Below are positions 1-64,000 of a stretch of DNA of 64,000 nucleotides, in pieces. Each line of letters starts with the position of its first letter. Positions within the stretch are counted from its first letter, which is position 1. This DNA comes from Anaerolineales bacterium (lineage in GTDB: Bacteria; Chloroflexota; Anaerolineae; Anaerolineales; Villigracilaceae). A program made the translations under genes and the position numbers. The DNA lies in the NCBI GenBank assembly GCA_019187665.1, contig JABARH010000013.1, positions 1 to 64,000 of the forward strand. The letters are read 5' to 3'. The notes under the pieces were generated by a model. It had not been told where the DNA came from and searched no databases. It saw nothing but the letters and a program-made list of their open reading frames with translations.

Positions 1-96
1 TTGTCCGTTCACCATCGCGGAAAGTCCTGTGGCCGTAGCATAACCAAACGTACTGAGCAGATAATCGGTGTAGAGTTCTAATTGTTCTTTGTCCAT
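1..96 (-). CDS. Transposase, N-terminal fragment (runs off the left edge)
   Basis: The minus strand is open from an ATG at 96 to the window edge (32 codons), starting MDKEQLELYTDYLLSTFGYA. This resembles the N-terminus of DDE transposases of the IS4/IS701 type that are common in Chloroflexota. That is recalled family resemblance; the catalytic residues lie outside the window. The gene reads away from avd, so one end of the insertion sequence should lie between about 97 and 174. No terminal inverted repeat could be confirmed because the other end is not visible. Confidence 0.6.
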   Translation of the reverse strand, partial: MDKEQLELYTDYLLSTFGYATATGLSAMVNGQ

Positions 97-174
97 GCTC
101 CAATCTTATCCGATTTTCCAGCCGCTCGGTGCGTAACATCAGTTAAGAAGGAGCATATTGAACTCGGTGAAACC

Positions 175-510
175 ATGACTGAAACCCAATCTCCCATTTT
201 TGCAAAGACGTCCAACTTCTTGCTGTGGATGATGGATCATACCGAAAACTTTCCCAAAAGCGAAAGGTTTCGGCTTGGAAAACGCATCGAAGACGCGGCG
301 TTTGACTTTTACGAAGAATTGATCCGCGCTGTCAAAGGGATTGAGAAACGCAGAATTTTATTGCAGGCAGATCTGGAGTTGGACAAACTGCGTTTGTATC
401 TGCGCCTCGCCCACCAGCGCAAATTGACGAACCATCCGCAATATCTTTTTGCGGCTGAGTCACTGACCGAAATCGGAAAATTACTCGGCGGTTGGTTGAA
501 AACCGTGTAA
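175..510 (+). CDS. avd: Diversity-generating retroelement accessory protein Avd
   Basis: This 111-residue, mostly helical, Lys/Arg-rich protein matches the Avd (bAvd/four-helix-bundle) family in length and motifs. It has a FPKSERFRLGKRIE segment near residue 30, a LELDKLRLYLRLA helix and the typical C-terminal LLGGWLK. Avd forms a pentameric barrel that binds the DGR reverse transcriptase and the template RNA during mutagenic retrohoming. The frame stays open upstream to 82, but the ATG at 175 begins where family members begin. A template-repeat-like sequence starts 8 nt after the stop, which is the usual DGR order. The usual partner, a reverse transcriptase, is absent downstream. A general 23S-IVS four-helix-bundle protein is the alternative, but LLGGW and the adjacent repeat favour Avd. 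Confidence 0.82.
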   Translation: MTETQSPIFAKTSNFLLWMMDHTENFPKSERFRLGKRIEDAAFDFYEELIRAVKGIEKRRILLQADLELDKLRLYLRLAHQRKLTNHPQYLFAAESLTEIGKLLGGWLKTV

Positions 511-517
511 TTTGGGG

Positions 518-667
518 ATGCCAGAGCGCGTGCTGCGGGGCGGCTCGTGGAACAACAACGATAACAACGTCCGTTCTGCGAATCGGAACAGGAACGCTCC
601 TGATAACATCAACAACAACGTTGGTTTCCGTTGCGCCCGATCTCTTTTTGTAGTCTTTCGAGCCTGA
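518..667 (+). repeat. DGR template repeat (TR), formylglycine-enzyme-type
   Basis: Read from the ATG at 518, the stretch encodes the C-terminal signature of an FGE/sulfatase-modifying-factor fold: RVLRGGSW, then a run with 12 Asn codons between 551 and 629, then VGFRCAR. Eleven of the Asn codons are AAC and one is AAT. Adenine-rich AAY codons at solvent-exposed positions are the hallmark of a DGR template, where adenines are mutagenised during reverse transcription. The frame is not the tail of a longer gene here, because upstream it overlaps avd out of frame. It therefore looks like the template, not the variable repeat. No matching variable repeat was found in this window. Confidence 0.78.
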
Positions 668-757
668 ATATGCCGCGTTCACGGATACGGCATGTGCGCT
701 TTGGAAGAGAGTCCTGGCGATTCCCGCCCAGTCTTTTGATTGGGCAAATATAAAATA

Positions 758-798
758 GCCCCATTCCCTTTGTCCTGTAGAGACGATTGGAATGGGGC
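758..798. other. 10-bp perfect hairpin downstream of the TR
   Basis: GCCCCATTCC (758-767) and GGAATGGGGC (789-798) are perfect inverted repeats with a 21-nt loop. No T-tract follows, so it is not a typical intrinsic terminator. The surrounding 668-930 has no recognisable gene, although this is where a DGR reverse transcriptase would be expected. Confidence 0.5.
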
Positions 799-883
799 AA
801 ACTCTCTCGAAACCGAATCAACCTCTCCCGCCGCGTGAAGCGCATTTCAGACGATGGATGAAAAACCACAGTCAACGGTCAAT

Positions 884-912
884 CGTCCATTGTCTTTTTC
901 ATAAGTTATAAT
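884..912 (+). promoter_or_regulatory. glyQS: Possible promoter of glyQS
   Basis: A consensus-like TATAAT lies at 907-912, but the -35 region is poor. Transcription from here would place the whole heptamer tract in the 5' leader of glyQS. Confidence 0.3.
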
Positions 913-930
913 CCCCTCACTCTCAAAACT

Positions 931-1069
931 GATTACTAATCACTAATCACTGATCACTGATCACTAATCACTAATCACTAATCACTGATCACTAATCACT
1001 GATCACTAATCACTAATCACTAATCACTAATCACTGATCACTAATCACTGGTCACTAATCACTGGTAAC
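931..1069. repeat. Heptamer tract TRATCAC, about 20 copies, abutting the glyQS start
   Basis: The tract consists of 7-nt units, TAATCAC or TGATCAC, varying almost only by A/G in the second position, and ends 2 nt before the glyQS ATG. The last units degrade to GGTCAC and GGTAAC. It replaces the normal Shine-Dalgarno region: no AGGAG-type site is visible before the ATG. Confidence 0.95.
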
Positions 1070-1071
1070 TC

Positions 1072-4000
1072 ATGCCTTCCTCCTTCCAATCCATCATCCT
1101 CAACCTCCAATCCTTCTGGGCATCGCACGGATGCCTCATTACCCAGCCTTATTACACCCAAGTCGGCGCTGGGACGATGAACCCGTCCACCTTCCTGCGC
1201 GTGCTCGGACCCGAACCGTGGAACGTGGCGTATGTCGAGCCGTCTGTCCGCCCCGATGATGGGCGTTACGGCGAGAACCCGAATCGCTTTCAGAAGCACA
1301 CGCAGTTTCAAGTCATCCTCAAGCCCGACACGGGCAACCCTCAGGAGTTGTATCTCGACTCGCTCAAAGCGCTCGGCATTGACCCGCGCCAGCACGACAT
1401 CCGCTTTGTGGAGGACAACTGGGAACAGCCCGCCATCGCCGCGTGGGGTTTGGGTTGGGAGGTCTGGCTCGACGGGCAGGAGATCACTCAGTTCACCTAC
1501 TTCCAGCAGATGGGCGGCGTGGCGCTCAACCCCGTCTCGGTCGAGATCACCTATGGGCTGGAACGCATCCTCATCGCTCTCAATAACGCCAAAGCCATCT
1601 GGGACGAAGAGTGGGGCGCAGGTGTCACCTACGGCGAGATCATCCGCCGCGAGGAGTTCGAGCATTCCAAATATTATTACGAGATCGCCGACGTCGAGCG
1701 CGCCCGTCAGATGTACGATCTCTTCTCCGCCGAAGCCGACGCCTGCCTCGCGCAAGGTCTGCTCGTCCCCGCGCATGATTACGTCCTCAAGTCCTCGCAC
1801 ACCTTCAACATCCTCGACGCCCGCGGCGCGATCTCTGTCGCCGAACGTCAGGCGTTCTTCAGACGAATGCGCGAACTCGCTCGCCGCGTCGCGGAGGGAT
1901 ATGAGGAACAACGTAAGGAACTTGAATATCCGTTATTGCGAGAGGCGATACTCGATACTCGAAAATCGAATATCGAATTATCGAATATCGCTCTAACCAA
2001 ACCCGCACCCTTCCTTCTCGAGATCGGCACCGAAGAACTCCCCGCCTCCGATGTCGACTCCGCCCAAACGTATCTCGTATCCCGTATCCCGACTCTGCTC
2101 CACGAACTTCATCTCACGCACGATAACATCCGCGTCTTCACGACCCCGAAGCGGATCGCCGTTTCGATCGACTCTCTCTCCCCGAATCAGCCCGACCGCG
2201 AAGAGGTGGTCAAAGGTCCCCCCGCGGACAAAGCCATCGTAGGACAAACTTCCAGTTCGTCTGCGGGTCAAACTGGAAGTTTGTCCTACACGCCCGCCGC
2301 GCAAGGCTTTGCAAAGAAAAACGGAATCAACGTCGAAGACCTCCAAGTCCGCGAGCAGGACGGGGGCAAATACGTTTTCGCCGTCGTCAAACAAAAGGGA
2401 CGCCCGACTCCCGAGGTCTTAGCCGAAGCCTTGCCGAAACTCATCGCAGAGATCAAATTTGAAAAATCCATGCGCTGGAATGACTCAGGTGTTTCATTCT
2501 CGCGTCCGATTCGCTGGTACGTGGCATTATTCGGCGACATGGTCATCCCGTTCGAATATGCTGGCGTGGTTTCAGGCAACATCTCACGCGGACTTCGTCC
2601 GTACGATTCACCCGAAATCAAAATCCCCTCGGCAGATAAATATTTTGACGTGATCCGTGAAGCAGGTATTATCCTCGATAAAGAAGAACGCAAAGCCTCC
2701 ATCGTGGAGCAAGTCAAGCAAGCCGCGTCGTTGGTCGGTGGGGAGGCGCTCATCGAAGATGGACTGCTCAACGAAGTCGCCAACCTCATCGAAATGCCCA
2801 CCGCCGTCATGGGCGGATTCAACTCTGAGTTTTTGACATTGCCAAGAGACGTGCTGATCTCGGTAATGAAAAAGCATCAGAGGTATTTTCCGATCCAGTC
2901 AAAAGTCGAAGGTCAAAAGTCAGGCGACCCTTCGACCTTCGACCTTCGACCTTCGACGCTCTTGCCTCACTTCATCGCCATCCGCAACGGAGACGACATC
3001 GGCGTGGACATCGTCCGTCAGGGCAACGAACACGTTTTGAGCGCGCGCTTCACCGACGCGAATTTCTTCGTCCGCGAAGACCTCAAACTCAAACTCGAAG
3101 AATATCGTCCCAAGCTATCTTCACTCACATTCCACACCAAACTCGGCTCGATGCTCGATAAATCGGAGCGCATGTTGAAACTTTCCTCCGAAATCGCGGA
3201 CATGCTCCGTCTCTCAGACTTGGAACGTGACAACCTGAAACGTGGAACGTATTTGATGAAAGCGGATTTGGTCACTCAAATGGTCACAGAGATGACATCC
3301 CTTCAAGGGATCATCGGCGGCGAATACGCGTTGCGAAGCGGCGAACAAAAAGATGTTGCCGCCGCTATCGCTGAACAATATCAAACCGTGCCAAAATCGA
3401 AAATTGGTCTGGCAATTGCATTAGCCGATAGACTCGATTCACTGGTTGGTCTGTTCGCCGCAGGGCTGGCTCCCACAGGCGCGAAAGACCCGTTCGGTCT
3501 GCGCCGCGCCGCGATTGGCCTGGTCCAACCGTTGATCGAACATGATGTGGATTTTGATCTTGCCGAAGCGGTGAAGAAGTCCGCGAAGACACAGCCGATC
3601 AAAGTTGATGAGGCAACGCAAAATCAAATTTTGGAATTTGTTGCTGGGCGTTTGTCTGTTGTCTTGAAAGACGCTGGTTACAAACACGATGTAGTCGAAG
3701 CTGTGCTTGCGGAGCAGCGCAACGCGGCCAACCCTGCCGCGTCCGCTCGGGCGGTGAAGCAACTTCAAGCGTGGGTCGGACGCGAGGACTGGTCCACGAT
3801 CCTGCCCGCGTTCGCGCGTTGTGTCCGCATCACGCGCGATCAGAAGACGACATTCAAAGTCAACGAGAAAGTCTTTGTCGAAAAAGAAGAAAAGGATTTG
3901 TTCGCGGCGATTCAAAAAACCGCCAACCGTCAACTATCAACCACCAACCGTCAGCCGTCAACCATCAACGATCTCCTCGAAACTGTCGTCAAACTAACCC

Positions 4001-4140
4001 CATCCATCAACGCGTTCTTTGATAAAGTGCTGGTGATGGCGGAAGAACTGAAGGTCAAAGAAAATCGTCTTGGCTTGTTGCAACAAATTGCCGCGCTGTC
4101 CAGCGGTCTCGCCGACCTGAGCAAACTCGAAGGGTTCTAA
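1072..4140 (+). CDS. glyQS: Glycyl-tRNA synthetase, fused alpha and beta subunits
   Basis: This cytoplasmic class II synthetase charges tRNA-Gly. Residues 1 to about 290 are the alpha (GlyQ) catalytic part, with motifs such as [20 protein letters not shown] and [15 protein letters not shown]. From about residue 310 ([10 protein letters not shown]) to the C-terminus runs the beta (GlyS) part, with a DALR-like anticodon-binding tail ending [15 protein letters not shown]. At 1022 residues it equals alpha plus beta, which many bacteria keep as two genes. Four low-complexity insertions interrupt the frame without breaking it, at 1947-1990, 2239-2289, 2898-2957 and 3923-3969. All appear to lie in linkers or loops. 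An intrinsic terminator follows the stop. Confidence 0.97.
1947..1990. repeat. In-frame TCGAATA-type heptamer tract in the alpha-beta linker of glyQS
   Basis: Units such as GATACTC, GAATATC and GAATTATC repeat with a period near 7 nt and are partly self-complementary (TCGATA against TATCGA). They encode the linker between the alpha and beta parts. A tract of the same family lies at 17433-17495 in front of nuoL. Confidence 0.8.
2239..2289. repeat. 19-bp perfect inverted repeat inside glyQS
   Basis: GTAGGACAAACTTCCAGTT (2239-2257) and its exact reverse complement (2271-2289) flank a 13-nt loop. Read in frame this gives a Ser/Gly/Thr-rich insert, [17 protein letters not shown], in the beta part. 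It has the form of a REP-like palindromic element accepted in frame. Confidence 0.93.
2898..2957. repeat. In-frame GTCAAAAG/TTCGACC foldback repeat inside glyQS
   Basis: The left half repeats GTCAAAAGTCGAAGGTC-like units and the right half repeats ACCTTCG heptamers, so the two halves can pair (GTCGAAGGTC with GACCTTCGAC). They encode an insertion of roughly 15 residues before [12 protein letters not shown] related tract precedes nuoM at about 19603-19660. Confidence 0.8.
3923..3969. repeat. In-frame CAACCRTC repeat inside glyQS
   Basis: Units of CAACCGTC, CAACTAT and CAACCATC repeat with a 7-8 nt period and encode a polar Asn/Thr/Gln/Pro/Ser stretch near the C-terminus. Similar units recur at about 4190-4212 before dnaG. 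Confidence 0.75.
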
Positions 4141-4148
4141 GTCGCCTT

Positions 4149-4181
4149 GGGGCGGACGCGAACTCCGCCCTTTTTCTTTTT
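4149..4181 (+). terminator. Intrinsic terminator after glyQS
   Basis: GGGCGGA (4150-4156) pairs with TCCGCCC (4164-4170) around a 7-nt loop, followed by TTTTTCTTTT. It lies between glyQS and dnaG, so dnaG-rpoD would depend on read-through or on a promoter not recognised in the 34 nt before dnaG. Confidence 0.8.
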
Positions 4182-4215
4182 CCCAACCGCTAGCTATCAA
4201 CCGCCAACCGCCTCC

Positions 4216-6162
4216 ATGTCCACTATTGATGAAGTCAAAGCCCGGATAGATATCGTGGATCTCGTCTCGGAGGCCGGGGTAAAACTGCGCCACGCCGGGA
4301 AAAATTATACCGGCTTCTGCCCCTTCCACGATAACAAACACACGCCCGCCTTCGTCATCTGGCCCGAAACCGGAACGTGGCGCTGTTTTGGCGCGTGTAA
4401 CGAGGGCGGCGACATTTTCAAGTTTGTGATGAAGCGTGAAGGGCTGGACTTCAAAGAGGCGTTGCAAAAACTCGCCGCGCGCGCGGGCGTGCAGGTGGAC
4501 TCGTATCAGCGCGAAACCCCCGAACAAAAAGAAGCCTACGATAACCTGCGCAAATTGCTCGAGGATGCGGTCATTTTTTATCGCGGGCATTTGCTGAACA
4601 GCAGGGAGATCCTCTCGTACCTGCGCGAAAAACGCGGGTTGAGCGACGCTACGATCGAGACGTTTGGACTGGGGTACGCGCCGCCCGGCTACGAAACCGC
4701 CCTCAAACATTTCACGGCGAAGGGATATTCCGAACAGGAACTCATTGATTCAGGATTGCTTACTGTTCGCGAAGGGGAAAGTACACACGTAGACACGTAC
4801 ACAGGTACACGAGTCTATGATCGTTTTAGAAATCGAATCATGATTCCCATCCGCGATGAGCAGGGACGCATGGCGGGATTCGGCGCGCGCATCGTGGACC
4901 CGAACGATATTCCGAAATTTTTAAACTCGCCCGAAACGCCGATCTTTTCAAAGGGACGCCTGCTCTATGGTCTCGACCGGGCGCGTAAGCCGATTCGGAC
5001 CGCCGATCAAGCGGTGATCGTCGAAGGTTATCTCGATGTGATTGCCCTGCACCAGGCGGGATACGAAAACGTCGTCTCGCCGATGGGCACCGCGCTCACC
5101 GAAGACCAGATGCGCCTGCTGAAAAAGTTCACGCGAAGAATTGTCCTCGCGCTCGACCCGGATGTGGCCGGTCAAAAAGCCGTGCTGCGCGGACTGGACG
5201 CGGCGCGCTCTGCCATGGACAAGGAAGGTGAGTTGGGATTCGATGCGCGCGGCTTGTTGCGAAATGAATCCCGTCTGCAAGCAGACTTGCGTGTGGCAAG
5301 CATGCCAGATGATCTCGACCCCGATGAGATCGTCGCGCGAAATAAAGAAGAGTGGAAAACATTAATTGAAGACGCGAAGCCCATCGTCACGCATGTAATG
5401 GAGACTCTGGCGGCGGGACAAAATATCAACGACCCAAAGGTGAAGAATCAGATCGCGGCGCAGGTGCTTCCTTTAATTGCAGACTTGCCCAACGCGTTGG
5501 AGCGCGACACGTACCGCCAGGCGTTGGCGCGGATGTTGAAGGTGGACGAGCGCGCACTAATGGAGTCGCCCGCCCAGGGTCAGCGGGTGAGGCGGCCCCG
5601 CTTGGAGCGGAGGGATCCGCCCCCGTCGGAGGCTCCGGTTGCAGGGCTGGCGGTTGTGGCAGGGTCGCTTATCCACAAATCAGAGGCGCATTGCCTGGGA
5701 GTCTTATTTCGCAGGCCCGAGTTGTTGTATCGGCTGGACCGCCGCTTGCAGGAAGGCGGGCTGGCTTCGCTTTCGACGGAGGATTTTGAATACACCGATC
5801 ATCAGATGCTCTTGACCCTGATCCGCCAGTCGTTGGAGCAGGTGGAAAGCGATCAACATCAATACGTGGTGATCCATTTGACGGATTCGCTGAAAACTCT
5901 GGCGCAGGAATTGCTGGCGGAGGCTGAGAAACTGAAACCGTTGGAGGAGCGTCTGCTGGAGGATTTGGAGCGCACCGTGCAAAAAATTCGCAGGACACGC
6001 GCCAGCCAGGACCTGACGCAGACGCGCTTCTTGCTGGAAGAGGCCCAACAAAGCCAGGATCCGATCGTTTCGTTCTATCAGCGCCGCGCCCTGCAACTGG
6101 CGCAATTGTTGAATTCCCTCGATCAGGCCAAACGTCATTCAACGTTACGCAGGCAGACCTGA
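4216..6162 (+). CDS. dnaG: DNA primase DnaG
   Basis: This enzyme synthesises RNA primers at the replication fork. The start at 4216 ([17 protein letters not shown]) is where family members begin; the open frame upstream only translates the terminator. The CHC2 zinc finger has C35, H38, C57 and C61, with three residues instead of two between the last cysteines (CFGAC). The TOPRIM core has [12 protein letters not shown] and ALDPDVAGQ. At 648 residues it has normal length, including a C-terminal helicase-binding region. An octamer repeat (4781-4813) encodes a short extra loop, [12 protein letters not shown], just before the [12 protein letters not shown] segment. rpoD starts 1 nt after the stop, the classic macromolecular-synthesis pairing. 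Confidence 0.97.
4781..4813. repeat. Octamer repeat GTACACAC/GTAGACAC inside dnaG
   Basis: Four consecutive 8-nt units (GTACACAC, GTAGACAC, GTACACAG, GTACACGA) lie in frame in dnaG. The same octamer family forms long tracts at 16402-16570, 56921-56984 and 60257-60349. Confidence 0.85.
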
Positions 6163-6163
6163 C

Positions 6164-7735
6164 ATGACAAAAAAATCGAGTACGAAAAAATCGTCATTGG
6201 CCGGACATGCGCGAAAGGCGCGCCGGGATGAGCCGTTGGAAGAGGATGCGCCCCCGCCGAGGCCGCTCGATTTGAACGACGAAGAAATAGGGGAGGCGGA
6301 TCTGTCCCTGCCGTTGTGGAACGAAAGAGAAATGGCGGATGACGCGCCCGACCCCGGCGAACACCTGTCCGCCGAATTATCCGACGACCCCGTGCGCTTA
6401 TATCTGCACGAGATCGGACAGGTGGAACTGTTGAGCGTAGATTCAGAGTTCCGCCTCGCAGTGCAGATCGAGGCCGGGCGGCTGTTGCAGGTTTTCTCGC
6501 GGCACGAGACGCGCCGCGAGGCAACCACCCCGGGCGGCATCTATCATTCCATTTTGCGCGAGTTGAGCATCAAATGGGGGCGGCTGATGGAGGACGCCGG
6601 CGATCTCCGCGCCGATTTGCCCGACCTGGCGCTCACGCTGGCTGAATCACAAGCGCTGCACGCGGGATGGCAATCGGCCGCGCCCTCGTATTTGCGTTCC
6701 TATCTCGCCACCGAACAGTGGGGCCGCGACAAGTTGTGGGATGAACTGGCGCGCAAGGCCTTCGCGGTGTTTCTCTGCCTGTACCTGCTTCCGGCTGCCT
6801 ATGCCGAATGGCTGCTGGGACAGATTCGCAAGAATCATGAACTGCCCACCGCGCGGACGATGTACGCGCACATTGGCGAAGACGCCGCGCTCGAAGCGGA
6901 ACTGGAGGCGGCGCGTTGGCGCGCCGCGCAGGCCACACAATCTCTGACCCGCGCCAATCTGCGACTCGTGGTCAGCGTGGCGAAGAAATATATCGGCCGC
7001 GGCATCCCCCTCCTCGACTTGATCCAGGATGGCAATCTGGGACTCCTGCGCGCCGTCAACAAATTCGACCCGCGGCGCGGCTTCAAATTCAGCACCTACG
7101 CCACATGGTGGATTCGCCAGTCCATCAACCGCTCGATCGCAGAGCAGGCGCGGACCATTCGCATCCCGGTGCATCTGTTCGAGTCGATCGCGCGGCTGCT
7201 GCGCATCCAGCGCGATCTGACGCAGAAACTCGGACGGAATCCCACCACAGAGGAGATGGCGCTCGAGGCGGGATACCTGCCCGCCGCCGACGTTCGCGCG
7301 GTGCTGTGCGCGCACGCCGAGGGCCGGGACCCCGACCCGGCCCTGCGCGGCCGGCTGGAGGCGGCCATCCGCAAGGTGGACCACGCCCTGAAATCTTCGG
7401 ATGAGCCAATTTCGCTCGAGGGCCCGGTCGGCGACGATGATTCCAGTTCGCTGGGCGATTTCATTCCCGATGAGATGACCCCCTCACCGATGGATGCCGC
7501 TGTTCGCGAAATGCTGCGTGAGCAGATCCAGAGCGCCCTCACGCTCCTGACGGAACGCGAACGCCAGACGCTGGAATTGCGTTTTGGCCTGATGGGCGGG
7601 CGCGAACACACGCTGGATGAGGTCAGCCGCTTTTTCGGCGTGACGCGCGAACGTGTCCGCCAGATCGAGTCGAAGGCGCTGCGAAAATTGCGTCATCCTG
7701 CGCACAGCCGTCCGCTGCGCGATTTTCTGGGGTAG
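6164..7735 (+). CDS. rpoD: Primary sigma-70 factor RpoD/SigA
   Basis: This is the housekeeping promoter-specificity subunit of RNA polymerase. Region 1.2 is at residues 74-85 ([12 protein letters not shown]). Region 2 includes [17 protein letters not shown] and [19 protein letters not shown], followed by region 3. Region 4 has an intact helix-turn-helix, [20 protein letters not shown]. The acidic, basic and Pro-rich N-terminus of about 70 residues does not look like a standard region 1.1. A non-conserved insertion sits between regions 1.2 and 2. The start is 1 nt after the dnaG stop, so translation is probably coupled. Confidence 0.95.
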
Positions 7736-7800
7736 GGGGGTCAATCCGAGATAGTTTGTCATGTTGCGGGGTTATCTTTGTTTTTGTGAAAAGTGACACT

Positions 7801-7829
7801 TTAACTAGTCACCCAAAAGCCCTTATGAT
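7801..7829 (+). promoter_or_regulatory. Probable promoter of the nuo operon
   Basis: TTAACT (7801-7806) and TATGAT (7824-7829) are separated by 17 nt. An overlapping TACAAT (7829-7834) is an alternative -10. nuoA starts at 7876, leaving a leader of about 40 nt. Confidence 0.45.
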
Positions 7830-7875
7830 ACAATCGCGGCCTGAAGCAAGTCTCAATTTTCCGCTGAGGGCTCCC

Positions 7876-8232
7876 ATGTTGCTTGAGTATCTTGCCATTG
7901 CATTGCTGCTGGTCGTTTCCACACTGGTTGGTTTGATCGCCATCGGTCTGGGGGAATTGTTCGGGCCGAAGATAAAATCCAAAGTCAAGGATGAGCCGTA
8001 TGAGTCGGGCATGCCGGTCATCGGAGCTGGCACGCGGCGCATGCCGGTGCGCTTCTATTTGATCGCGGTGCTATTCATCCTGTTCGATATCGAGGTGGTC
8101 TTCTTCCTGCCGTGGGCGGTCGCCTTTCGCCAGTTGGGACTCTTCGGCATGTTCGAGATGGTTGTCTTTATCGTTATTTTATTGGTTGGGTACGCGTATG
8201 CCTGGAAAAAAGGAGCTCTCGAATGGGAGTAG
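7876..8232 (+). CDS. nuoA: NADH-quinone oxidoreductase subunit A
   Basis: This 118-residue membrane subunit of complex I helps form the quinone-site/membrane-arm junction. It has three transmembrane segments, the conserved [15 protein letters not shown] loop and the [12 protein letters not shown] helix typical of NuoA. The start at 7876 ([12 protein letters not shown]) is preferred to the longer frame from 7756, because NuoA proteins begin with this helix. It is the first gene of the operon and overlaps nuoB by 10 nt. Confidence 0.95.
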
Positions 8233-8711
8233 AACAGAAGCTTGCCAATATGGGCGTGGTTACGACCACGCTGGAAAGCGTGATCAACTGGTCGCGCACC
8301 GGTTCGATGTGGCCGATGCTGTTCGGGCTGGCGTGCTGCGCCATTGAGATGATGAGCGCGCAGGCCTCGAGTTTTGACATGAGCCGCTTCGGGATGGAAC
8401 TGATGCGCCCGAGTCCGCGTCAGAGTGATTTGATGATCGTGGCGGGACGCGTCTCGAAGAAGATGGGGCCGGTGCTGCGCCGTCTCTACGATCAGATGCC
8501 CGAACCGAAGTGGGTGATCGCCATGGGCGATTGCGCCTCCTGCGGCGGCGTGTTCAATAATTACGCCATCTTTCAAGGCGTGGATGAAGTGGTGCCGGTG
8601 GATGTCTATGTGGCGGGCTGCCCGCCGCGCCCGGAGGCGCTCATTCACGGCGCGTTAACCCTGCATGAAAAAGTTCGCGGCACAAAATTGACCGCCCCCG
8701 CGGCGAAGTGA
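8223..8711 (+). CDS. nuoB: NADH-quinone oxidoreductase subunit B
   Basis: This peripheral-arm subunit (162 residues) carries cluster N2, which passes electrons to quinone. The ligands are visible as the tandem Cys pair in [10 protein letters not shown], the Cys in MGDCASCGG and the Cys in VAGCPPRPE. The ATG at 8223 follows an AGGAG site at about 8210 and overlaps the end of nuoA. The longer frame from 8112 would be an artefact. Confidence 0.96.
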
Positions 8712-8718
8712 TTTTCAC

Positions 8719-9231
8719 ATGGACCATAAACTCGAATTAATCGTTCAATCCATGCAGGCAGAGTTCGGCGCGCGGGTGGAGGAATTTCGCGGCGAGACGC
8801 ATATCTTTGTGGAGGCGCCGCGCATCGTGGAGGCGCTGACCGCCCTGCGCGATACGCACGACTTCAAACTGCTCTCGGCCATGACCGCAGTGGATTACTG
8901 GCCGCAGGAGTCGCCGCGCTTCCATGTCGTCTACCAATTGACATCGGTGACGAAGAACGCCTCGATCCAGGCGCGCGTCGCGGTCGGCGGAGAGCAGCCC
9001 GAACTCCCAACCGCCAGCGGCGTATTCGCCTCGGCCAATTGGCGCGAACGCGAGGTCTTCGACATGTTCGGCATTCGCTTCGCGGGGCATCCCGATCCGC
9101 GCCGCATCCTGATGCCGACAGATTATGAAGGGCATCCGCTCCGCAAGGATCACCCGCTCGGCTACGAAGAGCCGCAGTTCACCTTTAACTTCGACGAGAT
9201 CCGGCTGGCGAAACCCAGCCCAAAAGAATGA
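8719..9231 (+). CDS. nuoC: NADH-quinone oxidoreductase subunit C
   Basis: This 170-residue, 30-kDa-type subunit of the hydrophilic arm has the family signature around REVFDMFGIRFAGHPDPRRI and DYEGHPLRKDHPLG near the C-terminus. It is separate from nuoD, unlike the fused nuoCD of E. coli. Confidence 0.95.
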   Translation: MDHKLELIVQSMQAEFGARVEEFRGETHIFVEAPRIVEALTALRDTHDFKLLSAMTAVDYWPQESPRFHVVYQLTSVTKNASIQARVAVGGEQPELPTASGVFASANWREREVFDMFGIRFAGHPDPRRILMPTDYEGHPLRKDHPLGYEEPQFTFNFDEIRLAKPSPKE

Positions 9232-9283
9232 ACGACCGACCCGTGCAGGGCGCGTTGCAGATTCGTTACCACGTGGAAATATT

Positions 9284-10513
9284 ATGGCACAAATTGAAGA
9301 AGCCAACATCGAAACATACAAACATCTGGTCTCTGAGCGCGCGCTGAGCGGCGAGACCATGCTGTTGAACATGGGGCCGCAGCATCCGTCCACACACGGC
9401 GTTTTGCGTCTGTTGCTCGAACTGGATGGCGAGACCATCATCACCTGCATTCCCGACATCGGTTACCTTCACACCGGCGTCGAGAAGAACATGGAAGCCA
9501 AGACCTACCAAAAAGCCGAGGTGATGAGCGACCGTCTCGATTACATGAACCCGATCGGGAACAATCTTTCCTACGTGATGGCCGTGGAAAAACTGGTGGA
9601 CCTCGACGTGCCGCCGCGCGCCCAGGCCTTGCGCGTCATCCTGACCGAATTGCAGCGCCTCAACTCGCACCTGGTCTGGATCGGCACCGCCAGCCTCGAC
9701 CTGGCCGCACAATCCATGTTCCTGTATTCCTTCCGCGAGCGCGAAGATATCCTCGATATCTTCGAACTGGTTTCCGGCCAGCGCATGATGACCACCTACT
9801 TCCGTCCGGGCGGCGTGTGGCGCGATGTGCCGGTGGAATTTGAACAGGCGGTGCGCGCCTTCGTCCACATGCTCTACAAGCGCGTGGACGAATACGAGGG
9901 TTTGCTGACGAAGAATCCGCTCTTCATTGACCGCATGGCGGGCATCGGCAAATTAAGTCTCGCGGACGCCCTGAGCTACGGCGTAACCGGCCCGATCCTG
10001 CGCGCCAGCGGCTCGGACTGGGACCTGCGCAAGAAGCGCCCCTACATGGGATACGAACAATACGATTTCAGCGTCCCAACCCACAACGCCGGCGATTGCT
10101 ACGCCCGTTTCCTGGTGCGCGTGCAGGAGATGCGCGAGGCGCTCAAGATCATCGAGCAGGCGCTGAACAAACTGCCGCTGGGACCGGTGCATTCGAACAA
10201 TCGCAAATTCGTCCCGCCGCCGCGCGCCGAGATCGGCGTCAGCATGGAGGCGCTGATCCATCACTTCAAGTTGTGGACGGAAGGCTTCCCCGCCCCGAAG
10301 GCCTCCATTTACAGCGCGGTCGAATCGCCGCGCGGCGAATTGGGCGTCTACCTCGAAGGCGATGGCGGCCCCAAGCCGTACCGCGTTCACTGGCGCACAC
10401 CCTCGTTCGAAAATCTCGGCGCTCTGCCGCTGATGACAAAAGGATTCCTCGTGGCCGACCTGATTGCCATCATCGGCTCGCTTGACATTGTGCTGGGAGA
10501 TATTGACCGATGA
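9284..10513 (+). CDS. nuoD: NADH-quinone oxidoreductase subunit D
   Basis: This 409-residue, 49-kDa-type subunit is related to the large subunit of NiFe hydrogenases and forms the quinone cavity with NuoB. It contains NMGPQHPSTHGVLRL and ends SLDIVLGDIDR, both diagnostic. The ATG at 9284 is chosen because upstream sequence overlaps nuoC in another frame. The last 4 nt overlap nuoE (ATGA). Confidence 0.96.
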   Translation: MAQIEEANIETYKHLVSERALSGETMLLNMGPQHPSTHGVLRLLLELDGETIITCIPDIGYLHTGVEKNMEAKTYQKAEVMSDRLDYMNPIGNNLSYVMAVEKLVDLDVPPRAQALRVILTELQRLNSHLVWIGTASLDLAAQSMFLYSFREREDILDIFELVSGQRMMTTYFRPGGVWRDVPVEFEQAVRAFVHMLYKRVDEYEGLLTKNPLFIDRMAGIGKLSLADALSYGVTGPILRASGSDWDLRKKRPYMGYEQYDFSVPTHNAGDCYARFLVRVQEMREALKIIEQALNKLPLGPVHSNNRKFVPPPRAEIGVSMEALIHHFKLWTEGFPAPKASIYSAVESPRGELGVYLEGDGGPKPYRVHWRTPSFENLGALPLMTKGFLVADLIAIIGSLDIVLGDIDR

Positions 10514-11016
10514 GCCTGATGGAAAAATACCCAAAGGAAGTGAAACAGATCCTGGCGAAATATCCGCCCGAATTTAAACGCTCGGCGGTGATGCCGCTGC
10601 TCTATCTCGCGCAGCGCGGGGAGGGCTACGTCACCAAATCCGCCATGACCGAGATCGCGCGCGCGCTCGACATCACCGAAACCGAAGTCGCTTCGATCAT
10701 TGGCTTCTACACGCTCTATCACGATAAAAAGGAAGGGCGGTATCGCATGCAAGTCTGCGCCGACCTGCCCTGCGCGCTGCGCGGCGCGGACAAATTTCTC
10801 GCCGAATTGTGCGGCAATTTAGGCATCCGGGTCGGCGAGACCACGCCCGACGGAACGGTTACGCTCGAATCGGTGGCCTGCCTCGCGGCCTGCGACAAGG
10901 CGCCCATGTTCCAGATCCAGAGTCCGGACGGGATCGAATATCACGAGAACATGACGATAGATCGGACGATGGAACTGGTCGAAGCGCTTAAGCGAAGCGG
11001 ACAGGAGGGAAGGTAA
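10510..11016 (+). CDS. nuoE: NADH-quinone oxidoreductase subunit E
   Basis: This 24-kDa-type, thioredoxin-fold subunit (168 residues) carries a 2Fe-2S cluster. The four cysteines are seen in QVCADLPCALRG and ACLAACDKAPM. Its presence with nuoF and nuoG indicates a complete NADH-oxidising module. It overlaps nuoD by 4 nt and nuoF by 1 nt. Confidence 0.95.
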   Translation: MSLMEKYPKEVKQILAKYPPEFKRSAVMPLLYLAQRGEGYVTKSAMTEIARALDITETEVASIIGFYTLYHDKKEGRYRMQVCADLPCALRGADKFLAELCGNLGIRVGETTPDGTVTLESVACLAACDKAPMFQIQSPDGIEYHENMTIDRTMELVEALKRSGQEGR

Positions 11017-12248
11017 TGGCGCACATCCTCCTGCGGCACCGCGATATTCCGAATCTTAACGTCTTTGAGGTGTACAAAAAAAACGGCGGATTCGAGGCCT
11101 TCAAAAACGCCGTTAAAACCATGAAGCCCGAAGACGTGATCAACGCGGTCAAAAATTCGGGACTGCGCGGACGCGGCGGCGCGGGGTTTCCGACCGGCAT
11201 GAAGTGGTCGTTCATGGACAATAAAAGCTGGCCGCATTACGTTGTCGCCAACGCCGATGAGTCCGAGCCGGGCACCTTCAAAGACCGCGAGATCATGGAA
11301 CAGAATCCCTTCCAGTTTTTGGAAGGGGTCGCGCTGGGCAGTTACGCGGTCGGTGCGCACGCGGCCTACATCTACTTGCGCGGCGAATTCTGGCAGGTGG
11401 CCGCCTTCCTCGACGAACGCATCGCCGAGATGGAAAAAGCCGGGCTCCTGGGCGATAAACTCTTCGGCACAGAGTACTCCCTGCGCATCCATACTCACCT
11501 CGGCGCGGGCGCGTACATCTGCGGCGAAGAAACCGCCCTGCTCGAATCGATCGAAGGCAAACGCGGACAGCCGCGCGTGCGCCCGCCCTTCCCGCCTGCG
11601 GTGGGCCTCTTCGGCAAGCCGACCGTCATCAACAACGTCGAGACCTTCGCCAACGTCCCGATGATCCTCGCCAATGGCGCGGACTGGTACAAGTCTATCG
11701 GCACGGCCGACAGCGCCGGTGTGAAGATCTTCTCGCTTTCCGGGCGCGTCAAGAAGCCGGGCAATTACGAACTTCCGTTCGGCAAAACATTCCGCGACCT
11801 GATCTACGGCGAAGGCGGCGGTATCCTCGAAGACCGGCCGATCAAGGCCATCATGCCCGCAGGCGCGTCCTCCTCGTTCATCGTCGCAGACGACAAGGCG
11901 CTCGACACCGTCCTCGATTACGCCTCCGTACGCACCCTCGGCGCGGACCTCGGCTCGGCCTCCGTCATTGTGATTGACGACACGGTCAGCGTCGAATGGG
12001 TCGTCAACAAGACCCTTCATTTCTTCAAACACGAATCCTGCGGAAAGTGCACGCCCTGCCGCGAAGGCACGTATTGGATGTTGAATGTGATCAAGCGCAT
12101 CGAGCATAACCGCCAGGCAGAGGATGTGAGCATGCTCTATGACGTGGCAAAACAAATGCAGGGCAAATGCCTGTGCGCGCTGGGTGAGTTTGCCACAATG
12201 GCGGTGACAACGGGCATCGAGAGATTCCCGGCAGATTTTGGAAGATAA
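11016..12248 (+). CDS. nuoF: NADH-quinone oxidoreductase subunit F
   Basis: This NADH- and FMN-binding 51-kDa-type subunit (410 residues) starts electron transfer. It shows the nucleotide/FMN motif GLRGRGGAGFPTGMKW, the NADESEPGTFKDRE segment and the 4Fe-4S motif ESCGKCTPCREGT near residue 345. The start shares one base with the nuoE stop (TAATG). Confidence 0.97.
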   Translation: MAHILLRHRDIPNLNVFEVYKKNGGFEAFKNAVKTMKPEDVINAVKNSGLRGRGGAGFPTGMKWSFMDNKSWPHYVVANADESEPGTFKDREIMEQNPFQFLEGVALGSYAVGAHAAYIYLRGEFWQVAAFLDERIAEMEKAGLLGDKLFGTEYSLRIHTHLGAGAYICGEETALLESIEGKRGQPRVRPPFPPAVGLFGKPTVINNVETFANVPMILANGADWYKSIGTADSAGVKIFSLSGRVKKPGNYELPFGKTFRDLIYGEGGGILEDRPIKAIMPAGASSSFIVADDKALDTVLDYASVRTLGADLGSASVIVIDDTVSVEWVVNKTLHFFKHESCGKCTPCREGTYWMLNVIKRIEHNRQAEDVSMLYDVAKQMQGKCLCALGEFATMAVTTGIERFPADFGR

Positions 12249-12288
12249 AAGCAGATTGCGTATTGCAGAATACGCAGCGGAGCATTGC

Positions 12289-14754
12289 ATGGCAGACGTA
12301 ACGTTAACGATTGACAACAAACAAGTGACCGTTCCCGCCGGGACGCTGGTGGTGGATGCGGCCAAACGCGCCGGACTGGACGTCCCGGTCTTTTGCTACC
12401 ATCCCAAGTTGGAACCGGCTGGCATGTGCCGCATGTGCCTCGTGGAGATCGGCCGCCCGATGCTCGATCGAGCCACCGGCAAACCCGTTTTAGACGAGGC
12501 CGGCGAAGCCAAGATCCAGTTCATGCCCAAACTCGAAACGGCCTGCACCAATCCCGTTTCGGAAGGCATGGTAGTCAAGACACAATTGACCTCGGAGAAG
12601 GCGCGCGCCGGGCAAAAAGGCACCGTCGAATTTTTGCTCACCTCGCATCCGCTCGATTGCCCAGTCTGCGACAAGGGCGGCGAGTGCGCGCTTCAAGACT
12701 TGACGATGGCGCACGGCCCCGGCCAGAGCCGCTTCCTCTTCGACGAAAAGCAGCGCCTTGCAAAACAACTGCCGCTGGGTGAACTGATCTGGCTGGACCG
12801 CGAACGCTGCATCCAATGTGCGCGCTGCATCCGTTTCCAGGACGATATCGCCGGCGAGTCCGTTCTGGGTTTCGAGGAACGCGGCCGCATGATGCAGATC
12901 GTCTCCATGTCGGAGCCGGGCTTTGATTCGATTTTCTCCGGCAACACCACCGACATTTGCCCCGTCGGCGCGTTAACCACCTCCGACTTCCGCTTCGGCG
13001 CGCGCCCATGGGAACTGAACGCCGCGCCCTCGATCTGCGCGCAATGCCCGGTCGGGTGCAACCTGACCTTCAACACGCGGCGCGAAGCAAAGGCCGACGG
13101 ACAGATCGTCATCAAGCGCGTCATGCCGCGCCAGAACGAACAGGTCAACGAGATCTGGATGTGCGACAAGGGCCGCTTCGCCTACCATTACGTGGAAAGC
13201 GAAAAACGCCTGACCCGGCCGCTGATGCGGCGCGACGGCAAACTCGCGAAAGTTTCGTGGAAGGCCGCGCTCGATCTGGCCGCGGAAAAATTATCCGAAC
13301 ACAAGAAAAACAGCGTGACGCTGGTTTCGGGACGGCTTTCCAACGAAGATTTGTATAACCTGAATATCTTCGCCGGAAAGACCGAAGCGATTCTCTACAC
13401 CGATATGGGCGGCGGAGACCTGACCTCGCTCGTCGGTGTGAGCGACGGCACGAACATCGGTGACATGGGCAAAGGCGACGCCATCCTCGTCATCGCCTCT
13501 GACCTTTACAACGAAGCGCCAATCTGGTGGCTGCGCATCAAGGCCGCGGCCGAACGCGGCGCGACGCTCATCGTGGCCGGCGGGCGCGCTGCCAAACTGG
13601 ATCGCTTCGCAACGTTCACCATCCGCTACGCGTACGGCGATGAGATCAAAACGATCGAAGACCTGGGTGGCAAAAGCAAAATTGCGGAGGCCTTCCGCAA
13701 GGCTGAAAACGCCCTCATCTTCTACGGGTCAGACGGACTCGGGCTGGCGGGTTCCACCTCGCTGGCCGCCGCCTGCGCAAACCTGCTCAAGGAAACGAAT
13801 CACATTGGACGCCGCAACAACGGACTGGTCGGCGTGTGGCCGCGCGTCAACGATCAGGGCGCGTGGGAAATGGGCTTCCGCCCCACAGCCGACCTGGCCG
13901 AGGCCCTCAAGGGCAAGGCGGTTTACATCGTCGGCGCGGACCCGGCCGGGGATGACCCCGCGCTGGCAAAGGCGCTCAAGAGCGCGAAGTTCGTGGTGGT
14001 ACAGGATATTTCCATGACCGCCACCGCCGAGCTGGCCGACGTGATTCTGCCAGCGCAGCCCCACACCGAACGCGCCGGTACGTTCACCTCCGGCGAGCGA
14101 CGCGTGCAGCGTTTTTATCCGGTTGTTCCGGCCTTCGGCGAATCGCGCCCGGACTTTAGCATCACCGCGCAGCTGGCGCGGCAGATGGGGATCATCCTCG
14201 AGGGCAGCTCGCTGCCCATCGTCTTTGATTTCATCGCGCACTCGCTTCCGGCCTTCGACGGGTTGAATTACGACCGCCTTGCCGAAGTGACCGAACAGTG
14301 GCCGATGGTCGGACGCGGCGATATGTACTACGGCGGCACGACCTACGAGAATAAAGACGGCCTGGGCGCGCATCTTTCTTCGGCGGCGCAGCGCGGCGAG
14401 ACGTTCAAACTGCCCGCCGCGAAAAATGTCAAGCCCCTGCGCCCGAAAGAAGGCGAGTTGCTGGCTGTGCCGGTGACACAACTCTACGATCTCGGCAACA
14501 CCGTCGCCTCGGCGGAATTGCTGGCGCAGAGGATCGGCGCGGCGGCCATTTCGCTCCACCCGGAGACGGCCGGGAAGTTGGGCGCGGCGGACGGGGAGAC
14601 GGTTAAAATTTCGTGGAACGGGAGCCAGTCCGAGGTCCGCGTGAGAACCGATGAGGGCCTCGCGGCGGGCGTGGCGCTCGTCCCGCGCAGTTTTGGAATC
14701 GCGCTGCGCGAGCCGATGACGTTGACGGTCAAGCCTGCAAAGAAGGTGAAGTAA
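12289..14754 (+). CDS. nuoG: NADH-quinone oxidoreductase subunit G
   Basis: This 821-residue, 75-kDa-type iron-sulfur subunit has a molybdopterin-oxidoreductase-like C-terminal domain. Visible clusters are the 2Fe-2S motif in FCYHPKLEPAGMCRMC, the ligands in CPVCDKGGEC, CIQCARCIRFQD, and a further CAQCPVGCNL motif near the start of the large domain. The ATG at 12289 (MADVTLTIDN) matches the ferredoxin-like start; the frame from 12238 overlaps the nuoF end and looks non-native. Confidence 0.95.
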   Translation: MADVTLTIDNKQVTVPAGTLVVDAAKRAGLDVPVFCYHPKLEPAGMCRMCLVEIGRPMLDRATGKPVLDEAGEAKIQFMPKLETACTNPVSEGMVVKTQLTSEKARAGQKGTVEFLLTSHPLDCPVCDKGGECALQDLTMAHGPGQSRFLFDEKQRLAKQLPLGELIWLDRERCIQCARCIRFQDDIAGESVLGFEERGRMMQIVSMSEPGFDSIFSGNTTDICPVGALTTSDFRFGARPWELNAAPSICAQCPVGCNLTFNTRREAKADGQIVIKRVMPRQNEQVNEIWMCDKGRFAYHYVESEKRLTRPLMRRDGKLAKVSWKAALDLAAEKLSEHKKNSVTLVSGRLSNEDLYNLNIFAGKTEAILYTDMGGGDLTSLVGVSDGTNIGDMGKGDAILVIASDLYNEAPIWWLRIKAAAERGATLIVAGGRAAKLDRFATFTIRYAYGDEIKTIEDLGGKSKIAEAFRKAENALIFYGSDGLGLAGSTSLAAACANLLKETNHIGRRNNGLVGVWPRVNDQGAWEMGFRPTADLAEALKGKAVYIVGADPAGDDPALAKALKSAKFVVVQDISMTATAELADVILPAQPHTERAGTFTSGERRVQRFYPVVPAFGESRPDFSITAQLARQMGIILEGSSLPIVFDFIAHSLPAFDGLNYDRLAEVTEQWPMVGRGDMYYGGTTYENKDGLGAHLSSAAQRGETFKLPAAKNVKPLRPKEGELLAVPVTQLYDLGNTVASAELLAQRIGAAAISLHPETAGKLGAADGETVKISWNGSQSEVRVRTDEGLAAGVALVPRSFGIALREPMTLTVKPAKKVK

Positions 14755-15872
14755 TGGATTGGGCATTGCTCCTCGAGTGGTTTCTTAAATCGCTGGTGTT
14801 GATCTTCGGGCTGCTGGGCGGGTTCGCTTACACCACCTATTACGAGCGGCGCTGGATCGCGCGCTTGCAGGTGCGCGTGGGGCCGAACCGCGTTGGGCCG
14901 CTGGGACTGCTCCAGCCGATCGCGGACGCGGCGAAGTTGATCTTTAAGGAAGAGTTGACTCCCGCAAAAGTGTACAAGACGGTCTTCTTCCTTTCTCCGT
15001 TGTTGACGATGGTGCCGTCGCTGGTGATCGCGGCGGTGATTCCGCTGGGGACTTCGTTCACGCTCGGCGGGCGCACGATTCACATGTACCTGGCGAACAT
15101 CAACGTCGGCGCGCTGTACCTGATGTCGGTGGCTTCGATCGCGGTGTATGGCATCGTGCTGGCGGGCTGGTCGAGCAATAATAAATATGCCATGCTTGGC
15201 GGGCTGCGTTCCACGGCGCAGATGATCTCGTATGAGCTGACGCTCGGCCTGATGTTCGTGGCCGCGATCCTGTTGGGCAATTCGATGAGCATGGTGGATA
15301 TTGTGGAAGGGCAGAGGGATATGTGGTTCGGCGCGATCCAGCCTGTCGGGTTCGTGCTGTTCTTTATCGCCACGCTGGCGGAGGTGAATCGCTCCCCGTT
15401 CGACATGCCCGAAGCGGAGCAGGAATTGACGGCGGGCTATCACACCGAATATTCGGGGATGAAGTTCGCGCTGTTTTTCATGGCCGAATACCAGAAGATG
15501 ATCGTAGTGAGCATGATCGGCGCGACGTTGTTTTTGGGCGGGTATCGCGAACTCTGGTTTTTGAAGGATACCTTCCTGAGCGTGGACCGCGCCTGGTTCC
15601 TCGGGCCGTTCTATCTGGTGGCGAAAGTCTTTCTCTTATTGGGATTGATGATCTGGATCCGCGCCGCGTGGCCGCGCATCCGCTACGACCGCCTGATGTC
15701 GCTTGGCTGGAAGGTGTTGGTGCCGCTTTCGCTGGCGGTGATCTTCCTGACGGCCGCGGGAATTTTGATCGAAAGCAGTTGGTTCATTTTGATATCTTCC
15801 TTACTGGCAGCGGCGGTCGCGGTGGCTTTTATCCAGCGCGCGCTGAGGAGAAAAGCATATGAGTTTGCTTGA
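14754..15872 (+). CDS. nuoH: NADH-quinone oxidoreductase subunit H
   Basis: This membrane subunit (372 residues, about eight to nine helices) forms most of the quinone chamber. It contains ARLQVRVGPNRVGPLGLLQP and AEVNRSPFDMPEAEQELTAG, both highly diagnostic. It shares one base with the nuoG stop and overlaps nuoI by 14 nt. Confidence 0.96.
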   Translation: MDWALLLEWFLKSLVLIFGLLGGFAYTTYYERRWIARLQVRVGPNRVGPLGLLQPIADAAKLIFKEELTPAKVYKTVFFLSPLLTMVPSLVIAAVIPLGTSFTLGGRTIHMYLANINVGALYLMSVASIAVYGIVLAGWSSNNKYAMLGGLRSTAQMISYELTLGLMFVAAILLGNSMSMVDIVEGQRDMWFGAIQPVGFVLFFIATLAEVNRSPFDMPEAEQELTAGYHTEYSGMKFALFFMAEYQKMIVVSMIGATLFLGGYRELWFLKDTFLSVDRAWFLGPFYLVAKVFLLLGLMIWIRAAWPRIRYDRLMSLGWKVLVPLSLAVIFLTAAGILIESSWFILISSLLAAAVAVAFIQRALRRKAYEFA

Positions 15873-16413
15873 ACCCATCATCGAGTTGGGGCGCGGGCTC
15901 GTCATCACGATGAAGCAGGCGCTTTTCAACCCTGTGGTGACGGTCCAATACCCTGAAGTAAAACGCGAGGTGCGGCCGCGCTTCCGCGGGCGTCACGTCT
16001 TGAAGCGTTACGAGAACGGGCTGGAGAAGTGCATCGGCTGTTCGCTGTGCGCGGCGGCTTGTCCCTCGGACGCGATCTTTGTGGAGGCCGCCGAAAACAC
16101 CGACGAGAAACGCTTCTCACCAGGCGAGCGCTACGCGTCCACGTATGAGATCAACATGATGCGCTGTATCTTTTGCGGGTTCTGCGAAGACGCCTGCCCG
16201 ACGGAGGCCATCGTGCTTGGCGATAATTATGAACTCTCCTTCACCAACCGCCGCGACGCGATCTATCCGAAGGAAATGCTGCTCGAACCCGTTCCCTCCG
16301 CCGATATGACCACGCCGCGCAAAACGGAAGCGAACGTGTTCACGCGCTCGGTGCCTGAGATGAAGAATCCGAAGGATTGGGAGTCGGGAGACACGGTGAA
16401 GGTAGACACGTAG
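15859..16413 (+). CDS. nuoI: NADH-quinone oxidoreductase subunit I
   Basis: This 8Fe-8S ferredoxin-like subunit (184 residues) has two tetranuclear cluster motifs, CIGCSLCAAACP and CIFCGFCEDACP. It relays electrons to NuoB. The last residues and the stop codon are encoded by the first units of the octamer tract that follows (GTA GAC ACG TAG), so the present C-terminus was set by the repeat. Confidence 0.95.
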   Translation: MSLLEPIIELGRGLVITMKQALFNPVVTVQYPEVKREVRPRFRGRHVLKRYENGLEKCIGCSLCAAACPSDAIFVEAAENTDEKRFSPGERYASTYEINMMRCIFCGFCEDACPTEAIVLGDNYELSFTNRRDAIYPKEMLLEPVPSADMTTPRKTEANVFTRSVPEMKNPKDWESGDTVKVDT

Positions 16414-16570
16414 ACATGTGGACACGTAGACACGTAGGCATGTAGACATGTAGACACGTAGACATGTAGACATGTAGACACGTAGACATGTAGACATGTA
16501 GACATGTAGACACGTAGACACGTAGACATGTAGACACGTAGACATGTAAACACGTAGACACGTAAACATG
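16402..16570. repeat. Octamer tract GTAGACAY between nuoI and nuoJ, about 21 units
   Basis: Units are GTAGACAC and GTAGACAT in irregular order, with rare G or A variants. Read forward, one phase of three contains TAG stops; read backward, all phases are open and give peptides of the MSTCLRVY type, which are not credible genes. It lies inside the nuo operon. Confidence 0.96.
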
Positions 16571-16605
16571 CGACCTGTGTACTTGTATGCTCCCCTCAAA
16601 AAACC

Positions 16606-17130
16606 ATGAACATTGACTTCATCCTCTTCCTTGTCCTTGCCCTGGCCGCGATCGCGACCGCGCTCGGCATGTTGCTGAGCCGCAACGCGGTCTATTCGGC
16701 GTTGTTCCTCGTGCTGAACTTCGCGGTGGTGGCGGTCTTTTATCTTTTGCTCGGCGCGCCGTTCATCGCCATGGCGCAGGTGACCGTCTACGCGGGCGCC
16801 ATAATGGTGCTGTTCCTCTTTGTCATCATGCTGCTCGGCGCGGACGAGTTGGCCCCAGGCAAAGCGCTCCCGTGGCAAAGACCGCTGGCGGCGACGCTGG
16901 CCGTTGTGCTGGTGATCGAAGCCGCGTATCTTTTGCTCGCGCGCGGCGCCCCCTCGGGGTTGGTCACGCCTCCAACAGAATATACCAACTCGACGGAAAG
17001 CCTGCGCGAAATGGCGCTGGCGCTTTTCGGTCAGTATCTGCTCCCGTTTGAAATTACATCCATCCTGCTGTTGGTCGCCATGGTCGGCGCGATCGTTTTG
17101 GCGAAGCAGGAAAAAGGAGGACGGAGATAA
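16606..17130 (+). CDS. nuoJ: NADH-quinone oxidoreductase subunit J
   Basis: This 174-residue membrane subunit has five predicted helices and the conserved [20 protein letters not shown] segment. It ends with a basic EKGGRR tail and shares one base with the nuoK start (TAATGG). It is separated from nuoI by the octamer tract. Confidence 0.94.
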
Positions 17131-17432
17131 TGGTTCCTGTCAATTACTACATTATTCTTTCGGCCATCTTGTTCACCCTCGGCGCGTTGGGCGTGCTGGT
17201 CCGCCGCAACCCGCTGATCATGTTCATGTCCATCGAGTTGATGTTGAACGCGGCCAATCTCGCGATGGTCGCATTCTCCAGCGTCAACCATAGTTTCAGC
17301 GGGCAGATCTTCGTCTTCTTCGTGATCGCAGTCGCGGCGGCGGAGGTGGCGGTGGGCCTGGCCTTGATCGTACAGATCTTTAAATCGAAACATACGATCA
17401 ATGTGGATGATGTGAACTCTCTCAAGGGATAA
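17130..17432 (+). CDS. nuoK: NADH-quinone oxidoreductase subunit K
   Basis: This is a 100-residue, three-helix antiporter-like small subunit. The conserved acidic residues of NuoK are present in [14 protein letters not shown] and in [13 protein letters not shown]. Length and position between nuoJ and nuoL are canonical. Confidence 0.95.
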
Positions 17433-17495
17433 TTCGATATTCGATATTCGATATTCGATATTCGATATTCGACTCTCGCGGATCGAATATCGAAT
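17433..17495. repeat. Foldback heptamer tract TTCGATA upstream of nuoL
   Basis: Five or more TTCGATA units are followed, after a short spacer, by the complementary ATCGAATATCGAAT (17482-17495), so the tract can fold into an AT-rich hairpin. It ends 13 nt before the nuoL ATG. Confidence 0.9.
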
Positions 17496-17508
17496 AACGG
17501 AGAAACGT

Positions 17509-19596
17509 ATGCACCTAAGCGAAACAATTTCCTCTGGATTTCTCTTCCTTGCCCCGTGGCTGGTGTTCCTGCCGCTAATCGGCCTGCTGGTCAACATTGT
17601 CTTTGGCGGGAGGATGTCCGAGAATCTCGTCGGCGGGATCGCCAGCGCGTTTTCGGGCGCGGCCTTCGCGGTCTCTGTGCTGCTGGCCTACTCCGTCTCC
17701 CTCGCGCACGGCGAGACGCTGCGCTGGACTCTCGCAGAGTGGATTCACATCGGGGATGTGTCCCTCGATTGGACATTTCGCGCCGACTCTTTATCCACAA
17801 CCATGATGCTGGTCGTTTCGGGTGTCGGGACTCTCATCCACATCTACGCCATTGGATACATGCACGAAGATGTCCGCTTTAAGAACGATCCCGCGCGCTT
17901 CCGTCGTTTCTTCGTATTTCTCAACCTCTTCATCGCGGCCATGATGATCCTCGTCAGCGGCGACTCGTATTTGATGCTCTTCGTCGGCTGGGAGGGCGTG
18001 GGCCTCTGCTCGTTCCTGCTGATCGGCTTCTGGTACGAAATGGACACGCTGGCGCGCCCCTCGTGGTCGAATTCAAAGGCGGCGGTCAAGGCCTTTGTCG
18101 CCAACCGCGTCGGCGATTTTGGTTTTCTCATCGCGAGTTTCATCATGTTCTGGGCCTTTGGCAGTTTTCAATTCGACGCGGTCTTTGCCAAAGCCCCCGA
18201 AATTCAAACGGGCGTCATCCTTGCGATCACTTTGTTTTTCCTGGTCGGCGTGGCGGGCAAGTCGGCGCAGATTCCGCTTTACGTCTGGCTGCCCGACGCG
18301 ATGGCGGGACCGACTCCCGTCTCGGCGCTAATCCACGCCGCGACGATGGTGACCGCGGGCGTCTATCTTGTCACGCGTTCGGCGCCGTTGTACTCGTCCG
18401 TTCCCGAAGCGCAGAATATCGTCGCGCTGGTGGGAGCGGTCACCGCGCTCTTCGCCGCCACGATCGCCGTCGGTCAATATGACATCAAAAAAGTCCTGGC
18501 CTACTCAACCATCTCCCAACTCGGATTCATGGTTGCGGCGGTGGGCATGGGCGCGTACGTGGCAGGGATGTTCCATCTCGTAACGCACGCCTTTTTCAAA
18601 GCGCTGCTCTTTCTTGCGGCAGGCTCGGTCATCCTTGGCATGGAACGCGGCCATCATCATTTGGCGCATGGGCATGGCGGCCATCACGGCGAAACATTCG
18701 ACCCAGGCGACATGCGCAACATGGGCGGGCTGCGCAAGACCATGCCCGTCACCTTCTGGGTCTACATGATCGGCACGCTCGCGCTGGCAGGCATCGCCCC
18801 CTTCGCGGGATTCTGGTCGAAGGATGAAATTCTGCTCGACGCCAGTCATCATTCGCAAGCCGTCTACTGGTTGTTAACCATCGCCGCATTCTGCACCGCC
18901 TTTTACATGGGCAGGCAAATTTGGATGGTCTTCTTCGGCGAGGCGCGTCACGAAGCCGCGGCGCACGCAGAGGAAAGCCCCAAAGTGATGACCGTCCCGT
19001 TGATGATCCTGGCCGCGCTCTCGCTCCTGGGCGGCGCGCTCAACCTGCCGTTCGACGGCTTCCACAACCTCGGTCACTGGCTCGGACACACCCTCGGCGA
19101 AGTGGAAGCGCTTGGATTAAATCTGCAAGTCGCAGGCATTTCAACCGCCCTTGCATTGCTTGCCATTTTGATCTCGTGGCTGATCTATGGAAGAAAACCA
19201 TTGGCAAAGAATCAATCCGACCCACTCGAATCGTTCGGCCTCCTTTTCAAAGGCATGAACCGCAAATGGTGGGTGGACGAACTGTACCAGTTTCTCGTCA
19301 TCACGCCCTACGTCAAAATTTCGCATTTCCTCGCCGACGTGATAGACTGGCGCTTCTGGCATGACTGGTTCCACGAAACAGTCCTCCTGGGAGCGTATAA
19401 CTGGGCCAGCGCCATCGGCTTGAACGTCTACGCCGACCAAAAGGGAATTGACGCCTTCGCCAACTGGCTGGGCGCCGCGACCCAACGGCTCTCGGCGGCC
19501 ACGCGCAAAGTCCAGAATGGATTCGTGCGTTCGTACGCGCTGTCGGTGTTTCTGGGCGTCGTCGTTATTCTTGGATATTTACTTCTCAAACCTTAA
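17509..19596 (+). CDS. nuoL: NADH-quinone oxidoreductase subunit L
   Basis: This distal proton-pumping antiporter-like subunit (695 residues) has multiple transmembrane helices and the HAATMVTAGVYLVTRSAPL motif. A His-rich loop (HHHLAHGHGGHHGE) lies at about residues 384-397. The long C-terminal lateral-helix region is present. GGAGAAACGT before the ATG supplies the ribosome site. Confidence 0.96.
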   Translation: MHLSETISSGFLFLAPWLVFLPLIGLLVNIVFGGRMSENLVGGIASAFSGAAFAVSVLLAYSVSLAHGETLRWTLAEWIHIGDVSLDWTFRADSLSTTMMLVVSGVGTLIHIYAIGYMHEDVRFKNDPARFRRFFVFLNLFIAAMMILVSGDSYLMLFVGWEGVGLCSFLLIGFWYEMDTLARPSWSNSKAAVKAFVANRVGDFGFLIASFIMFWAFGSFQFDAVFAKAPEIQTGVILAITLFFLVGVAGKSAQIPLYVWLPDAMAGPTPVSALIHAATMVTAGVYLVTRSAPLYSSVPEAQNIVALVGAVTALFAATIAVGQYDIKKVLAYSTISQLGFMVAAVGMGAYVAGMFHLVTHAFFKALLFLAAGSVILGMERGHHHLAHGHGGHHGETFDPGDMRNMGGLRKTMPVTFWVYMIGTLALAGIAPFAGFWSKDEILLDASHHSQAVYWLLTIAAFCTAFYMGRQIWMVFFGEARHEAAAHAEESPKVMTVPLMILAALSLLGGALNLPFDGFHNLGHWLGHTLGEVEALGLNLQVAGISTALALLAILISWLIYGRKPLAKNQSDPLESFGLLFKGMNRKWWVDELYQFLVITPYVKISHFLADVIDWRFWHDWFHETVLLGAYNWASAIGLNVYADQKGIDAFANWLGAATQRLSAATRKVQNGFVRSYALSVFLGVVVILGYLLLKP

Positions 19597-19602
19597 GTCA
19601 AT

Positions 19603-19660
19603 GGTCTAAAGTCAAAGATCAGTCGCCCGACCTTTGACCTGCGACTTTCGACCCGCGACC
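19603..19660. repeat. GTCAAAG/GACCTTTGAC-type foldback repeat between nuoL and nuoM
   Basis: The sequence carries AAAGTCAAAGATCAGTCG followed by GACCTTTGACC, GACTTTCGACC and GACCCG. It belongs to the same word family as the repeat in glyQS at 2898-2957. Confidence 0.6.
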
Positions 19661-19674
19661 CGATGAGGCAAAAC

Positions 19675-21225
19675 ATGAATTTTTTCACCGAACCCCTGAC
19701 CCTGCTGACTTTCTTCCCGCTCCTGGGCGTGTTGCTCTTGCTCTTTATCCCAGGCGGACAAAAGAACGCCCTGCGCTGGACGGCGCTCGCCGTCAGCCTG
19801 ATCACGTTCGTGATTTCGTTGTGGGTCTTTTTCCTCAGCGGACTCTACGACGCCTCGAACCCCGACCTGCAACTGGTCGCGCGCCATCCGTGGATCCAGG
19901 TCGCGGGCTGGAACATCGAATACCACCTCGCGGCAGACGGACTCTCCATCCTGCTCATCCTGCTGACCACCCTTCTCACCCCGATCTCGATCCTCTCCAC
20001 CTGGACGGCGGTGGAAGAGCGCGTCAAGGAATTCATGGTCTTCTTCCTGCTGCTCGAGACGGGCATGTTGGGCGTCTTCGTCGCGCAGGACCTCTTCCTC
20101 TTCTACATCTTCTGGGAATTCACCCTCGTCCCGATGTATTTTCTGATCGGCATCTGGGGCGGGCCGCGCCGCATCTACGCCGCGCTCAAATTTTTCCTGT
20201 ACACGATGGCTGGCTCCATCCTGATGCTGCTCGCCATTCTGTGGCTCGGCATTCAGGGCGGAACCTTCTCTGTGCCGCAGTTGATCGAACAGGGCGGCAT
20301 CCCCGCCAATATTCAATGGTGGCTCTTCATCGCCTTTGCCGCCGCGTTCGCCATCAAAGTGCCGATGTGGCCGCTCCATTCGTGGCTGCCCGACGCGCAC
20401 GTGGAAGCGCCGACGGCTGGCTCGGTCATCCTGGCAGGCGTCCTCTTGAAACTGGGAACCTACGGCTTCGTGCGCTTTAACATTCCGCTCTTCCCCGAAG
20501 CGACTCTCAAAGCCGCCCCGTGGATCGCCCTGCTCGCCACCATCGGCATCATCTACGGCGCAGCCGTCTCGTACGCGCAGACCGACATCAAGAAACTGGT
20601 CGCCTATTCGTCGGTCAGTCACCTCGGCTTCGTCATGCTGGGCCTCTTCGCGTTGAATCCCGAAGGCCTCGCGGGCGCGATCCTGCAAATGATCAATCAC
20701 GGCATCAGCACAGGCGCGTTGTTCCTGCTCGTCGGCATGATCTACGAACAGACGCACACGCGCGAATTCAAGGTCTACGGCGGCTTGTGGAAACTGATGC
20801 CCGTCTTCGGCACGCTCTATCTGATCGTCTCGCTCTCCTCAATGGGACTGCCAGGCCTGAACGGCTTCGTCGGCGAGTTCACCATCCTGCTCGGCGCCTG
20901 GGGCGCGGGGCAGAGCGGCGTGTTCTATTGGGGCGGCGTCTGGTTCGCGGCCATCTCCGCGCTGGGCGTCATCATGGCCGCCATCTACATTTTGTACATG
21001 TTCCAAAAAATGTTCATGGGGCCGCAGGGCGAAGTAGTAGACGAAGTGAAGAAACACGGACACAGCCTGCGCGACCTGAACTGGCGCGAGATCGCCGTCA
21101 TCGCCCCGCTCATCCTCCTCATCTTCTGGATCGGCCTCTACCCCGCGCCCTTCTTCGACTTGATGGCGCCCTCCGTCAATAAACTCGCCGAAACCTTCTC
21201 CGCCGCCGCGCTGGCGCTGCGATAA
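19675..21225 (+). CDS. nuoM: NADH-quinone oxidoreductase subunit M
   Basis: This antiporter-like proton-pumping subunit (516 residues) has multiple helices and the conserved HSWLPDAHVEAPTAGSVIL segment. The ATG at 19675 (MNFFTEPLTLL) is chosen over 19663 because GAGG at 19665-19668 sits 6 nt upstream, an ideal ribosome site. Confidence 0.95.
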   Translation: MNFFTEPLTLLTFFPLLGVLLLLFIPGGQKNALRWTALAVSLITFVISLWVFFLSGLYDASNPDLQLVARHPWIQVAGWNIEYHLAADGLSILLILLTTLLTPISILSTWTAVEERVKEFMVFFLLLETGMLGVFVAQDLFLFYIFWEFTLVPMYFLIGIWGGPRRIYAALKFFLYTMAGSILMLLAILWLGIQGGTFSVPQLIEQGGIPANIQWWLFIAFAAAFAIKVPMWPLHSWLPDAHVEAPTAGSVILAGVLLKLGTYGFVRFNIPLFPEATLKAAPWIALLATIGIIYGAAVSYAQTDIKKLVAYSSVSHLGFVMLGLFALNPEGLAGAILQMINHGISTGALFLLVGMIYEQTHTREFKVYGGLWKLMPVFGTLYLIVSLSSMGLPGLNGFVGEFTILLGAWGAGQSGVFYWGGVWFAAISALGVIMAAIYILYMFQKMFMGPQGEVVDEVKKHGHSLRDLNWREIAVIAPLILLIFWIGLYPAPFFDLMAPSVNKLAETFSAAALALR

Positions 21226-21301
21226 TCATAATACCGCGACCTTTACGCTGTCATTGGCTGTAAGATAACCCTGCGCGATTACCCGAAGAAACGAAAACGC
21301 T

Positions 21302-22735
21302 ATGCCCCAACCTCAAGACTACCAAACTCTCCTCCCCGTCATCGTTCTCGCCGTCTGGGCCTGCGCGCTCCTGCTCCTCGATAGTTTCCTCATCCAGCGC
21401 AAAGGCCTCACGGCCTGCCTCGCGGCCGCGGGACTCGCCATTACGCTCGGCCTGACCCTCTCGCAGATCGGCCGCTCCTCCTCAGGCTTCAGCGGCATGG
21501 TCGTCCTGGACGGATTCTCCACCTTCATCAACGCTTTGCAGCTCGTCAGCGGTTTGCTCGGCGTCGCGCTGGCCTACGCGTATGTCAAACGCATGGGCAT
21601 CGAGCGCGGCGAATACTACACCCTGCTCCTCTTCAGCGTCGTCGGCATGATGCTCATGGCGCAAGCCACCGACCTCATCGTGGTTTTCATTGCCCTCGAA
21701 ATGCTTTCCATCCCGCTCTATGTTCTGGCGGCCTTCAACCGCACGCAAGCCGCCTCCGAAGAAGCGGGACTCAAATACTTCCTGCTCGGCGCGTTCTCAA
21801 CGGGATTCCTCGTCTACGGAATCACCCTGGTCTACGGCGCGACCGCCTCCACGAATCTCTCTGCCATCTTCGCCGCCGCCTCCTCGACCTCGAACCTGCT
21901 CCTGACCATCGGCGCGGCCCTCATCCTCGTCGGATTCGGCTTTAAGGTTGCGGTCGTCCCCTTCCACATGTGGACTCCCGACGTCTACCAGGGCGCGCCG
22001 ACGGCGGTCACTGGCTTCATGTCCTCGGGCGCGAAGATCGCGGGCTTCGCCGCCCTGCTGCGCGTCTTCGCGACGGCCTTCCCCGCCATTGCCGCCGACA
22101 TGACCGACATCCTGTGGGCGCTCGCGGCTGTGACGATGATCCTCGGCAACCTCGTCGCCATCTCACAGACCGACATCAAACGCATGTTGGCCTACTCCAG
22201 CATCGCGCACGCGGGATACATTCTGATGGCCTTCGTGCCATACGGCAACCCCGCCGTCGCGCCTGTCTCCATCGCGGCGGGACTCTTCTATCTCGCCGCG
22301 TACGTGATTACCAACTTCGGCGCGTGGGGTGTGGTCATCGCCCTCGAACAACCCGACGGCAAAGGCCTGCAAATCTCCGATTACTCTGGCCTGTTCTGGC
22401 GCAAGCGCGGACTGGCCGTCGCCATGACCGTCTTCATGCTTTCGCTGATCGGCTTCCCGCCCACTATCGGCATGGTCGGAAAATTCTATCTCTTCCGCGC
22501 CATCATAGACGGAGGCTTCACTGGCCTCGCCATCATCGGCGTGATCGCTTCGCTCGTCTCGGCCTTCTACTATTTGCGCGTCGTCGTCAACATGTTCATG
22601 CGAGAAGGCGAACAAAAGATCGAGCGCGAATTCTGGCTCGACCTGACCTGGGGCGCGGCCGCGTTCCTGACTGTGGCTATCAGCCTTGCGCCTGGGTGGT
22701 TGTTTTATCTTGCCAGCGCGGCTGGGTTGCGATAA
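21302..22735 (+). CDS. nuoN: NADH-quinone oxidoreductase subunit N
   Basis: This antiporter-like subunit (477 residues) is the last gene of the operon. It contains FKVAVVPFHMWTPDVYQGAP and the QTDIKRMLAYSSIAHAGY helix typical of NuoN. A strong terminator follows 8 nt after the stop, and the next gene is convergent. Confidence 0.96.
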   Translation: MPQPQDYQTLLPVIVLAVWACALLLLDSFLIQRKGLTACLAAAGLAITLGLTLSQIGRSSSGFSGMVVLDGFSTFINALQLVSGLLGVALAYAYVKRMGIERGEYYTLLLFSVVGMMLMAQATDLIVVFIALEMLSIPLYVLAAFNRTQAASEEAGLKYFLLGAFSTGFLVYGITLVYGATASTNLSAIFAAASSTSNLLLTIGAALILVGFGFKVAVVPFHMWTPDVYQGAPTAVTGFMSSGAKIAGFAALLRVFATAFPAIAADMTDILWALAAVTMILGNLVAISQTDIKRMLAYSSIAHAGYILMAFVPYGNPAVAPVSIAAGLFYLAAYVITNFGAWGVVIALEQPDGKGLQISDYSGLFWRKRGLAVAMTVFMLSLIGFPPTIGMVGKFYLFRAIIDGGFTGLAIIGVIASLVSAFYYLRVVVNMFMREGEQKIEREFWLDLTWGAAAFLTVAISLAPGWLFYLASAAGLR

Positions 22736-22743
22736 AGGTTTAC

Positions 22744-22773
22744 AAAAAAGCCCCGACATTGCGGGGCTTTTTT
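22744..22773 (+). terminator. Intrinsic terminator of the nuo operon
   Basis: GCCCCG (22750-22755) and CGGGGC (22762-22767) form a short GC stem with a 6-nt loop. It is preceded by A6 and followed by T6, so it could act in both directions and also end the convergent OsmC-like gene. Confidence 0.9.
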
Positions 22774-22878
22774 GTTCAGGTTTTCCTCCAGGCCCTGCGA
22801 AGCGCTCCCGCGGGGATGGACACTGCCGTTCATCGGTGGAGGTCGAGCCGTTTCACCTGTCTTTTGCGTACGATAGGA

Positions 22879-23283
22879 TCAGGCCGTCTCGATTTCCTTC
22901 GTCACGATCTCGAATAAGGGCGGTTGTTCGAGGGTCTTCTTCACCTTGCACAGGTCCGCTGAACGGATGAGCGCGTCGCGATAGTGTTTTGGAAAGCGGG
23001 GCGGGACTTGAATCTCCAGTTCGATCCTGTCCGTCATGCCGCTCACCGGGTTGAAGTGATTGCGCTGGAGGATTCGAATCCCCTCAGTGGGAAGACCGCG
23101 CTGACGGCAAAAGCCGAGGATGTAGATGCCCGCGCAAGTTCCGATCGAAGCGAGAAAAACTTCAAAGGGCGTGGGCGCGGAATCCGCTCCGCCGCCCCCG
23201 GCAGGTTGGTCGGTGGCGAGGCGGTGACCGCGGAAGTGTGCGTCCACCCGCGCGCCTCCGGGGAAGTCAATGATCATTTCCAT
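22879..23283 (-). CDS. OsmC/Ohr-family peroxide-stress protein
   Basis: This 134-residue protein has the OsmC-type layout: a beta-rich N-terminus (MEMIIDFPGGARVDAHFRG) and a redox-type cysteine in ASIGTCAGIYILGFC. A second cysteine sits near LCKVKKTLEQPP. Family members reduce organic hydroperoxides in the cytoplasm, but related proteins include uncharacterised thiol proteins and this copy is short. The start at 23283 is favoured over the open frame from 23328 because the sequence from MEMIID aligns with family N-termini. Confidence 0.85.
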   Translation of the reverse strand: MEMIIDFPGGARVDAHFRGHRLATDQPAGGGGADSAPTPFEVFLASIGTCAGIYILGFCRQRGLPTEGIRILQRNHFNPVSGMTDRIELEIQVPPRFPKHYRDALIRSADLCKVKKTLEQPPLFEIVTKEIETA

Positions 23284-23362
23284 GGGTATACTCCAAAAGA
23301 TTTGATGTGTTCGAAATATGTGACGCATTGCTCCGCGATAAACTTACCCAATCAGCGTATAA

Positions 23363-23455
23363 TCTCACAGAACTTACGCATAATTGGCGTTACGCCAGCA
23401 GACGCGTTAGACCTTCGGCGCGCCCTACGCAAGGTTTTGCGTACGTCCTGCCTCA
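23363..23455 (+). mobile_element. Small inverted-repeat element, copy A (83 bp) with 5-bp flanking repeat
   Basis: The element runs 23368-23450, beginning CAGAACTTACGCATAA and ending TTTTGCGTACGTCCTG; these ends are imperfect inverted repeats. The flanks TCTCA (23363-23367) and CCTCA (23451-23455) match at 4 of 5 bases, as for an old target-site duplication. A second copy is at 38519-38648. The interior holds TACGCAA/TTGCGTA and GGCGT/ACGCC hairpins. A TATAAT at 23358-23363 just outside could drive transcription through it. Confidence 0.7.
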
Positions 23456-23481
23456 TAGATTTTTTCACAAAGGAGACTTCC

Positions 23482-23838
23482 ATGACAGACAAGAAACCCG
23501 GCGATCTAATGGCGCCCCCTGCCGGCGGCTTCCTGCGCGATTTCGCCATCCGGCTTAAATTGATCGCGCGTTTGATGGGCGACCGCCGCGTCAGTTTCCT
23601 GGTCAAACTTTTGCCGGTGGCAACCCTGGCCTACCTCATCTGGCCGGTGGATGTGGTTGCCATGATTCCCGGACTCTCCGCGTTAGACGATATCGCCATT
23701 GTGTCGTTGGGCAATTATCTGTTCGTGGAACTTTGCCCGCCGGCCGTGGTAAACGAGCATTTAAAAGAACTCTCCGGCGCGTCCGATTTGGATGAGGTTG
23801 TAGACGCGGAGGTAAGAGATGTGTCTGGCGACAGGTAG
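23482..23838 (+). CDS. DUF1232 (YkvA-like) membrane protein
   Basis: This is a 118-residue protein of unknown function. The DUF1232 signature is the segment LLPVATLAYLIWPVDVVAMI followed by PGLSALDDIAIVSLG. One or two helices are hydrophobic enough to enter the membrane. The start is set by AAGGAG at about 23470, 12 nt before the ATG. The long frame from 22984 in this phase is an artefact that runs antisense to the OsmC gene. The small element just upstream forms most of the leader. Confidence 0.85.
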   Translation: MTDKKPGDLMAPPAGGFLRDFAIRLKLIARLMGDRRVSFLVKLLPVATLAYLIWPVDVVAMIPGLSALDDIAIVSLGNYLFVELCPPAVVNEHLKELSGASDLDEVVDAEVRDVSGDR

Positions 23839-24141
23839 TAGATGAGGCGGCGTGGATGCTTCTGAAATTTTTGATGACATCTATGGCGCACGACGGGAGG
23901 GATCATCGCCCTGGCCCCCGGTCCCTCTGTAACGATTGCGGATGCGGGGTTGACGATCGCAAGCAGTAGCAGGCAATTCCAAATGTTTGCTGAAGATCGA
24001 GGACGGGGAGGATCGGGTGTCGTTTGTGGCGGTGGAGCAGGGCCTCGGGCGCTTGGGCTTGGCCGTGTGTTGTGAGAAACAGACGCGGGAGATTGACCTG
24101 ATCAAACGCGATATTTGAATGATTGGGAATGAGGAACTCAC
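23839..24141. other. Non-coding stretch, nothing recognised
   Basis: This is about 300 nt between two co-oriented genes. No convincing reading frame, repeat or RNA gene was seen on either strand. Confidence 0.5.
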
Positions 24142-25782
24142 ATGGCAGACTATGACGTGATCGTGATCGGTTCGGGGGCGGGAGGGTTGACGGCGGCGGT
24201 GGCGCTGGCGCAGGCGGGCAAGAAGGTGTTGGTGTTGGAGCAACATGACCGTCCAGGCGGGTGGACACATTCGTTCACGTTGAATGGGTATCGGTTCAGC
24301 CCTGGGGTGCATTACATTGGCGACCTGCAAGAGGGCGGAGGGTTGCGTCGGATTTACGATGGGTTGGGCGTGTCGGGAGATTTGGTCTTTTGCGAACTCA
24401 ACCCCGATGGGTATGACCATATCGTGGTTGGCGATAAGCAAATAGATTTTCCCAAAGGCAAAGAGAATCTAATCGAGAGACTCAAGAGTCACTTTCCGCA
24501 CGAGGCGCAGGGGATTGACGGATACTTCACGGATTTGACAAACATGATTCGCGGGCTGCGCAATATCGGGAGATTGAACAAACCGTTGGAGGCGGCGAAA
24601 GGCGCGGGGAACGTTTTGAAGTGGTTGCGCGCGACGGGCGCGGACTTGATCAACGCGCACGTCAGCGACCCTGTGCTGCGTGGCGTGTTGGCGGGACAGT
24701 CGGGGGACCATGGTCTGCCGCCGTCGAAGGTGAGCGCGTTCATGCACGCGGGAATCACGGAGCATTATCTCGAGGGCGGATACTACCCGATGGGAGGCGC
24801 GTTCACGATCCCGCGCGCGTTCGTTCGGGCGTTGAAAAGGTCGGGCGGGCAGATCAGGCTCGGGTCACGCGTGAAGCGGATGCTCATCGAGGAGAGAAAA
24901 GTTTTGGGAGTCGAATTGGAATCGGGGGAGGAGATCCGCGCGGGAGTCGTCATCTCCAATGCCGATCCTGAAGTGACGTTCGGCAAGTTGATCGGTCGCG
25001 AGAATCTGTCGGCGAAGTTGAAGCGCAAGTTGGACGGGCTGACGTATTCGACGTCGTGCCTGAGTTTGTTTTTTGCGACGGATATGGACATGCGCGCGGC
25101 GGGACTCGACTCGGGGAATATGTGGTACTACGATCACGCGGACGTGGACAAGATTTACGCGGACGGGCTGACGGACGCGTTGCTGCGCGAGGAGACGCCG
25201 CCTGGGATGTTCCTGACGGTGACGACGTTGAAAGACCCGTCGAAGATGCACACGCACGGCGCGACAGCGGGACATCACACCTGCGAGTCGTTCGCGTTCG
25301 TGGGGCATGAGGCGTTCGAGCAGTGGGCGCACACGCGCTATGGCGCGCGTCCCGCCGACTACGAGGCGATGAAGGAAGACCTGGCGTGGCGGATGGTGCG
25401 CGGGCTGGAGAAGCGAATCCCTGGGTTGAGCAAACACATCGTTTACTGGAGTCTCGGCACGCCGCTGTCGAACGAGCATTATCTCAACGCGACGCGCGGC
25501 AATCTGTACGGGATCGAGAAGTCGCCGACGCAGGTGGGTCCGCTTGGCTTCACGGCGCGGACGGAGTTCGAGGGTTTGTTCCTGTGCGGGCAAAGCACGA
25601 CCAGTCACGGCGTGGCGGGGGTCACGGCTTCGGGAGTGGAGGCGGCGAAGGCGGTGTTGAATTGTCGGACGAGGGATTTGTTGAGGGAGGGTGGAGGGGG
25701 GATGAGGTTGTTGTCAGCGGATTCGTCAACGGATATGAAACGGATAAACGGATGGGCGGAGGAGGACGAGAGGGAAATTTAA
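24142..25782 (+). CDS. Phytoene-desaturase-like FAD-dependent oxidoreductase
   Basis: This 546-residue flavoprotein of the CrtI/retinol-saturase superfamily has an N-terminal dinucleotide-binding fold, VIVIGSGAGGLTAAVALAQ. It also has an internal FAD-domain segment, GVELESGEEIRAGVVISNAD, and a C-terminal FLCGQSTTSHGVAGVTASG motif that closes the FAD site. The family desaturates or saturates isoprenoid or lipid substrates, and the substrate here cannot be told. No carotenoid genes lie next to it. The last ~45 residues after AAKAVLN look unlike the family and may be an extension created by loss of the original stop. Confidence 0.85.
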   Translation: MADYDVIVIGSGAGGLTAAVALAQAGKKVLVLEQHDRPGGWTHSFTLNGYRFSPGVHYIGDLQEGGGLRRIYDGLGVSGDLVFCELNPDGYDHIVVGDKQIDFPKGKENLIERLKSHFPHEAQGIDGYFTDLTNMIRGLRNIGRLNKPLEAAKGAGNVLKWLRATGADLINAHVSDPVLRGVLAGQSGDHGLPPSKVSAFMHAGITEHYLEGGYYPMGGAFTIPRAFVRALKRSGGQIRLGSRVKRMLIEERKVLGVELESGEEIRAGVVISNADPEVTFGKLIGRENLSAKLKRKLDGLTYSTSCLSLFFATDMDMRAAGLDSGNMWYYDHADVDKIYADGLTDALLREETPPGMFLTVTTLKDPSKMHTHGATAGHHTCESFAFVGHEAFEQWAHTRYGARPADYEAMKEDLAWRMVRGLEKRIPGLSKHIVYWSLGTPLSNEHYLNATRGNLYGIEKSPTQVGPLGFTARTEFEGLFLCGQSTTSHGVAGVTASGVEAAKAVLNCRTRDLLREGGGGMRLLSADSSTDMKRINGWAEEDEREI

Positions 25783-26063
25783 TCGCGAAGGTTTTTTTGG
25801 ACGCGGAAAACGCGGATAAACGCGGAGAAAAAGCTAACCGCGAAGCGCACGAAGAGTGCGAAGATTTTTGGGAAGCAGATATGCGGATGGGTTCGCTTCG
25901 CGCGGCGGGGAGGTTGGTTCGGTTTCGAGGGGGTTGGTTCTGCGCTGGTAGAACGCACGGGGATACCCTAACGGGCACACGTGAATCGCCCGTGCTATTG
26001 TACGAAGTCCGTTGAAGCGGACTGGCAATTTCAGATTTCTCGAAAAGGTAAGATATTTTATAC
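25783..26063. other. Intergenic region with palindromic debris
   Basis: No gene is recognised. It starts with GACGCGGAAAACGCGG-type words also found inside the mobile element at 54273-54402. It also holds ACGGGC/GCCCGT hairpin arms near 25972-25992 and a perfect AGTCCG/CGGACT hairpin at 26006-26023. These look like degraded small repeats. Confidence 0.45.
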
Positions 26064-26120
26064 TTGACTTACTTTATGCTCTTTGGTACACTCTGGGCGA
26101 GATTTAGAAAGGAGTACCAA
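26064..26120 (+). promoter_or_regulatory. Promoter and palindromic operator of the toxin-antitoxin pair
   Basis: TTGACT (26064-26069) and TACACT (26087-26092) have a 17-nt spacer. TTGGTAC (26084-26090), overlapping the -10, and GTACCAA (26114-26120), directly before the antitoxin ATG, form an inverted repeat. Antitoxins of this type usually repress their own operon from such palindromes. Confidence 0.7.
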
Positions 26121-26351
26121 ATGGAAACCGTTGCCACATCTAAAGGACAAGTGGTTATCCCTTCCAAGATTCGGCGAAAATTGGGAATCGAGGAAGGGAC
26201 TTATATCCAGATTGACCTGGACGAGATAAACAAGAGAATTATCCTAACGCCGATCACGAGGGAATATGTCCACAGCCTGCGCGGAAAATACAAAGGCAAA
26301 GGCTTGATGAAAGCATTGATGGCTGAAAAGAAACGGGAAAAGGAGTACTAA
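26121..26351 (+). CDS. AbrB/SpoVT-type antitoxin
   Basis: This 76-residue protein has a swapped-hairpin AbrB DNA-binding domain at its N-terminus (VATSKGQVVIPSKIRRKLGI). The Lys/Arg-rich C-terminal tail probably binds the toxin. AAAGGAG at 26108-26114 sets the ATG at 26121. The stop is immediately followed by the PIN-toxin ATG, so the two are co-translated. By family precedent it neutralises the toxin and represses the promoter through the palindrome. Confidence 0.9.
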   Translation: METVATSKGQVVIPSKIRRKLGIEEGTYIQIDLDEINKRIILTPITREYVHSLRGKYKGKGLMKALMAEKKREKEY

Positions 26352-26762
26352 ATGACACGCAAAGCCAAAGCCCTTGTATTGGACACATGGGCAGTGATCG
26401 CCTATCTTGAAGATGAGCCGTCCGCCCAAGAGATCGCCGACCTGATCGCCAGCGCACATGAGGAGGGACTTCCTGTTTACATGACAGTCGTGAACGTTGG
26501 CGAAGTTTGGTACACCATCGCTCGTGAAGTCTCCGAGGAGGATGCCAATAGCAGTGTCAAAGAACTGCGCGACCTGCGAATTCAATTTGAAAATGTGGAT
26601 TGGGAGCTCACGCAGGAAGCCGCGCGGTTCAAGTCACAGAATAAGATGTCTTATGCAGACGCTTTTGCCGCAGCGCTGTCGAAAGTCAAGAAGGCGGATT
26701 TAGTGACAGGGGATAAGCAATTCAAGCCGTTGGAAGAGCAGATCAAGATTCAATGGGTGTAA
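26352..26762 (+). CDS. vapC: PIN-domain toxin (VapC-like ribonuclease)
   Basis: This 136-residue protein has the PIN acidic residues: Asp in LVLDTWAVIAYLEDE near the N-terminus, Glu in NVGEVWY, Asp in SYADAFAAAL, and Asp in LVTGDKQF. VapC toxins are Mg-dependent ribonucleases that cleave tRNA or rRNA; the target of this one is unknown. It starts directly after the antitoxin stop. All catalytic acids appear intact. Confidence 0.88.
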   Translation: MTRKAKALVLDTWAVIAYLEDEPSAQEIADLIASAHEEGLPVYMTVVNVGEVWYTIAREVSEEDANSSVKELRDLRIQFENVDWELTQEAARFKSQNKMSYADAFAAALSKVKKADLVTGDKQFKPLEEQIKIQWV

Positions 26763-27314
26763 AAGGAAACGGGACACTTTTCTCCCAACGAACGTGAGAG
26801 GGGTCAACGGGCTGTGTTGCGGATGCTTCGCGCGTGCGGAGACGGATGTCCGCTTTGGGAGGGGAGAGTCCACGCGGGAGGGAGGCTGGTCAATGGCGCG
26901 GGGATTTGGGTCAACGGGCTGTGTTACGGATGCTTCGCGCGTGCGGGAATGAATGTCCGCTTTGGGGAGGGAGAGAAGAAAGGATGAAAGCGGAAGGATG
27001 AAGATTGAATATCAGGTCTCGCCTCTGGCGGGATAATTTGAAACGAACTCCGAGCGCTTCACAGGCTCGGAGTTTTTTGATGAACGTCTTGATAAGATTT
27101 CGGCAGGATAAACTGTCAGCTCGACACAACGACGCGGGGCGACGGTCAACGCGGGGTGGTCAGCGGATGGCAAGCGGATAAGCGGATATGTGGTCCGCGA
27201 GTGGTCTCATGCTTCGGCGGGGGTTCGGCAGGCGCAACGCAAGGCTTTGGGGAGGGAGGCGCGAGACGCCATCCACAAAGAGACCGCGGGGATCGCCGGG
27301 CCGGTCATGCGGCC
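26763..27314. other. Gene-free region with a duplicated 68-bp segment
   Basis: No credible gene is present. The segment 26801-26868 recurs at 26908-26975 with about 90% identity (GGGTCAACGGGCTGTGTT start). A hairpin with a T-run follows at 27047-27078. The rest is G-rich low-complexity sequence that looks like degenerated coding or repeat material. Confidence 0.6.
27047..27078 (+). terminator. Intrinsic terminator hairpin
   Basis: ACTCCGAGC (27047-27055) pairs perfectly with GCTCGGAGT (27065-27073) around a 9-nt loop, ending in a T6 run. The nearest upstream gene is the PIN toxin 285 nt away, so it may be a relic of a lost gene. Confidence 0.75.
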
Positions 27315-29795
27315 CTACGGCGCCTCGTTCGTAAAATACGCCTGTCCCCCGATGGCGACGTACAACACATGATTCGGGCTGACGGTCATGGCCGTCAACG
27401 CGCCGGGCAGTGCGATCGAATCGCCCGCCGCGCCAAAAACGGATTGCAGTTCGAACATCCGCAAACCGATGCGAAAGACGCTGCGACCGTCGGCGTCGAG
27501 GATTAACATGGCGATGTCGGGCGGCGCGGCAAAGACCATCTGCGTAAAATGTGCCTCGGCAAAGGCGTTGCGCGTCCCATAGGCCGGGAAAGCATGCGAC
27601 AGCGGCAGTTCCGAATCGCAGCGCGTATCGGCTGGTCTTACGCGGTTGTATGTGCAGCGCGTCAACGTCCCATCGGCATGCAAAAGATATAATTCGTCGC
27701 CGCTGACGGCAAGATCAATGGCGTCCTTGATATCTGGCACCTGTAACCCAAAATACAACAGCGGCGCGTCGGAAAATACACTATCCTTGCCGCTGTAAAT
27801 CCATACGCCGTTGGCGGGTGCGTCGAGCGCGTAGAGTTTGTTTCCGTCCAGCGCCAGCGCGGTGACACGGCCCCAGTGAGTGGGCGGCGGAGGCAGGGCC
27901 AGGTCTTGCGCCACCTGACCGGGCGCGCAATACAGCAGGTTGCCCGCCGCGTCCACGCCCAGCGCCGTGCCGGTCAGCGAATTCAATTTCGGCAGCACAA
28001 GCACGTCCACCATCGGGCCGATGGTGTAATTGCCGCGCGGCCCCGGCGCGCAATCGAAGTTTGCGTCCAGCTCAAACCCGCGCCCGGTCAAGGCCGCGCG
28101 CAGAATCCGCCCCTGGCGCGCGTCCAGTAAGTACAGGTCCGACTCGCTGGCGGCCATGCGGCTCACCTCCGCGTCGAGCGGCGTTGTGAAGGCGGGCGCG
28201 AACGTCAGGCGTTTGACCCCCAGCAAGACATCGAGGCGGGCCTGCGCCTCCTGCCGCAGCGCGATCGTTTCGGTAGTGCGGTCGTGCTGCTCGGCCAGGT
28301 TCAACTGCACGATCACATTCTCCCAGGCCTCGCGCTGGCGCAACGGATCGGTCTCTCGTTCGGCTTGAGCGCGTAATGCCTGCGCCTGCGCCAGGTACGA
28401 ATCGTACGTGGCCGCGCGCCCAAAACGCGCATACATCACCATGCCCAGCGTGGCTATCAGCAGCGGAACCGCAATGGCGACCGTCACCCCCACCCCCCCC
28501 GCCAGCCCCGCCGACGAATTGGGATCGGCGCCGGGCAACAGGCGCGGCGCAAAACGTCCCAGCGCCGCGCCGAAACGGGCGGTCAGGGTGTGCCACGCGT
28601 CAATCAGGCGCACTGCAATGCGGGCGGCGCGGCGCGTCCCTGCGGAGGGAGGACGCGGCGCGGCGGCGTGGAGCGGCTCACGCGCGGCCGTTGCTTTTTT
28701 CACCGGAGGGGACGCGTCGGGCTCCAGCAATGTGATGCGTGGAATGGATGGCGGAAATTCGCGTTCGCGCAGCAGCGCGGCATCCGCCAGTTGATCCACA
28801 ATGGCTGCCTCGTCGTCGGAGGCGGACTGCGGCGGGATGGCGTAGGCAGAGGGTTGGTCTTGCGGCGCGCGTCCTACAAAATGTGCGGGGGTGGATTCCT
28901 GCGGTTCGAATTCAGGAGTGTCGGGCGCGGGAGATGTTGCATCAAGCAAGGGGGGGACTGTGGGCAGGTGTGGCAGGCGCGCCAGTTCGGGCGACTCGGA
29001 TGGGAGGCGGGACAAGTGCGCCAGCGCCTCTTCCGTCCTGCTGGACGCGGGAGGCGGTTGCTGTTCGGGTTCTGCTTTGGCCTGCGCGTCCGTGTCGGGT
29101 CCGGCTTGAGCGAGAGTCAATGCGCCGCGCCCCTCCATTACCTGGATCAATGCGGCGCTCATGTTATCCGGCGCGGCGGACATTAAACGCGCCAGGGTAT
29201 TCCCGATCGGCGTGAGGCCGCGGTCAAAGATGAGCGCGCCCTCCCACTCGCGCGGCAGGACGCGCATCGGACTGAATAAGACCCGGTCGCCGGGCTGCAG
29301 CACGGTTTGCGAAAAATATTGCCCGAAGTTCTGATTGAGGCCGATCTCTTGCCCGGAGAGCGAGGCATCATGAATGTGCTGCGCCTGCCCGCCGCGCGCG
29401 AGGTGCGCGTGTGCGGGGCCGCATTGCAATAACGTGAGTTGGTTTTCGCGCAGCGCGGCCAGAATGAGCGCGCCGGACGCGTATTGGCCGCGCCCGGTGG
29501 CGGCAAGGTTGCGTTCAAGCAGGCGGCGATTGACCGTCTCGGCCGCGAGACGCAGAGCGGAGGTGAGCGCGCCGGGCGTGTTGTAGAAGGCCAGCGCGCA
29601 ATCGTTGACGAGGGTTTCGGCCTCTTCACCGGGGGGCGTCGCGTTGCCGCCCAGCGCCAGCGCGACGATGAACGCATCGCGTTCGCGGCCGCGCGCCGGT
29701 TTACGCGGCGGATGAAACGCCATCAGGCCGGGCATGGCTGGTTGAGTCTGCCCGTGTTGGCGATAGAGTCCGTAGAGGATGAGATCAAGTGTCAC
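27315..29795 (-). CDS. PPM-phosphatase-like membrane protein with C-terminal repeat (propeller-like) domain
   Basis: This is an 826-residue three-part protein. Residues 1-225 resemble a PP2C/PPM phosphatase or SpoIIE-like fold (GALILAALRENQLTLLQCGP, QPGDRVLFSPMRVLP), but the usual metal-binding aspartate motifs are not evident, so it may be catalytically dead. Residues 230-430 are Pro/Ala/Glu-rich and probably disordered. One membrane helix follows at about 433-458 (VAIAVPLLIATLGMVMYA), then a charged helical stretch. About 270 residues of repeats follow (LALDGNKLYALDAP, LAVSGDELYLLHADG), suggesting a beta-propeller outside the cell. A role in envelope sensing is inference. A small inverted-repeat element sits just upstream of the start. 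Confidence 0.65.
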   Translation of the reverse strand: MTLDLILYGLYRQHGQTQPAMPGLMAFHPPRKPARGRERDAFIVALALGGNATPPGEEAETLVNDCALAFYNTPGALTSALRLAAETVNRRLLERNLAATGRGQYASGALILAALRENQLTLLQCGPAHAHLARGGQAQHIHDASLSGQEIGLNQNFGQYFSQTVLQPGDRVLFSPMRVLPREWEGALIFDRGLTPIGNTLARLMSAAPDNMSAALIQVMEGRGALTLAQAGPDTDAQAKAEPEQQPPPASSRTEEALAHLSRLPSESPELARLPHLPTVPPLLDATSPAPDTPEFEPQESTPAHFVGRAPQDQPSAYAIPPQSASDDEAAIVDQLADAALLREREFPPSIPRITLLEPDASPPVKKATAAREPLHAAAPRPPSAGTRRAARIAVRLIDAWHTLTARFGAALGRFAPRLLPGADPNSSAGLAGGVGVTVAIAVPLLIATLGMVMYARFGRAATYDSYLAQAQALRAQAERETDPLRQREAWENVIVQLNLAEQHDRTTETIALRQEAQARLDVLLGVKRLTFAPAFTTPLDAEVSRMAASESDLYLLDARQGRILRAALTGRGFELDANFDCAPGPRGNYTIGPMVDVLVLPKLNSLTGTALGVDAAGNLLYCAPGQVAQDLALPPPPTHWGRVTALALDGNKLYALDAPANGVWIYSGKDSVFSDAPLLYFGLQVPDIKDAIDLAVSGDELYLLHADGTLTRCTYNRVRPADTRCDSELPLSHAFPAYGTRNAFAEAHFTQMVFAAPPDIAMLILDADGRSVFRIGLRMFELQSVFGAAGDSIALPGALTAMTVSPNHVLYVAIGGQAYFTNEAP

Positions 29796-29870
29796 AGTGG
29801 CGTAGGAACGAGACGAGGGTTTTCGTCATTATACTGGCAAAACCTGCCCGCCTGCGTTCTTTGAGCGTCG

Positions 29871-30160
29871 GTGGAGGATTTCTCTACCGTACATGAGAAG
29901 ATTTTTACCGCAAAGCACGCTAAGGTCGCCAAGTTAAAAAGGTTTTCGGTTCTCCCGTTTTTAACGGGAAAAACCTTTGAAACACGAAGGAACACAAAGT
30001 CAACGAAGGAAAAGCCCTTACGGCTAAACGTCTTTCCCCCTTTGAGAGCCTTTGTGTACTTTGTGTTGAGACTCTTTCCCGTTTATTACGGAAGAGCCAG
30101 GTTTTCTTTGCGTTCTTTGCGGGCTTAGCGGTGCAAATGTACGGTAGAGAGTGGAGGATT
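29871..30160. mobile_element. MITE-like element, 270 bp, 14-bp TIRs, 10-bp target-site duplication
   Basis: The ends TCTCTACCGTACAT (29881-29894) and ATGTACGGTAGAGA (30137-30150) are perfect inverted repeats. The 10-bp GTGGAGGATT flanks both sides (29871-29880 and 30151-30160), a textbook target-site duplication. The interior contains no gene. It contains the 151-bp repeat found again at 44968-45118 and subterminal complementary words around ACCGCAAAGCACGCTAAG. A second element with the same ends is at 54273-54402. No transposase with such ends is in the window. Confidence 0.88.
29948..30098 (+). repeat. 151-bp dispersed repeat, copy 1
   Basis: It begins GGTTCTCCCGTTTTTAACGG and ends TATTACGGAAGAGCC. 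The copy at 44968-45118 is in the opposite orientation and differs at only a few positions. The sequence is rich in CCCGTTTTTAACGGG-type palindromes. Confidence 0.93.
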
Positions 30161-30213
30161 TAAAACAGGATGAAGCGATGTTCCGAACTATATTTCATGC
30201 TTTGATGCCGATG

Positions 30214-31722
30214 TTAATCGCCGACCGCAGATCGTTTCTTCTCCAACAATTCCCGAATCTTCGCATGCTTCTCGCGCGTGAGCGGATAGAACCAGGCGCT
30301 GAGGATCGCGCCCGAAAGGATGACCGCGCTGATCGGAGAGACCATCAGCCGAATCATCGTGAGCGTGGACTCGGATTGCGTGAACTGGAGCGTATCGTCC
30401 GACGGGGGAACGTAACCCGCCCAGCCGAGCAATTGCAATGTGATGAAGACGGTCAACGCGCTGGCCAGTTTGCGAATAAAGGCGCGCGCGCCGTAGTAGA
30501 TTCCCTCCTGGCGGCGGTTCGTTTTTAATTCATCCCATTCAATAATGTCGGGGAACATTGAATCGGGCAACACGTATGCCGAGGAAAGCCCAATGCCAAG
30601 CAGGACGCTGAATGCGAGCATCTTCGTCACTTCGCCGGGCTGGACGGTGAGGATCAACACCTGATTGATCACCCAGAAGATCATGCCGGTCAGATAGGCG
30701 CGGCGTTTGTTGGTGCGCTTCGAGAGCCACATCCAAAACGGGACGAAGCAAACGGTGGTCAACATAAGCGTGCCGAGGATGGCGGACTCGAGCGCGAGGT
30801 GGAATCCGAAAATATTCACGCCGGCCAGCGGATCGCCCTGCGCGATCCAGTAGAGGGAAAAATATGGGAAGGTCACCGCCACCATGTCCACCGCCGACCA
30901 GTTCATGGTGTGGACGCCCGCCAGAAACCGAAAGGGTCTGTTTGCCCAGGCTGTGCGGAGCATCTCGCGCAGTGAAATCGGTTTCGGCTCTTCGACGATG
31001 GTTCGTTCTTTAAAGACAAATGGCATGATGAGATATGGCGGAATCGCCAGCCCGCCAAAGACCGCGCCGACCAAAAGGAATCCCTGTTGTTGACTCGCGC
31101 CCGCCGCCATCACGCCATCCACGATCATCGGCGCAAAGATGACGACTGCCAGCGAGGAGGTCAATTGAAAGAAGGTGCGGAAACTGGTCAGCGTGGTGCG
31201 CTCGTCGTAATCGGGAGTCAGTTCCGGGGTCAGCGAAAGGAACGGGATGGAGATCAGTGTGCTGAGCGTGTCGGCGATTGCAAATGCCAGCGTGATGTGG
31301 ATCGCCAGCGCGGCTTGACTCCTCCAGGGCGGCGCCCACCATAGCAGGACGAACGACAAGCCAAAAGGAATCCCGAACCACAAGAGGAACGGGAGTCTGC
31401 GTCCGCGCTTTGTGCGCACCCGGTCGCTGATCATCCCCACAATGGGATCGTTGATCGCGTCCCAGACGATTCCGAACAACGCCGCGAACGATCCGATGCG
31501 CGCGTCGAGTCCGACCACGTCCGTCAAATAGATGGCGTAGAAGACCGAGCGCAACATGCCGGTGGAGGAGAGTCCCCAATCCCCGGAGCCGTAGAGCAGT
31601 TTGTGGAGGAAGGTCAGCGTTTGGCTGTTGGCTGGTGGCTGTTGGCTGTTGGCTGTTAGCGATTGGCTGTTGGCTGGTGGCTGTTGGCTGTTGGCGGTTG
31701 GCGATTGGTTATTGATTGACAT
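30214..31722 (-). CDS. GPH-family sugar:cation symporter (MFS), repeat-extended N-terminus
   Basis: This is a 502-residue, 12-helix glycoside-pentoside-hexuronide transporter. It has the family segments YGSGDWGLSS, FYAIYLTDVVGLD, IVWDAINDPIVGMISDR (the conserved loop) and LTPELTPDYDERTTLTSFR. The first ~37 residues are a Gln/Asn/Ser/Pro repeat (ANSQQPPANSQ) encoded by a heptamer tract; homologous transporters begin directly at the KLLYGSGDWG part. The natural start may have been lost or moved into the tract. The substrate is unknown. A broken four-helix-bundle gene ends 1 nt upstream. Confidence 0.9.
   Translation of the reverse strand: MSINNQSPTANSQQPPANSQSLTANSQQPPANSQTLTFLHKLLYGSGDWGLSSTGMLRSVFYAIYLTDVVGLDARIGSFAALFGIVWDAINDPIVGMISDRVRTKRGRRLPFLLWFGIPFGLSFVLLWWAPPWRSQAALAIHITLAFAIADTLSTLISIPFLSLTPELTPDYDERTTLTSFRTFFQLTSSLAVVIFAPMIVDGVMAAGASQQQGFLLVGAVFGGLAIPPYLIMPFVFKERTIVEEPKPISLREMLRTAWANRPFRFLAGVHTMNWSAVDMVAVTFPYFSLYWIAQGDPLAGVNIFGFHLALESAILGTLMLTTVCFVPFWMWLSKRTNKRRAYLTGMIFWVINQVLILTVQPGEVTKMLAFSVLLGIGLSSAYVLPDSMFPDIIEWDELKTNRRQEGIYYGARAFIRKLASALTVFITLQLLGWAGYVPPSDDTLQFTQSESTLTMIRLMVSPISAVILSGAILSAWFYPLTREKHAKIRELLEKKRSAVGD
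31617..31720. repeat. Heptamer tract TTGGCTG inside the 5' end of a transporter gene
   Basis: About 14 units of TTGGCTG, GTGGCTG, TTAGCGA and TTGGCGG follow one another. On the minus strand they encode the first residues of the GPH transporter as a 7-residue periodic Ala-Asn-Ser-Gln-Gln/Pro peptide. Confidence 0.95.
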
Positions 31723-32085
31723 TTACCGTTTTCGTCTCAAAGTCTGTAATAAGGCGTTCAACATTTTTCGAACTTGCACCAATGAAGTGTGGAGATTGGA
31801 GTAGTCTCCGTCTGGTAGATAATTTAAATCATGGGCGAGCAGAAGCAGGTATTCGAGCTCGCTGGACGATCATCCCATTGCGATTTGAACATAGCGGGCA
31901 AAGTCTGCGTCTGTTGCTTTTCCACAACCTTCGGCAACATTTGCCGGAATGGAAACCGCCGCGCGTTGAATCTGCGAAGTCAGTCCGAACATTTCCTGTT
32001 TTGGAAAAGGCTTTGTCGCCTTGTAAATTCCCAGGGCTAACGTATGGGAGTTCTTCCAAACATGGAGATTATGAAAGTCCTGCAC
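31723..32085 (-). pseudogene. Four-helix-bundle (23S-IVS type) protein gene with an in-frame TGA
   Basis: From a GTG at 32085, preceded by GGAGG, the frame reads VQDFHNLHVWKNSHTLALGI and later IPANVAEGCGKATDADFARY, a clear TIGR02436-type four-helix bundle. After QIAMG comes TGA (31872-31870). The same frame continues with SSSELEYLLLLAHDLNYLPD, the expected C-terminal half, to a TAA at 31723. The TGA looks like one inserted codon, since homologues have QIAMGSASELEY. It is either a recent pseudogene, a sequencing error or read-through. Function of the family is unknown. Confidence 0.75.
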
Positions 32086-32137
32086 ATTAGCCTCCGTGAT
32101 TGAATGAAATGGATCCTCGTCTAAACCGACGAACCAA

Positions 32138-32205
32138 AGCCAATAGCCAATAGCCAATAGCCAATAGCCAACAGCCAATAGCCAATAGCCAATAGCCAAT
32201 AGCCT
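32138..32205. repeat. Heptamer tract GCCAATA between two transporter genes
   Basis: About nine units of GCCAATA, one being GCCAACA, end right at the stop of the second GPH transporter. It is a relative of the TTGGCTG tract at 31617-31720 in complementary orientation. Confidence 0.93.
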
Positions 32206-33634
32206 ACTCCAACACCCTCGCCTTCCTCTGCTCCAACAACTTCCTCACTCTTGCATGACGTTCACGCGTCAACGGATAAAACCATGCCATTGCAACCGCG
32301 CTAAAAAGCAGGACCGCGCCAAACGGTCCGATCAGAACGCGGATGGCGGTGAGGGTCACGCCGGATTGCTGGAAAGCCGCCGCGCCCTCGGGCGGACTCT
32401 GATACCCAAACCAGCCCAGGACCTGCAAGCCGATGAAGATCGCCAGCGCGCCGGTCAACTTGCGGATGAAATTTTTCACGCCGTAATAAATCCCCTCCGA
32501 GCGGCGGCGCGTGCGCAACTCGTCCCATTCGATCACGTCGGGGAACATCGCGTCGGGCAGAATGTGCGCCGAAGAAACGCTGATGCCCGCCAGGAAACTC
32601 ATGAACAGAATCATGTTCACATTGCCGGGCTGAATCGAAAAGATGACCAACTGCACGACCGCCCAGAAGATCATCCCAAGCATGTACGCGATCTGTTTGC
32701 TGAACCGATTCGAAATGAAGACCCAGACCGGCAGGACCAGCACCGAGGTGATCAGCAGGACCGCAAAGACCGCCGACTCGATCGGCAGGCTGACGCCAAA
32801 CACCGCGGCTTGCGCCAGCAAATTTCCGCTGGAGATCCAATACAACAAATAAAATGGAAGCACGAGCGCCACCAGATCAAAGGTGATCCAGTTCAGCATG
32901 TAGACCAGGGTCGCAAAACGGAACGGGATGTTTGCCCATGCCGTGCGGACGGTCTCGATGAACGAGACCTGATTTTCCTGTTCGGGGGTCAACTCGTGTT
33001 CGCGCACAACAAAGAAAATCAAGAGGAAGGGAATCGCCGCCATGCCGCCAAAGATCGCCGCCGTGACGAGATAGCCCTGCTGTTGAGTCCCGCCGCCCGC
33101 CACCACCGCATCCACGATCATCGGCGCGCCGACCGCCGTGGCAAGCGAAATGGCGAGGTTGAAGAACATGCGGAAGCCGGTCAGCGAGGTGCGCTCATCG
33201 TAATCGGGAGTCAGTTCCGGGGTCAGCGCGGAGAACGGCACCGCCACAAGAGTCTCCAGTGTGTCGGCGATCATAAACGCCAGCGTCACGAAGATCATCT
33301 TCGCCAGCTGCCCCTCGAACGGCGGCGCCCACCACAGCAACAGGAATCCCGCGCCGTAGGGAATCGCAAACCACAACAAAAATGGGCGGCGGCGTCCCCA
33401 GCGCGTGCGCACGCGGTCGCTCAACATGCCCACCAGCGGATCGTTGATCGCGTCCCAGACGATTCCGATCAGCGCCGCCACCGAAGCCAGCCGCGCATCC
33501 AACCCAACCACATCCGTTAAAAAAATCGCGTAGAAGATCTGGCGCAATGTTCCAAATCCGGCTGTGCCCCAGTCGCCCGTCCCATATACCAGTTTCGTCC
33601 AGAAAGATAAACGTCCCATTTTGACAGTGGTCAT
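32204..33634 (-). CDS. GPH-family sugar:cation symporter (MFS)
   Basis: This 476-residue, 12-helix transporter is paralogous to the one at 30214-31722 and shares YGTGDWGTAGFGTLRQIFYA, WDAINDPLVGMLSDRVRTRW and LTPELTPDYDERTSLTGF. The ATG at 33634 (MTTVKMGRLSFW) is chosen because it matches family N-termini; the frame upstream to 33784 overlaps the divergent YprB-like gene. It likely imports sugars or glycosides with a cation. The paralogous pair suggests a local duplication, later interrupted by the four-helix-bundle gene and repeats. Confidence 0.9.
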   Translation of the reverse strand: MTTVKMGRLSFWTKLVYGTGDWGTAGFGTLRQIFYAIFLTDVVGLDARLASVAALIGIVWDAINDPLVGMLSDRVRTRWGRRRPFLLWFAIPYGAGFLLLWWAPPFEGQLAKMIFVTLAFMIADTLETLVAVPFSALTPELTPDYDERTSLTGFRMFFNLAISLATAVGAPMIVDAVVAGGGTQQQGYLVTAAIFGGMAAIPFLLIFFVVREHELTPEQENQVSFIETVRTAWANIPFRFATLVYMLNWITFDLVALVLPFYLLYWISSGNLLAQAAVFGVSLPIESAVFAVLLITSVLVLPVWVFISNRFSKQIAYMLGMIFWAVVQLVIFSIQPGNVNMILFMSFLAGISVSSAHILPDAMFPDVIEWDELRTRRRSEGIYYGVKNFIRKLTGALAIFIGLQVLGWFGYQSPPEGAAAFQQSGVTLTAIRVLIGPFGAVLLFSAVAMAWFYPLTRERHARVRKLLEQRKARVLE

Positions 33635-33706
33635 GGATTCTCCTTTGGCTGTCTGGCTTGAGCAAGTATACCTGTATAACACAGGCGGAAATGCGAAGGT
33701 TTCATG

Positions 33707-33712
33707 TACAAT
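33707..33712 (+). promoter_or_regulatory. -10 element suggesting a leaderless start for the YprB-like gene
   Basis: TACAAT ends 6 nt before the GTG at 33719, so transcription would begin at or within the start codon. No Shine-Dalgarno site is visible. The -35 region is weak. Confidence 0.45.
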
Positions 33713-33718
33713 TGAATC

Positions 33719-34954
33719 GTGGACTCTTCCAAATCGCTCGCCGACAAACTGAAAGCGCTGGGAGTCAAAGTGGGGACCGCGCATCTGACTCCGCCCAAGC
33801 CTGCCTCAACCATCCCAATTGACCGCATCCTGCCCGGCCGCTTCCGCGTCACGCCCCGAGGCGATGCCTTCATCGCGGAGCAATCCTTCGGGACGGAGTA
33901 CCGTCACGGCAACCAGCCATTAACCATTAACCATCCTCTGAAAACGATAGCAACCTGGGCGCGCGAGCCTCTTCTATCCTCCCTGCCGCTTTCCTCCTTC
34001 GCGTTTCTAGACACCGAAACTTCCGGCATGGCAGGCGGAACAGGGACGTATGCCTTCATGGTCGGCGTGGGACGTTTCAACGGCGGCACGTTTGAACTGG
34101 CGCAATTCTTCTTGCGCGATCCCGCCGAAGAACCCGCCATGCTCGAGGCGCTGATCGAATTCCTCGCGCCGTGTAAAGCGCTGGTCACGTTCAATGGCAA
34201 GGCGTTTGATGCGCCGTTATTGGTGACACGTTACAAACTGCATGAAATCCCCAGCCCCCTGAAAGATCTTTCGCACCTTGACCTGCTTCCTCTCGCGCGG
34301 CGGCTCTGGCGCGACCGTCTGCCCTCGCGCGCCTTGAAATATCTCGAAGAGAATATCCTCGGCTTGCCGCGCACAACCGAAGAAGTGCCGGGCTATGAAA
34401 TTCCCTGGCTGTATTTCGATTACCTCCGCACCGGCGACGCGACTCCGCTGAAAGGCGTCTTCTATCACAACGCCATGGACGTAGTGGCGATGGCGGCATT
34501 GCTCAGTCATATCGCCTCCATCCTCCATGATCCCTTCAACGGGAATGTACAGCACGGGCTGGACTTCATCGCGCTGGGCAAACTCTTTGAAGACCTCGGC
34601 GATTGGGATTCTGCCGCGCGTCTCTTCGAACGCGGACTCGAAATGGAATTAAGCGAAGCCGATTTTGCCTCCGCCGTGCAAAGACTCGCCCGCCTGCAAA
34701 AGCGGCGCGGCGACCTGGACGAGGCGCTGCGTCTGTGGGAAGAGGCGGCCAAGCGCGGTCACATTTACGCGCATGTGGAAATGGCGAAACACTGCGAACA
34801 CCGCCTGCGCGATTACACGTCCGCGCTGGCATGGAGCGAGTCTGCGCTGAAACTGGTGAAGAACTCCGACCTGCCGAAGTACGCGCAAAAACACTGGCAG
34901 GAGGAATTGTTTCGCCGCCGCGAGCGCTTAAGACAAAAAAGGAGAAACATATGA
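33719..34954 (+). CDS. YprB-like RNase H-fold exonuclease with C-terminal TPR region
   Basis: This 411-residue protein starts with GTG. Residues about 95-270 form a DEDD-type exonuclease fold: the Asp/Glu pair in FAFLDTETSGMAGG, a segment around ALVTFNGKAFDAPLL, and an Asp in FYHNAMDVVAM. Residues 275-400 are helical and TPR-like. YprB-domain proteins are predicted 3'-5' nucleases for single-stranded nucleic acid; the substrate is not established. A small NQPLTINHP stretch near residue 65 is encoded by CCATTAA-type heptamers. It overlaps the following lipoprotein gene by 4 nt. Confidence 0.85.
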   Translation: MDSSKSLADKLKALGVKVGTAHLTPPKPASTIPIDRILPGRFRVTPRGDAFIAEQSFGTEYRHGNQPLTINHPLKTIATWAREPLLSSLPLSSFAFLDTETSGMAGGTGTYAFMVGVGRFNGGTFELAQFFLRDPAEEPAMLEALIEFLAPCKALVTFNGKAFDAPLLVTRYKLHEIPSPLKDLSHLDLLPLARRLWRDRLPSRALKYLEENILGLPRTTEEVPGYEIPWLYFDYLRTGDATPLKGVFYHNAMDVVAMAALLSHIASILHDPFNGNVQHGLDFIALGKLFEDLGDWDSAARLFERGLEMELSEADFASAVQRLARLQKRRGDLDEALRLWEEAAKRGHIYAHVEMAKHCEHRLRDYTSALAWSESALKLVKNSDLPKYAQKHWQEELFRRRERLRQKRRNI

Positions 34955-35505
34955 AACGCTTGCCCCTCTCACTGACGATTCTGATGCTCGTCTCGCTGGC
35001 GTGCGGCATCGCCGCGCCGACCCCATCGCTGGATATTCATGCCGTGGAAAGCATCGCCGCAGGGACATTGACCTCCCTCGCGCCGACACAAGCCCCGCCG
35101 ACGCTGATCGCGGTGAACACGATCGCCGTCCTGCCGAGCGCGAGCGCTGTCCCGACGCAAACACCCTTTCCGCCTCTCCCGCCGTCCAGTAGCCCGACGC
35201 GGATTCAGTTCGCGCAAGGCGCCGTCTCCGCCACCGTCCACGGGACGGTGGCGTTCCCGAATCGCCCGCAATATGTTTTGTACGCTTTCAAAGGTCAGCG
35301 CATGACGGTTGAAATTTCGTCGCCGGGGGATGCCGCAAATTTTTCGATCCTCGGCGTGAGCGATGGGTATCCGTTAAAACGATTCGAGAACGAGGACCGC
35401 ATTTGGAAGGGCGACTTGATCGCCACGCAGGATTATGTGATTCAAGTGGCTGTGACGGAGGGCAGCGCAGCCTACTCGCTGACCGTGACCATCGTCGGGC
35501 AATGA
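34951..35505 (+). CDS. Lipoprotein with pre-peptidase C-terminal-like domain
   Basis: This 184-residue protein has a signal peptide, MKRLPLSLTILMLVSLAC, with lipobox Cys18. A Thr/Pro/Ala-rich linker follows to about residue 80. The last ~100 residues resemble a PPC-type beta domain (AVSATVHGTVAFPNRPQYVL and TQDYVIQVAVTEGSAAYSL). AAGGAG precedes the ATG, and the start overlaps the nuclease stop (ATGA). It is probably anchored on the outer face of the cytoplasmic membrane; its role is unknown. Confidence 0.8.
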   Translation: MKRLPLSLTILMLVSLACGIAAPTPSLDIHAVESIAAGTLTSLAPTQAPPTLIAVNTIAVLPSASAVPTQTPFPPLPPSSSPTRIQFAQGAVSATVHGTVAFPNRPQYVLYAFKGQRMTVEISSPGDAANFSILGVSDGYPLKRFENEDRIWKGDLIATQDYVIQVAVTEGSAAYSLTVTIVGQ

Positions 35506-35550
35506 GTCGCGTGTGATACACTTGCGCCGATTTCATTTCAGGAGCGATTC

Positions 35551-36267
35551 ATGGCAGATAAAAAATCGGAGAGCGGCGAATACTGGAACCGTCATGTGGT
35601 TTCGTGGGAAGCCAGCACATATTACACCGACAAGGACATGCCGAAGCCGAATGCGTGGGATCGCTTCTCCACGTATTTCCGCGGCGCGTCGCTGTATGAC
35701 CGCATGACGCTCGCCCTCGAAATGCTCCAGCCGTATCTTAAAGGATTAACCGTGCTGGATGTGGGGTGCGCTTCTGGACGCTTTGCCAACCAATTGCTCG
35801 AAGCGGGCGCGGCGCGCGTGATCGGCGTGGATATTTCGGAGGACATCATCCGCATCGCCAATGAGCGGCGGCTTGCCGGTCCGCACAAGGAACGCCTGGA
35901 ATTTTTTGCCGCCGACCTTGCCAAGCCTGCCAGCCTCCCAAAGGTGGACCTCGTCACCAGCCTGGGCGTGATCGAATATTTTGACCGCGACGACATGCAG
36001 GTTTTCCTGGGCAATACGAAGGCAGACTATTTTTTCCACGATTTTCCAGATGTGGCGCGCACAACCAACTGGCTCTTGTGGTGGATGCGCCAGGTTTATA
36101 TCCGCGTTAACCAATGCCCCGGCGTGTATTTATACAAGCGCGATGAATTTAGCGAATTGGTGAAGCAGGCCGGCTTCGCGGGCGAGGTCTGGTATGAACG
36201 CCGCTCGATCTTCCATTACGCCTCCAATTTACCGCGCAACCCGGCGCAATTCCCGCCGCGCGGGTAG
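35551..36267 (+). CDS. Class I SAM-dependent methyltransferase
   Basis: This 238-residue protein has an AdoMet-binding motif I, LTVLDVGCASGRFANQLLEA, followed by an acidic motif in RVIGVDISEDIIRIA. An AGGAG site at about 35540 sets the start. The substrate is unknown; small cytoplasmic methyltransferases of this type often act on sugars or lipids. It converges with the GT-C-like gene 15 nt downstream. Confidence 0.88.
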   Translation: MADKKSESGEYWNRHVVSWEASTYYTDKDMPKPNAWDRFSTYFRGASLYDRMTLALEMLQPYLKGLTVLDVGCASGRFANQLLEAGAARVIGVDISEDIIRIANERRLAGPHKERLEFFAADLAKPASLPKVDLVTSLGVIEYFDRDDMQVFLGNTKADYFFHDFPDVARTTNWLLWWMRQVYIRVNQCPGVYLYKRDEFSELVKQAGFAGEVWYERRSIFHYASNLPRNPAQFPPRG

Positions 36268-36282
36268 GCCGTTCGCGGCCGC

Positions 36283-38469
36283 TCATGCGCGTCCGTTGTT
36301 TTCGGGCGCGTGCGGTCCCCGGTCTGCCGCGCGGATTCCAAGCGCGGCCGCCAGGAAGAGAACGGCAAACCAGAATAGATAATCCTGTTCGTTCTTCCAA
36401 TAATAGGCGCGCGCGATGCTCATCAGGGCGATGAGGTCCACGCTGAGCATGAAAGCGATGAACACATGCGCCTGCCCGCGCGCGGAAAGATGGACGCGCC
36501 CGCCCAGCACGCGCAGAAATTCCCACCAGCCCGCGCACAACAACAGCGCGGTTGGGACGGCGGCCGGAAAGGCGTAACGCGCCCAGGGGAGAACGCCATA
36601 GGATTTCACCACTTCGATCCCGCCGCGCGCCAGCGTCAACCCCCAAACGGAAACCAGACTCATTCCCAGGAAGAACAATATCGCCCGCGGCAGTTGATTG
36701 AATTTGCGCGCGGCCAGAAAGAACGCGGCGATCAACGCCAGGAAGGTAACCCAGCGCAGCGACTCATATGAGCGCGGCGCGCCCAACAGGTCCACGCGGT
36801 TGGCCGCAGGCCGGCCCCAAAAGGTCTCGAACAGACTGTTTATCATGCCTGCATAATATTGCCGCGTGCCGCTCCAATCCTGGATGGATGCGACAAACAC
36901 AGATGGTTCGCCAGCCGTGAAGATGCGTCCCAGAACATTCTCGCCGATGGGCGTCAGGCGGACCGCGGTTGATTCGCCGGATGGATTCCGAATGAGATTG
37001 GCAAACGATTTCCCATTCCACGCGCCCGCCTGGGCGGAGCTGGAATCGAATTCTGGCGCGCCGTTGTGTTTGCCCGCAGCCATGACGAGGCCGTCGTAAT
37101 AGACGACAGCCTCACCCGCTTCGCCGTCCGCGGGAAACGGGGCCAATTCGACCCATCCGCTTTCCGCCTCGAGCGGGATCGTGAACGTGACGCTGTAGAA
37201 GGCGGGCGCGTTGCCAGGTGTGGCCCTCTGCCGCGGGCTGACGAACCACGGTTCGGACTGCGCCGCAGCGGTCTCCTGCAGGGTGGTTTTGATCTCCCCC
37301 ATGCAGGTGGCGCAGGTTTGGCTGCCCAAAAGTTCGCGGCTGGCACGATCGAGATCATCGAACAATGTGACCAACGAAGGCGCGCCGCTCGAACTATGCA
37401 GGGTGACGCGCAGGGTGGGCAGTTGAATTTCCAGCGGGCGGTCGGACCAGATCCACGCGCCGAGTGTGACCGTCTTGCCGCGCAGGCTGGTGAGATACGA
37501 AACGGGAACGAACTGTCCGATCTCCGAAGAGCCGCCCGAGTGAGCGCGGACCTGGAAGGCATATTCGCCCAGCGAGTCTGCGGAGGTTGCGGCGCGAATG
37601 TTTCCCGCTCCGGAAGTGGCGCGATACCACAGCGCGGGATCGTCGCGCCGCAGGAGGATGAACAGCGAGGCGGCCGCCCCCAGCGCGCAGGCCGCCCAGG
37701 CGGCCCAACGCCACCGTCCGCGCAGGAACGAGAAAAGCAAAACGAGGGGGGTCAGCAAGAGCGCAGGCCAGGCGGTGTTCTTTGTTCCGTAGCAAAGCGC
37801 CGCGCCCAACAGGACGAAAAGGATCCCCCGCCACGACGGTCCGTGTTTTAAGATCCACACACCCGCCCAGGTGAAGATCGAAAAGGCCAGCGCCGCGCCC
37901 ACATCGTCGTTGACGGCGGTCATTGTGTCGGCAAAGCCTGGCAGGAGCGCGAGGAACAACACCGTCATCCATTGCACCGGATGCCTCTTTGGAAGAAGTT
38001 CATCCAGCGTCTTCCATGCCGCCCATAGCGTGAGCAGGAACATACCGAGGGAAACGAGGCGCAGGATACGAACCTGAATGGCAAAGTCCACGCTTCCCAA
38101 CACGCGCAAGGGAATCGAAGCGACCAGATAATACAAAGGCGCCGAGGAGGTCTGCGGGGCGTAGGGAATCTCGATGGGCGCTCCGCTCTTCAGGTCTGGT
38201 TGGAATCCCACCAGGTCATACCAGCCATGTCGAATCAGCGACGCGGCCAGCTTGCGCCGCATCGGTTCGTTGACTTCGCCCTTTTGCGGCCAGTGATCGA
38301 AATGCGCCACCTGCCAGGCAAATTCGAAATGCCCCGGCTCATCGTAATGCCGCCACGGCGGGATGAGAAAAACATAGCAGAGCCCCTGGAGCAGCCCGAT
38401 GATCAACAGCAGGAACAGCGTGTTGTGGAGGAGAGCGCGGGAAAACAAGGCGGCGAAACGCCTGAACAT
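36283..38469 (-). CDS. GT-C/DUF2142-like membrane protein, putative glycosyltransferase
   Basis: This 728-residue integral membrane protein has about ten or more helices. The first extracytoplasmic loop carries IPPWRHYDEPGHFEFAWQV, whose Asp-Glu pair matches the catalytic DE/DD motif of GT-C transferases that use polyprenyl-linked sugars. A soluble domain of about 250 residues with CATCMGEIKT interrupts the helices in the second half. It lies beside a polysaccharide locus but on the opposite strand. Acceptor and sugar are unknown. Confidence 0.75.
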   Translation of the reverse strand: MFRRFAALFSRALLHNTLFLLLIIGLLQGLCYVFLIPPWRHYDEPGHFEFAWQVAHFDHWPQKGEVNEPMRRKLAASLIRHGWYDLVGFQPDLKSGAPIEIPYAPQTSSAPLYYLVASIPLRVLGSVDFAIQVRILRLVSLGMFLLTLWAAWKTLDELLPKRHPVQWMTVLFLALLPGFADTMTAVNDDVGAALAFSIFTWAGVWILKHGPSWRGILFVLLGAALCYGTKNTAWPALLLTPLVLLFSFLRGRWRWAAWAACALGAAASLFILLRRDDPALWYRATSGAGNIRAATSADSLGEYAFQVRAHSGGSSEIGQFVPVSYLTSLRGKTVTLGAWIWSDRPLEIQLPTLRVTLHSSSGAPSLVTLFDDLDRASRELLGSQTCATCMGEIKTTLQETAAAQSEPWFVSPRQRATPGNAPAFYSVTFTIPLEAESGWVELAPFPADGEAGEAVVYYDGLVMAAGKHNGAPEFDSSSAQAGAWNGKSFANLIRNPSGESTAVRLTPIGENVLGRIFTAGEPSVFVASIQDWSGTRQYYAGMINSLFETFWGRPAANRVDLLGAPRSYESLRWVTFLALIAAFFLAARKFNQLPRAILFFLGMSLVSVWGLTLARGGIEVVKSYGVLPWARYAFPAAVPTALLLCAGWWEFLRVLGGRVHLSARGQAHVFIAFMLSVDLIALMSIARAYYWKNEQDYLFWFAVLFLAAALGIRAADRGPHAPENNGRA

Positions 38470-38513
38470 GGGGATGCTCCTTAGCGATTATAATAACCCG
38501 GCTAATATACCAT

Positions 38514-38653
38514 ACCGACAGAACGTACGCATAATTGGCGTTCTCCCCTGGCGCCGCCCGCGATTTGCCAGGCAAATCAGGCAGGCGTAACGCCAGCCGG
38601 CGCGTTAGACCTTCGGCGCGCCCTACGCAAAGTTTTGCGTACGTCCTGACCGA
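38514..38653 (+). mobile_element. Small inverted-repeat element, copy B (130 bp) with 5-bp target-site duplication
   Basis: The element runs 38519-38648 with ends CAGAACGTACGCATAA and TTTTGCGTACGTCCTG; 14 of 16 terminal positions are complementary. Identical ACCGA flanks lie at 38514-38518 and 38649-38653. Relative to copy A it carries about 47 extra internal bases. It ends 25 nt before the sulfotransferase ATG and so forms its leader. Confidence 0.8.
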
Positions 38654-38673
38654 GTCTTCATCGAAAGAACCCC

Positions 38674-39372
38674 ATGGCATCGTTCGTAAAAGACCTGTTC
38701 GTTCTCCTGAAAGAAGAAACGCGCATTCTGATCGGCCGCCATGAAATCTCGGCGGGGTTGTTTCGGCTCAAACAGCCGGGGATCACCACTACGCAAACGA
38801 CGGAGATTGTGATCGAAGGGGCACCCTCTTCGGGCAATTCGTTTGCGCTGGTCGCGTTCGAGGCGGCCCAGAAAAAGAAAGTGCGAATCGCCCACCATCA
38901 GCACCTCCCGTTTCAAGTGACCCGCGCCGCCCGCTATCACATTCCCTGTATTGTGATCATCCGCCCCCCGTTGGACGCGGTCGTTTCGCGGGTGGCCCGC
39001 TATGGATTTTATCAACCGCAGACCCGGCAGGCGGAGTTGTGGGCCGGGTACGCCCTGCGGCATTGGAATATGTTCCATGAACAGATCCTGGACTGCCGCC
39101 CTAAATTTTTGGTTTGCGAATTTCGCGAATTGATCAGCGATTACCCAGCCGTCATCGAACGGACAAATTCAAAATTCAATGCCAGATTTGACGTTCCCAC
39201 CGCCGAACTCTGCGCACAATCCCTGTCTGCGCTGGCAGAAGGCCTCAGACCCGACAAGGAACGCGACGTTCGAAAGAATAAATTCAAGGAATGGATGCGG
39301 CAGGAACAAATATTTGCACAGAGGCTGGAGCGCGCGCAGAAACTGTACGAGGTCGTACGGGCATCCGCATGA
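38674..39372 (+). CDS. Sulfotransferase-family protein
   Basis: This 232-residue P-loop protein has a 5'-phosphosulfate loop, VIEGAPSSGNSFALVAFEA, and the 3'-phosphate motif IIRPPLDAVVSRVARYGF, as in PAPS-dependent sulfotransferases. Its place at the head of a polysaccharide operon suggests that a surface glycan or glycolipid is sulfated. That is inference from context. It overlaps the flippase gene by 4 nt (ATGA). Confidence 0.82.
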   Translation: MASFVKDLFVLLKEETRILIGRHEISAGLFRLKQPGITTTQTTEIVIEGAPSSGNSFALVAFEAAQKKKVRIAHHQHLPFQVTRAARYHIPCIVIIRPPLDAVVSRVARYGFYQPQTRQAELWAGYALRHWNMFHEQILDCRPKFLVCEFRELISDYPAVIERTNSKFNARFDVPTAELCAQSLSALAEGLRPDKERDVRKNKFKEWMRQEQIFAQRLERAQKLYEVVRASA

Positions 39373-40649
39373 CCGAACCTCCTCCGCGCATCTCCCCTGC
39401 CGCTTCGGGCCTGCGCCGATATTGGGCATGGGCGCAAAAAGGCGGCTGGGCGGTGATGGACCAGGCGCTCTTTGCCGGCTCCAACTTCATCGTCGGGTTG
39501 TTGCTGGCGCGCTGGCTGGCGCCCGCGGCCTACGGCGCATTTTCCACTGCCTATACGGTGTTCCTGCTTTTCGGAACGCTGCACAACGCCCTGTGGATAG
39601 ACCCGATGACCGTCTACGGTTCCGGCCGATTCCGCGCAGGATATATCCACTATCAACGCATCCTGCTGAAAGAGCATTGGCGGTTCGGCGCGGCGGCCTT
39701 TGGATTGCTCCTCATGGCCGGAATCGGATTCATCTCCTTAGACCAGGACTCACTCGGCTGGAGTTTCCTCGGCCTCGCGGCGGCCTCTCCGTTGATCCTT
39801 TTCCTGTGGCTGGCCCGCCGCAGCGCATACGTGGCGCTGGAGCCGCGTCTCGCCACTGCCGGGGGCGCGCTCTACCTGGTCCTCTATTTCGGGCTTGCAT
39901 CCGCGCTCTTTAAACTGGAATGGCTCAACGAAACCTCCGCGCTGATCGTCATGGGCGTCGCCTCTGGCATCAGCGGTCAATGGATCCTGTACCGCTCCCG
40001 CCGCCATGCTGCATCCGCCCCTATGGAAATTTCCCAAACCGAAGTGCGCGCGTTACACTGGGAATATGGAAGGTGGGCGCTCTTGACTGCGTTGTTCTCC
40101 TGGGCCCCGGCGAACCTGCTGTTCCTGCTTCTGCCTTTTTTTGAGAATCTCGAAAACATTGGCGGTCTGCGCGCCATGCTGACCGTCTTCCAGCCGCCCA
40201 TCCAGATCAACTCGGCGCTGGCGGCCTTGCTGGTCACGCTATATGCTTCCATGGAAACCCTGAATGCCAGGCGCAGACTGGCATTAACCGCGAGCGCGGC
40301 GCTCGGCGCGCTCACAGCGGCCTATGGCGCGTTGATGCTCTTCTTTGGAACAACAGTGATCTCCTTCCTCCTCGGACCGCAATACCAGGGGTACGTTGAC
40401 TCATTCAAAATCCCCCTGGCCGCGCTGGCCTTGCTGACCGCGCCCATCGGCGCGCTGACCTCCTACTTCAAGGCGCTGGAACAACCGCAGGTAGTCACAC
40501 GCGTCATGTTCCTATCTGCCATAATCGGCGCAGTCCTGTCTGTGATCGTTCTGCCGCTGTTCGGGGCCGTGGGCGCGGCCTGGGTGATGTGCGCCACCTA
40601 CGCTGCCATCACGATCAACTTTCTGTGGAGATGGATTCGCAATGCGTAA
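39369..40649 (+). CDS. Polysaccharide/lipid-linked oligosaccharide flippase (Wzx-like)
   Basis: This 426-residue protein has about 12 helices and a MATE/Wzx-like layout, starting with GGWAVMDQALFAGSNFIVGL and WLAPAAYGAFSTAYTVFLL. Such proteins move undecaprenyl-linked repeat units across the membrane. The ATG at 39369 overlaps the previous stop. The longer frame from 39291 has no family match. Confidence 0.87.
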   Translation: MTEPPPRISPAASGLRRYWAWAQKGGWAVMDQALFAGSNFIVGLLLARWLAPAAYGAFSTAYTVFLLFGTLHNALWIDPMTVYGSGRFRAGYIHYQRILLKEHWRFGAAAFGLLLMAGIGFISLDQDSLGWSFLGLAAASPLILFLWLARRSAYVALEPRLATAGGALYLVLYFGLASALFKLEWLNETSALIVMGVASGISGQWILYRSRRHAASAPMEISQTEVRALHWEYGRWALLTALFSWAPANLLFLLLPFFENLENIGGLRAMLTVFQPPIQINSALAALLVTLYASMETLNARRRLALTASAALGALTAAYGALMLFFGTTVISFLLGPQYQGYVDSFKIPLAALALLTAPIGALTSYFKALEQPQVVTRVMFLSAIIGAVLSVIVLPLFGAVGAAWVMCATYAAITINFLWRWIRNA

Positions 40650-41199
40650 TTCGATCGCACACCGGGCAATTCGGTCTTTGGCATTGATCCTCTACTACGG
40701 CTTCGCGCAATACCTCCCCACATCTCCGCTGCCAGGCTGGCGCGCCGCCTATTGGCTGCGGCGCGGGCTGGTCCGTTTCATTTTCCGCTCCTGTGGACGG
40801 GATGTCATCATCAAAACGCGCGCCTACTTTGGCACCGGCGAAAATCTCATCATCGGAGACCGCTCACAGTTGGGTGTTAATTGCAAAGTGGAAAGCGATC
40901 TCATCCTCGGCGCCGACGTGGTCATGGGCCCCGACGTGGTCATCATGTCCTCCTCGCATTCATTCGAGCGCCTCGACCTGCCGATCAACCGGCAAAACCA
41001 TCCGCCCCGCCGCCCGGTGACGATCGGAAACGATGTGTGGATCGGCACACGCGTCATCCTCCTGCCCGGAGTCCAAATCGGCGACCAGGCCATCATCGGT
41101 GCGGGCGCGGTGGTGACCAAAAATATCCCACCGCGCGCCATCGCGGCGGGAAACCCGGCGCGGGTCATCCGCCAGCGCGGCGGGCGCCTGTCCACATGA
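40642..41199 (+). CDS. Hexapeptide-repeat O-acyltransferase
   Basis: This 185-residue left-handed beta-helix protein has repeating hexads (LIIGDRSQLGVNCKVESDLI, VTIGNDVWIGTRVILLPGVQ) and a C-terminal GAGAVVTKNIPPRAIAAGNP loop. This is typical of WcaF/maltose-acetyltransferase relatives that acylate sugars. It probably O-acetylates the polysaccharide. It overlaps the neighbouring genes by 8 nt and 4 nt. Confidence 0.92.
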   Translation: MRNSIAHRAIRSLALILYYGFAQYLPTSPLPGWRAAYWLRRGLVRFIFRSCGRDVIIKTRAYFGTGENLIIGDRSQLGVNCKVESDLILGADVVMGPDVVIMSSSHSFERLDLPINRQNHPPRRPVTIGNDVWIGTRVILLPGVQIGDQAIIGAGAVVTKNIPPRAIAAGNPARVIRQRGGRLST

Positions 41200-42485
41200 A
41201 CGCGCCAACTCGAACCGGCTTGTTCCACAAAATTGCAGACGCGCTGGAACCCGCCGGCATCGCCGTCTTGAGCGGCCATCGCAACGACGCCGCCGATCCT
41301 CCCTCCGACATGGATGTGATCGGCACGCCGGCAGCCTTTCAAAAAATAAAAACGCTCATCCGCGCCGGAGAAGTACGTGCGGTGCAACTCCTCCAGCATG
41401 AGACAACCTCCTTTTATTGGGTCTTTCATCAAGACCAGGAACGCGGCCGCCCGGTTTTCCTCCCGTTCGATTTTTCCTTCGATTATCGCCGCCACGGAAA
41501 AATTTTTTATCGCGCCGCCGACCTTCTGCCCCATCGCCTCACCCGCGCGCGTCCGCCGGTTTTACCGCCCGCGCTCGAGTTCGGCTATTACCTCGTCAAA
41601 AAAATCGGCAAGGCAAATTTGGAAGCGCGCCACGCGGAGATTCTCTCCGATCTCTACCGGCAAGACCCGCAGGGCTGCCAGCGCGAACTCGCCCGCTTCT
41701 TCCCCGAAGCGGAACAACGCGCCCTCGCGCAGGCCGCGCAGGACGCGGACTGGTCCGCCATCCAAACTCAATTGCCGAATCTGCAACGCGTCATGCGTCC
41801 CGCCTCTCGGACGGCTGGCGATCTCTTTCCCGAATTGCTCCGCCGCCTCAAACGCGTTGTGCAGCCCAGCGGGTTAATCGTTGCCCTGCTCGGCCCGGAC
41901 GGAAGCGGAAAAAGCTCGCTGGCCGAACAAATCACGCGCGATTTACATCCGGCGTTTCGCCATACCCAGATCGTCCACCTGCGTCCCTCGTTGCGCGCGC
42001 AGACTCCGGTTGGGCCGGTCGCCAACCCGCACGGCCTGCCGCCGCGCAGTTTTCCGTTCTCGCTCCTTAAATTGGCCTACTGGTGGAGCGAAACCCTGGT
42101 TGGCTGGCTGGCAAAGATTCACCCGGCCAAAATTCGTTCCACGTTCATCGTCTTCGACCGTTTTTACCATGACTTGATCGCCGATCCCAAGCGCTATCGT
42201 TTTGCAGGGCCGCTGCGGCTGGCGCGCTGGGTCGGATGGTTGATCCCCCGCCCCGACCTCTTCCTCCTGCTCGATCTTCCCGCCGAAACCGCGCGCGCGC
42301 GCAAGCCGGAGATTCCCCTCGAGGAAGCGCGGCGACTGCGGAAAAATTACCTGAATCTGGCAAAACGCCTCCCCAACGCGCACGTGCTGGACGCCAGCCG
42401 CCCGCTCGAAGAGGTGGCCGCGGCGGCCGAAGGCGTCATTTTAAACCATCTCGCGCAGCGCCTGCAGAAGCGCCTCGGCCTATGA
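41196..42485 (+). CDS. Two-domain protein with C-terminal thymidylate-kinase-like P-loop
   Basis: Of 429 residues, the C-terminal half has a Walker A motif, ALLGPDGSGKSSLAEQI, near residue 230. It also has a DRFYHD motif and a lid-like ARARKPEIPLEEARRLRKNY, as in dTMP-kinase-fold enzymes. The N-terminal ~200 residues hold a GHRNDAADPPSDMDVIGTP segment that resembles a minimal nucleotidyltransferase or sugar-kinase motif, but the family is not recognised. Similar proteins occur in capsule loci, where substrates are unknown. Confidence 0.7.
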   Translation: MNAPTRTGLFHKIADALEPAGIAVLSGHRNDAADPPSDMDVIGTPAAFQKIKTLIRAGEVRAVQLLQHETTSFYWVFHQDQERGRPVFLPFDFSFDYRRHGKIFYRAADLLPHRLTRARPPVLPPALEFGYYLVKKIGKANLEARHAEILSDLYRQDPQGCQRELARFFPEAEQRALAQAAQDADWSAIQTQLPNLQRVMRPASRTAGDLFPELLRRLKRVVQPSGLIVALLGPDGSGKSSLAEQITRDLHPAFRHTQIVHLRPSLRAQTPVGPVANPHGLPPRSFPFSLLKLAYWWSETLVGWLAKIHPAKIRSTFIVFDRFYHDLIADPKRYRFAGPLRLARWVGWLIPRPDLFLLLDLPAETARARKPEIPLEEARRLRKNYLNLAKRLPNAHVLDASRPLEEVAAAAEGVILNHLAQRLQKRLGL

Positions 42486-43630
42486 ACGAATCGGAGCGCG
42501 CCTATTTAAACGCCGCGCTTGGCATGGCTGTTCTCCCGCGTTCGCCGCGCGCGAATTTTCGTTCGCTGACCCTGCCAGACGGGCGCGCGTACCTGCTCCC
42601 CGTCGGCGCGCGGCGGGCGTTTGCGAACGCGCTGACCCTCTATCAGACTCATCGAGTCACGACGCGCCTCATCCATTCACTGATGTCGGCAGGCGCGCGG
42701 CTGGGATGGTCGCAGCGTTTGCTGCCCGTTGAAGACCTCGGCGGCGCGGACGCGTGGAACGATTTTTTTGCAGGACTCTTTCAACGCGGCAAAACCGAAC
42801 TGGCTATTTCATTGGGGACGCCCGGCCCACAGCGCAAACCGGTGATCCAGATTCTTTCGAGCGGCGGCGACACGCTGGGATATGCCAAAGTTGGCTGGAA
42901 CGAGATCACCGCGCGCCTCGTGCAGCGGGAGGCGGACGCGCTCGAAACAGTAACGGCATGCGCAAAGACATTTGCCGCGCCGCATGTTATTTTCGCCGGG
43001 CAATGGCGGAAAACATACCTGTGCGTGCAATCCGCCCCCGCCACGCGCGCATACCCCGCCGCCACGCAGTTGAACCGCGACTTTGTGCGGGCAGTCAGCG
43101 CCCTGTCCCTCCTCGATCGCCACGCGCCGAGGCTGGAAGAGACCCGTGTATGGAAAAGCCTTGAAGCGCGCCTCGAACGATCACAGGCTGATGAACCCCG
43201 CCTGCTCCTCCAGCAGGCCGAGCGCGTGATCCAAAAAAGGCGGTTCGGAAACACACTTCCCGTTCACTTCGCGCATGGAGACTTCACCCCCTGGAACGCG
43301 GCGCGCCTGCGCTCCGGCCTGTATTTGTACGATTGGGAATCCTTTGCCCCCGACCGTCCCGCCGGATACGACCTGTTCCATTTTCTGATCCGGGTTCACA
43401 GCCTGGTGAAAAAATCATCGCCGCCGAAAATGCTCTCCGCCATCCTCAACGCCATGCAACGCGAACCGGCCGCGCAATATTGGAAAAACCTGGACTTGCA
43501 ATTCGAGCCGGAATTCTTATTGCTCTATCTGGTCGAACGGCTGGTCTCTCCGCCGCAGGAAAGCGACGCTCCCGACGAACTGCGCCTCTCGCTGCGCCTG
43601 CTCGAACTCTGCCTGGCAGGCATGCAATGA
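42482..43630 (+). CDS. APH/choline-kinase-like phosphotransferase
   Basis: This 382-residue protein has the kinase Brenner-type motif VHFAHGDFTPWNAAR near residue 262 and the metal-binding Asp in LYLYDWESFAPDRPAG. The N-terminal lobe is weakly conserved. It is probably a small-molecule kinase acting on a sugar or alcohol destined for the polysaccharide. It directly follows another kinase-like gene, with overlapping start and stop codons. Confidence 0.72.
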   Translation: MNESERAYLNAALGMAVLPRSPRANFRSLTLPDGRAYLLPVGARRAFANALTLYQTHRVTTRLIHSLMSAGARLGWSQRLLPVEDLGGADAWNDFFAGLFQRGKTELAISLGTPGPQRKPVIQILSSGGDTLGYAKVGWNEITARLVQREADALETVTACAKTFAAPHVIFAGQWRKTYLCVQSAPATRAYPAATQLNRDFVRAVSALSLLDRHAPRLEETRVWKSLEARLERSQADEPRLLLQQAERVIQKRRFGNTLPVHFAHGDFTPWNAARLRSGLYLYDWESFAPDRPAGYDLFHFLIRVHSLVKKSSPPKMLSAILNAMQREPAAQYWKNLDLQFEPEFLLLYLVERLVSPPQESDAPDELRLSLRLLELCLAGMQ

Positions 43631-44892
43631 AACGCATCCGTGTCCTCGTATCGGCGTATGCCTGCGATCCAAACGTCGGGTCGGAGCCGGGCGTGGGATG
43701 GAATTGGGCGCGCCAGATCGCGCGCTTTGCCGAGGCGTGGGTCATCACGCGCGCCAACAACCGCGAGGCCATCGAGACGTTCCTCGCGCAACACCCCATG
43801 CCCAATGTGCATTGGGTCTATTTCGACCTGCCGCGCTGGGCGCGCTGGTGGAAAAAGGGGCGGCGCGGCATTCAACTGTATTATTATCTCTGGCAGGCGG
43901 GCGTCTATTTCATGGCAAAACGCCTGCACCGCGAAGTCCACTTCGATTTGATCCAGCATGTCACCTTCGTTAATTACTGGATGCCGAGTTTTCTCTCCTT
44001 CCTCCCGGTCCCTTTCCTCTGGGGACCGGTCGGCGGCGGCGATACAACCCCCGCCCCGTTTCTTAAAACGTTTTCCCTGCGCGGGCAGATATTCGAACGC
44101 GCGCGCGGCGTCATCCTCTGGCTGGGAGAGCGCGACCCGTTCGTCCGCGCCACCGCGCGGCGGGCGCGCGTGGCGCTGGCGACCACTCCCCAAACCGCCG
44201 CTCGGCTGGAGGCGCTGGGCGTCCGCGAGGTTCGCCTTCTGTCACAGGTGGCGCTACCGCAGGAGGAGATCCAATTTCTAAAAACCACGCCTCTGCCAGC
44301 GGGCGGACCGTTCCGCTTCGTCAGCCTCGGCTCGCTGCTGCACTTGAAGGGATTCCATTTGGGGCTGGCGGCATTCGCTCGGGCCGGGCGGGAATTTCCA
44401 AACGCCGAATACTGGCTGATCGGCGGCGGCCCGGAACGAAAACGACTCGAACGGCTGGCCGAATCTCTCGGCGTTCGCGCGAGGGTGCGTTTCCTTGGCG
44501 CACAGCCGCGCAGGCAGGTGTTCGAGCAACTGGCGAACTGTCACGCGTTGATCCACCCCAGCCTGCACGACTCCGGCGGATGGGCGGTGGCAGAGGCCAT
44601 GGCCGCGGGGCGGCCGGTCATTTGCCTCGACTGGGGCGGGCCGGGATTGCAGGTAACGCAAGAGACCGGCTTCAAAATTTTTCCGCGCACACCGGAGCAG
44701 ACTGTTCGTGAGTTATCCGAGTCGATGCTGGTCTTGTTGGATTCGCCGGGCCTGTGCGCCAAACTGGGACAGGCCGCGCAAACGCGGATCACCGACGAAT
44801 TCACCTGGGATATCCGAGGCAGGCAAATCAGGGAATTCTACGCGAAAGCGCTTGAACCAATCGTGATAAAATTAAGCGATCCCCCCTTCTGA
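43627..44892 (+). CDS. GT4-family glycosyltransferase
   Basis: This 421-residue GT-B-fold enzyme has an N-terminal acceptor domain (VLVSAYACDPNVGSEPGVGW). The C-terminal donor domain carries the GT4 EX7E-type region, ALIHPSLHDSGGWAVAEAMA followed by GRPVICLDWGGPG. It transfers a nucleotide-activated sugar onto a lipid-linked glycan; the sugar cannot be told. It starts on the ATGA overlap with the previous gene. Confidence 0.9.
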   Translation: MKRIRVLVSAYACDPNVGSEPGVGWNWARQIARFAEAWVITRANNREAIETFLAQHPMPNVHWVYFDLPRWARWWKKGRRGIQLYYYLWQAGVYFMAKRLHREVHFDLIQHVTFVNYWMPSFLSFLPVPFLWGPVGGGDTTPAPFLKTFSLRGQIFERARGVILWLGERDPFVRATARRARVALATTPQTAARLEALGVREVRLLSQVALPQEEIQFLKTTPLPAGGPFRFVSLGSLLHLKGFHLGLAAFARAGREFPNAEYWLIGGGPERKRLERLAESLGVRARVRFLGAQPRRQVFEQLANCHALIHPSLHDSGGWAVAEAMAAGRPVICLDWGGPGLQVTQETGFKIFPRTPEQTVRELSESMLVLLDSPGLCAKLGQAAQTRITDEFTWDIRGRQIREFYAKALEPIVIKLSDPPF

Positions 44893-44967
44893 ACCGCCTC
44901 TAAAATCTGCAGGGCATGTTACCTGTGTAACCTTCGTGTGCAACCAATCCATCCACAAGAGAAAATC

Positions 44968-45118
44968 GGCTCTTCCGTAATAAACGGGAAAGAGCCTCAA
45001 CACAAAGTACACAAAGGCTCTCAAAGGGGGAAGAACGTTTAGCCGTAAGGGCTTTTCCTTCGTTGACTTTGTGTTCCTTCGTGTTTCAAAGGTTTTTCCC
45101 GTTAAAAACGGGAGAACC
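44968..45118 (-). repeat. 151-bp dispersed repeat, copy 2 (inverted relative to copy 1)
   Basis: This is nearly identical to 29948-30098 in opposite orientation. The TCTCTACCGTACA terminal repeats that surround copy 1 are not found here, so this copy is not part of an intact element. It fills most of the 264-nt gap (44893-45156) that breaks the polysaccharide operon. Confidence 0.93.
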
Positions 45119-45156
45119 AGAAAATCATTCTGCCCTGCCGTCCCAATGGAGACGCG

Positions 45157-45492
45157 ATGACAGCCCTTCATAAGTTAAGCTTACTGCTCAGCATTGGAAT
45201 TCGAAACCCGGTCGAATTCCTGGACAGGCTGGAAGCCATTCTGACCGTCAACCTGGAAAAACTGGTGGGCAGAAAAAGCGTCCTGCCTTTCACACCATCC
45301 GATGAGGTGGACAAGCGGACGGAAAGCATTCTGGGCCGGCGTTTCAAGAACAGAAAAAAGAACCGGCTCTGGGTGTGGCAATTTTTTTCCGAATACCAGT
45401 CGCATCCACCCCCGATCTCTGGGCCAGACTGACACAATCTCACGAATATAGGCCGCGCTCTCTGGCGCTGCGTCAAACGATTTAACGAAAAG
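45157..45492 (+). pseudogene. Probable remnant of a methyltransferase gene
   Basis: The ATG at 45157 opens a 91-residue frame ending at 45432 (SIGIRNPVEFLDRLEAILTV). Shortly before that stop, another frame takes over with DLWARLTQSHEYRPRSLALR up to about 45490. That pattern recalls the N-terminal helix of some class I methyltransferases, so a frameshift plus truncation is likely. No catalytic motif remains. It could instead be a short unknown gene. Confidence 0.4.
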
Positions 45493-45508
45493 GTGGAGGC
45501 CTGGCGAT

Positions 45509-46288
45509 ATGTCAACACAATGCCCCTATTGTTCAAGCAAGCAGATCCACGCCAAATGGCAGGAGACCCGTTTCTGGAGATGTGATTCCTGCGGCCTGCA
45601 TTTTCGAAACCCGATGCCAACGCCCCAGGAACTGGAAGAATTATATGCGGTTGCCTGGTCAGACGCCGACCGGCATCGTTCAGGAACGGGGGGAACGACC
45701 GAACAACTGGCAAATACCTATGCATACGCCCTGGCAAAGGAAATCGGCCAGCAGGACCTGCGCAACCTGAAGATCATGGATTTTGGCGCGGGGCGCGGCG
45801 ATTTTGCAAAAGCGCTGCAACACGCGGGAGCGGACACAACCTGCGTTGAACCATTTGGTTTCGATTATTTGAAAGAACAGGGATTGAGCGTCCAGCGCGG
45901 CCTCGACGAGCTTCCCGCTCATACACAATTCGACGGAATCGTGATGGTGGACGTTTGGGAACATTTGACAGAACCATGGAAGACCATGGAAACCTTTGCC
46001 GGCCTGCTGCGCAGCGGCGGCTGGTTGTTCATTGCCACTCCCGCCCCGCTGGGCTTGAATGCCAGAGTACGAGGCGACCTCTGGCGGGAGGCGCGTAAAT
46101 CCGTTCACTTGCTGTTTCCAGAACCGCGCACCCTGGAACGCATGCACAAAGAAACCGGCTTTGCCTCGTGGAAGCGGCTGAAATGGAACGTCCGCTACAG
46201 CGACAACCCGGCAGTGGCGGCCTATCAATCCCTGTTGCAGATGACCGGTTTGGACGGCGAACTGCGTTCGCTGGCCTGGAAGGCATGA
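45509..46288 (+). CDS. Zinc-ribbon class I SAM methyltransferase
   Basis: This 259-residue protein has an N-terminal zinc ribbon (C5-x2-C8, C25-x2-C28). A methyltransferase core follows with motif I in LKIMDFGAGRGDFAKALQ and FDGIVMVDVWEHLTEPW. This layout is that of the Methyltransf_23-type proteins common in polysaccharide loci, where they methylate sugars. GGAGG lies 12 nt before the start. It overlaps the next glycosyltransferase by 4 nt. Confidence 0.88.
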   Translation: MSTQCPYCSSKQIHAKWQETRFWRCDSCGLHFRNPMPTPQELEELYAVAWSDADRHRSGTGGTTEQLANTYAYALAKEIGQQDLRNLKIMDFGAGRGDFAKALQHAGADTTCVEPFGFDYLKEQGLSVQRGLDELPAHTQFDGIVMVDVWEHLTEPWKTMETFAGLLRSGGWLFIATPAPLGLNARVRGDLWREARKSVHLLFPEPRTLERMHKETGFASWKRLKWNVRYSDNPAVAAYQSLLQMTGLDGELRSLAWKA

Positions 46289-47463
46289 AGATTCTACTCG
46301 TCCATAATCGCTATCGCCAGGCCGGGGGCGAGGATGCCGTATTCGAGGCCGAGAAGGCCCTGTTGATCGAACACGGGCATGAAGTGCGGGAATTCGTCCG
46401 CGACAACCGCGAGATCGAGAGTCTCGGAAAATTCGCCTCGGCCGGATCGGCGATCTGGTCGCGCCGGTCCCATCGCGCGATTCAACAGTCACTTTCCGAT
46501 TTTCGTCCCGATGTGGCGCACTTTCACAACACGTTCATGCTCGTTTCTCCTGCCGCATATTATGCCTGCCGCGAGGCGCGCGTGCCGGTCGTTCAAACCC
46601 TGCACAATTATCGTTTGCTTTGCCCCGCCGCAACCTTTTTACGCGACGGAAGGGTGTGCGAGGAGTGTCTCGGAAAAATCCCGCCCCTGCCCGGCATATG
46701 GCACGCCTGCTGGCGCGGCTCGCGCACGCAGACCGCCGTCGCGGCCGCCGTCTATTCGATCCATTACTGGCTGGGGACCTGGCAGACACAGGTGGATCGC
46801 TACATCGCGCTGACAGAATTTGCGCGTCAAAAATTCATCGCGGCCGGGTTGGCCGCGCCAAAAATAACGGTAAAGCCAAACTTCGTCGCGCGCCATCCGC
46901 TGGCGGGGCCGGGCGCGAAGCGGCGCGGCGCGCTGTTCGTCGGCAGGCTCGCGCCAGAAAAGGGCATCCGCACATTATTGAACGCGTGGCGGAACGCCGG
47001 GGATATCCCGCTCCAGATTGTCGGCGACGGGCCGCTGCGGGAGGAGGCCGAAGCGTTTGTGAAACAACACAACCTGAAACAGATTGAATTTTCCGGGTGG
47101 CTTGCGCGCGAGGCGGTTTTACAACGGATGCGCGCGGCGCAATTTTTGGTGTTCCCATCCGAGTGGTACGAGGGTTTTCCGCTGACCCTCGCCGAGGCCT
47201 TTGCGTGCGCGACACCGGTACTTGCATCGAAACTCGGCGGAATGGCCGAGATCGTCACGGACGGAAACACCGGGCTGCACGTGGAGAGCGGAAACGCGCA
47301 CGCGTGGACGGAAAAGAGCATATGGGCCTGGACGCACCCGGATGAAATGCAGGCGCTGGGCGCGAACGCCTGGCATGCGTATGAAGAAAAATACACGGCT
47401 GAAAAAAATCACGAACTATTGATGGACATCTACGCGCGCGCCATCGCGGAGCGAGGCCGATAG
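46285..47463 (+). CDS. GT4-family glycosyltransferase
   Basis: This 392-residue GT-B enzyme has MKILLVHNRYRQAGGEDAVF at the N-terminus. The donor domain has LFVGRLAPEKGIRTLL and FPSEWYEGFPLTLAEAFACA, with the two Glu of the GT4 motif. RVCEECLGKIP and a conserved Cys pattern near residue 120 match a common capsule-locus GT4 subfamily. It is co-translated with the methyltransferase before it. Confidence 0.92.
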   Translation: MKILLVHNRYRQAGGEDAVFEAEKALLIEHGHEVREFVRDNREIESLGKFASAGSAIWSRRSHRAIQQSLSDFRPDVAHFHNTFMLVSPAAYYACREARVPVVQTLHNYRLLCPAATFLRDGRVCEECLGKIPPLPGIWHACWRGSRTQTAVAAAVYSIHYWLGTWQTQVDRYIALTEFARQKFIAAGLAAPKITVKPNFVARHPLAGPGAKRRGALFVGRLAPEKGIRTLLNAWRNAGDIPLQIVGDGPLREEAEAFVKQHNLKQIEFSGWLAREAVLQRMRAAQFLVFPSEWYEGFPLTLAEAFACATPVLASKLGGMAEIVTDGNTGLHVESGNAHAWTEKSIWAWTHPDEMQALGANAWHAYEEKYTAEKNHELLMDIYARAIAERGR

Positions 47464-47466
47464 AGC

Positions 47467-48213
47467 ATGCGCTGGATTCTCGGCACGCGTGTGGACGCCA
47501 CTTCGTACGAAGACGCCGCGCAGCAGATCGTGGAGTGGGCCAGGCGCGCCGAAAGCCGCTACGTCTGCGCGGCCAATGTGCATATGCTGATGGAAGCGCA
47601 CGACGACGCGTCCTTTCGCGAGACGGTCAACCGCGCCGCGCTGGTCACACCAGACGGGATGCCGCTGGTCTGGGTTATGCGCTTGCTGGGCGTGAAAAGC
47701 CAGCAACGCGTCTATGGCCCGGAACTGACCCTGCGCGTGGCGCGCGCCGCTTCGGAACAGGGAATCGCCGTTGGCTTGTATGGCGGCGCGCCACATACCC
47801 TGGACCGGCTCGCGCGCAATTTAAAACAGCAATTTCCCCGGCTGAAGATCGCCCATGCCTTCAGTCCACCGTTCCGCTCTCTGACCATCGAAGAGGACGC
47901 GCAGGCCACAGAAGAGATTATCCGTTCGGGGGCGCGCATCCTGTTTGTTGGACTGGGCTGCCCAAAACAGGAACGCTGGATGGCCGCACGCCAGGGGCGA
48001 CTCCCGGCGGTCATGTTGGGGGTCGGCGCGGCCTTCGACATTCACGCCGGTGAAAAACCGCAAGCGCCCACCTGGATGCGATCCGCCGGGTTGGAATGGC
48101 TGTTCCGCCTGGCGAGCGAGCCGCGTCGACTCTGGCGGCGATACGTTTATCACAATCCGCGCTTCGTGATTCTGGTATTATTGCAACTGCTGCGAAAGAA
48201 AAACAGATCGTGA
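47467..48213 (+). CDS. WecG/TagA/CpsF-family glycosyltransferase
   Basis: This 248-residue GT26 enzyme has the family signatures TPDGMPLVWVMRLLG, GLYGGAPHTLDRLARN, FVGLGCPKQERWMA and GVGAAFDIHAGEKPQAPTWM. Such enzymes add the second sugar, often ManNAc or a uronic acid, to undecaprenyl-PP-sugar at the membrane. It lies directly upstream of the initiating phosphoglycosyltransferase, as is common. Confidence 0.94.
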   Translation: MRWILGTRVDATSYEDAAQQIVEWARRAESRYVCAANVHMLMEAHDDASFRETVNRAALVTPDGMPLVWVMRLLGVKSQQRVYGPELTLRVARAASEQGIAVGLYGGAPHTLDRLARNLKQQFPRLKIAHAFSPPFRSLTIEEDAQATEEIIRSGARILFVGLGCPKQERWMAARQGRLPAVMLGVGAAFDIHAGEKPQAPTWMRSAGLEWLFRLASEPRRLWRRYVYHNPRFVILVLLQLLRKKNRS

Positions 48214-48220
48214 GCCTTCC

Positions 48221-49639
48221 ATGATTCGCCGCTTCTCTGTTAATTTTGCCGTCTTCTCCATTCTCGTGGACGCCGCGCTCATCGCCGCCATGCTATGGCT
48301 GATGGCCTACGCTCGTCCCGCACTGAGCCGGCTGGAGGGACTGCCGTTTATACAGGATATTTCTCAGCCGGTGCGTCTGCCGTTCGTTCTCTACCTGCTC
48401 TTTCCTGCTGTCTGGGTGGCGATCATGTTATTTCTTTCGGTCTACGACGGGCGGAGAAACCTGCGCATCGTGGACGAATTTTCCAGCCTGACCCTCAGCG
48501 CGCTGCTCGCGGGCATTTCCCTGGCAGGCTTGCTCTATCTATCCTTCCGCGACATTTCCCGCGTCCTCTTTCTAACCTTTGCCCTTTCCACCTATCTCGC
48601 GCTCCTCGTCTGGCGCGTCCCGGCGCGCGCCCTCTATCGCTGGCGTAACCGCAAACTGGGCCGCCAGCAGCGCGTCCTGATTCTGGGCGCAGGCGTGGTC
48701 GGCAGAAGCGTCAAACAGGAACTTGAAAAATTCAGGGAACAGATCCATGTCATTGGGTTTCTAGACGACGACGCAACCAAACGCGAACAGGCCGCCGATA
48801 TTTTGGGCGCGTTGAGCGCGGCGCGCGTTCTCGTCCAACAGCAGGGCGCGGATGAGATCATCCTCGCCCTGCCCCTGCGCGCCCACGAACAGATGAGCCG
48901 CGTCCTCGAAACCCTGTTCGACCTGCCCGTCCGCATCAAGATCGTCCCGGACTATTTTCAATGGGCGCTGCATCACGCGGACGTGGAGGATTTCAGCGGT
49001 ATCCCCATGCTGGACGTGCGCGCTCCGGCCCTCACCGACAACCAGCGCATGGTCAAGCGTTTCTTCGATATCATCTGTACCTGCCCGATCCTGATTTTCG
49101 CGCTGCCGGTCATGGCCCTGGTGTCCCTGGCAATCTGGCTGGACGATGGCCCGCCGGTCCTGTTCCGCCAGAAACGCATCGGCGAGAACGGGCGAGTCTT
49201 CATATTTTATAAATTCCGCACCATGATTCGCGATGCCGAAACGCTGCGCCACAGCGTGCAAGATGCGGATGAAAACGGCAACCCGATCTACAAACACAAA
49301 GACGACCCGCGCGTCACGCGCGTTGGGGCCTTTCTGCGCCGCTGGAGTCTCGATGAACTCCCGCAATTTTTCAATGTTCTGCGCGGCAGCATGAGCCTGG
49401 TCGGTCCGCGTCCCGAAATGCCCTACCTCGTGGAGCAATACCAGCCCTGGCAGCGCAAACGCTTCGCCGTTCCGCAGGGCCTGACCGGCTGGTGGCAGAT
49501 CCATGGCCGCAGCGACAAGCCCATGCACCTGCATACCGAGGATGACCTGTACTACATCCAGAATTATTCCATCTGGCTCGACATTCAAATCTTGATCCAG
49601 ACCTTTTGGATCGTTCTGCGCGGCAAGGGCGCGTACTGA
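48221..49639 (+). CDS. Polyprenyl glycosylphosphotransferase (WcaJ/WbaP type)
   Basis: This 472-residue initiating enzyme transfers a sugar-1-phosphate to undecaprenyl phosphate. Four N-terminal helices are followed by a Rossmann-like domain ([20 protein letters not shown]). The C-terminal bacterial-transferase domain has [48 protein letters not shown] and [16 protein letters not shown]. All catalytic motifs of the family are present. It should start repeat-unit synthesis for the whole locus. Confidence 0.95.
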
Positions 49640-49646
49640 TTCCAGC

Positions 49647-50579
49647 ATGCCTCGAAAATTCCTCTGCGTCACCATGGACATCGAAGCCGACTACGCCAAC
49701 GCGCAGGGACGGACGCGCCTCTTCGATGAACCCGCGCTGTTCGAACGCTACGTGGAACTCATCCGCCGCGCGGGCGTCAAGGTGACGGGCTTCCTCGTCA
49801 CCTCATTTTTGGCGCGCTACGGCGAGGGTATCCGCAAACTGGAACGCGAGATCCCCATCGAGTTCGCGTTGCACTCGCACCATCACAACACCGCAACCAG
49901 CGGCGAACGCGGCGAGATCGAACTGGCGCAAAAAACCTTCCGCGATTTTTTTGGCAAAGAGGCCATCGGCTACCGCGCGCCCATCGGCGCCATCTCGCGC
50001 GAGGGCCTCGGCAATTTAATGGACCTCGGCTTCCGCTACGACGCCAGCGTGTTCCCCTCCATCCGACCGGGAAAGAACGGCTACTGGAACACGCACATGC
50101 CCATCGAACCGTTCCGCGTCACGCGCGGCCGCGACTCGATCCTCGAATTTCCCTTCCCCGCGCTGTCCATAATTCGATTAAACTTCGGCCTGCCGTGGAT
50201 CAAACTCTACGGGCCGGGCCTCTCCACCGCGCTGATGCGCATCTTCCCGCCTCCCAGCGTGATCGCCCTCACCACCCATGCCCACGACCTCTACGCCCCG
50301 CACCTCTCCGACGGCGTGACCGCCCTCGAAAAGCGCGCCCTGCTGCGCAACAGCGAGCGCGGCTTCGACATTCTCGAAACGATGATTGGGCGCTTCCGCG
50401 CGGCGGGCTACGAATTTGCATGGATGAGCGATATCTGCGATCACACAGACTCGCTTCCAGACCTGCCATCCATGCCCCTCGATGAATGGCGCTACTTTCT
50501 CTTCAAGGATTTCCCATGGCGACAACCTTCCAACACAGCCTCCAAAAATACGCCGAACTCACCGTCCACGTCGGCCTGA
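49647..50579 (+). CDS. Polysaccharide deacetylase (NodB-like)
   Basis: This 310-residue protein has CE4 motifs: the catalytic Asp region VTMDIEADYAN, the metal-binding FALHSHHHNT and the motif-3 segment GYRAPIGAISREGLG. It deacetylates N-acetyl sugars of glycans. The C-terminal ~20 residues overlap the start of the aminopeptidase gene by 64 nt in another frame, so the original stop was probably earlier. Confidence 0.9.
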   Translation: MPRKFLCVTMDIEADYANAQGRTRLFDEPALFERYVELIRRAGVKVTGFLVTSFLARYGEGIRKLEREIPIEFALHSHHHNTATSGERGEIELAQKTFRDFFGKEAIGYRAPIGAISREGLGNLMDLGFRYDASVFPSIRPGKNGYWNTHMPIEPFRVTRGRDSILEFPFPALSIIRLNFGLPWIKLYGPGLSTALMRIFPPPSVIALTTHAHDLYAPHLSDGVTALEKRALLRNSERGFDILETMIGRFRAAGYEFAWMSDICDHTDSLPDLPSMPLDEWRYFLFKDFPWRQPSNTASKNTPNSPSTSA

Positions 50580-51760
50580 ACCTGCGCGCCGGCCAGCGCC
50601 TGACCGTGCGCGGCGCGTCGTTCGAGAATCAGGCGCTCGTGCATGCCATCGCCGAAGCGGCCTACAAGGCGGGCGCGCGCCTCGTCGAAGTATCCTGGAT
50701 GGACGATCAAATGGAACTGATTCGTTTCGCGCACGCCCCGCGCGACTCGTTCGACGAATTCCCCAAATGGAGATTGGCCGGCGCGCTCGAATATGCCGAA
50801 CGCGGCGACGCCACCCTCTCCATCTCCGGCGCCGACCCCGAATTGCTCGCCAGACAAGACCCCGAACTGGTCGGCGTCTATCACAGCACAATGTGGAAAG
50901 AAATGGCGCCCTACTTGAATCATGTTACAGGCAACAGCATGAACTGGTGCGTGATCGCGGCCGCACGCCAGGCCTGGGCAAAGAAAGTCTTCCCCAACAT
51001 GCAGCCTGAAAAAGCCGCCGCCAAACTCTGGAAGACCATCTTTCAAATGTGCCGCGTGAACACAGAAGACCCCGTGGCCGCATGGCAGGAACACATTCGC
51101 AATTTGCAAGCGCGCGGAAAATACCTGAGCCAAAAACAATATGCCGCGCTGCGCTACACCGCCCCCGGCACAGACCTGACCCTCGGCCTGCCCCCTGGAC
51201 ACTGCTGGGCCAGCGCGCGCGAACTCGCGAAGAACGGCGTCGAATTCACCGCCAACATCCCCACCGAAGAAACCTTCACCATGGGCGACCGCAACCGCGC
51301 CGACGGAATCGTCTCCTCTACCAAGACATTGAATCACGGCGGCGTGTTGATCGAAGGCATCGTCGTCCGCTTTGAAAACGGGCGCGTCGTGGAGGCGCGC
51401 GCCAGCCGCAACGAAGCCGCTCTGCAAAAAATAATCGCCACCGACGATGGCGCAGCGTGCATCGGCGAGATCGCGCTCGTGCCAAATTCATCTCCCATCT
51501 CAAAATCGGGACTCGTGTTTCACAACACCCTCTTCGACGAAAACGCCTCCTGCCACCTCGCGCTCGGCCGCGCTTACAAGTTCAACTACAGCGGCGGACT
51601 CGAACTCAACGACGAGGAATTCGCGGCGGTCGGCGGAAACCAGAGCCTGATCCACGTGGACTTTATGATCGGCTCCGGCGCAATGGATATTGACGGCCTC
51701 ACCCGCGACGGCCGCGCCGAACCTGTCATGCGCCAGGGCGAATGGGCCTTCACAACCTAG
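50516..51760 (+). CDS. M29-family (thermophilic-type) aminopeptidase
   Basis: This 414-residue cytoplasmic metallo-aminopeptidase of the aminopeptidase T family has metal-site segments FTANIPTEETFTMGDRNRAD and a C-terminal SLIHVDFMIGSGAMDIDG. It removes N-terminal residues from peptides. The ATG at 50516 (MATTFQHSLQKYAELTVHVG) fits family starts and lies inside the end of the preceding gene. It has no evident role in polysaccharide synthesis. Confidence 0.93.
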   Translation: MATTFQHSLQKYAELTVHVGLNLRAGQRLTVRGASFENQALVHAIAEAAYKAGARLVEVSWMDDQMELIRFAHAPRDSFDEFPKWRLAGALEYAERGDATLSISGADPELLARQDPELVGVYHSTMWKEMAPYLNHVTGNSMNWCVIAAARQAWAKKVFPNMQPEKAAAKLWKTIFQMCRVNTEDPVAAWQEHIRNLQARGKYLSQKQYAALRYTAPGTDLTLGLPPGHCWASARELAKNGVEFTANIPTEETFTMGDRNRADGIVSSTKTLNHGGVLIEGIVVRFENGRVVEARASRNEAALQKIIATDDGAACIGEIALVPNSSPISKSGLVFHNTLFDENASCHLALGRAYKFNYSGGLELNDEEFAAVGGNQSLIHVDFMIGSGAMDIDGLTRDGRAEPVMRQGEWAFTT

Positions 51761-51784
51761 AAAAAAACTGCCGCATAACCCGCC

Positions 51785-51854
51785 TTACGCAGCCCTGCAG
51801 GATGTATCTTGCGCCCAGCGCGATCACCTGGACGTTGTGGCTGAAACTGCGTAA
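51785..51854. repeat. Short inverted-repeat element, TTACGCAG ends (70 bp)
   Basis: TTACGCAG (51785-51792) and CTGCGTAA (51847-51854) are perfect inverted repeats in a 129-nt gap. No target duplication was found. An element with similar ends is at 60359-60431. Confidence 0.5.
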
Positions 51855-51889
51855 CCTCAACGCATCATTCGAGTAAAGGAGAAGCCATT

Positions 51890-52300
51890 ATGAACATCAC
51901 CCTTTCCATTCAACAGGGACGCGCGCCGGTTACGATCATTCACATTGACGGGAAACTGGATTCCCACAGCTTCCAGCGTTTGATAGACGAGGCCAAACAA
52001 GCCTACGCTGACGGCGTGCGCGAGCTCCTGCTCGACATGACCAAACTCACTTACATCAGCAGCGCGGGCATCGTCTCTCTGCATTCGATTGCAAAATTGT
52101 TTCGCGGCGAGGAAATGCCCGACCCCGAAAAAGGCTGGGGCGCCATCCGCTCGGCAGAAAAAGAACGCGGCAACGGCATTCAACAACACGTCAAACTGCT
52201 CAACGTCCCGCCTGAAGTTCGCAGCGTGCTGGATGTGGTCGGGTTCTCCGCGTTCTTCGAAATGCACACCGACCTCGCGCAGGCCGTCGCGTCGTTTTAG
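51890..52300 (+). CDS. STAS-domain anti-sigma-factor antagonist-like protein
   Basis: This 136-residue STAS protein has the phosphorylatable-serine segment LTYISSAGIVSLHSIAKLF in the SpoIIAA-like position. A Gly/Glu-rich insertion (MPDPEKGWGAIRSAEKERGN) is longer than usual. STAS antagonists bind anti-sigma kinases in partner-switching pathways, but no kinase or phosphatase gene is next to it. GTAAAGGAGAAGCC precedes the start. Confidence 0.9.
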   Translation: MNITLSIQQGRAPVTIIHIDGKLDSHSFQRLIDEAKQAYADGVRELLLDMTKLTYISSAGIVSLHSIAKLFRGEEMPDPEKGWGAIRSAEKERGNGIQQHVKLLNVPPEVRSVLDVVGFSAFFEMHTDLAQAVASF

Positions 52301-52508
52301 CCGGTCACTTCCCTCCACGATGATCCCAATTCGTCTTTTACCCTTAAATCAAGCCGCCATGCCCGCGCCAATTCAAGCCCTCGCCTGCATGCGCGATATG
52401 AAGACTCTCCCCGACCAGATGGAGAACGACGACGGCTGAACGCCTCAACTCGCCGCCGCCGATGCGCTCGTCCGACTCGGAGCCGGACACGCTGTTAACG
52501 CCGAAAAC
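52301..52508. other. Gap with a doubtful 39-codon frame
   Basis: An ATG at 52320 opens a 39-codon frame (MIPIRLLPLNQAAMPAPIQA) ending at 52439, without a ribosome site or recognised family. Nothing else was seen before the metal-binding lipoprotein. Confidence 0.3.
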
Positions 52509-53390
52509 ATGCATCGCAAAATTTTTTGGATCCTGACTCTCGCGGCCCTCGCGGCCTGCTCCGCCCCGGCCGCCTCATCAACCTCAAGCGGATTGCCCGT
52601 AGCAGCCACCACCTCCCTCATTGGCGACGCAGCGCGGCAGGTCGGCGGCGCGCGCGTGGACGTGACGATTCTCCTGCCCATCGGCGCAGACCCGCACGCC
52701 TACGAGCCGCGCCCACAGGACGTGGCCGCCCTCACCGACGCTCGGATCGTCCTCGTCAACGGCTTTGACCTCGAAGCGACTCTCGGACCGCTGCTCCAAA
52801 ACGCGCGGCACATCGTCACCGTCTCAGATGGAATCGTCCCCCTGCCTTTTACCGAAGATGGCGGACTCGACCCGCATGTCTGGCAGGACCCGAACAACCT
52901 TATCGTCTGGGCGCGCAACATCGCCGAGGCCTTCGCTCAGGCGGACCCTGTCCACGCGGATGAATATCGCGTCAACGCGGAAGCATACATCGCGGAACTG
53001 ACCGCGCTCGACGCCTGGATTCAAGCACAGGTCGCGCAGATCCCTGAAACGAATCGCAAACTTGTCACCGATCACAACAACTTCGGCTACTTCGCGGCGC
53101 GCTATGGCTTCGAACAGATCGGCGCGCTGATTCCATCCGTCAGCGCGGGCGCCTCGCCCTCTGCCCGCGAACTGGCCGCGCTGGAAGACGCCATCCGCGC
53201 CAGCGGAGTCACAGCCGTGTTCGTGGGTTCCACTGTCAATCCAGCCCTGAGCCGCCGCCTCGCGGAAGACACAGGCATCCAACTCGTCTTCCTGTTCACC
53301 GATTCGCTGAGTCTGCCGGGCCAGGGCGCGGAGACGTATCTCGAATTGATGCGCTATAACGTCAACGCGATCGTCGCGGCGTTGCGTTAA
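52509..53390 (+). CDS. Zn/Mn-type ABC transporter substrate-binding lipoprotein
   Basis: This 293-residue cluster A-I metal-binding protein has a lipoprotein signal, MHRKIFWILTLAALAACS. Metal ligands are suggested by DPHAYEPRPQD, GLDPHVWQDP and the KLVTDHNNFGYFAARYGF segment, with a late acidic residue in FTDSLSLPGQGAETYLE. The pattern fits ZnuA/MntC/PsaA-type receptors; no long His-rich loop is present, so Mn or Zn cannot be decided. It begins an operon with an ATPase and a permease. Confidence 0.92.
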   Translation: MHRKIFWILTLAALAACSAPAASSTSSGLPVAATTSLIGDAARQVGGARVDVTILLPIGADPHAYEPRPQDVAALTDARIVLVNGFDLEATLGPLLQNARHIVTVSDGIVPLPFTEDGGLDPHVWQDPNNLIVWARNIAEAFAQADPVHADEYRVNAEAYIAELTALDAWIQAQVAQIPETNRKLVTDHNNFGYFAARYGFEQIGALIPSVSAGASPSARELAALEDAIRASGVTAVFVGSTVNPALSRRLAEDTGIQLVFLFTDSLSLPGQGAETYLELMRYNVNAIVAALR

Positions 53391-53437
53391 CCCTCACCCC
53401 CAGCCCTCTCCCGATTACGAAAGAGGGAGCAGAAGAT

Positions 53438-54235
53438 ATGTACCCACACACTCATCATCAATCCAACGAACCGATCCTCGATGCGCAAAATTTATCTGTG
53501 CGCTACGATGGACGCTCCGCGCTCGACGATATCAGTTTTCACCTGCATGCGGGCGAACGCGTGGCCGTTGTCGGGCCGAATGGCGCGGGCAAAAGCACTT
53601 TGTTCAAAGTGATCGCGGGCGTGCTGCCCCCTACCTCAGGGACCGTGACCGTCTCGGGATCGCGCCCCGCCGCGCACGTCTGCATCGGCTACGTCCCCCA
53701 GCGCGCGCACGTGGATTGGAATTTCCCCGTCAACGTGGCAGACGTGGTGATGATGGGACGTTCCGCCGTGATGGGCGCCTTCCGCTGGCCGACGCGCCGC
53801 GATTGGAATTTCGTCCACGACGCGTTGGACACGGTGGAAATGCGCGGCCTGGCCGCGCGCCAGATCGGCGAACTTTCGGGCGGGCAACAGCAACGCATGT
53901 TCATCGCCCGCGCCCTGGCGCAGGAAGCCGAATTGATGTTGATGGACGAACCGTTGACGGGCCTCGACCTCCCCGCGCAGGAGGGAATCTTAAACCTGCT
54001 CGATACCCTCCAAAAACAAAACGTGACGGTCATGGTCGCCACGCACGATCTCGACCAGGCCGAAAAATATTTCGACCGCGTGATGTTGTTAAATCAAACG
54101 CTGTTTGGGTTTGGAAGGCCAGATGCAGTCTTGAAACCTGAAATTCTTTTGAAGGCATATGGAAACAGGCTGAAACTGGTGGACGCCAATGGAAAATTGA
54201 CGACGCTGGACGATACCTGTTGCGGCGATGAATAA
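53438..54235 (+). CDS. Zn/Mn-type ABC transporter ATP-binding protein
   Basis: This 265-residue ATPase has Walker A (VVGPNGAGKSTLFKV), Q-loop, signature (ELSGGQQQRMFIARALAQEA) and Walker B (LMLMDEPLTGLDLPAQ) all intact. It energises import with the lipoprotein before it and the permease after it. A small mobile element and an A-rich heptamer tract separate it from the permease gene by 331 nt. Confidence 0.94.
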   Translation: MYPHTHHQSNEPILDAQNLSVRYDGRSALDDISFHLHAGERVAVVGPNGAGKSTLFKVIAGVLPPTSGTVTVSGSRPAAHVCIGYVPQRAHVDWNFPVNVADVVMMGRSAVMGAFRWPTRRDWNFVHDALDTVEMRGLAARQIGELSGGQQQRMFIARALAQEAELMLMDEPLTGLDLPAQEGILNLLDTLQKQNVTVMVATHDLDQAEKYFDRVMLLNQTLFGFGRPDAVLKPEILLKAYGNRLKLVDANGKLTTLDDTCCGDE

Positions 54236-54262
54236 TTTGCGATTTTGGATTTTGGAAGTTCT

Positions 54263-54412
54263 AACGGAATCTTCTCTACCGTACAAAGAGCCAAATCGGA
54301 CGCGGACAAGCGCGAAAAACGCGGAGAAAAGCAAAAAAGGCCGCAAAAATCCGCGTCTACCCGCGTTTTCCGCGTCGCATTTCCTGGGATGTACGGTAGA
54401 GAGACAGAATCT
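54263..54412. mobile_element. MITE-like element, 130 bp, same TIRs as the 29881 element
   Basis: TCTCTACCGTACA (54273-54285) and TGTACGGTAGAGA (54390-54402) are perfect inverted repeats, matching those at 29881-30150. The flanks AACGGAATCT and GACAGAATCT agree at 8 of 10 positions, as expected for a decayed 10-bp target duplication. The interior is unrelated to the larger element. It is itself an imperfect foldback with GACGCGGAC and CCGCGTTTTCCGCGTC words. Confidence 0.8.
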
Positions 54413-54517
54413 AAAATTCTGAATCAAATCCAAGTTGCTGCTCTCGCAAAAGAGACCGATGAAATCCTTGCCATGACCATTGCCTCCATCAAGACCCTGC
54501 GCGGCAAAAAATTGTAA
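54413..54517 (+). pseudogene. Possible C-terminal remnant of a four-helix-bundle gene
   Basis: Right of the element a frame reads QIQVAALAKETDEILAMTIA and SIKTLRGKKL before a stop. This recalls the last helix of four-helix-bundle (IVS-type) proteins. The matching N-terminal part is not seen left of the element. The identification is weak. Confidence 0.3.
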
Positions 54518-54566
54518 ATCGTCAATCGAAAATCAAAAATCAAAAATCAAAAATCGAAAATCAAAA
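54518..54566. repeat. A-rich heptamer tract ATCRAAA touching the permease start
   Basis: Six or more units of ATCAAAA and ATCGAAA run directly into the ATG of the permease gene, whose A may be part of the last unit. No Shine-Dalgarno sequence is present. Confidence 0.85.
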
Positions 54567-55406
54567 ATGACCTGGCTCCTTGAACCTCTAAGTTACCCCT
54601 TCATGCTACGCGGACTCGCCGCGGGCGCGCTGGTCGGCGTTGTTTGCGCGGTTGTGGGAACATACGTTGTCCTGCGCGGCATGGCCTTCTTCGGCGACGC
54701 GCTGGCGCACACCGTTCTGCCTGGCGTGGCGCTCGGATACATCCTCAGCGGCGGGGAGCGCGCGTCATTATTCTGGTGGGCGCTTGGCACGGCCATTCTC
54801 GCCTCGCTTGGCATCGGCGCCCTCAGCCGAAACGCCCGCATTAAAGAAGATACCGCCATCGGCGTGATCTTCGCGGGCATGTTTGCGCTCGGCATCGCGC
54901 TCATCTCCACCGTCCGCTCCTACGCGGTGGACCTGAGTCACTTCCTCTTCGGCGACGTGCTGGGCGTGACCAACCGTGATTTAATCCTGACCGCCGTCTT
55001 CGGCGGAATTGTTTTGTTCCTCGTTTTTATTTTTTACAAGGAATTTCTCACGCTCTCCTTCGACCCCGTGCTGGCCGCGACGCTGCGCATGCCCGTCGGC
55101 CTGCTGAACAACCTCCTGCTCGCGCTGATCGCCGTCACCGTGGCCGTCTCGATGCAGACCGTCGGCGTGGCGCTGATGGTAGCCATGCTGGTCACGCCCG
55201 CCGCGACCGCCTATCTCCTCACGCGCCGATTATGGAAGATGATGGTCGTCGCCGCGATCATCGGCGCGGCATCGTCTGTGACTGGCCTGTATTTCAGCTA
55301 TTACTTAAACATCGCATCCGGCGCGGCCATCGTGCTGACTGCTACGGCGATATTCATCGTTGTCTTCTTGTTCAACCCGAGGCAAGGGGCGCTGCGGAGA
55401 GGGTAA
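54567..55406 (+). CDS. Zn/Mn-type ABC transporter permease
   Basis: This 279-residue ZnuB/MntB-family permease has about eight helices. It has the conserved VVGTYVVLRGMAFFGDALAH segment and LPGVALGYIL near the N-terminus, and a later SMQTVGVALMVAMLVTPAAT. It forms the membrane channel for the ATPase and lipoprotein upstream. The ATG at 54567 (MTWLLEPLSYPFMLRG) matches family starts; the open frame upstream translates the heptamer tract. Confidence 0.93.
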   Translation: MTWLLEPLSYPFMLRGLAAGALVGVVCAVVGTYVVLRGMAFFGDALAHTVLPGVALGYILSGGERASLFWWALGTAILASLGIGALSRNARIKEDTAIGVIFAGMFALGIALISTVRSYAVDLSHFLFGDVLGVTNRDLILTAVFGGIVLFLVFIFYKEFLTLSFDPVLAATLRMPVGLLNNLLLALIAVTVAVSMQTVGVALMVAMLVTPAATAYLLTRRLWKMMVVAAIIGAASSVTGLYFSYYLNIASGAAIVLTATAIFIVVFLFNPRQGALRRG

Positions 55407-55416
55407 AATATCCGTC

Positions 55417-56910
55417 ATGCGCTCCGGCATTTTTCTCCTTCTTTCAGCCTTCTGCCTTCTTTTTTCCTCCTGCTCCTCCTCCAATTCGGCGCCCACCGCG
55501 GCCCTGCACGCCATTCCCACCCTCACCCCGACCGTGGATACATCTACTCCAATCATTTCCGCACCCGACACCGCGACGCCTGACACTGAAACGCCCTCCC
55601 TGCCTCACTACACCTTAAACGTCACGCTCGACTACCGCCGCAAACGATTGACCGTCGAAGAAAACATCCTCTACCCAAACACAACCGGCGAGACCTTGAG
55701 CGATCTCGTCCTGGCGGTCATGCCGAACGCCTGGACCTCGGTCTTCAAATTGACCAGACTGGAATTGAACGACGCGCCCGCCAAAAATTACAAACTCGAC
55801 GGCCAGCGATTGACCGTGACTCTCCCCGCCTCGCTTCCTCCCGCAGGGACAGTGGAGCTTTCCATCGCGTACAGTCTCAGCCTGCCGGAGATTCAAGAAG
55901 AGTTGTCCACCACGAAAATCCTCCCGCAGTTTTTCGGATACACCGACCGCCAGCAGAACCTCGTCAACTGGTATCCGTTCATCGTCCCGCGCGGCGCGGA
56001 TGGCTGGATCCTGCACGATCCCTGGTACTTCGGCGAACATCTCGTCTATGACGCGGCGGATTTTGAAGTCAACATCAAGAATGCGGAGGAGGGAATCCGC
56101 CCCACGATCGCCGCCAGCGCGTTCGGAGAACCGCACGGCGAATGGACTCGCTTCACCTTGAACAACGCGCGCACCTTTGCTTTTTCCGCCAGCACAGAGT
56201 TCCAACGCTCGGCGACCAACGCCGGCAACGTGTTCGTGTACAGTTATTATTTTCCAACCTACGAATCCGCGGGCGAAGCCGCGGCCCTCGCCGCCGCCGA
56301 CGCGATCGAAGTCTTCAGCCAGCGCTTCGGACCGTATCCGCGCGAGTCGCTGACGATCGTGATGAGCGACTTCAACGACGGCGCGGAATTTTCGGGCTTC
56401 TTCTTTTTGAGTAAGGGATTCTATCGGACCTACGACAGCACGCGCGCCAACTACCTGACCTTTATCTCCGCGCACGAGACCGCGCACCAATGGTGGTTCG
56501 AGCAGGTCGCCAGCGATCAATATCTCGAACCCTGGCTGGACGAGGCGCTCTGCGCCTACAGCGAACATATTTTTTACGAGCAGACCGATTCGCCCCTGCT
56601 CGAATGGTGGTGGAACACGCGCGTGGATGCCTACACCCCGCATGGCTACGTGGACATTCCGCTCGACACAACCTTTGAAGACGAGGAATACCGCCAGTAT
56701 GTCAACGCAGTCTATCTGCGCGGCGCGCGATTCCTCGACGACCTGCGCGCCCGTATCGGCGATGAAGCCTTCTTTGCCTTTTTGCAGGATTATCTGAATC
56801 AATTCAATGGCAGGCGCGCCACAGCAGATGATTTTTTCACCGTCCTACGTCAACACACGGACGCGGATATTTCGGATCTGGTTTCAGAATATTTTCAGGG
56901 TCAACATTGA
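55417..56910 (+). CDS. M1-like metallopeptidase lipoprotein (first of three)
   Basis: This 497-residue secreted gluzincin has a signal peptide ending in a plausible lipobox at Cys19 (LLFSSCSSS) and a Thr/Pro linker to about residue 65. A beta-rich N-terminal domain follows, then the catalytic domain. Zinc ligands are H353 and H357 in HETAH with E376 in WLDEAL, the HExxH-x18-E spacing of M1. The GAMEN-like substrate motif is replaced by GAEFSGFFFLS. It likely trims peptides at the cell surface. The following peptidase gene starts 1 nt after the stop. Confidence 0.9.
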   Translation: MRSGIFLLLSAFCLLFSSCSSSNSAPTAALHAIPTLTPTVDTSTPIISAPDTATPDTETPSLPHYTLNVTLDYRRKRLTVEENILYPNTTGETLSDLVLAVMPNAWTSVFKLTRLELNDAPAKNYKLDGQRLTVTLPASLPPAGTVELSIAYSLSLPEIQEELSTTKILPQFFGYTDRQQNLVNWYPFIVPRGADGWILHDPWYFGEHLVYDAADFEVNIKNAEEGIRPTIAASAFGEPHGEWTRFTLNNARTFAFSASTEFQRSATNAGNVFVYSYYFPTYESAGEAAALAAADAIEVFSQRFGPYPRESLTIVMSDFNDGAEFSGFFFLSKGFYRTYDSTRANYLTFISAHETAHQWWFEQVASDQYLEPWLDEALCAYSEHIFYEQTDSPLLEWWWNTRVDAYTPHGYVDIPLDTTFEDEEYRQYVNAVYLRGARFLDDLRARIGDEAFFAFLQDYLNQFNGRRATADDFFTVLRQHTDADISDLVSEYFQGQH

Positions 56911-56911
56911 G

Positions 56912-58519
56912 ATGAATAACGTAGACACGTACACACGTACATACGTACATACGTACACACGTACACACGTAGACACGTACACAGGGCACAAGCAGCCTGT
57001 CTCCCATCTCCTGTCACGCATCCTGATCCTCTTTGCGTTCTTACTCATGTCCTGCTCTCGCGCCGCTTCCTCCTCAACTCCCGACCCCTCGACACATTTG
57101 ACGCCTTCGGCGCTTTCGAACCTGACACCTGACACTGTAACACCTGACACCTCAACGCCAACGAATACACCTCCGCCTCCCTCCACGCGTCCACGCTACA
57201 CATTGGATCTGCAACTCAACTACGCAAACAAATCCGCTTCCGTCAACGAGACCATCCTCTACACCAACCAAAGCGCGGACATGTTGACCAGCCTGACCCT
57301 CGGCGTCGAACCGACCTGCACGCAGAGTTTCAATCTCAGCGGAATTTTTCTGGACGGCCAGCCGGTTAGCAACTACATCTTCGATGTTCAGAACGTCCAG
57401 CCGTATATTCGCCATCGTTTGGAGATTCCGCTCGCCCAGCCGCTCGCGCCGGGCAACAAGCTCACGCTTCAGATCGGGTTCACATTGATTCTTCCTGTCG
57501 TCGCCAACTACAGCGACGAGACCAGTCTCTGCTCGCAGATCATCGGCTACACCGATAAACAGATCAACCTCGTGGACTGGTATCCCTTCGTCGCGCCGTA
57601 CATCAACGGAAAATTCGTCTTGCACAACCCCTGGTATTACGGCGAACATCTCACCTATGAATCTGCGGATTTTGAAGTGAATGTGAAAATTGAGGACGGC
57701 GCGAACGTGGTCATCGCCTCCAGCGGGGAGGAAATCGTCAGCGACGACCCGGCCAGCCGCACGTTCAAGCTGGAAGCGGGGCGGACGTTCGCGCTCTCGT
57801 TCAGCGATTCATTCCAGGTCGCATCCACACAAGTCGGCGATGTGACCATCTTCAGTTATTACTTCCCCGGCTATGAAACATCCGCGCAGGCTGTGCTGGC
57901 TGCGACTGCGAAATCGTTCGAGGTCTATAGTCAACGCTTCGGCGCGTATCCGCACAAAACTCTCACCGTGGCGCAAGGCGACTTCGAAGATGGCATGGAA
58001 TATTCGGCGTTCTATTTTCACAGCCGCGGCATTTACAACAACTACGATGGCACACTCGTCAATCATCTCACCGCGGTCAGCGTACACGAGACAGCGCATC
58101 AGTGGTGGTTCGAGCAGGTCGCCAACGATCAGGGACTCGAACCCTGGCTGGACGAATCGCTCGCGACCTATAGCGAGATCGTCTATTACGAAACCGTCCA
58201 GCCCGCCGCGCTCGACTCGTGGTGGTGGACGTATCGCTTCACACCCTTTGAGCAAGCCAAACCCGTGGACACAAGCATCTACGATTGGCACGGTGGTTAC
58301 ACCGCATATCAAAACCTTGTTTACCTTAACGGCGCCGATTTTCTGCGCCAACTGCGCGCGCGCACCGGCGACGAACTGTTTTTTGCGTTCATGCAGGATT
58401 ACCTTGCGCAAATGCGCGGCAAAATTTCCACCACCCCCGATTTCTTCCGCATCCTGCGCGAGCATACCAGCGTGGACCTCTCCGACCTGATCGCGTTGTA
58501 TTTTCAAAATTCGTATTGA
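56912..58519 (+). CDS. M1-like metallopeptidase lipoprotein (second of three), repeat-extended signal peptide
   Basis: This is a 535-residue paralogue of its neighbours. The zinc site is H392-E393-x2-H396 with E415 ([12 protein letters not shown]), and the GAMEN-like motif is [11 protein letters not shown]. The lipobox Cys is at residue 48 (FAFLLMSC), unusually far from the start. Residues 4-25 ([20 protein letters not shown]) are encoded by an octamer tract. No ATG, GTG or TTG in frame lies between the tract and the hydrophobic core, so the repeat-derived start seems to be the one used. Confidence 0.88.
56921..56984. repeat. Octamer tract GTACACAC/GTAGACAC in a peptidase 5' end, eight units
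   Basis: Exactly eight 8-nt units (GTAGACAC, GTACACAC, GTACATAC and variants) are translated in frame as the N-terminus of the second M1-like peptidase. Confidence 0.95.
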
Positions 58520-58525
58520 GAAGAT

Positions 58526-60256
58526 ATGTATACAAGTAAACACGGACACACGCACACACGTACCCAGGTACACAATCATCTCGCATCTCGTACCTCGTAT
58601 CTCGTATCCCGTATCCCGTATCTCGTACCCCGTATCCCGTATCTCGTATCCCGTATCCCATATCTCGTATCTCGTACCCCGTATCTCGTATCCCGTATCC
58701 CGCACCTCGTATCTCGCATCTCCTGCCTCCTCGCTTGCATGTTCCTCATCTCCTGCGCGACCGCGACTCCCGGCGCGACTCCCACCTCGATCTACGCCGC
58801 GCCCTTCATCCTTGCGACTCTCGACCCCGGCGCATCGCCGCACACTCCCACCGAAGCGGACACCCCAACCCCAACCTTGATCCCCACCGAAACATTCACC
58901 CCGCCTCCGCCCGCCACCTTAACACCCGAAGCCTCAACGCCTGACGCCTCGACCCTTCCGCCTCCCACGACTCTCACACGTCCATCCTACACCGTCTATG
59001 CCACAGTGGATTACGACAATCACACTGCCGAAGTGGACGAATCCATCCTCTACCCAAACCTGAGCGGCGTAACGCTCAGCGACCTCGTCATCGCCGTCGA
59101 ACCGATGTTGTACGGCAGCGCCTTCTCCCTGACCAGCCTTTCTGTGAACGGACTGCCGATCGCCAATTACACCCTCGACTCACATCGTCTCACCGTCCCC
59201 ATTCCCGCCCTGCCATCCGGCTCGCAAATCTCGCTGGTCATCGAATACAACCTGAACATCCCGGTCAAACAAAAAGCCAACACCTTTGGCTGGCTCGACT
59301 ATCAAACCAACTTGACCGAGTGGATTCCATTCGTTGTCCCGTATGACCCAAACAGCGGTTGGATTCTGCATGACTATATTCCATGGGGCGAGCATCTCGT
59401 TTATGATTCCGCCGACTTTGAAGTCAATATCCGCTTTTCCGCTTCGCAATCCGCTCCAATCATTGCCGCGCCCGCCCTGCCCGAAGCCAACGGCGAATGG
59501 ACGCGTTACCGCCTGCCCGGCGCGCGCACCTTCGCGCTTTCGCTGAGCCGCGATTTCCTCGTGGATGAATCCGCTGTCGGGTCCACTGCGATCCGCACCT
59601 ATTATTTCGCCGGTCACGAGGGCGCCGCCGACAAGATGACCACCGTCGCCGGTCAGGCGGTCGGTCTGTTCGAGCCGAAATTTGCGGAATATCCCTATCC
59701 GGTCCTCAGCGTGGTCGAACTCGATTACAACGACGGACTCGAGAACGACGGATTGATCTTCCTCTCCAGCGCCTTCTTCGACCAGTACAACGGCGGCGTG
59801 AAAAACAACCTGACCGTGCTGGGCGTCCACGAGATCGCGCATAACTGGTGGTTCGGACTCGTCGGCAGTGACCAGGCTCAGGAACCCTGGCTGGATGAAG
59901 CGCTGTCACTGTACAGCGAGCGCATCTTCTTTGAATTTACCAATCCCGAACTCGTGGACTGGTGGTGGCAGTTCCGCGTTAATTACTTCGGTCCCAACGG
60001 CTACGTGGACATGACCATCTACGATGCGGTCTCTTTCCGCGATTACACCAATGCGGTTTACCTCAACGGCGCGACCTTCCTTGAAGATTTGCGCGTTCGC
60101 ATGGGCGATGAGGCGTTCTACAAATTCATCAAAGACTACGCCGCGCAGATGTCCCACCGCCGCGCCGCCGCCGATGACTTCTTCCGCATTGCGCGTTCGC
60201 ACACCTCGAAGGATATTTCCGATTTGATCGCGGCGTATTTTGCAAGCTCTCATTAG
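58526..60256 (+). CDS. M1-like metallopeptidase lipoprotein (third of three), repeat-extended signal peptide
   Basis: This is a 576-residue paralogue. The zinc site is H435-E436-x2-H439 with E458 ([13 protein letters not shown]), and the GAMEN-like motif is [11 protein letters not shown]. The lipobox Cys is at residue 77 ([10 protein letters not shown]). Residues about 25-66 are a seven-residue repeat, YLVSRIP, encoded by a CTCGTAT heptamer tract, preceded by a [13 protein letters not shown] stretch from octamer-like sequence. The long Thr/Pro linker ends near residue 155. Whether Sec recognises so long a signal is unknown. Confidence 0.88.
58579..58722. repeat. Heptamer tract CTCGTAT/CCCGTAT in a peptidase 5' end, about 20 units
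   Basis: Seven-nt units CTCGTAT, CCCGTAT, CTCGTAC and CTCGCAT follow one another. Because 7 is not divisible by 3, all three phases are read, and all are open. The result is the heptapeptide repeat YLVSRIP. Confidence 0.96.
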
Positions 60257-60349
60257 GTACACACGTAGACACGTAGACATGTACACACGTAGACACGTAG
60301 ACATGTACACACGTAGACACGTACACACGTAGACATGTACGCATGTAAG
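60257..60349. repeat. Octamer tract GTACACAC/GTAGACAC after the third peptidase
   Basis: About eleven units of GTACACAC, GTAGACAC and GTAGACAT start directly after the TAG stop of the peptidase gene. The stop itself sits at the tract border, as at nuoI. Confidence 0.93.
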
Positions 60350-60358
60350 TAACTGATG

Positions 60359-60431
60359 TTACGCGGTTTTCGTACCGCAACTTTCAAGTTGCGCTCGCAA
60401 GGCACAAGATAACTCTTGCGGTACTGCGTAA
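60359..60431. repeat. Short inverted-repeat element, TTACGC ends (73 bp)
   Basis: The arms TTACGC (60359-60364) with GCGTAA (60426-60431) and GTACCGCAA (60372-60380) with TTGCGGTAC (60416-60424) form one bulged hairpin. The remaining gap to 60581 also holds GACGTT/AACGTC and AGCGT/ACGCT hairpins but no gene. Confidence 0.65.
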
Positions 60432-60544
60432 GGTGAGTAAGTAAACCCGGGTGTACACGCAAAACATGTCAGCAGACGTTAGAGAACGTCCGCCTACGCC
60501 AGCGTAAGAGACGCTCTCCCCTGCGTGCACGCTCCTATCTCATG

Positions 60545-60575
60545 TTGCATTCCGCGTTACTTTTTCCGTTATACT
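60545..60575 (+). promoter_or_regulatory. Promoter implying a leaderless alpha/beta-hydrolase mRNA
   Basis: TTGCAT (60545-60550) and TATACT (60570-60575) are 19 nt apart. The start codon GTG at 60582 lies 7 nt after the -10, where transcription should begin. Confidence 0.5.
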
Positions 60576-60581
60576 TGCCGC

Positions 60582-61439
60582 GTGCAATCCCACTACGTCA
60601 CAACCAACACAATCAACCTCCACGTCATGACTGACGGCCCCGCAGAGGGTCCGCCGGTCGTTTTGTTGCACGGCTTTCCCGAATTCTGGTACGGATGGCG
60701 CAGGCAAATCCCCGCGCTTGTGCAGGCAGGCTTCCGCGTCATCGTCCCGGACCAGCGCGGATACAACCTCTCCGACAAGCCGAAGGGCATCGCCGCCTAC
60801 GATCTGGACATCCTCACCCGCGATGTGACCGGACTCTTCGATCATTTCGGGATTCAAAAAGCAAAACTGGTCGGACACGATTGGGGCGCGGCAGTGGCGT
60901 GGACCGTTGCGTTGCAATTCCCCGAACGACTGGAAAAACTCGCCATCCTCAACGTCCCCCATCCCGACGTGATGACGCGCTTCCTCTTAAAAAATTCAGC
61001 ACAGCGCAAAAAATCCTGGTACATTTTTTTCTTCCAACTGCCCTTCGCTGAATTGATTCTGCGCCGCAATGATTTTGAAAACATGCGGCGCGCCCTGACC
61101 GGCAGGCACGGATCATTTCCCCCCGAAGATATCCCCCAATACAAAAACGCCTGGTCCCGGCCCGGCGCATTAACCGCCATGCTTCACTGGTATCGCGCCG
61201 CTTTCCAAAAATCCATGCGCGGATTATGGAGCCGCGAGCAAATCACCATCCGCCCGGTTAACGTCCCAACACTGATGCTGTGGGGGAAACATGATGTCGC
61301 CTTGAGCCGCGACATGGCGCAACCCTCCATCGCGGCGTGCGAACACGGCGAGTTAATCCTGTTCGACAAAGCCACACACTGGATTCAGCATGACGCGGCG
61401 GATGACGTCAACCAAAAATTGATCTCGTTTTTAAAATAA
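60582..61439 (+). CDS. Alpha/beta hydrolase, epoxide-hydrolase-like
   Basis: This 285-residue protein has the oxyanion motif VVLLHGFPEFWYGWRRQIP, the nucleophile elbow VGHDWGAAVAW with Asp as nucleophile (as in epoxide hydrolases and haloalkane dehalogenases), and the C-terminal His in KATHWIQHDA. It probably opens epoxides or related substrates in the cytoplasm. The GTG at 60582 (VQSHYVTTNTINLHVM) fits family starts; an upstream frame from 60525 begins inside the promoter. Confidence 0.88.
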   Translation: MQSHYVTTNTINLHVMTDGPAEGPPVVLLHGFPEFWYGWRRQIPALVQAGFRVIVPDQRGYNLSDKPKGIAAYDLDILTRDVTGLFDHFGIQKAKLVGHDWGAAVAWTVALQFPERLEKLAILNVPHPDVMTRFLLKNSAQRKKSWYIFFFQLPFAELILRRNDFENMRRALTGRHGSFPPEDIPQYKNAWSRPGALTAMLHWYRAAFQKSMRGLWSREQITIRPVNVPTLMLWGKHDVALSRDMAQPSIAACEHGELILFDKATHWIQHDAADDVNQKLISFLK

Positions 61440-61451
61440 AAAAAATAACCC

Positions 61452-62312
61452 ATGCCGCCCCTCGCCATCCTCCTGCTGATCACATCCGCGTTCATGCACG
61501 CCTTTTGGAATTTAATCCTCAAACAATCCGAGAGCAAATACGTTGCCATGAACTGGCAGGTCATCCTCAGCGGCGGCGCGGCGTTGATCGCCGTCTTTTT
61601 TGTCGGACTGCCTCCGCGCGAAATGTGGACCTTCGCCATCGCCAGCACCTTCCTCGAAATTTTTTATTTCCTCCTGCTCATGTACGCCTACAGCGACCAC
61701 GACTTCTCGCTCATCTATCCCATCGCGCGCGGCGCCGCGCCCGCGCTCGTCGTGCTCTGGGCGGATATTTTCCTCGCCGAAACCCCCACCACCGGCGGCA
61801 TGATCGGCATCGCGCTGATCGTCGCCGGCATGATCATCATCGGCTCCACCAGCCTGCTCCATAACCACGAAGGCAAGCCGCACCTTAAAGGAATTTTCCT
61901 CGCGCTCGGCGTGGCATTGCTCATTTCCATCTATACGATTGTGGACGGGACCGCCGTCAAAGCCCACCCAGACTCCGCCCTGCCGTATGCCTTATCCATG
62001 TTCGCCGGCGTCCCGCTTCTGACGACCCCCTTCATGCTCCGCCGTTTCGGGGCGGGCGCCTTTGCCCAAGCCTGGCGCGGACAAGGCTGGAATCTTGCAC
62101 TCGGCGGCGCGCTGGGAGTCGTCGCGTACACCACCGCGCTCTATGCCTACTCGTTTGCTCCGCTCAATTATTCCGAGGCGATCCGCGAGGTCAGTGTGGT
62201 GATTGGCGCGTTCTTTGGCTGGCGTTTCCTCGGCGAAAAAATGGGCGGTTACCGCCTGCTTGGCGCCGGGGTGATCTTCGCTGGAATTTCGCTGATTGCT
62301 GTTTTTGGATAG
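61452..62312 (+). CDS. EamA/DMT-superfamily transporter
   Basis: This 286-residue membrane protein has ten predicted helices in two EamA halves. The first half has YPIARGAAPALVVLWADIFLAETP and the second has SFAPLNYSEAIREVSVVIGA. Such proteins export or import small metabolites; the substrate is unknown. It starts 12 nt after the hydrolase. Confidence 0.9.
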   Translation: MPPLAILLLITSAFMHAFWNLILKQSESKYVAMNWQVILSGGAALIAVFFVGLPPREMWTFAIASTFLEIFYFLLLMYAYSDHDFSLIYPIARGAAPALVVLWADIFLAETPTTGGMIGIALIVAGMIIIGSTSLLHNHEGKPHLKGIFLALGVALLISIYTIVDGTAVKAHPDSALPYALSMFAGVPLLTTPFMLRRFGAGAFAQAWRGQGWNLALGGALGVVAYTTALYAYSFAPLNYSEAIREVSVVIGAFFGWRFLGEKMGGYRLLGAGVIFAGISLIAVFG

Positions 62313-62319
62313 GAGACCC

Positions 62320-62736
62320 ATGCCCGATCAAATCTTCCCCGAACCGACCGTTGGCGCGTTCATCTTCAACCGCCAGGGCGAATTGCTTTTATTACAAAGC
62401 CACAAATGGCCGGGACGATACATCGTCCCCGGCGGGCATGTGGAGTTGGGCGAGACGCTGGAGCAGGCGCTGGTCCGCGAAACGAAAGAAGAGACCGGGC
62501 TTGACGTTCACTCGATTGAATTCATCAACTTCCAGCAGTTCATCTACGATCCCGCCTTCTGGAAAAAACGTCATTTCATCTTTTTTGATTATGCCTGCAA
62601 AACAGACGATGCAAATGTGATTCTCAACGATGAAGCCGAGGGATATGTCTGGGTGGAACCGCATCAGGCATTGACGCTGGAATTGGACAGGTACACGCGC
62701 TGCTCCGTGGAGGAATGGTCGAAGAAACACGCGTAA
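62320..62736 (+). CDS. Nudix hydrolase
   Basis: This 138-residue protein has a complete Nudix box, GGHVELGETLEQALVRETKE followed by ETGLD, at about residues 40-65. It hydrolyses nucleoside-diphosphate-linked compounds; the substrate cannot be told. The ATG at 62320 lies 7 nt after the transporter stop with GGAG upstream. It converges with the ABC exporter. Confidence 0.93.
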   Translation: MPDQIFPEPTVGAFIFNRQGELLLLQSHKWPGRYIVPGGHVELGETLEQALVRETKEETGLDVHSIEFINFQQFIYDPAFWKKRHFIFFDYACKTDDANVILNDEAEGYVWVEPHQALTLELDRYTRCSVEEWSKKHA

Positions 62737-62763
62737 CACGGACGCCTGTTCGAGAAAACAACT

Positions 62764-64000
62764 TTATTCGTCCTGCCTCACCAGTTCTTTCATCTCTTCG
62801 ATGTACGCCAAACTCTGATGGCGGAAGTACGTGTTGTACAACTCCGCGTAATGACCGCCCTGCTTGAGCAGTCCAGCGTGATTGCCTTCTTCGATGATCG
62901 CGCCGGTCTGCATAACCACGATGCGGTCGGCGGCTTTGACCGTGGACAGGCGATGCGCGATGAGGATGCTGGTGGCGTTCTTCAAAATTAAATTCAACGC
63001 CTGCTGGATCTGCCATTCGGTGAACGGATCAATGCTGGCGGTGGCTTCATCGAGGATGAAGATGGCGGGGTTTTGCACCAGCACGCGCATCAACGCCACC
63101 AGTTGACGCTGTCCCATCGAGAGGCGGTTGCCGCGCTCACCCACCTGGGTATTGAGTCCGTCGGGTAACGTCTCCAGCCATTCGCCGTCGCCGATCTGGC
63201 GCGCGAGGCGCAGCATCTCAGATTCGGGCGCATCCGGCGCGGCGTAGCGGATGTTGTCCGCCACTGTCCCGGAAAAAAGGAACGGGACTTGCGAAACGAT
63301 TCCCAGTTGACGGCGATAGGAGGTCAAATCAAACGTGCGGATATCGCGTCCGTCAATGGTTAATTGCCCGGATTGAAATTCGTAGAAGCGCGCGATCAAT
63401 TTTGCGATGGAAGACTTGCCCGCGCCGGTGTGACCGACGAGGGCGAGATTCTCTCCGGGGTGGACGACCAGGTTGAAGTCGCGCAGGACCGGTTCTTCAT
63501 CCTTGTAATGGAATCCCAGATGTTCGAATCGCACCTCGCCGCGCAGGCGCGACGGGATTTGCGCGTCGGTCTGGACCACGGCCGGGTCGGCGTCTATCAA
63601 AGCGTAGACTCGCTCCGCCGCCGCCAGCCCCTGCTGGATCTGCGCCCAGAACGCGGAAAGATTCAAAATGGGGAACATGAAATTATCGAGGCTGAGAATA
63701 AACAGATACCACGCACCCGCGCTGATCAGCCCGTCGCGGATGGATAGCCCGCCCGCATAGACCAGGATGGCGACGTAGATGCCGCCCATCGCGTTCAAGA
63801 TCGGGAAGACCAGCGAGAGCACCAGTCCGCGCTGGACGTTAACGTTGTAGGAGGCGTGGTTGGCGGCGTCGAAGGTGTTGAAGATGCCCTCTTCCTGGCG
63901 GAAGTTTTTTGCGATGGCGATGCCGCTGACCGTCTCTTTGATCGCGGCGTTGACATCTGCCATGGCTTGCATGCCGCGCTTGGTGACGCGGCGGGCGAGG
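62764..64000 (-). CDS. ABC exporter, fused permease-ATPase, C-terminal part (runs off the right edge)
   Basis: The frame stays open to the window end; the last ~410 residues are visible. The end of the membrane domain (ETVSGIAIAKNFRQEEGIF) is followed by a full nucleotide-binding domain with Walker A ALVGHTGAGKSSIAKLIARF, signature NRLSMGQRQLVALMRV and Walker B PAIFILDEATASIDPFTE. The signature begins LSMGQ instead of LSGGQ. Such half-transporters export lipids, peptides or drugs as dimers, often with a second gene upstream, which would be outside the window. Confidence 0.93.
   Translation of the reverse strand, partial: LARRVTKRGMQAMADVNAAIKETVSGIAIAKNFRQEEGIFNTFDAANHASYNVNVQRGLVLSLVFPILNAMGGIYVAILVYAGGLSIRDGLISAGAWYLFILSLDNFMFPILNLSAFWAQIQQGLAAAERVYALIDADPAVVQTDAQIPSRLRGEVRFEHLGFHYKDEEPVLRDFNLVVHPGENLALVGHTGAGKSSIAKLIARFYEFQSGQLTIDGRDIRTFDLTSYRRQLGIVSQVPFLFSGTVADNIRYAAPDAPESEMLRLARQIGDGEWLETLPDGLNTQVGERGNRLSMGQRQLVALMRVLVQNPAIFILDEATASIDPFTEWQIQQALNLILKNATSILIAHRLSTVKAADRIVVMQTGAIIEEGNHAGLLKQGGHYAELYNTYFRHQSLAYIEEMKELVRQDE

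Follow-up and report, generated by a model that had tools for sequence, protein, structure and literature searches.

The locus described here raises the question of how a tandem octamer came to lie in frame within the gene encoding DNA primase, and whether its presence there is an isolated event. The window (the whole 64,000-nucleotide stretch of DNA analysed) contains the following features in and around the array.

4216–6162, + strand: dnaG (DNA primase) with an in-frame octamer array, identified by translation and Pfam; ATG at 4216, stop at 6162.
4781–4812, + strand: four octamers, GTACACAC GTAGACAC GTACACAG GTACACGA, which code for 11 residues together with the preceding base.
4789–4810, + strand: 22-mer GTAGACACGTACACAGGTACAC, identical in the dnaG of the congener G005, in a second gene of the window's own genome (G000) and in five other G005 genes.
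4816–4851, + strand: conserved DnaG block of 12 residues, beginning one codon past the octamer array.

The gene product contains the Pfam domains Zn_ribbon_DnaG, DNAG_N, Toprim and DnaB_bind. Tandem Repeats Finder analysis of positions 4781–4812 returned a period of 8 with 3.8 copies, 86% matches and a score of 46. Relative to GTASACAC, the first two units are exact and the third has a single mismatch, with a degenerate copy in fourth place. The four octamers are direct repeats covering 32 bases, and no inverted arm was identified at the array on reading the sequence. Translation showed that the array is in frame and adds approximately 10 residues ahead of the conserved block, confirming the preliminary description, in which four octamer units formed an extra loop at this position.

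DnaG was compared across 110 loci in two sets, one of 30 that includes the window's own and one of 80, with some genomes represented twice. No insert was present in 48 loci, where the sequence resembles EREDGKRYDK and the compared stretch is no longer than 31 residues, versus 41 in the window; the other 62 loci have 1–17 extra residues at the octamer spot. Conservation of the octamer-coded residues in DnaG of species lacking the octamer family was not encountered, these residues being present in none of the 109 other loci compared. The DnaG of G005, which was examined separately from the 109 loci, reads APTQVDTYTGT, and G005 also has the octamer family.

In alignments to solved primases, the insert corresponds to a gap of 10 residues in the Escherichia coli enzyme (1dd9, 1eqn) and of 6 residues in that of Aquifex (2au3). 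An AlphaFold2 model based on 36 window and locus sequences placed residues 186–195, with pLDDT below 50, between the strands 181–184 and 198–201; the overall quality of the model was low (mean pLDDT 68.8, pTM 0.39, poor Toprim region), and it was used for the local hairpin only. Foldseek matches with an E value no higher than 0.001 numbered 21; all were primases, the full-length ones having low TM-scores. The model fits an insert predicted to form a disordered hairpin tip in the primase RNA-polymerase domain.

The octamer is not confined to dnaG. Long tracts had been proposed at three other places in the window, and these were borne out at 16402, 56921 and 60257, with a degenerate fourth at 58540.

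16402–16569, + strand: octamer array of 21 units; the ORF at 15859–16413 terminates within it.
56921–56984, + strand: octamer array of 8 units in the 5' portion of an ORF of peptidase family M1 whose start codon is uncertain.
58540–58571, + strand: degenerate octamer array located 5'-terminally in the peptidase M1-family ORF that follows, start codon likewise uncertain.
60257–60344, + strand: octamer array of 11 units, beginning right behind the stop codon of the ORF at 58526–60256.

The region 56807–60256 thus holds an adjacent pair of ORFs, both of peptidase family M1 and each with an octamer array in its 5' part, although the start codons of both ORFs (at 56807 and 58526) are uncertain. Searching for GTASACACGTASACAC with at most two mismatches gave 39 matches in the window versus none in 100 dinucleotide shuffles. 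When the 64 kb were scanned at lags 2–30 (score of at least 12), ten segments had period 7 and five had period 8; the remainder lay at multiples of 7 or 8, apart from one at lag 18, and all other lags gave zero. No segments were detected in ten order-1 Markov resamples of the window, for which the scan was confined to lags 7 and 8. Long heptamer arrays are present at 928–1063, 17432–17472, 31621–31708, 32138–32204 and 58577–58722; these long arrays are of the ACTAATC, ATTCGAT, TTGGCTG, CCAATAG and ATCTCGT types, and exact junctions with ORF ends were seen at 17432 and 32204.

The window's own genome, G000, comprises 3.5 Mb in 57 contigs and is 98.45% complete. The proposal that the octamer is dispersed holds genome-wide: the double unit, with at most one mismatch, has 951 matches in G000 versus 31 for a reversed control, and 490 copies are exact. 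Across 61 genomes of the genus, family and order, the next highest count of exact double units was 65, in G005. The remaining 59 genomes had at most 7 (the next values being 7, 4 and 4), and 47 genomes had zero; a set of 54 genomes that shares members with these 61 had G061 in third place with 21. The octamer family is lineage-specific. Octamer arrays sit mostly outside genes: among the 32 own-genome arrays examined in the window and in further stretches that were read, one of which turned up twice and was counted once, three were judged to be coding (that of dnaG and two in one membrane protein), and the array at 56921 was unsure. Two G000 loci, L150:1570-1638 and L020:1416-1516, contain inverted pairs of octamer arrays, the members of each pair lying 5 and 21 bases apart, respectively; these could form hairpins.

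The membrane protein is encoded at G000:C3:21747-23966 and has 740 residues with no Pfam match. It contains two in-frame octamer arrays, of 4 and 17 units. Its orthologs form a graded insert series: G002 and G007 lack both arrays, G005 has a short insert at the position of the second, and G000 has 17 units there. The 22-mer GTAGACACGTACACAGGTACAC has seven matches in G000, four of them in this membrane-protein gene, and 12 in G005. Frame reading placed two of four array sites in G000 and seven of 12 sites in G005 inside genes, a distinction between gene and non-gene frames that was made partly by eye and that excluded antisense-looking open frames over the arrays. All nine in-frame sites code for VDTYTGT with Q, H or R as the next residue, and the alternative frames are also free of stop codons. 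The G005 genes with the octamer in frame are as follows.

dnaG: in the loop.
pheT: within the B5 domain.
ABC ATPase gene.
Gene for a LUD-domain iron-sulfur protein: within the LUD domain.
Gene for a long membrane protein (Pfam PMT_2): two sites.
Gene for another membrane protein (Pfam PMT_2).

The seven sites represent six genes, since L172 and L174 share one contig and an overlapping protein and were taken as one long gene. The suggestion that the octamer can enter core genes was therefore upheld by this survey of other genes. The pheT insert corresponds to an 11-residue gap in the alignment to the solved enzyme of the 4p71 group, which we take to be that of Pseudomonas. Within the coding units in the TAG-capable phase, all seven read TAC, although amplification of a 24-base unit means that these seven do not count as independent; the remaining coding units had C in 10 and G in 8. 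In eight arrays regarded as intergenic, the units had G in 54, C in 22 and A in 2 (n = 78). In L188 and L174 of G005, a single protein was seen to have several repeat-like inserts, with octamer-coded stretches beside NYQLPITN, which is seemingly heptamer-coded.

Coding repeats act as phase-variation switches in some pathogens, and as the unit length is not divisible by three, the gain or loss of one octamer in dnaG would shift the frame and turn the gene off. Such a switch is, however, extremely improbable at this locus, given that dnaG is essential, that its array has only four units, two of them inexact, and that the octamer family stands in frame in unrelated housekeeping genes. A loop selected for a function, such as contact to a replication partner, with the repeat DNA as mere raw material, would be compatible with the 8–10-residue inserts, which are common and hydrophilic-looking, and with translation of the octamer in a single frame only. 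This explanation is nonetheless very unlikely, because the insert sequences are unrelated across lineages, 48 of the 110 loci manage without an insert and the same peptide occurs in unrelated proteins. The octamer-coded peptide is probably without a dedicated role and would be neutral.

The dnaG loop of G005 contains several repeats in one open frame, on a contig that starts within dnaG. Octamers that include the window's 22-mer are followed by ACGCAAC heptamers and then by the palindrome GGTCTCGATACGGCGGGAGAGCATCGCCTACTCGACCAGCGG. Two more copies of the palindrome were found in G005, at C50 and C248, and ACGCAAC double units number 19 in this genome (one within dnaG) versus at most 9 in seven congeners. 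The octamer insert of dnaG was most likely acquired in the common ancestor of G000 and G005. As the 22-mer is common to both genomes, and with G005 placed off the tree, the octamer insertion probably predates their split, and the heptamers and palindrome would have been added later in G005. Searches for GATACGGCGGRAG with one mismatch were at chance level, with matches like those of the reversed control in 10 genomes; for exact matches in G005, both sites read outside dnaG contain the palindrome. Exact GATACGGCGGRAG was seen at least 12 times in G004 among the matches listed, exceeding the other genomes shown, and this may be the palindrome family of the G005 dnaG loop.

Many of the other dnaG loop inserts are also tandem DNA, built from units other than the octamer. 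Examples of these are listed by locus.

L128, L063, L067, L072 and L120, among others: AATCTCC.
L068, L078, L098, L116 and L131: ACGCAAC and variants.
L038: AACTCGC.
L140: ACACCCG.
L056: ACACCGGA.

The insert at L099 was observed to consist of CCCTTCGACAAGCTCAGG, presumably a widely scattered repeat, followed by heptamers of the CAACGTC type. Tandem segments were scanned at lags 4, 5, 7, 8, 10 and 11 in 88 distinct dnaG sequences that remained after removal of duplicates. At a score of at least 12, 15 segments were detected, 14 of which begin at residues 186–197 and lie within residues 186–199 of 647; all 14 have lag 7 or 8, and at least six unit families are represented among them. Lowering the score to 10 gave 24 segments in the 166,134 bp scanned, with 21 in the loop (18 of lag 7 and 3 of lag 8). 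Because neither 7 nor 8 is divisible by three, the repeats arose as DNA and not as protein repeats. The DnaG loop looks like a hot spot common to lineages and filled by differing 7- or 8-base repeats. G023 has GGTACACAGGTTTAC at the loop spot and four octamer double units in its genome. The possibility that ACACCGGA is a dispersed family was ruled out, its sole occurrence in the 54 genomes counted being the dnaG of G012; birth in place without dispersal therefore also occurs.

The neighbouring gene, glyS, showed the same tendency at several places.

1072–4140, + strand: fused glycyl-tRNA synthetase alpha-beta gene (Pfam), with period-7 arrays at several places.
1946–1990, + strand: heptamer arrays where the alpha and beta parts of the synthetase meet.
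2897–2957, + strand: two inverted heptamer arms, AGTCAAAAGTCGAAGGTC and GACCTTCGACCTTCGAC, in the synthetase gene.
3918–3973, + strand: array of AACCGTC heptamers in the part of the synthetase gene that codes for the C-terminal region.

Analysis of 49 fused synthetase genes (125,534 bp) identified 57 tandem segments, of which 56 have lag 7. These cluster mainly at residues 289–316, 607–631, 713–725, 925–931 and 946–968, and the heptamers in the loops differ between genomes. Several of the arrays consist of two arms in inverted orientation, making a hairpin possible. Most of the stretch coded by 2897–2957 falls in an alignment gap of the solved GlyRS 7lu4, and at the C-terminal array the listed alignment to 7lu4 shows a gap no shorter than 5 residues.

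The turnover of the dnaG loop was assessed on a tree of the protein without its loop. The tree comprised 87 of the 88 sequences, L141 (G005) having been dropped by a motif filter. Loop classes were set by hand, with any insert no longer than 2 residues scored as absent and with AACTCGC (L038) and ACGCATC (L131) placed under ACGCAA; on this basis, 18 changes were needed for insert presence and 32 for loop class. Sisters with 78–89% identical flanking DNA carry different loop families in L067/L127, L068/L072 and L079/L080. The loop of L067 is of the AATCTCC type and that of L127 is ACGCAAT/C; the L067 loop has 87% identity to that of L072 versus 49% to that of its sister L127. Beyond the loop, two downstream windows favour L072 and most others favour L127, so that short-tract exchange may contribute too.

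These patterns could be taken to mean that dnaG loop versions cross species by short-tract recombination and that few repeat births took place, as differing loops between flanks of 78–89% identity and the affinity of L067 to L072, with which two downstream windows agree, would suggest. Such an exchange of alleles as the main process is quite unlikely, however, as it must account for the six or more unit families among 14 dnaG loop segments and for many more in glyS.

Motif counts were obtained from 47 or 54 genomes picked for the presence or absence of inserts, and the comparisons given here thus refer to a non-random set. Exact double units of ACGCAAC, with loop copies subtracted, were higher in 13 genomes with ACGCAA-type loops than in 34 others (p = 1.7e-4), the AACTCGC row L074 standing outside the ACGCAA class in this test. 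Those of AATCTCC, counted likewise, were higher in 6 genomes with AATCTCC loops than in 41 others (p = 2.3e-3). The loop repeat family tends to match a family of the same genome. Independent pairs from the tree showed a link in the expected direction (4.3 versus 1.0 and 2.6 versus 0), which was not significant. AATCTCC-rich genomes without AATCTCC in dnaG were also found (G079 with 103, G069 with 46, G090 with 44 and G072 with 26), as was ACGCAAC without such a loop (G087 with 9, G071 with 7 and G064 with 5). Conversely, ACGCAA-type loops are present in the ACGCAAC-poor genomes G079 (0), G070 and G081 (1 each), and both copies in G077 are in the loop.

Purely local replication slippage would have each loop repeat born from its own short seed, and the likeness to intergenic arrays would reflect a shared expansion of 7–8-base units. 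The restriction of ACACCGGA to the dnaG of G012 is in keeping with this, as are the GGTACACAGGTTTAC of G023, a possible one-unit seed in a genome with four octamer double units, and the prevalence of periods 7–8 in the window, dnaG and glyS alike. It is unlikely to be the whole explanation, though, since arrays in other genes of G000 and G005 match the dnaG 22-mer exactly, these two genomes are the octamer-richest of the 61, and loop family follows genome family in the plain test.

The explanation that we consider likely is that lineage-specific tandem DNA with 7- or 8-base units recurrently seeds and grows, and that its survival within genes requires both an intact frame and a tolerant loop. 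In bacteria of the Anaerolineales type, tandem DNA with a 7- or 8-base period would repeatedly arise and spread, in families that differ by lineage. A seed may be copied to a new site by short-tract copying or conversion, or by template switching, and could then grow via slippage or unequal exchange. Purifying selection would leave, within genes, those copies that keep the frame, contain no stop codons and encode a tolerable peptide in a tolerant surface loop. A few loops, including that of DnaG and a number of those in GlyS, would be refilled by whichever family is active because only frame-keeping, stop-free and loop-tolerated copies survive. No enzyme for dispersal of the octamer was found. 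A bolder version, which we put forward tentatively as possible but somewhat short of probable, is that an active process in Anaerolineales makes, disperses and replaces period-7/8 repeats, that the VDTYTGT subfamily spreads as a coding module and that the loops of core enzymes record successive bursts.

The loops thereby offer a natural experiment in how selfish or passively expanding DNA turns into protein. Their fillings may be read for insertion-tolerant surface loops and for the pace at which repeat families replace one another, as well as for whether the 7–8-base unit stems from some feature of how the replication machinery works. They also serve as a warning that variable loops of Chloroflexota enzymes can represent repeat DNA and not function.

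Known repeat systems resemble these arrays in part. REP-type repeats often adjoin Y1 transposase genes, and Y1 transposase matches (PF01797) number 7 in G000, 1–3 in congeners and 6 in G061. As in REP/RAYT systems, G000 thus contains small dispersed repeats together with Y1 transposases, but the octamer is tandem and not a single palindrome. A Y1 (REP-type) transposase as the mover of the octamer is unsupported, no octamer double unit being present within the 2.5–3 kb read around any of the seven G000 loci. At L154:1623-1867 (G000:C9), a 50-base unit in approximately 5 copies was noted approximately 260 bases from a Y1 transposase match. Terminal inverted repeats, by which MITEs are recognised, are absent from the dnaG array.

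The STRRs of cyanobacteria have a tandem heptanucleotide unit and a cyanobacterial host, and Vioque is said to have described STRRs within RNase P RNA in 1997. The unit in dnaG, in contrast, is an octamer, and the nearest named dnaG records are from Anaerolineales/Chloroflexi and not from cyanobacteria. A narrow search of the open-licence literature found no report of heptamer or microsatellite repeats in Chloroflexi or Anaerolineae, which does not prove that the phenomenon is unpublished. Elsewhere, G-rich heptamer arrays that are under-represented in coding regions are described in Xanthomonas and Nostoc (PMC4692102), and TAACTGA heptamer arrays in Beggiatoaceae (PMC4679880). Earlier work cited in the latter holds that coding repeats prefer unit lengths divisible by three, that among the long simple repeats of most genomes heptanucleotides are the commonest, and that contact with the polymerase may underlie a length of 7 bases (PMC4679880). 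A 7-base unit set by polymerase contact would fit the mechanism proposed here. Rickettsia palindromic elements are described as palindromes of 105–146 bp with terminal inverted repeats, which occur intergenically as well as in frame within conserved genes (PMC2229807).

The octamer shares with the Rickettsia elements its position in frame in conserved genes (dnaG, pheT, the ABC ATPase gene and the LUD-domain gene), with tolerated extra peptides. It differs from them in that the dnaG octamer is a direct tandem repeat of 32 bases, although the glyS arrays and two octamer sites do have inverted arms. Its short tandem units, genome-wide scatter (490 exact double units in G000) and mostly intergenic position are like those of cyanobacterial STRRs and similar heptamer arrays. 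Their dominant period of 7 is likewise matched by the related Anaerolineales-type genomes, which use mostly heptamers. In contrast to those systems, the units here vary by lineage, with an octamer dominant in the present one, and the arrays are placed in frame in core genes at recurrent loops. The octamer family belongs to neither the STRRs nor the Rickettsia palindromic elements, and its special point is that the same coding loops are used repeatedly by 7- and 8-base units, a pattern that is wider than one gene.
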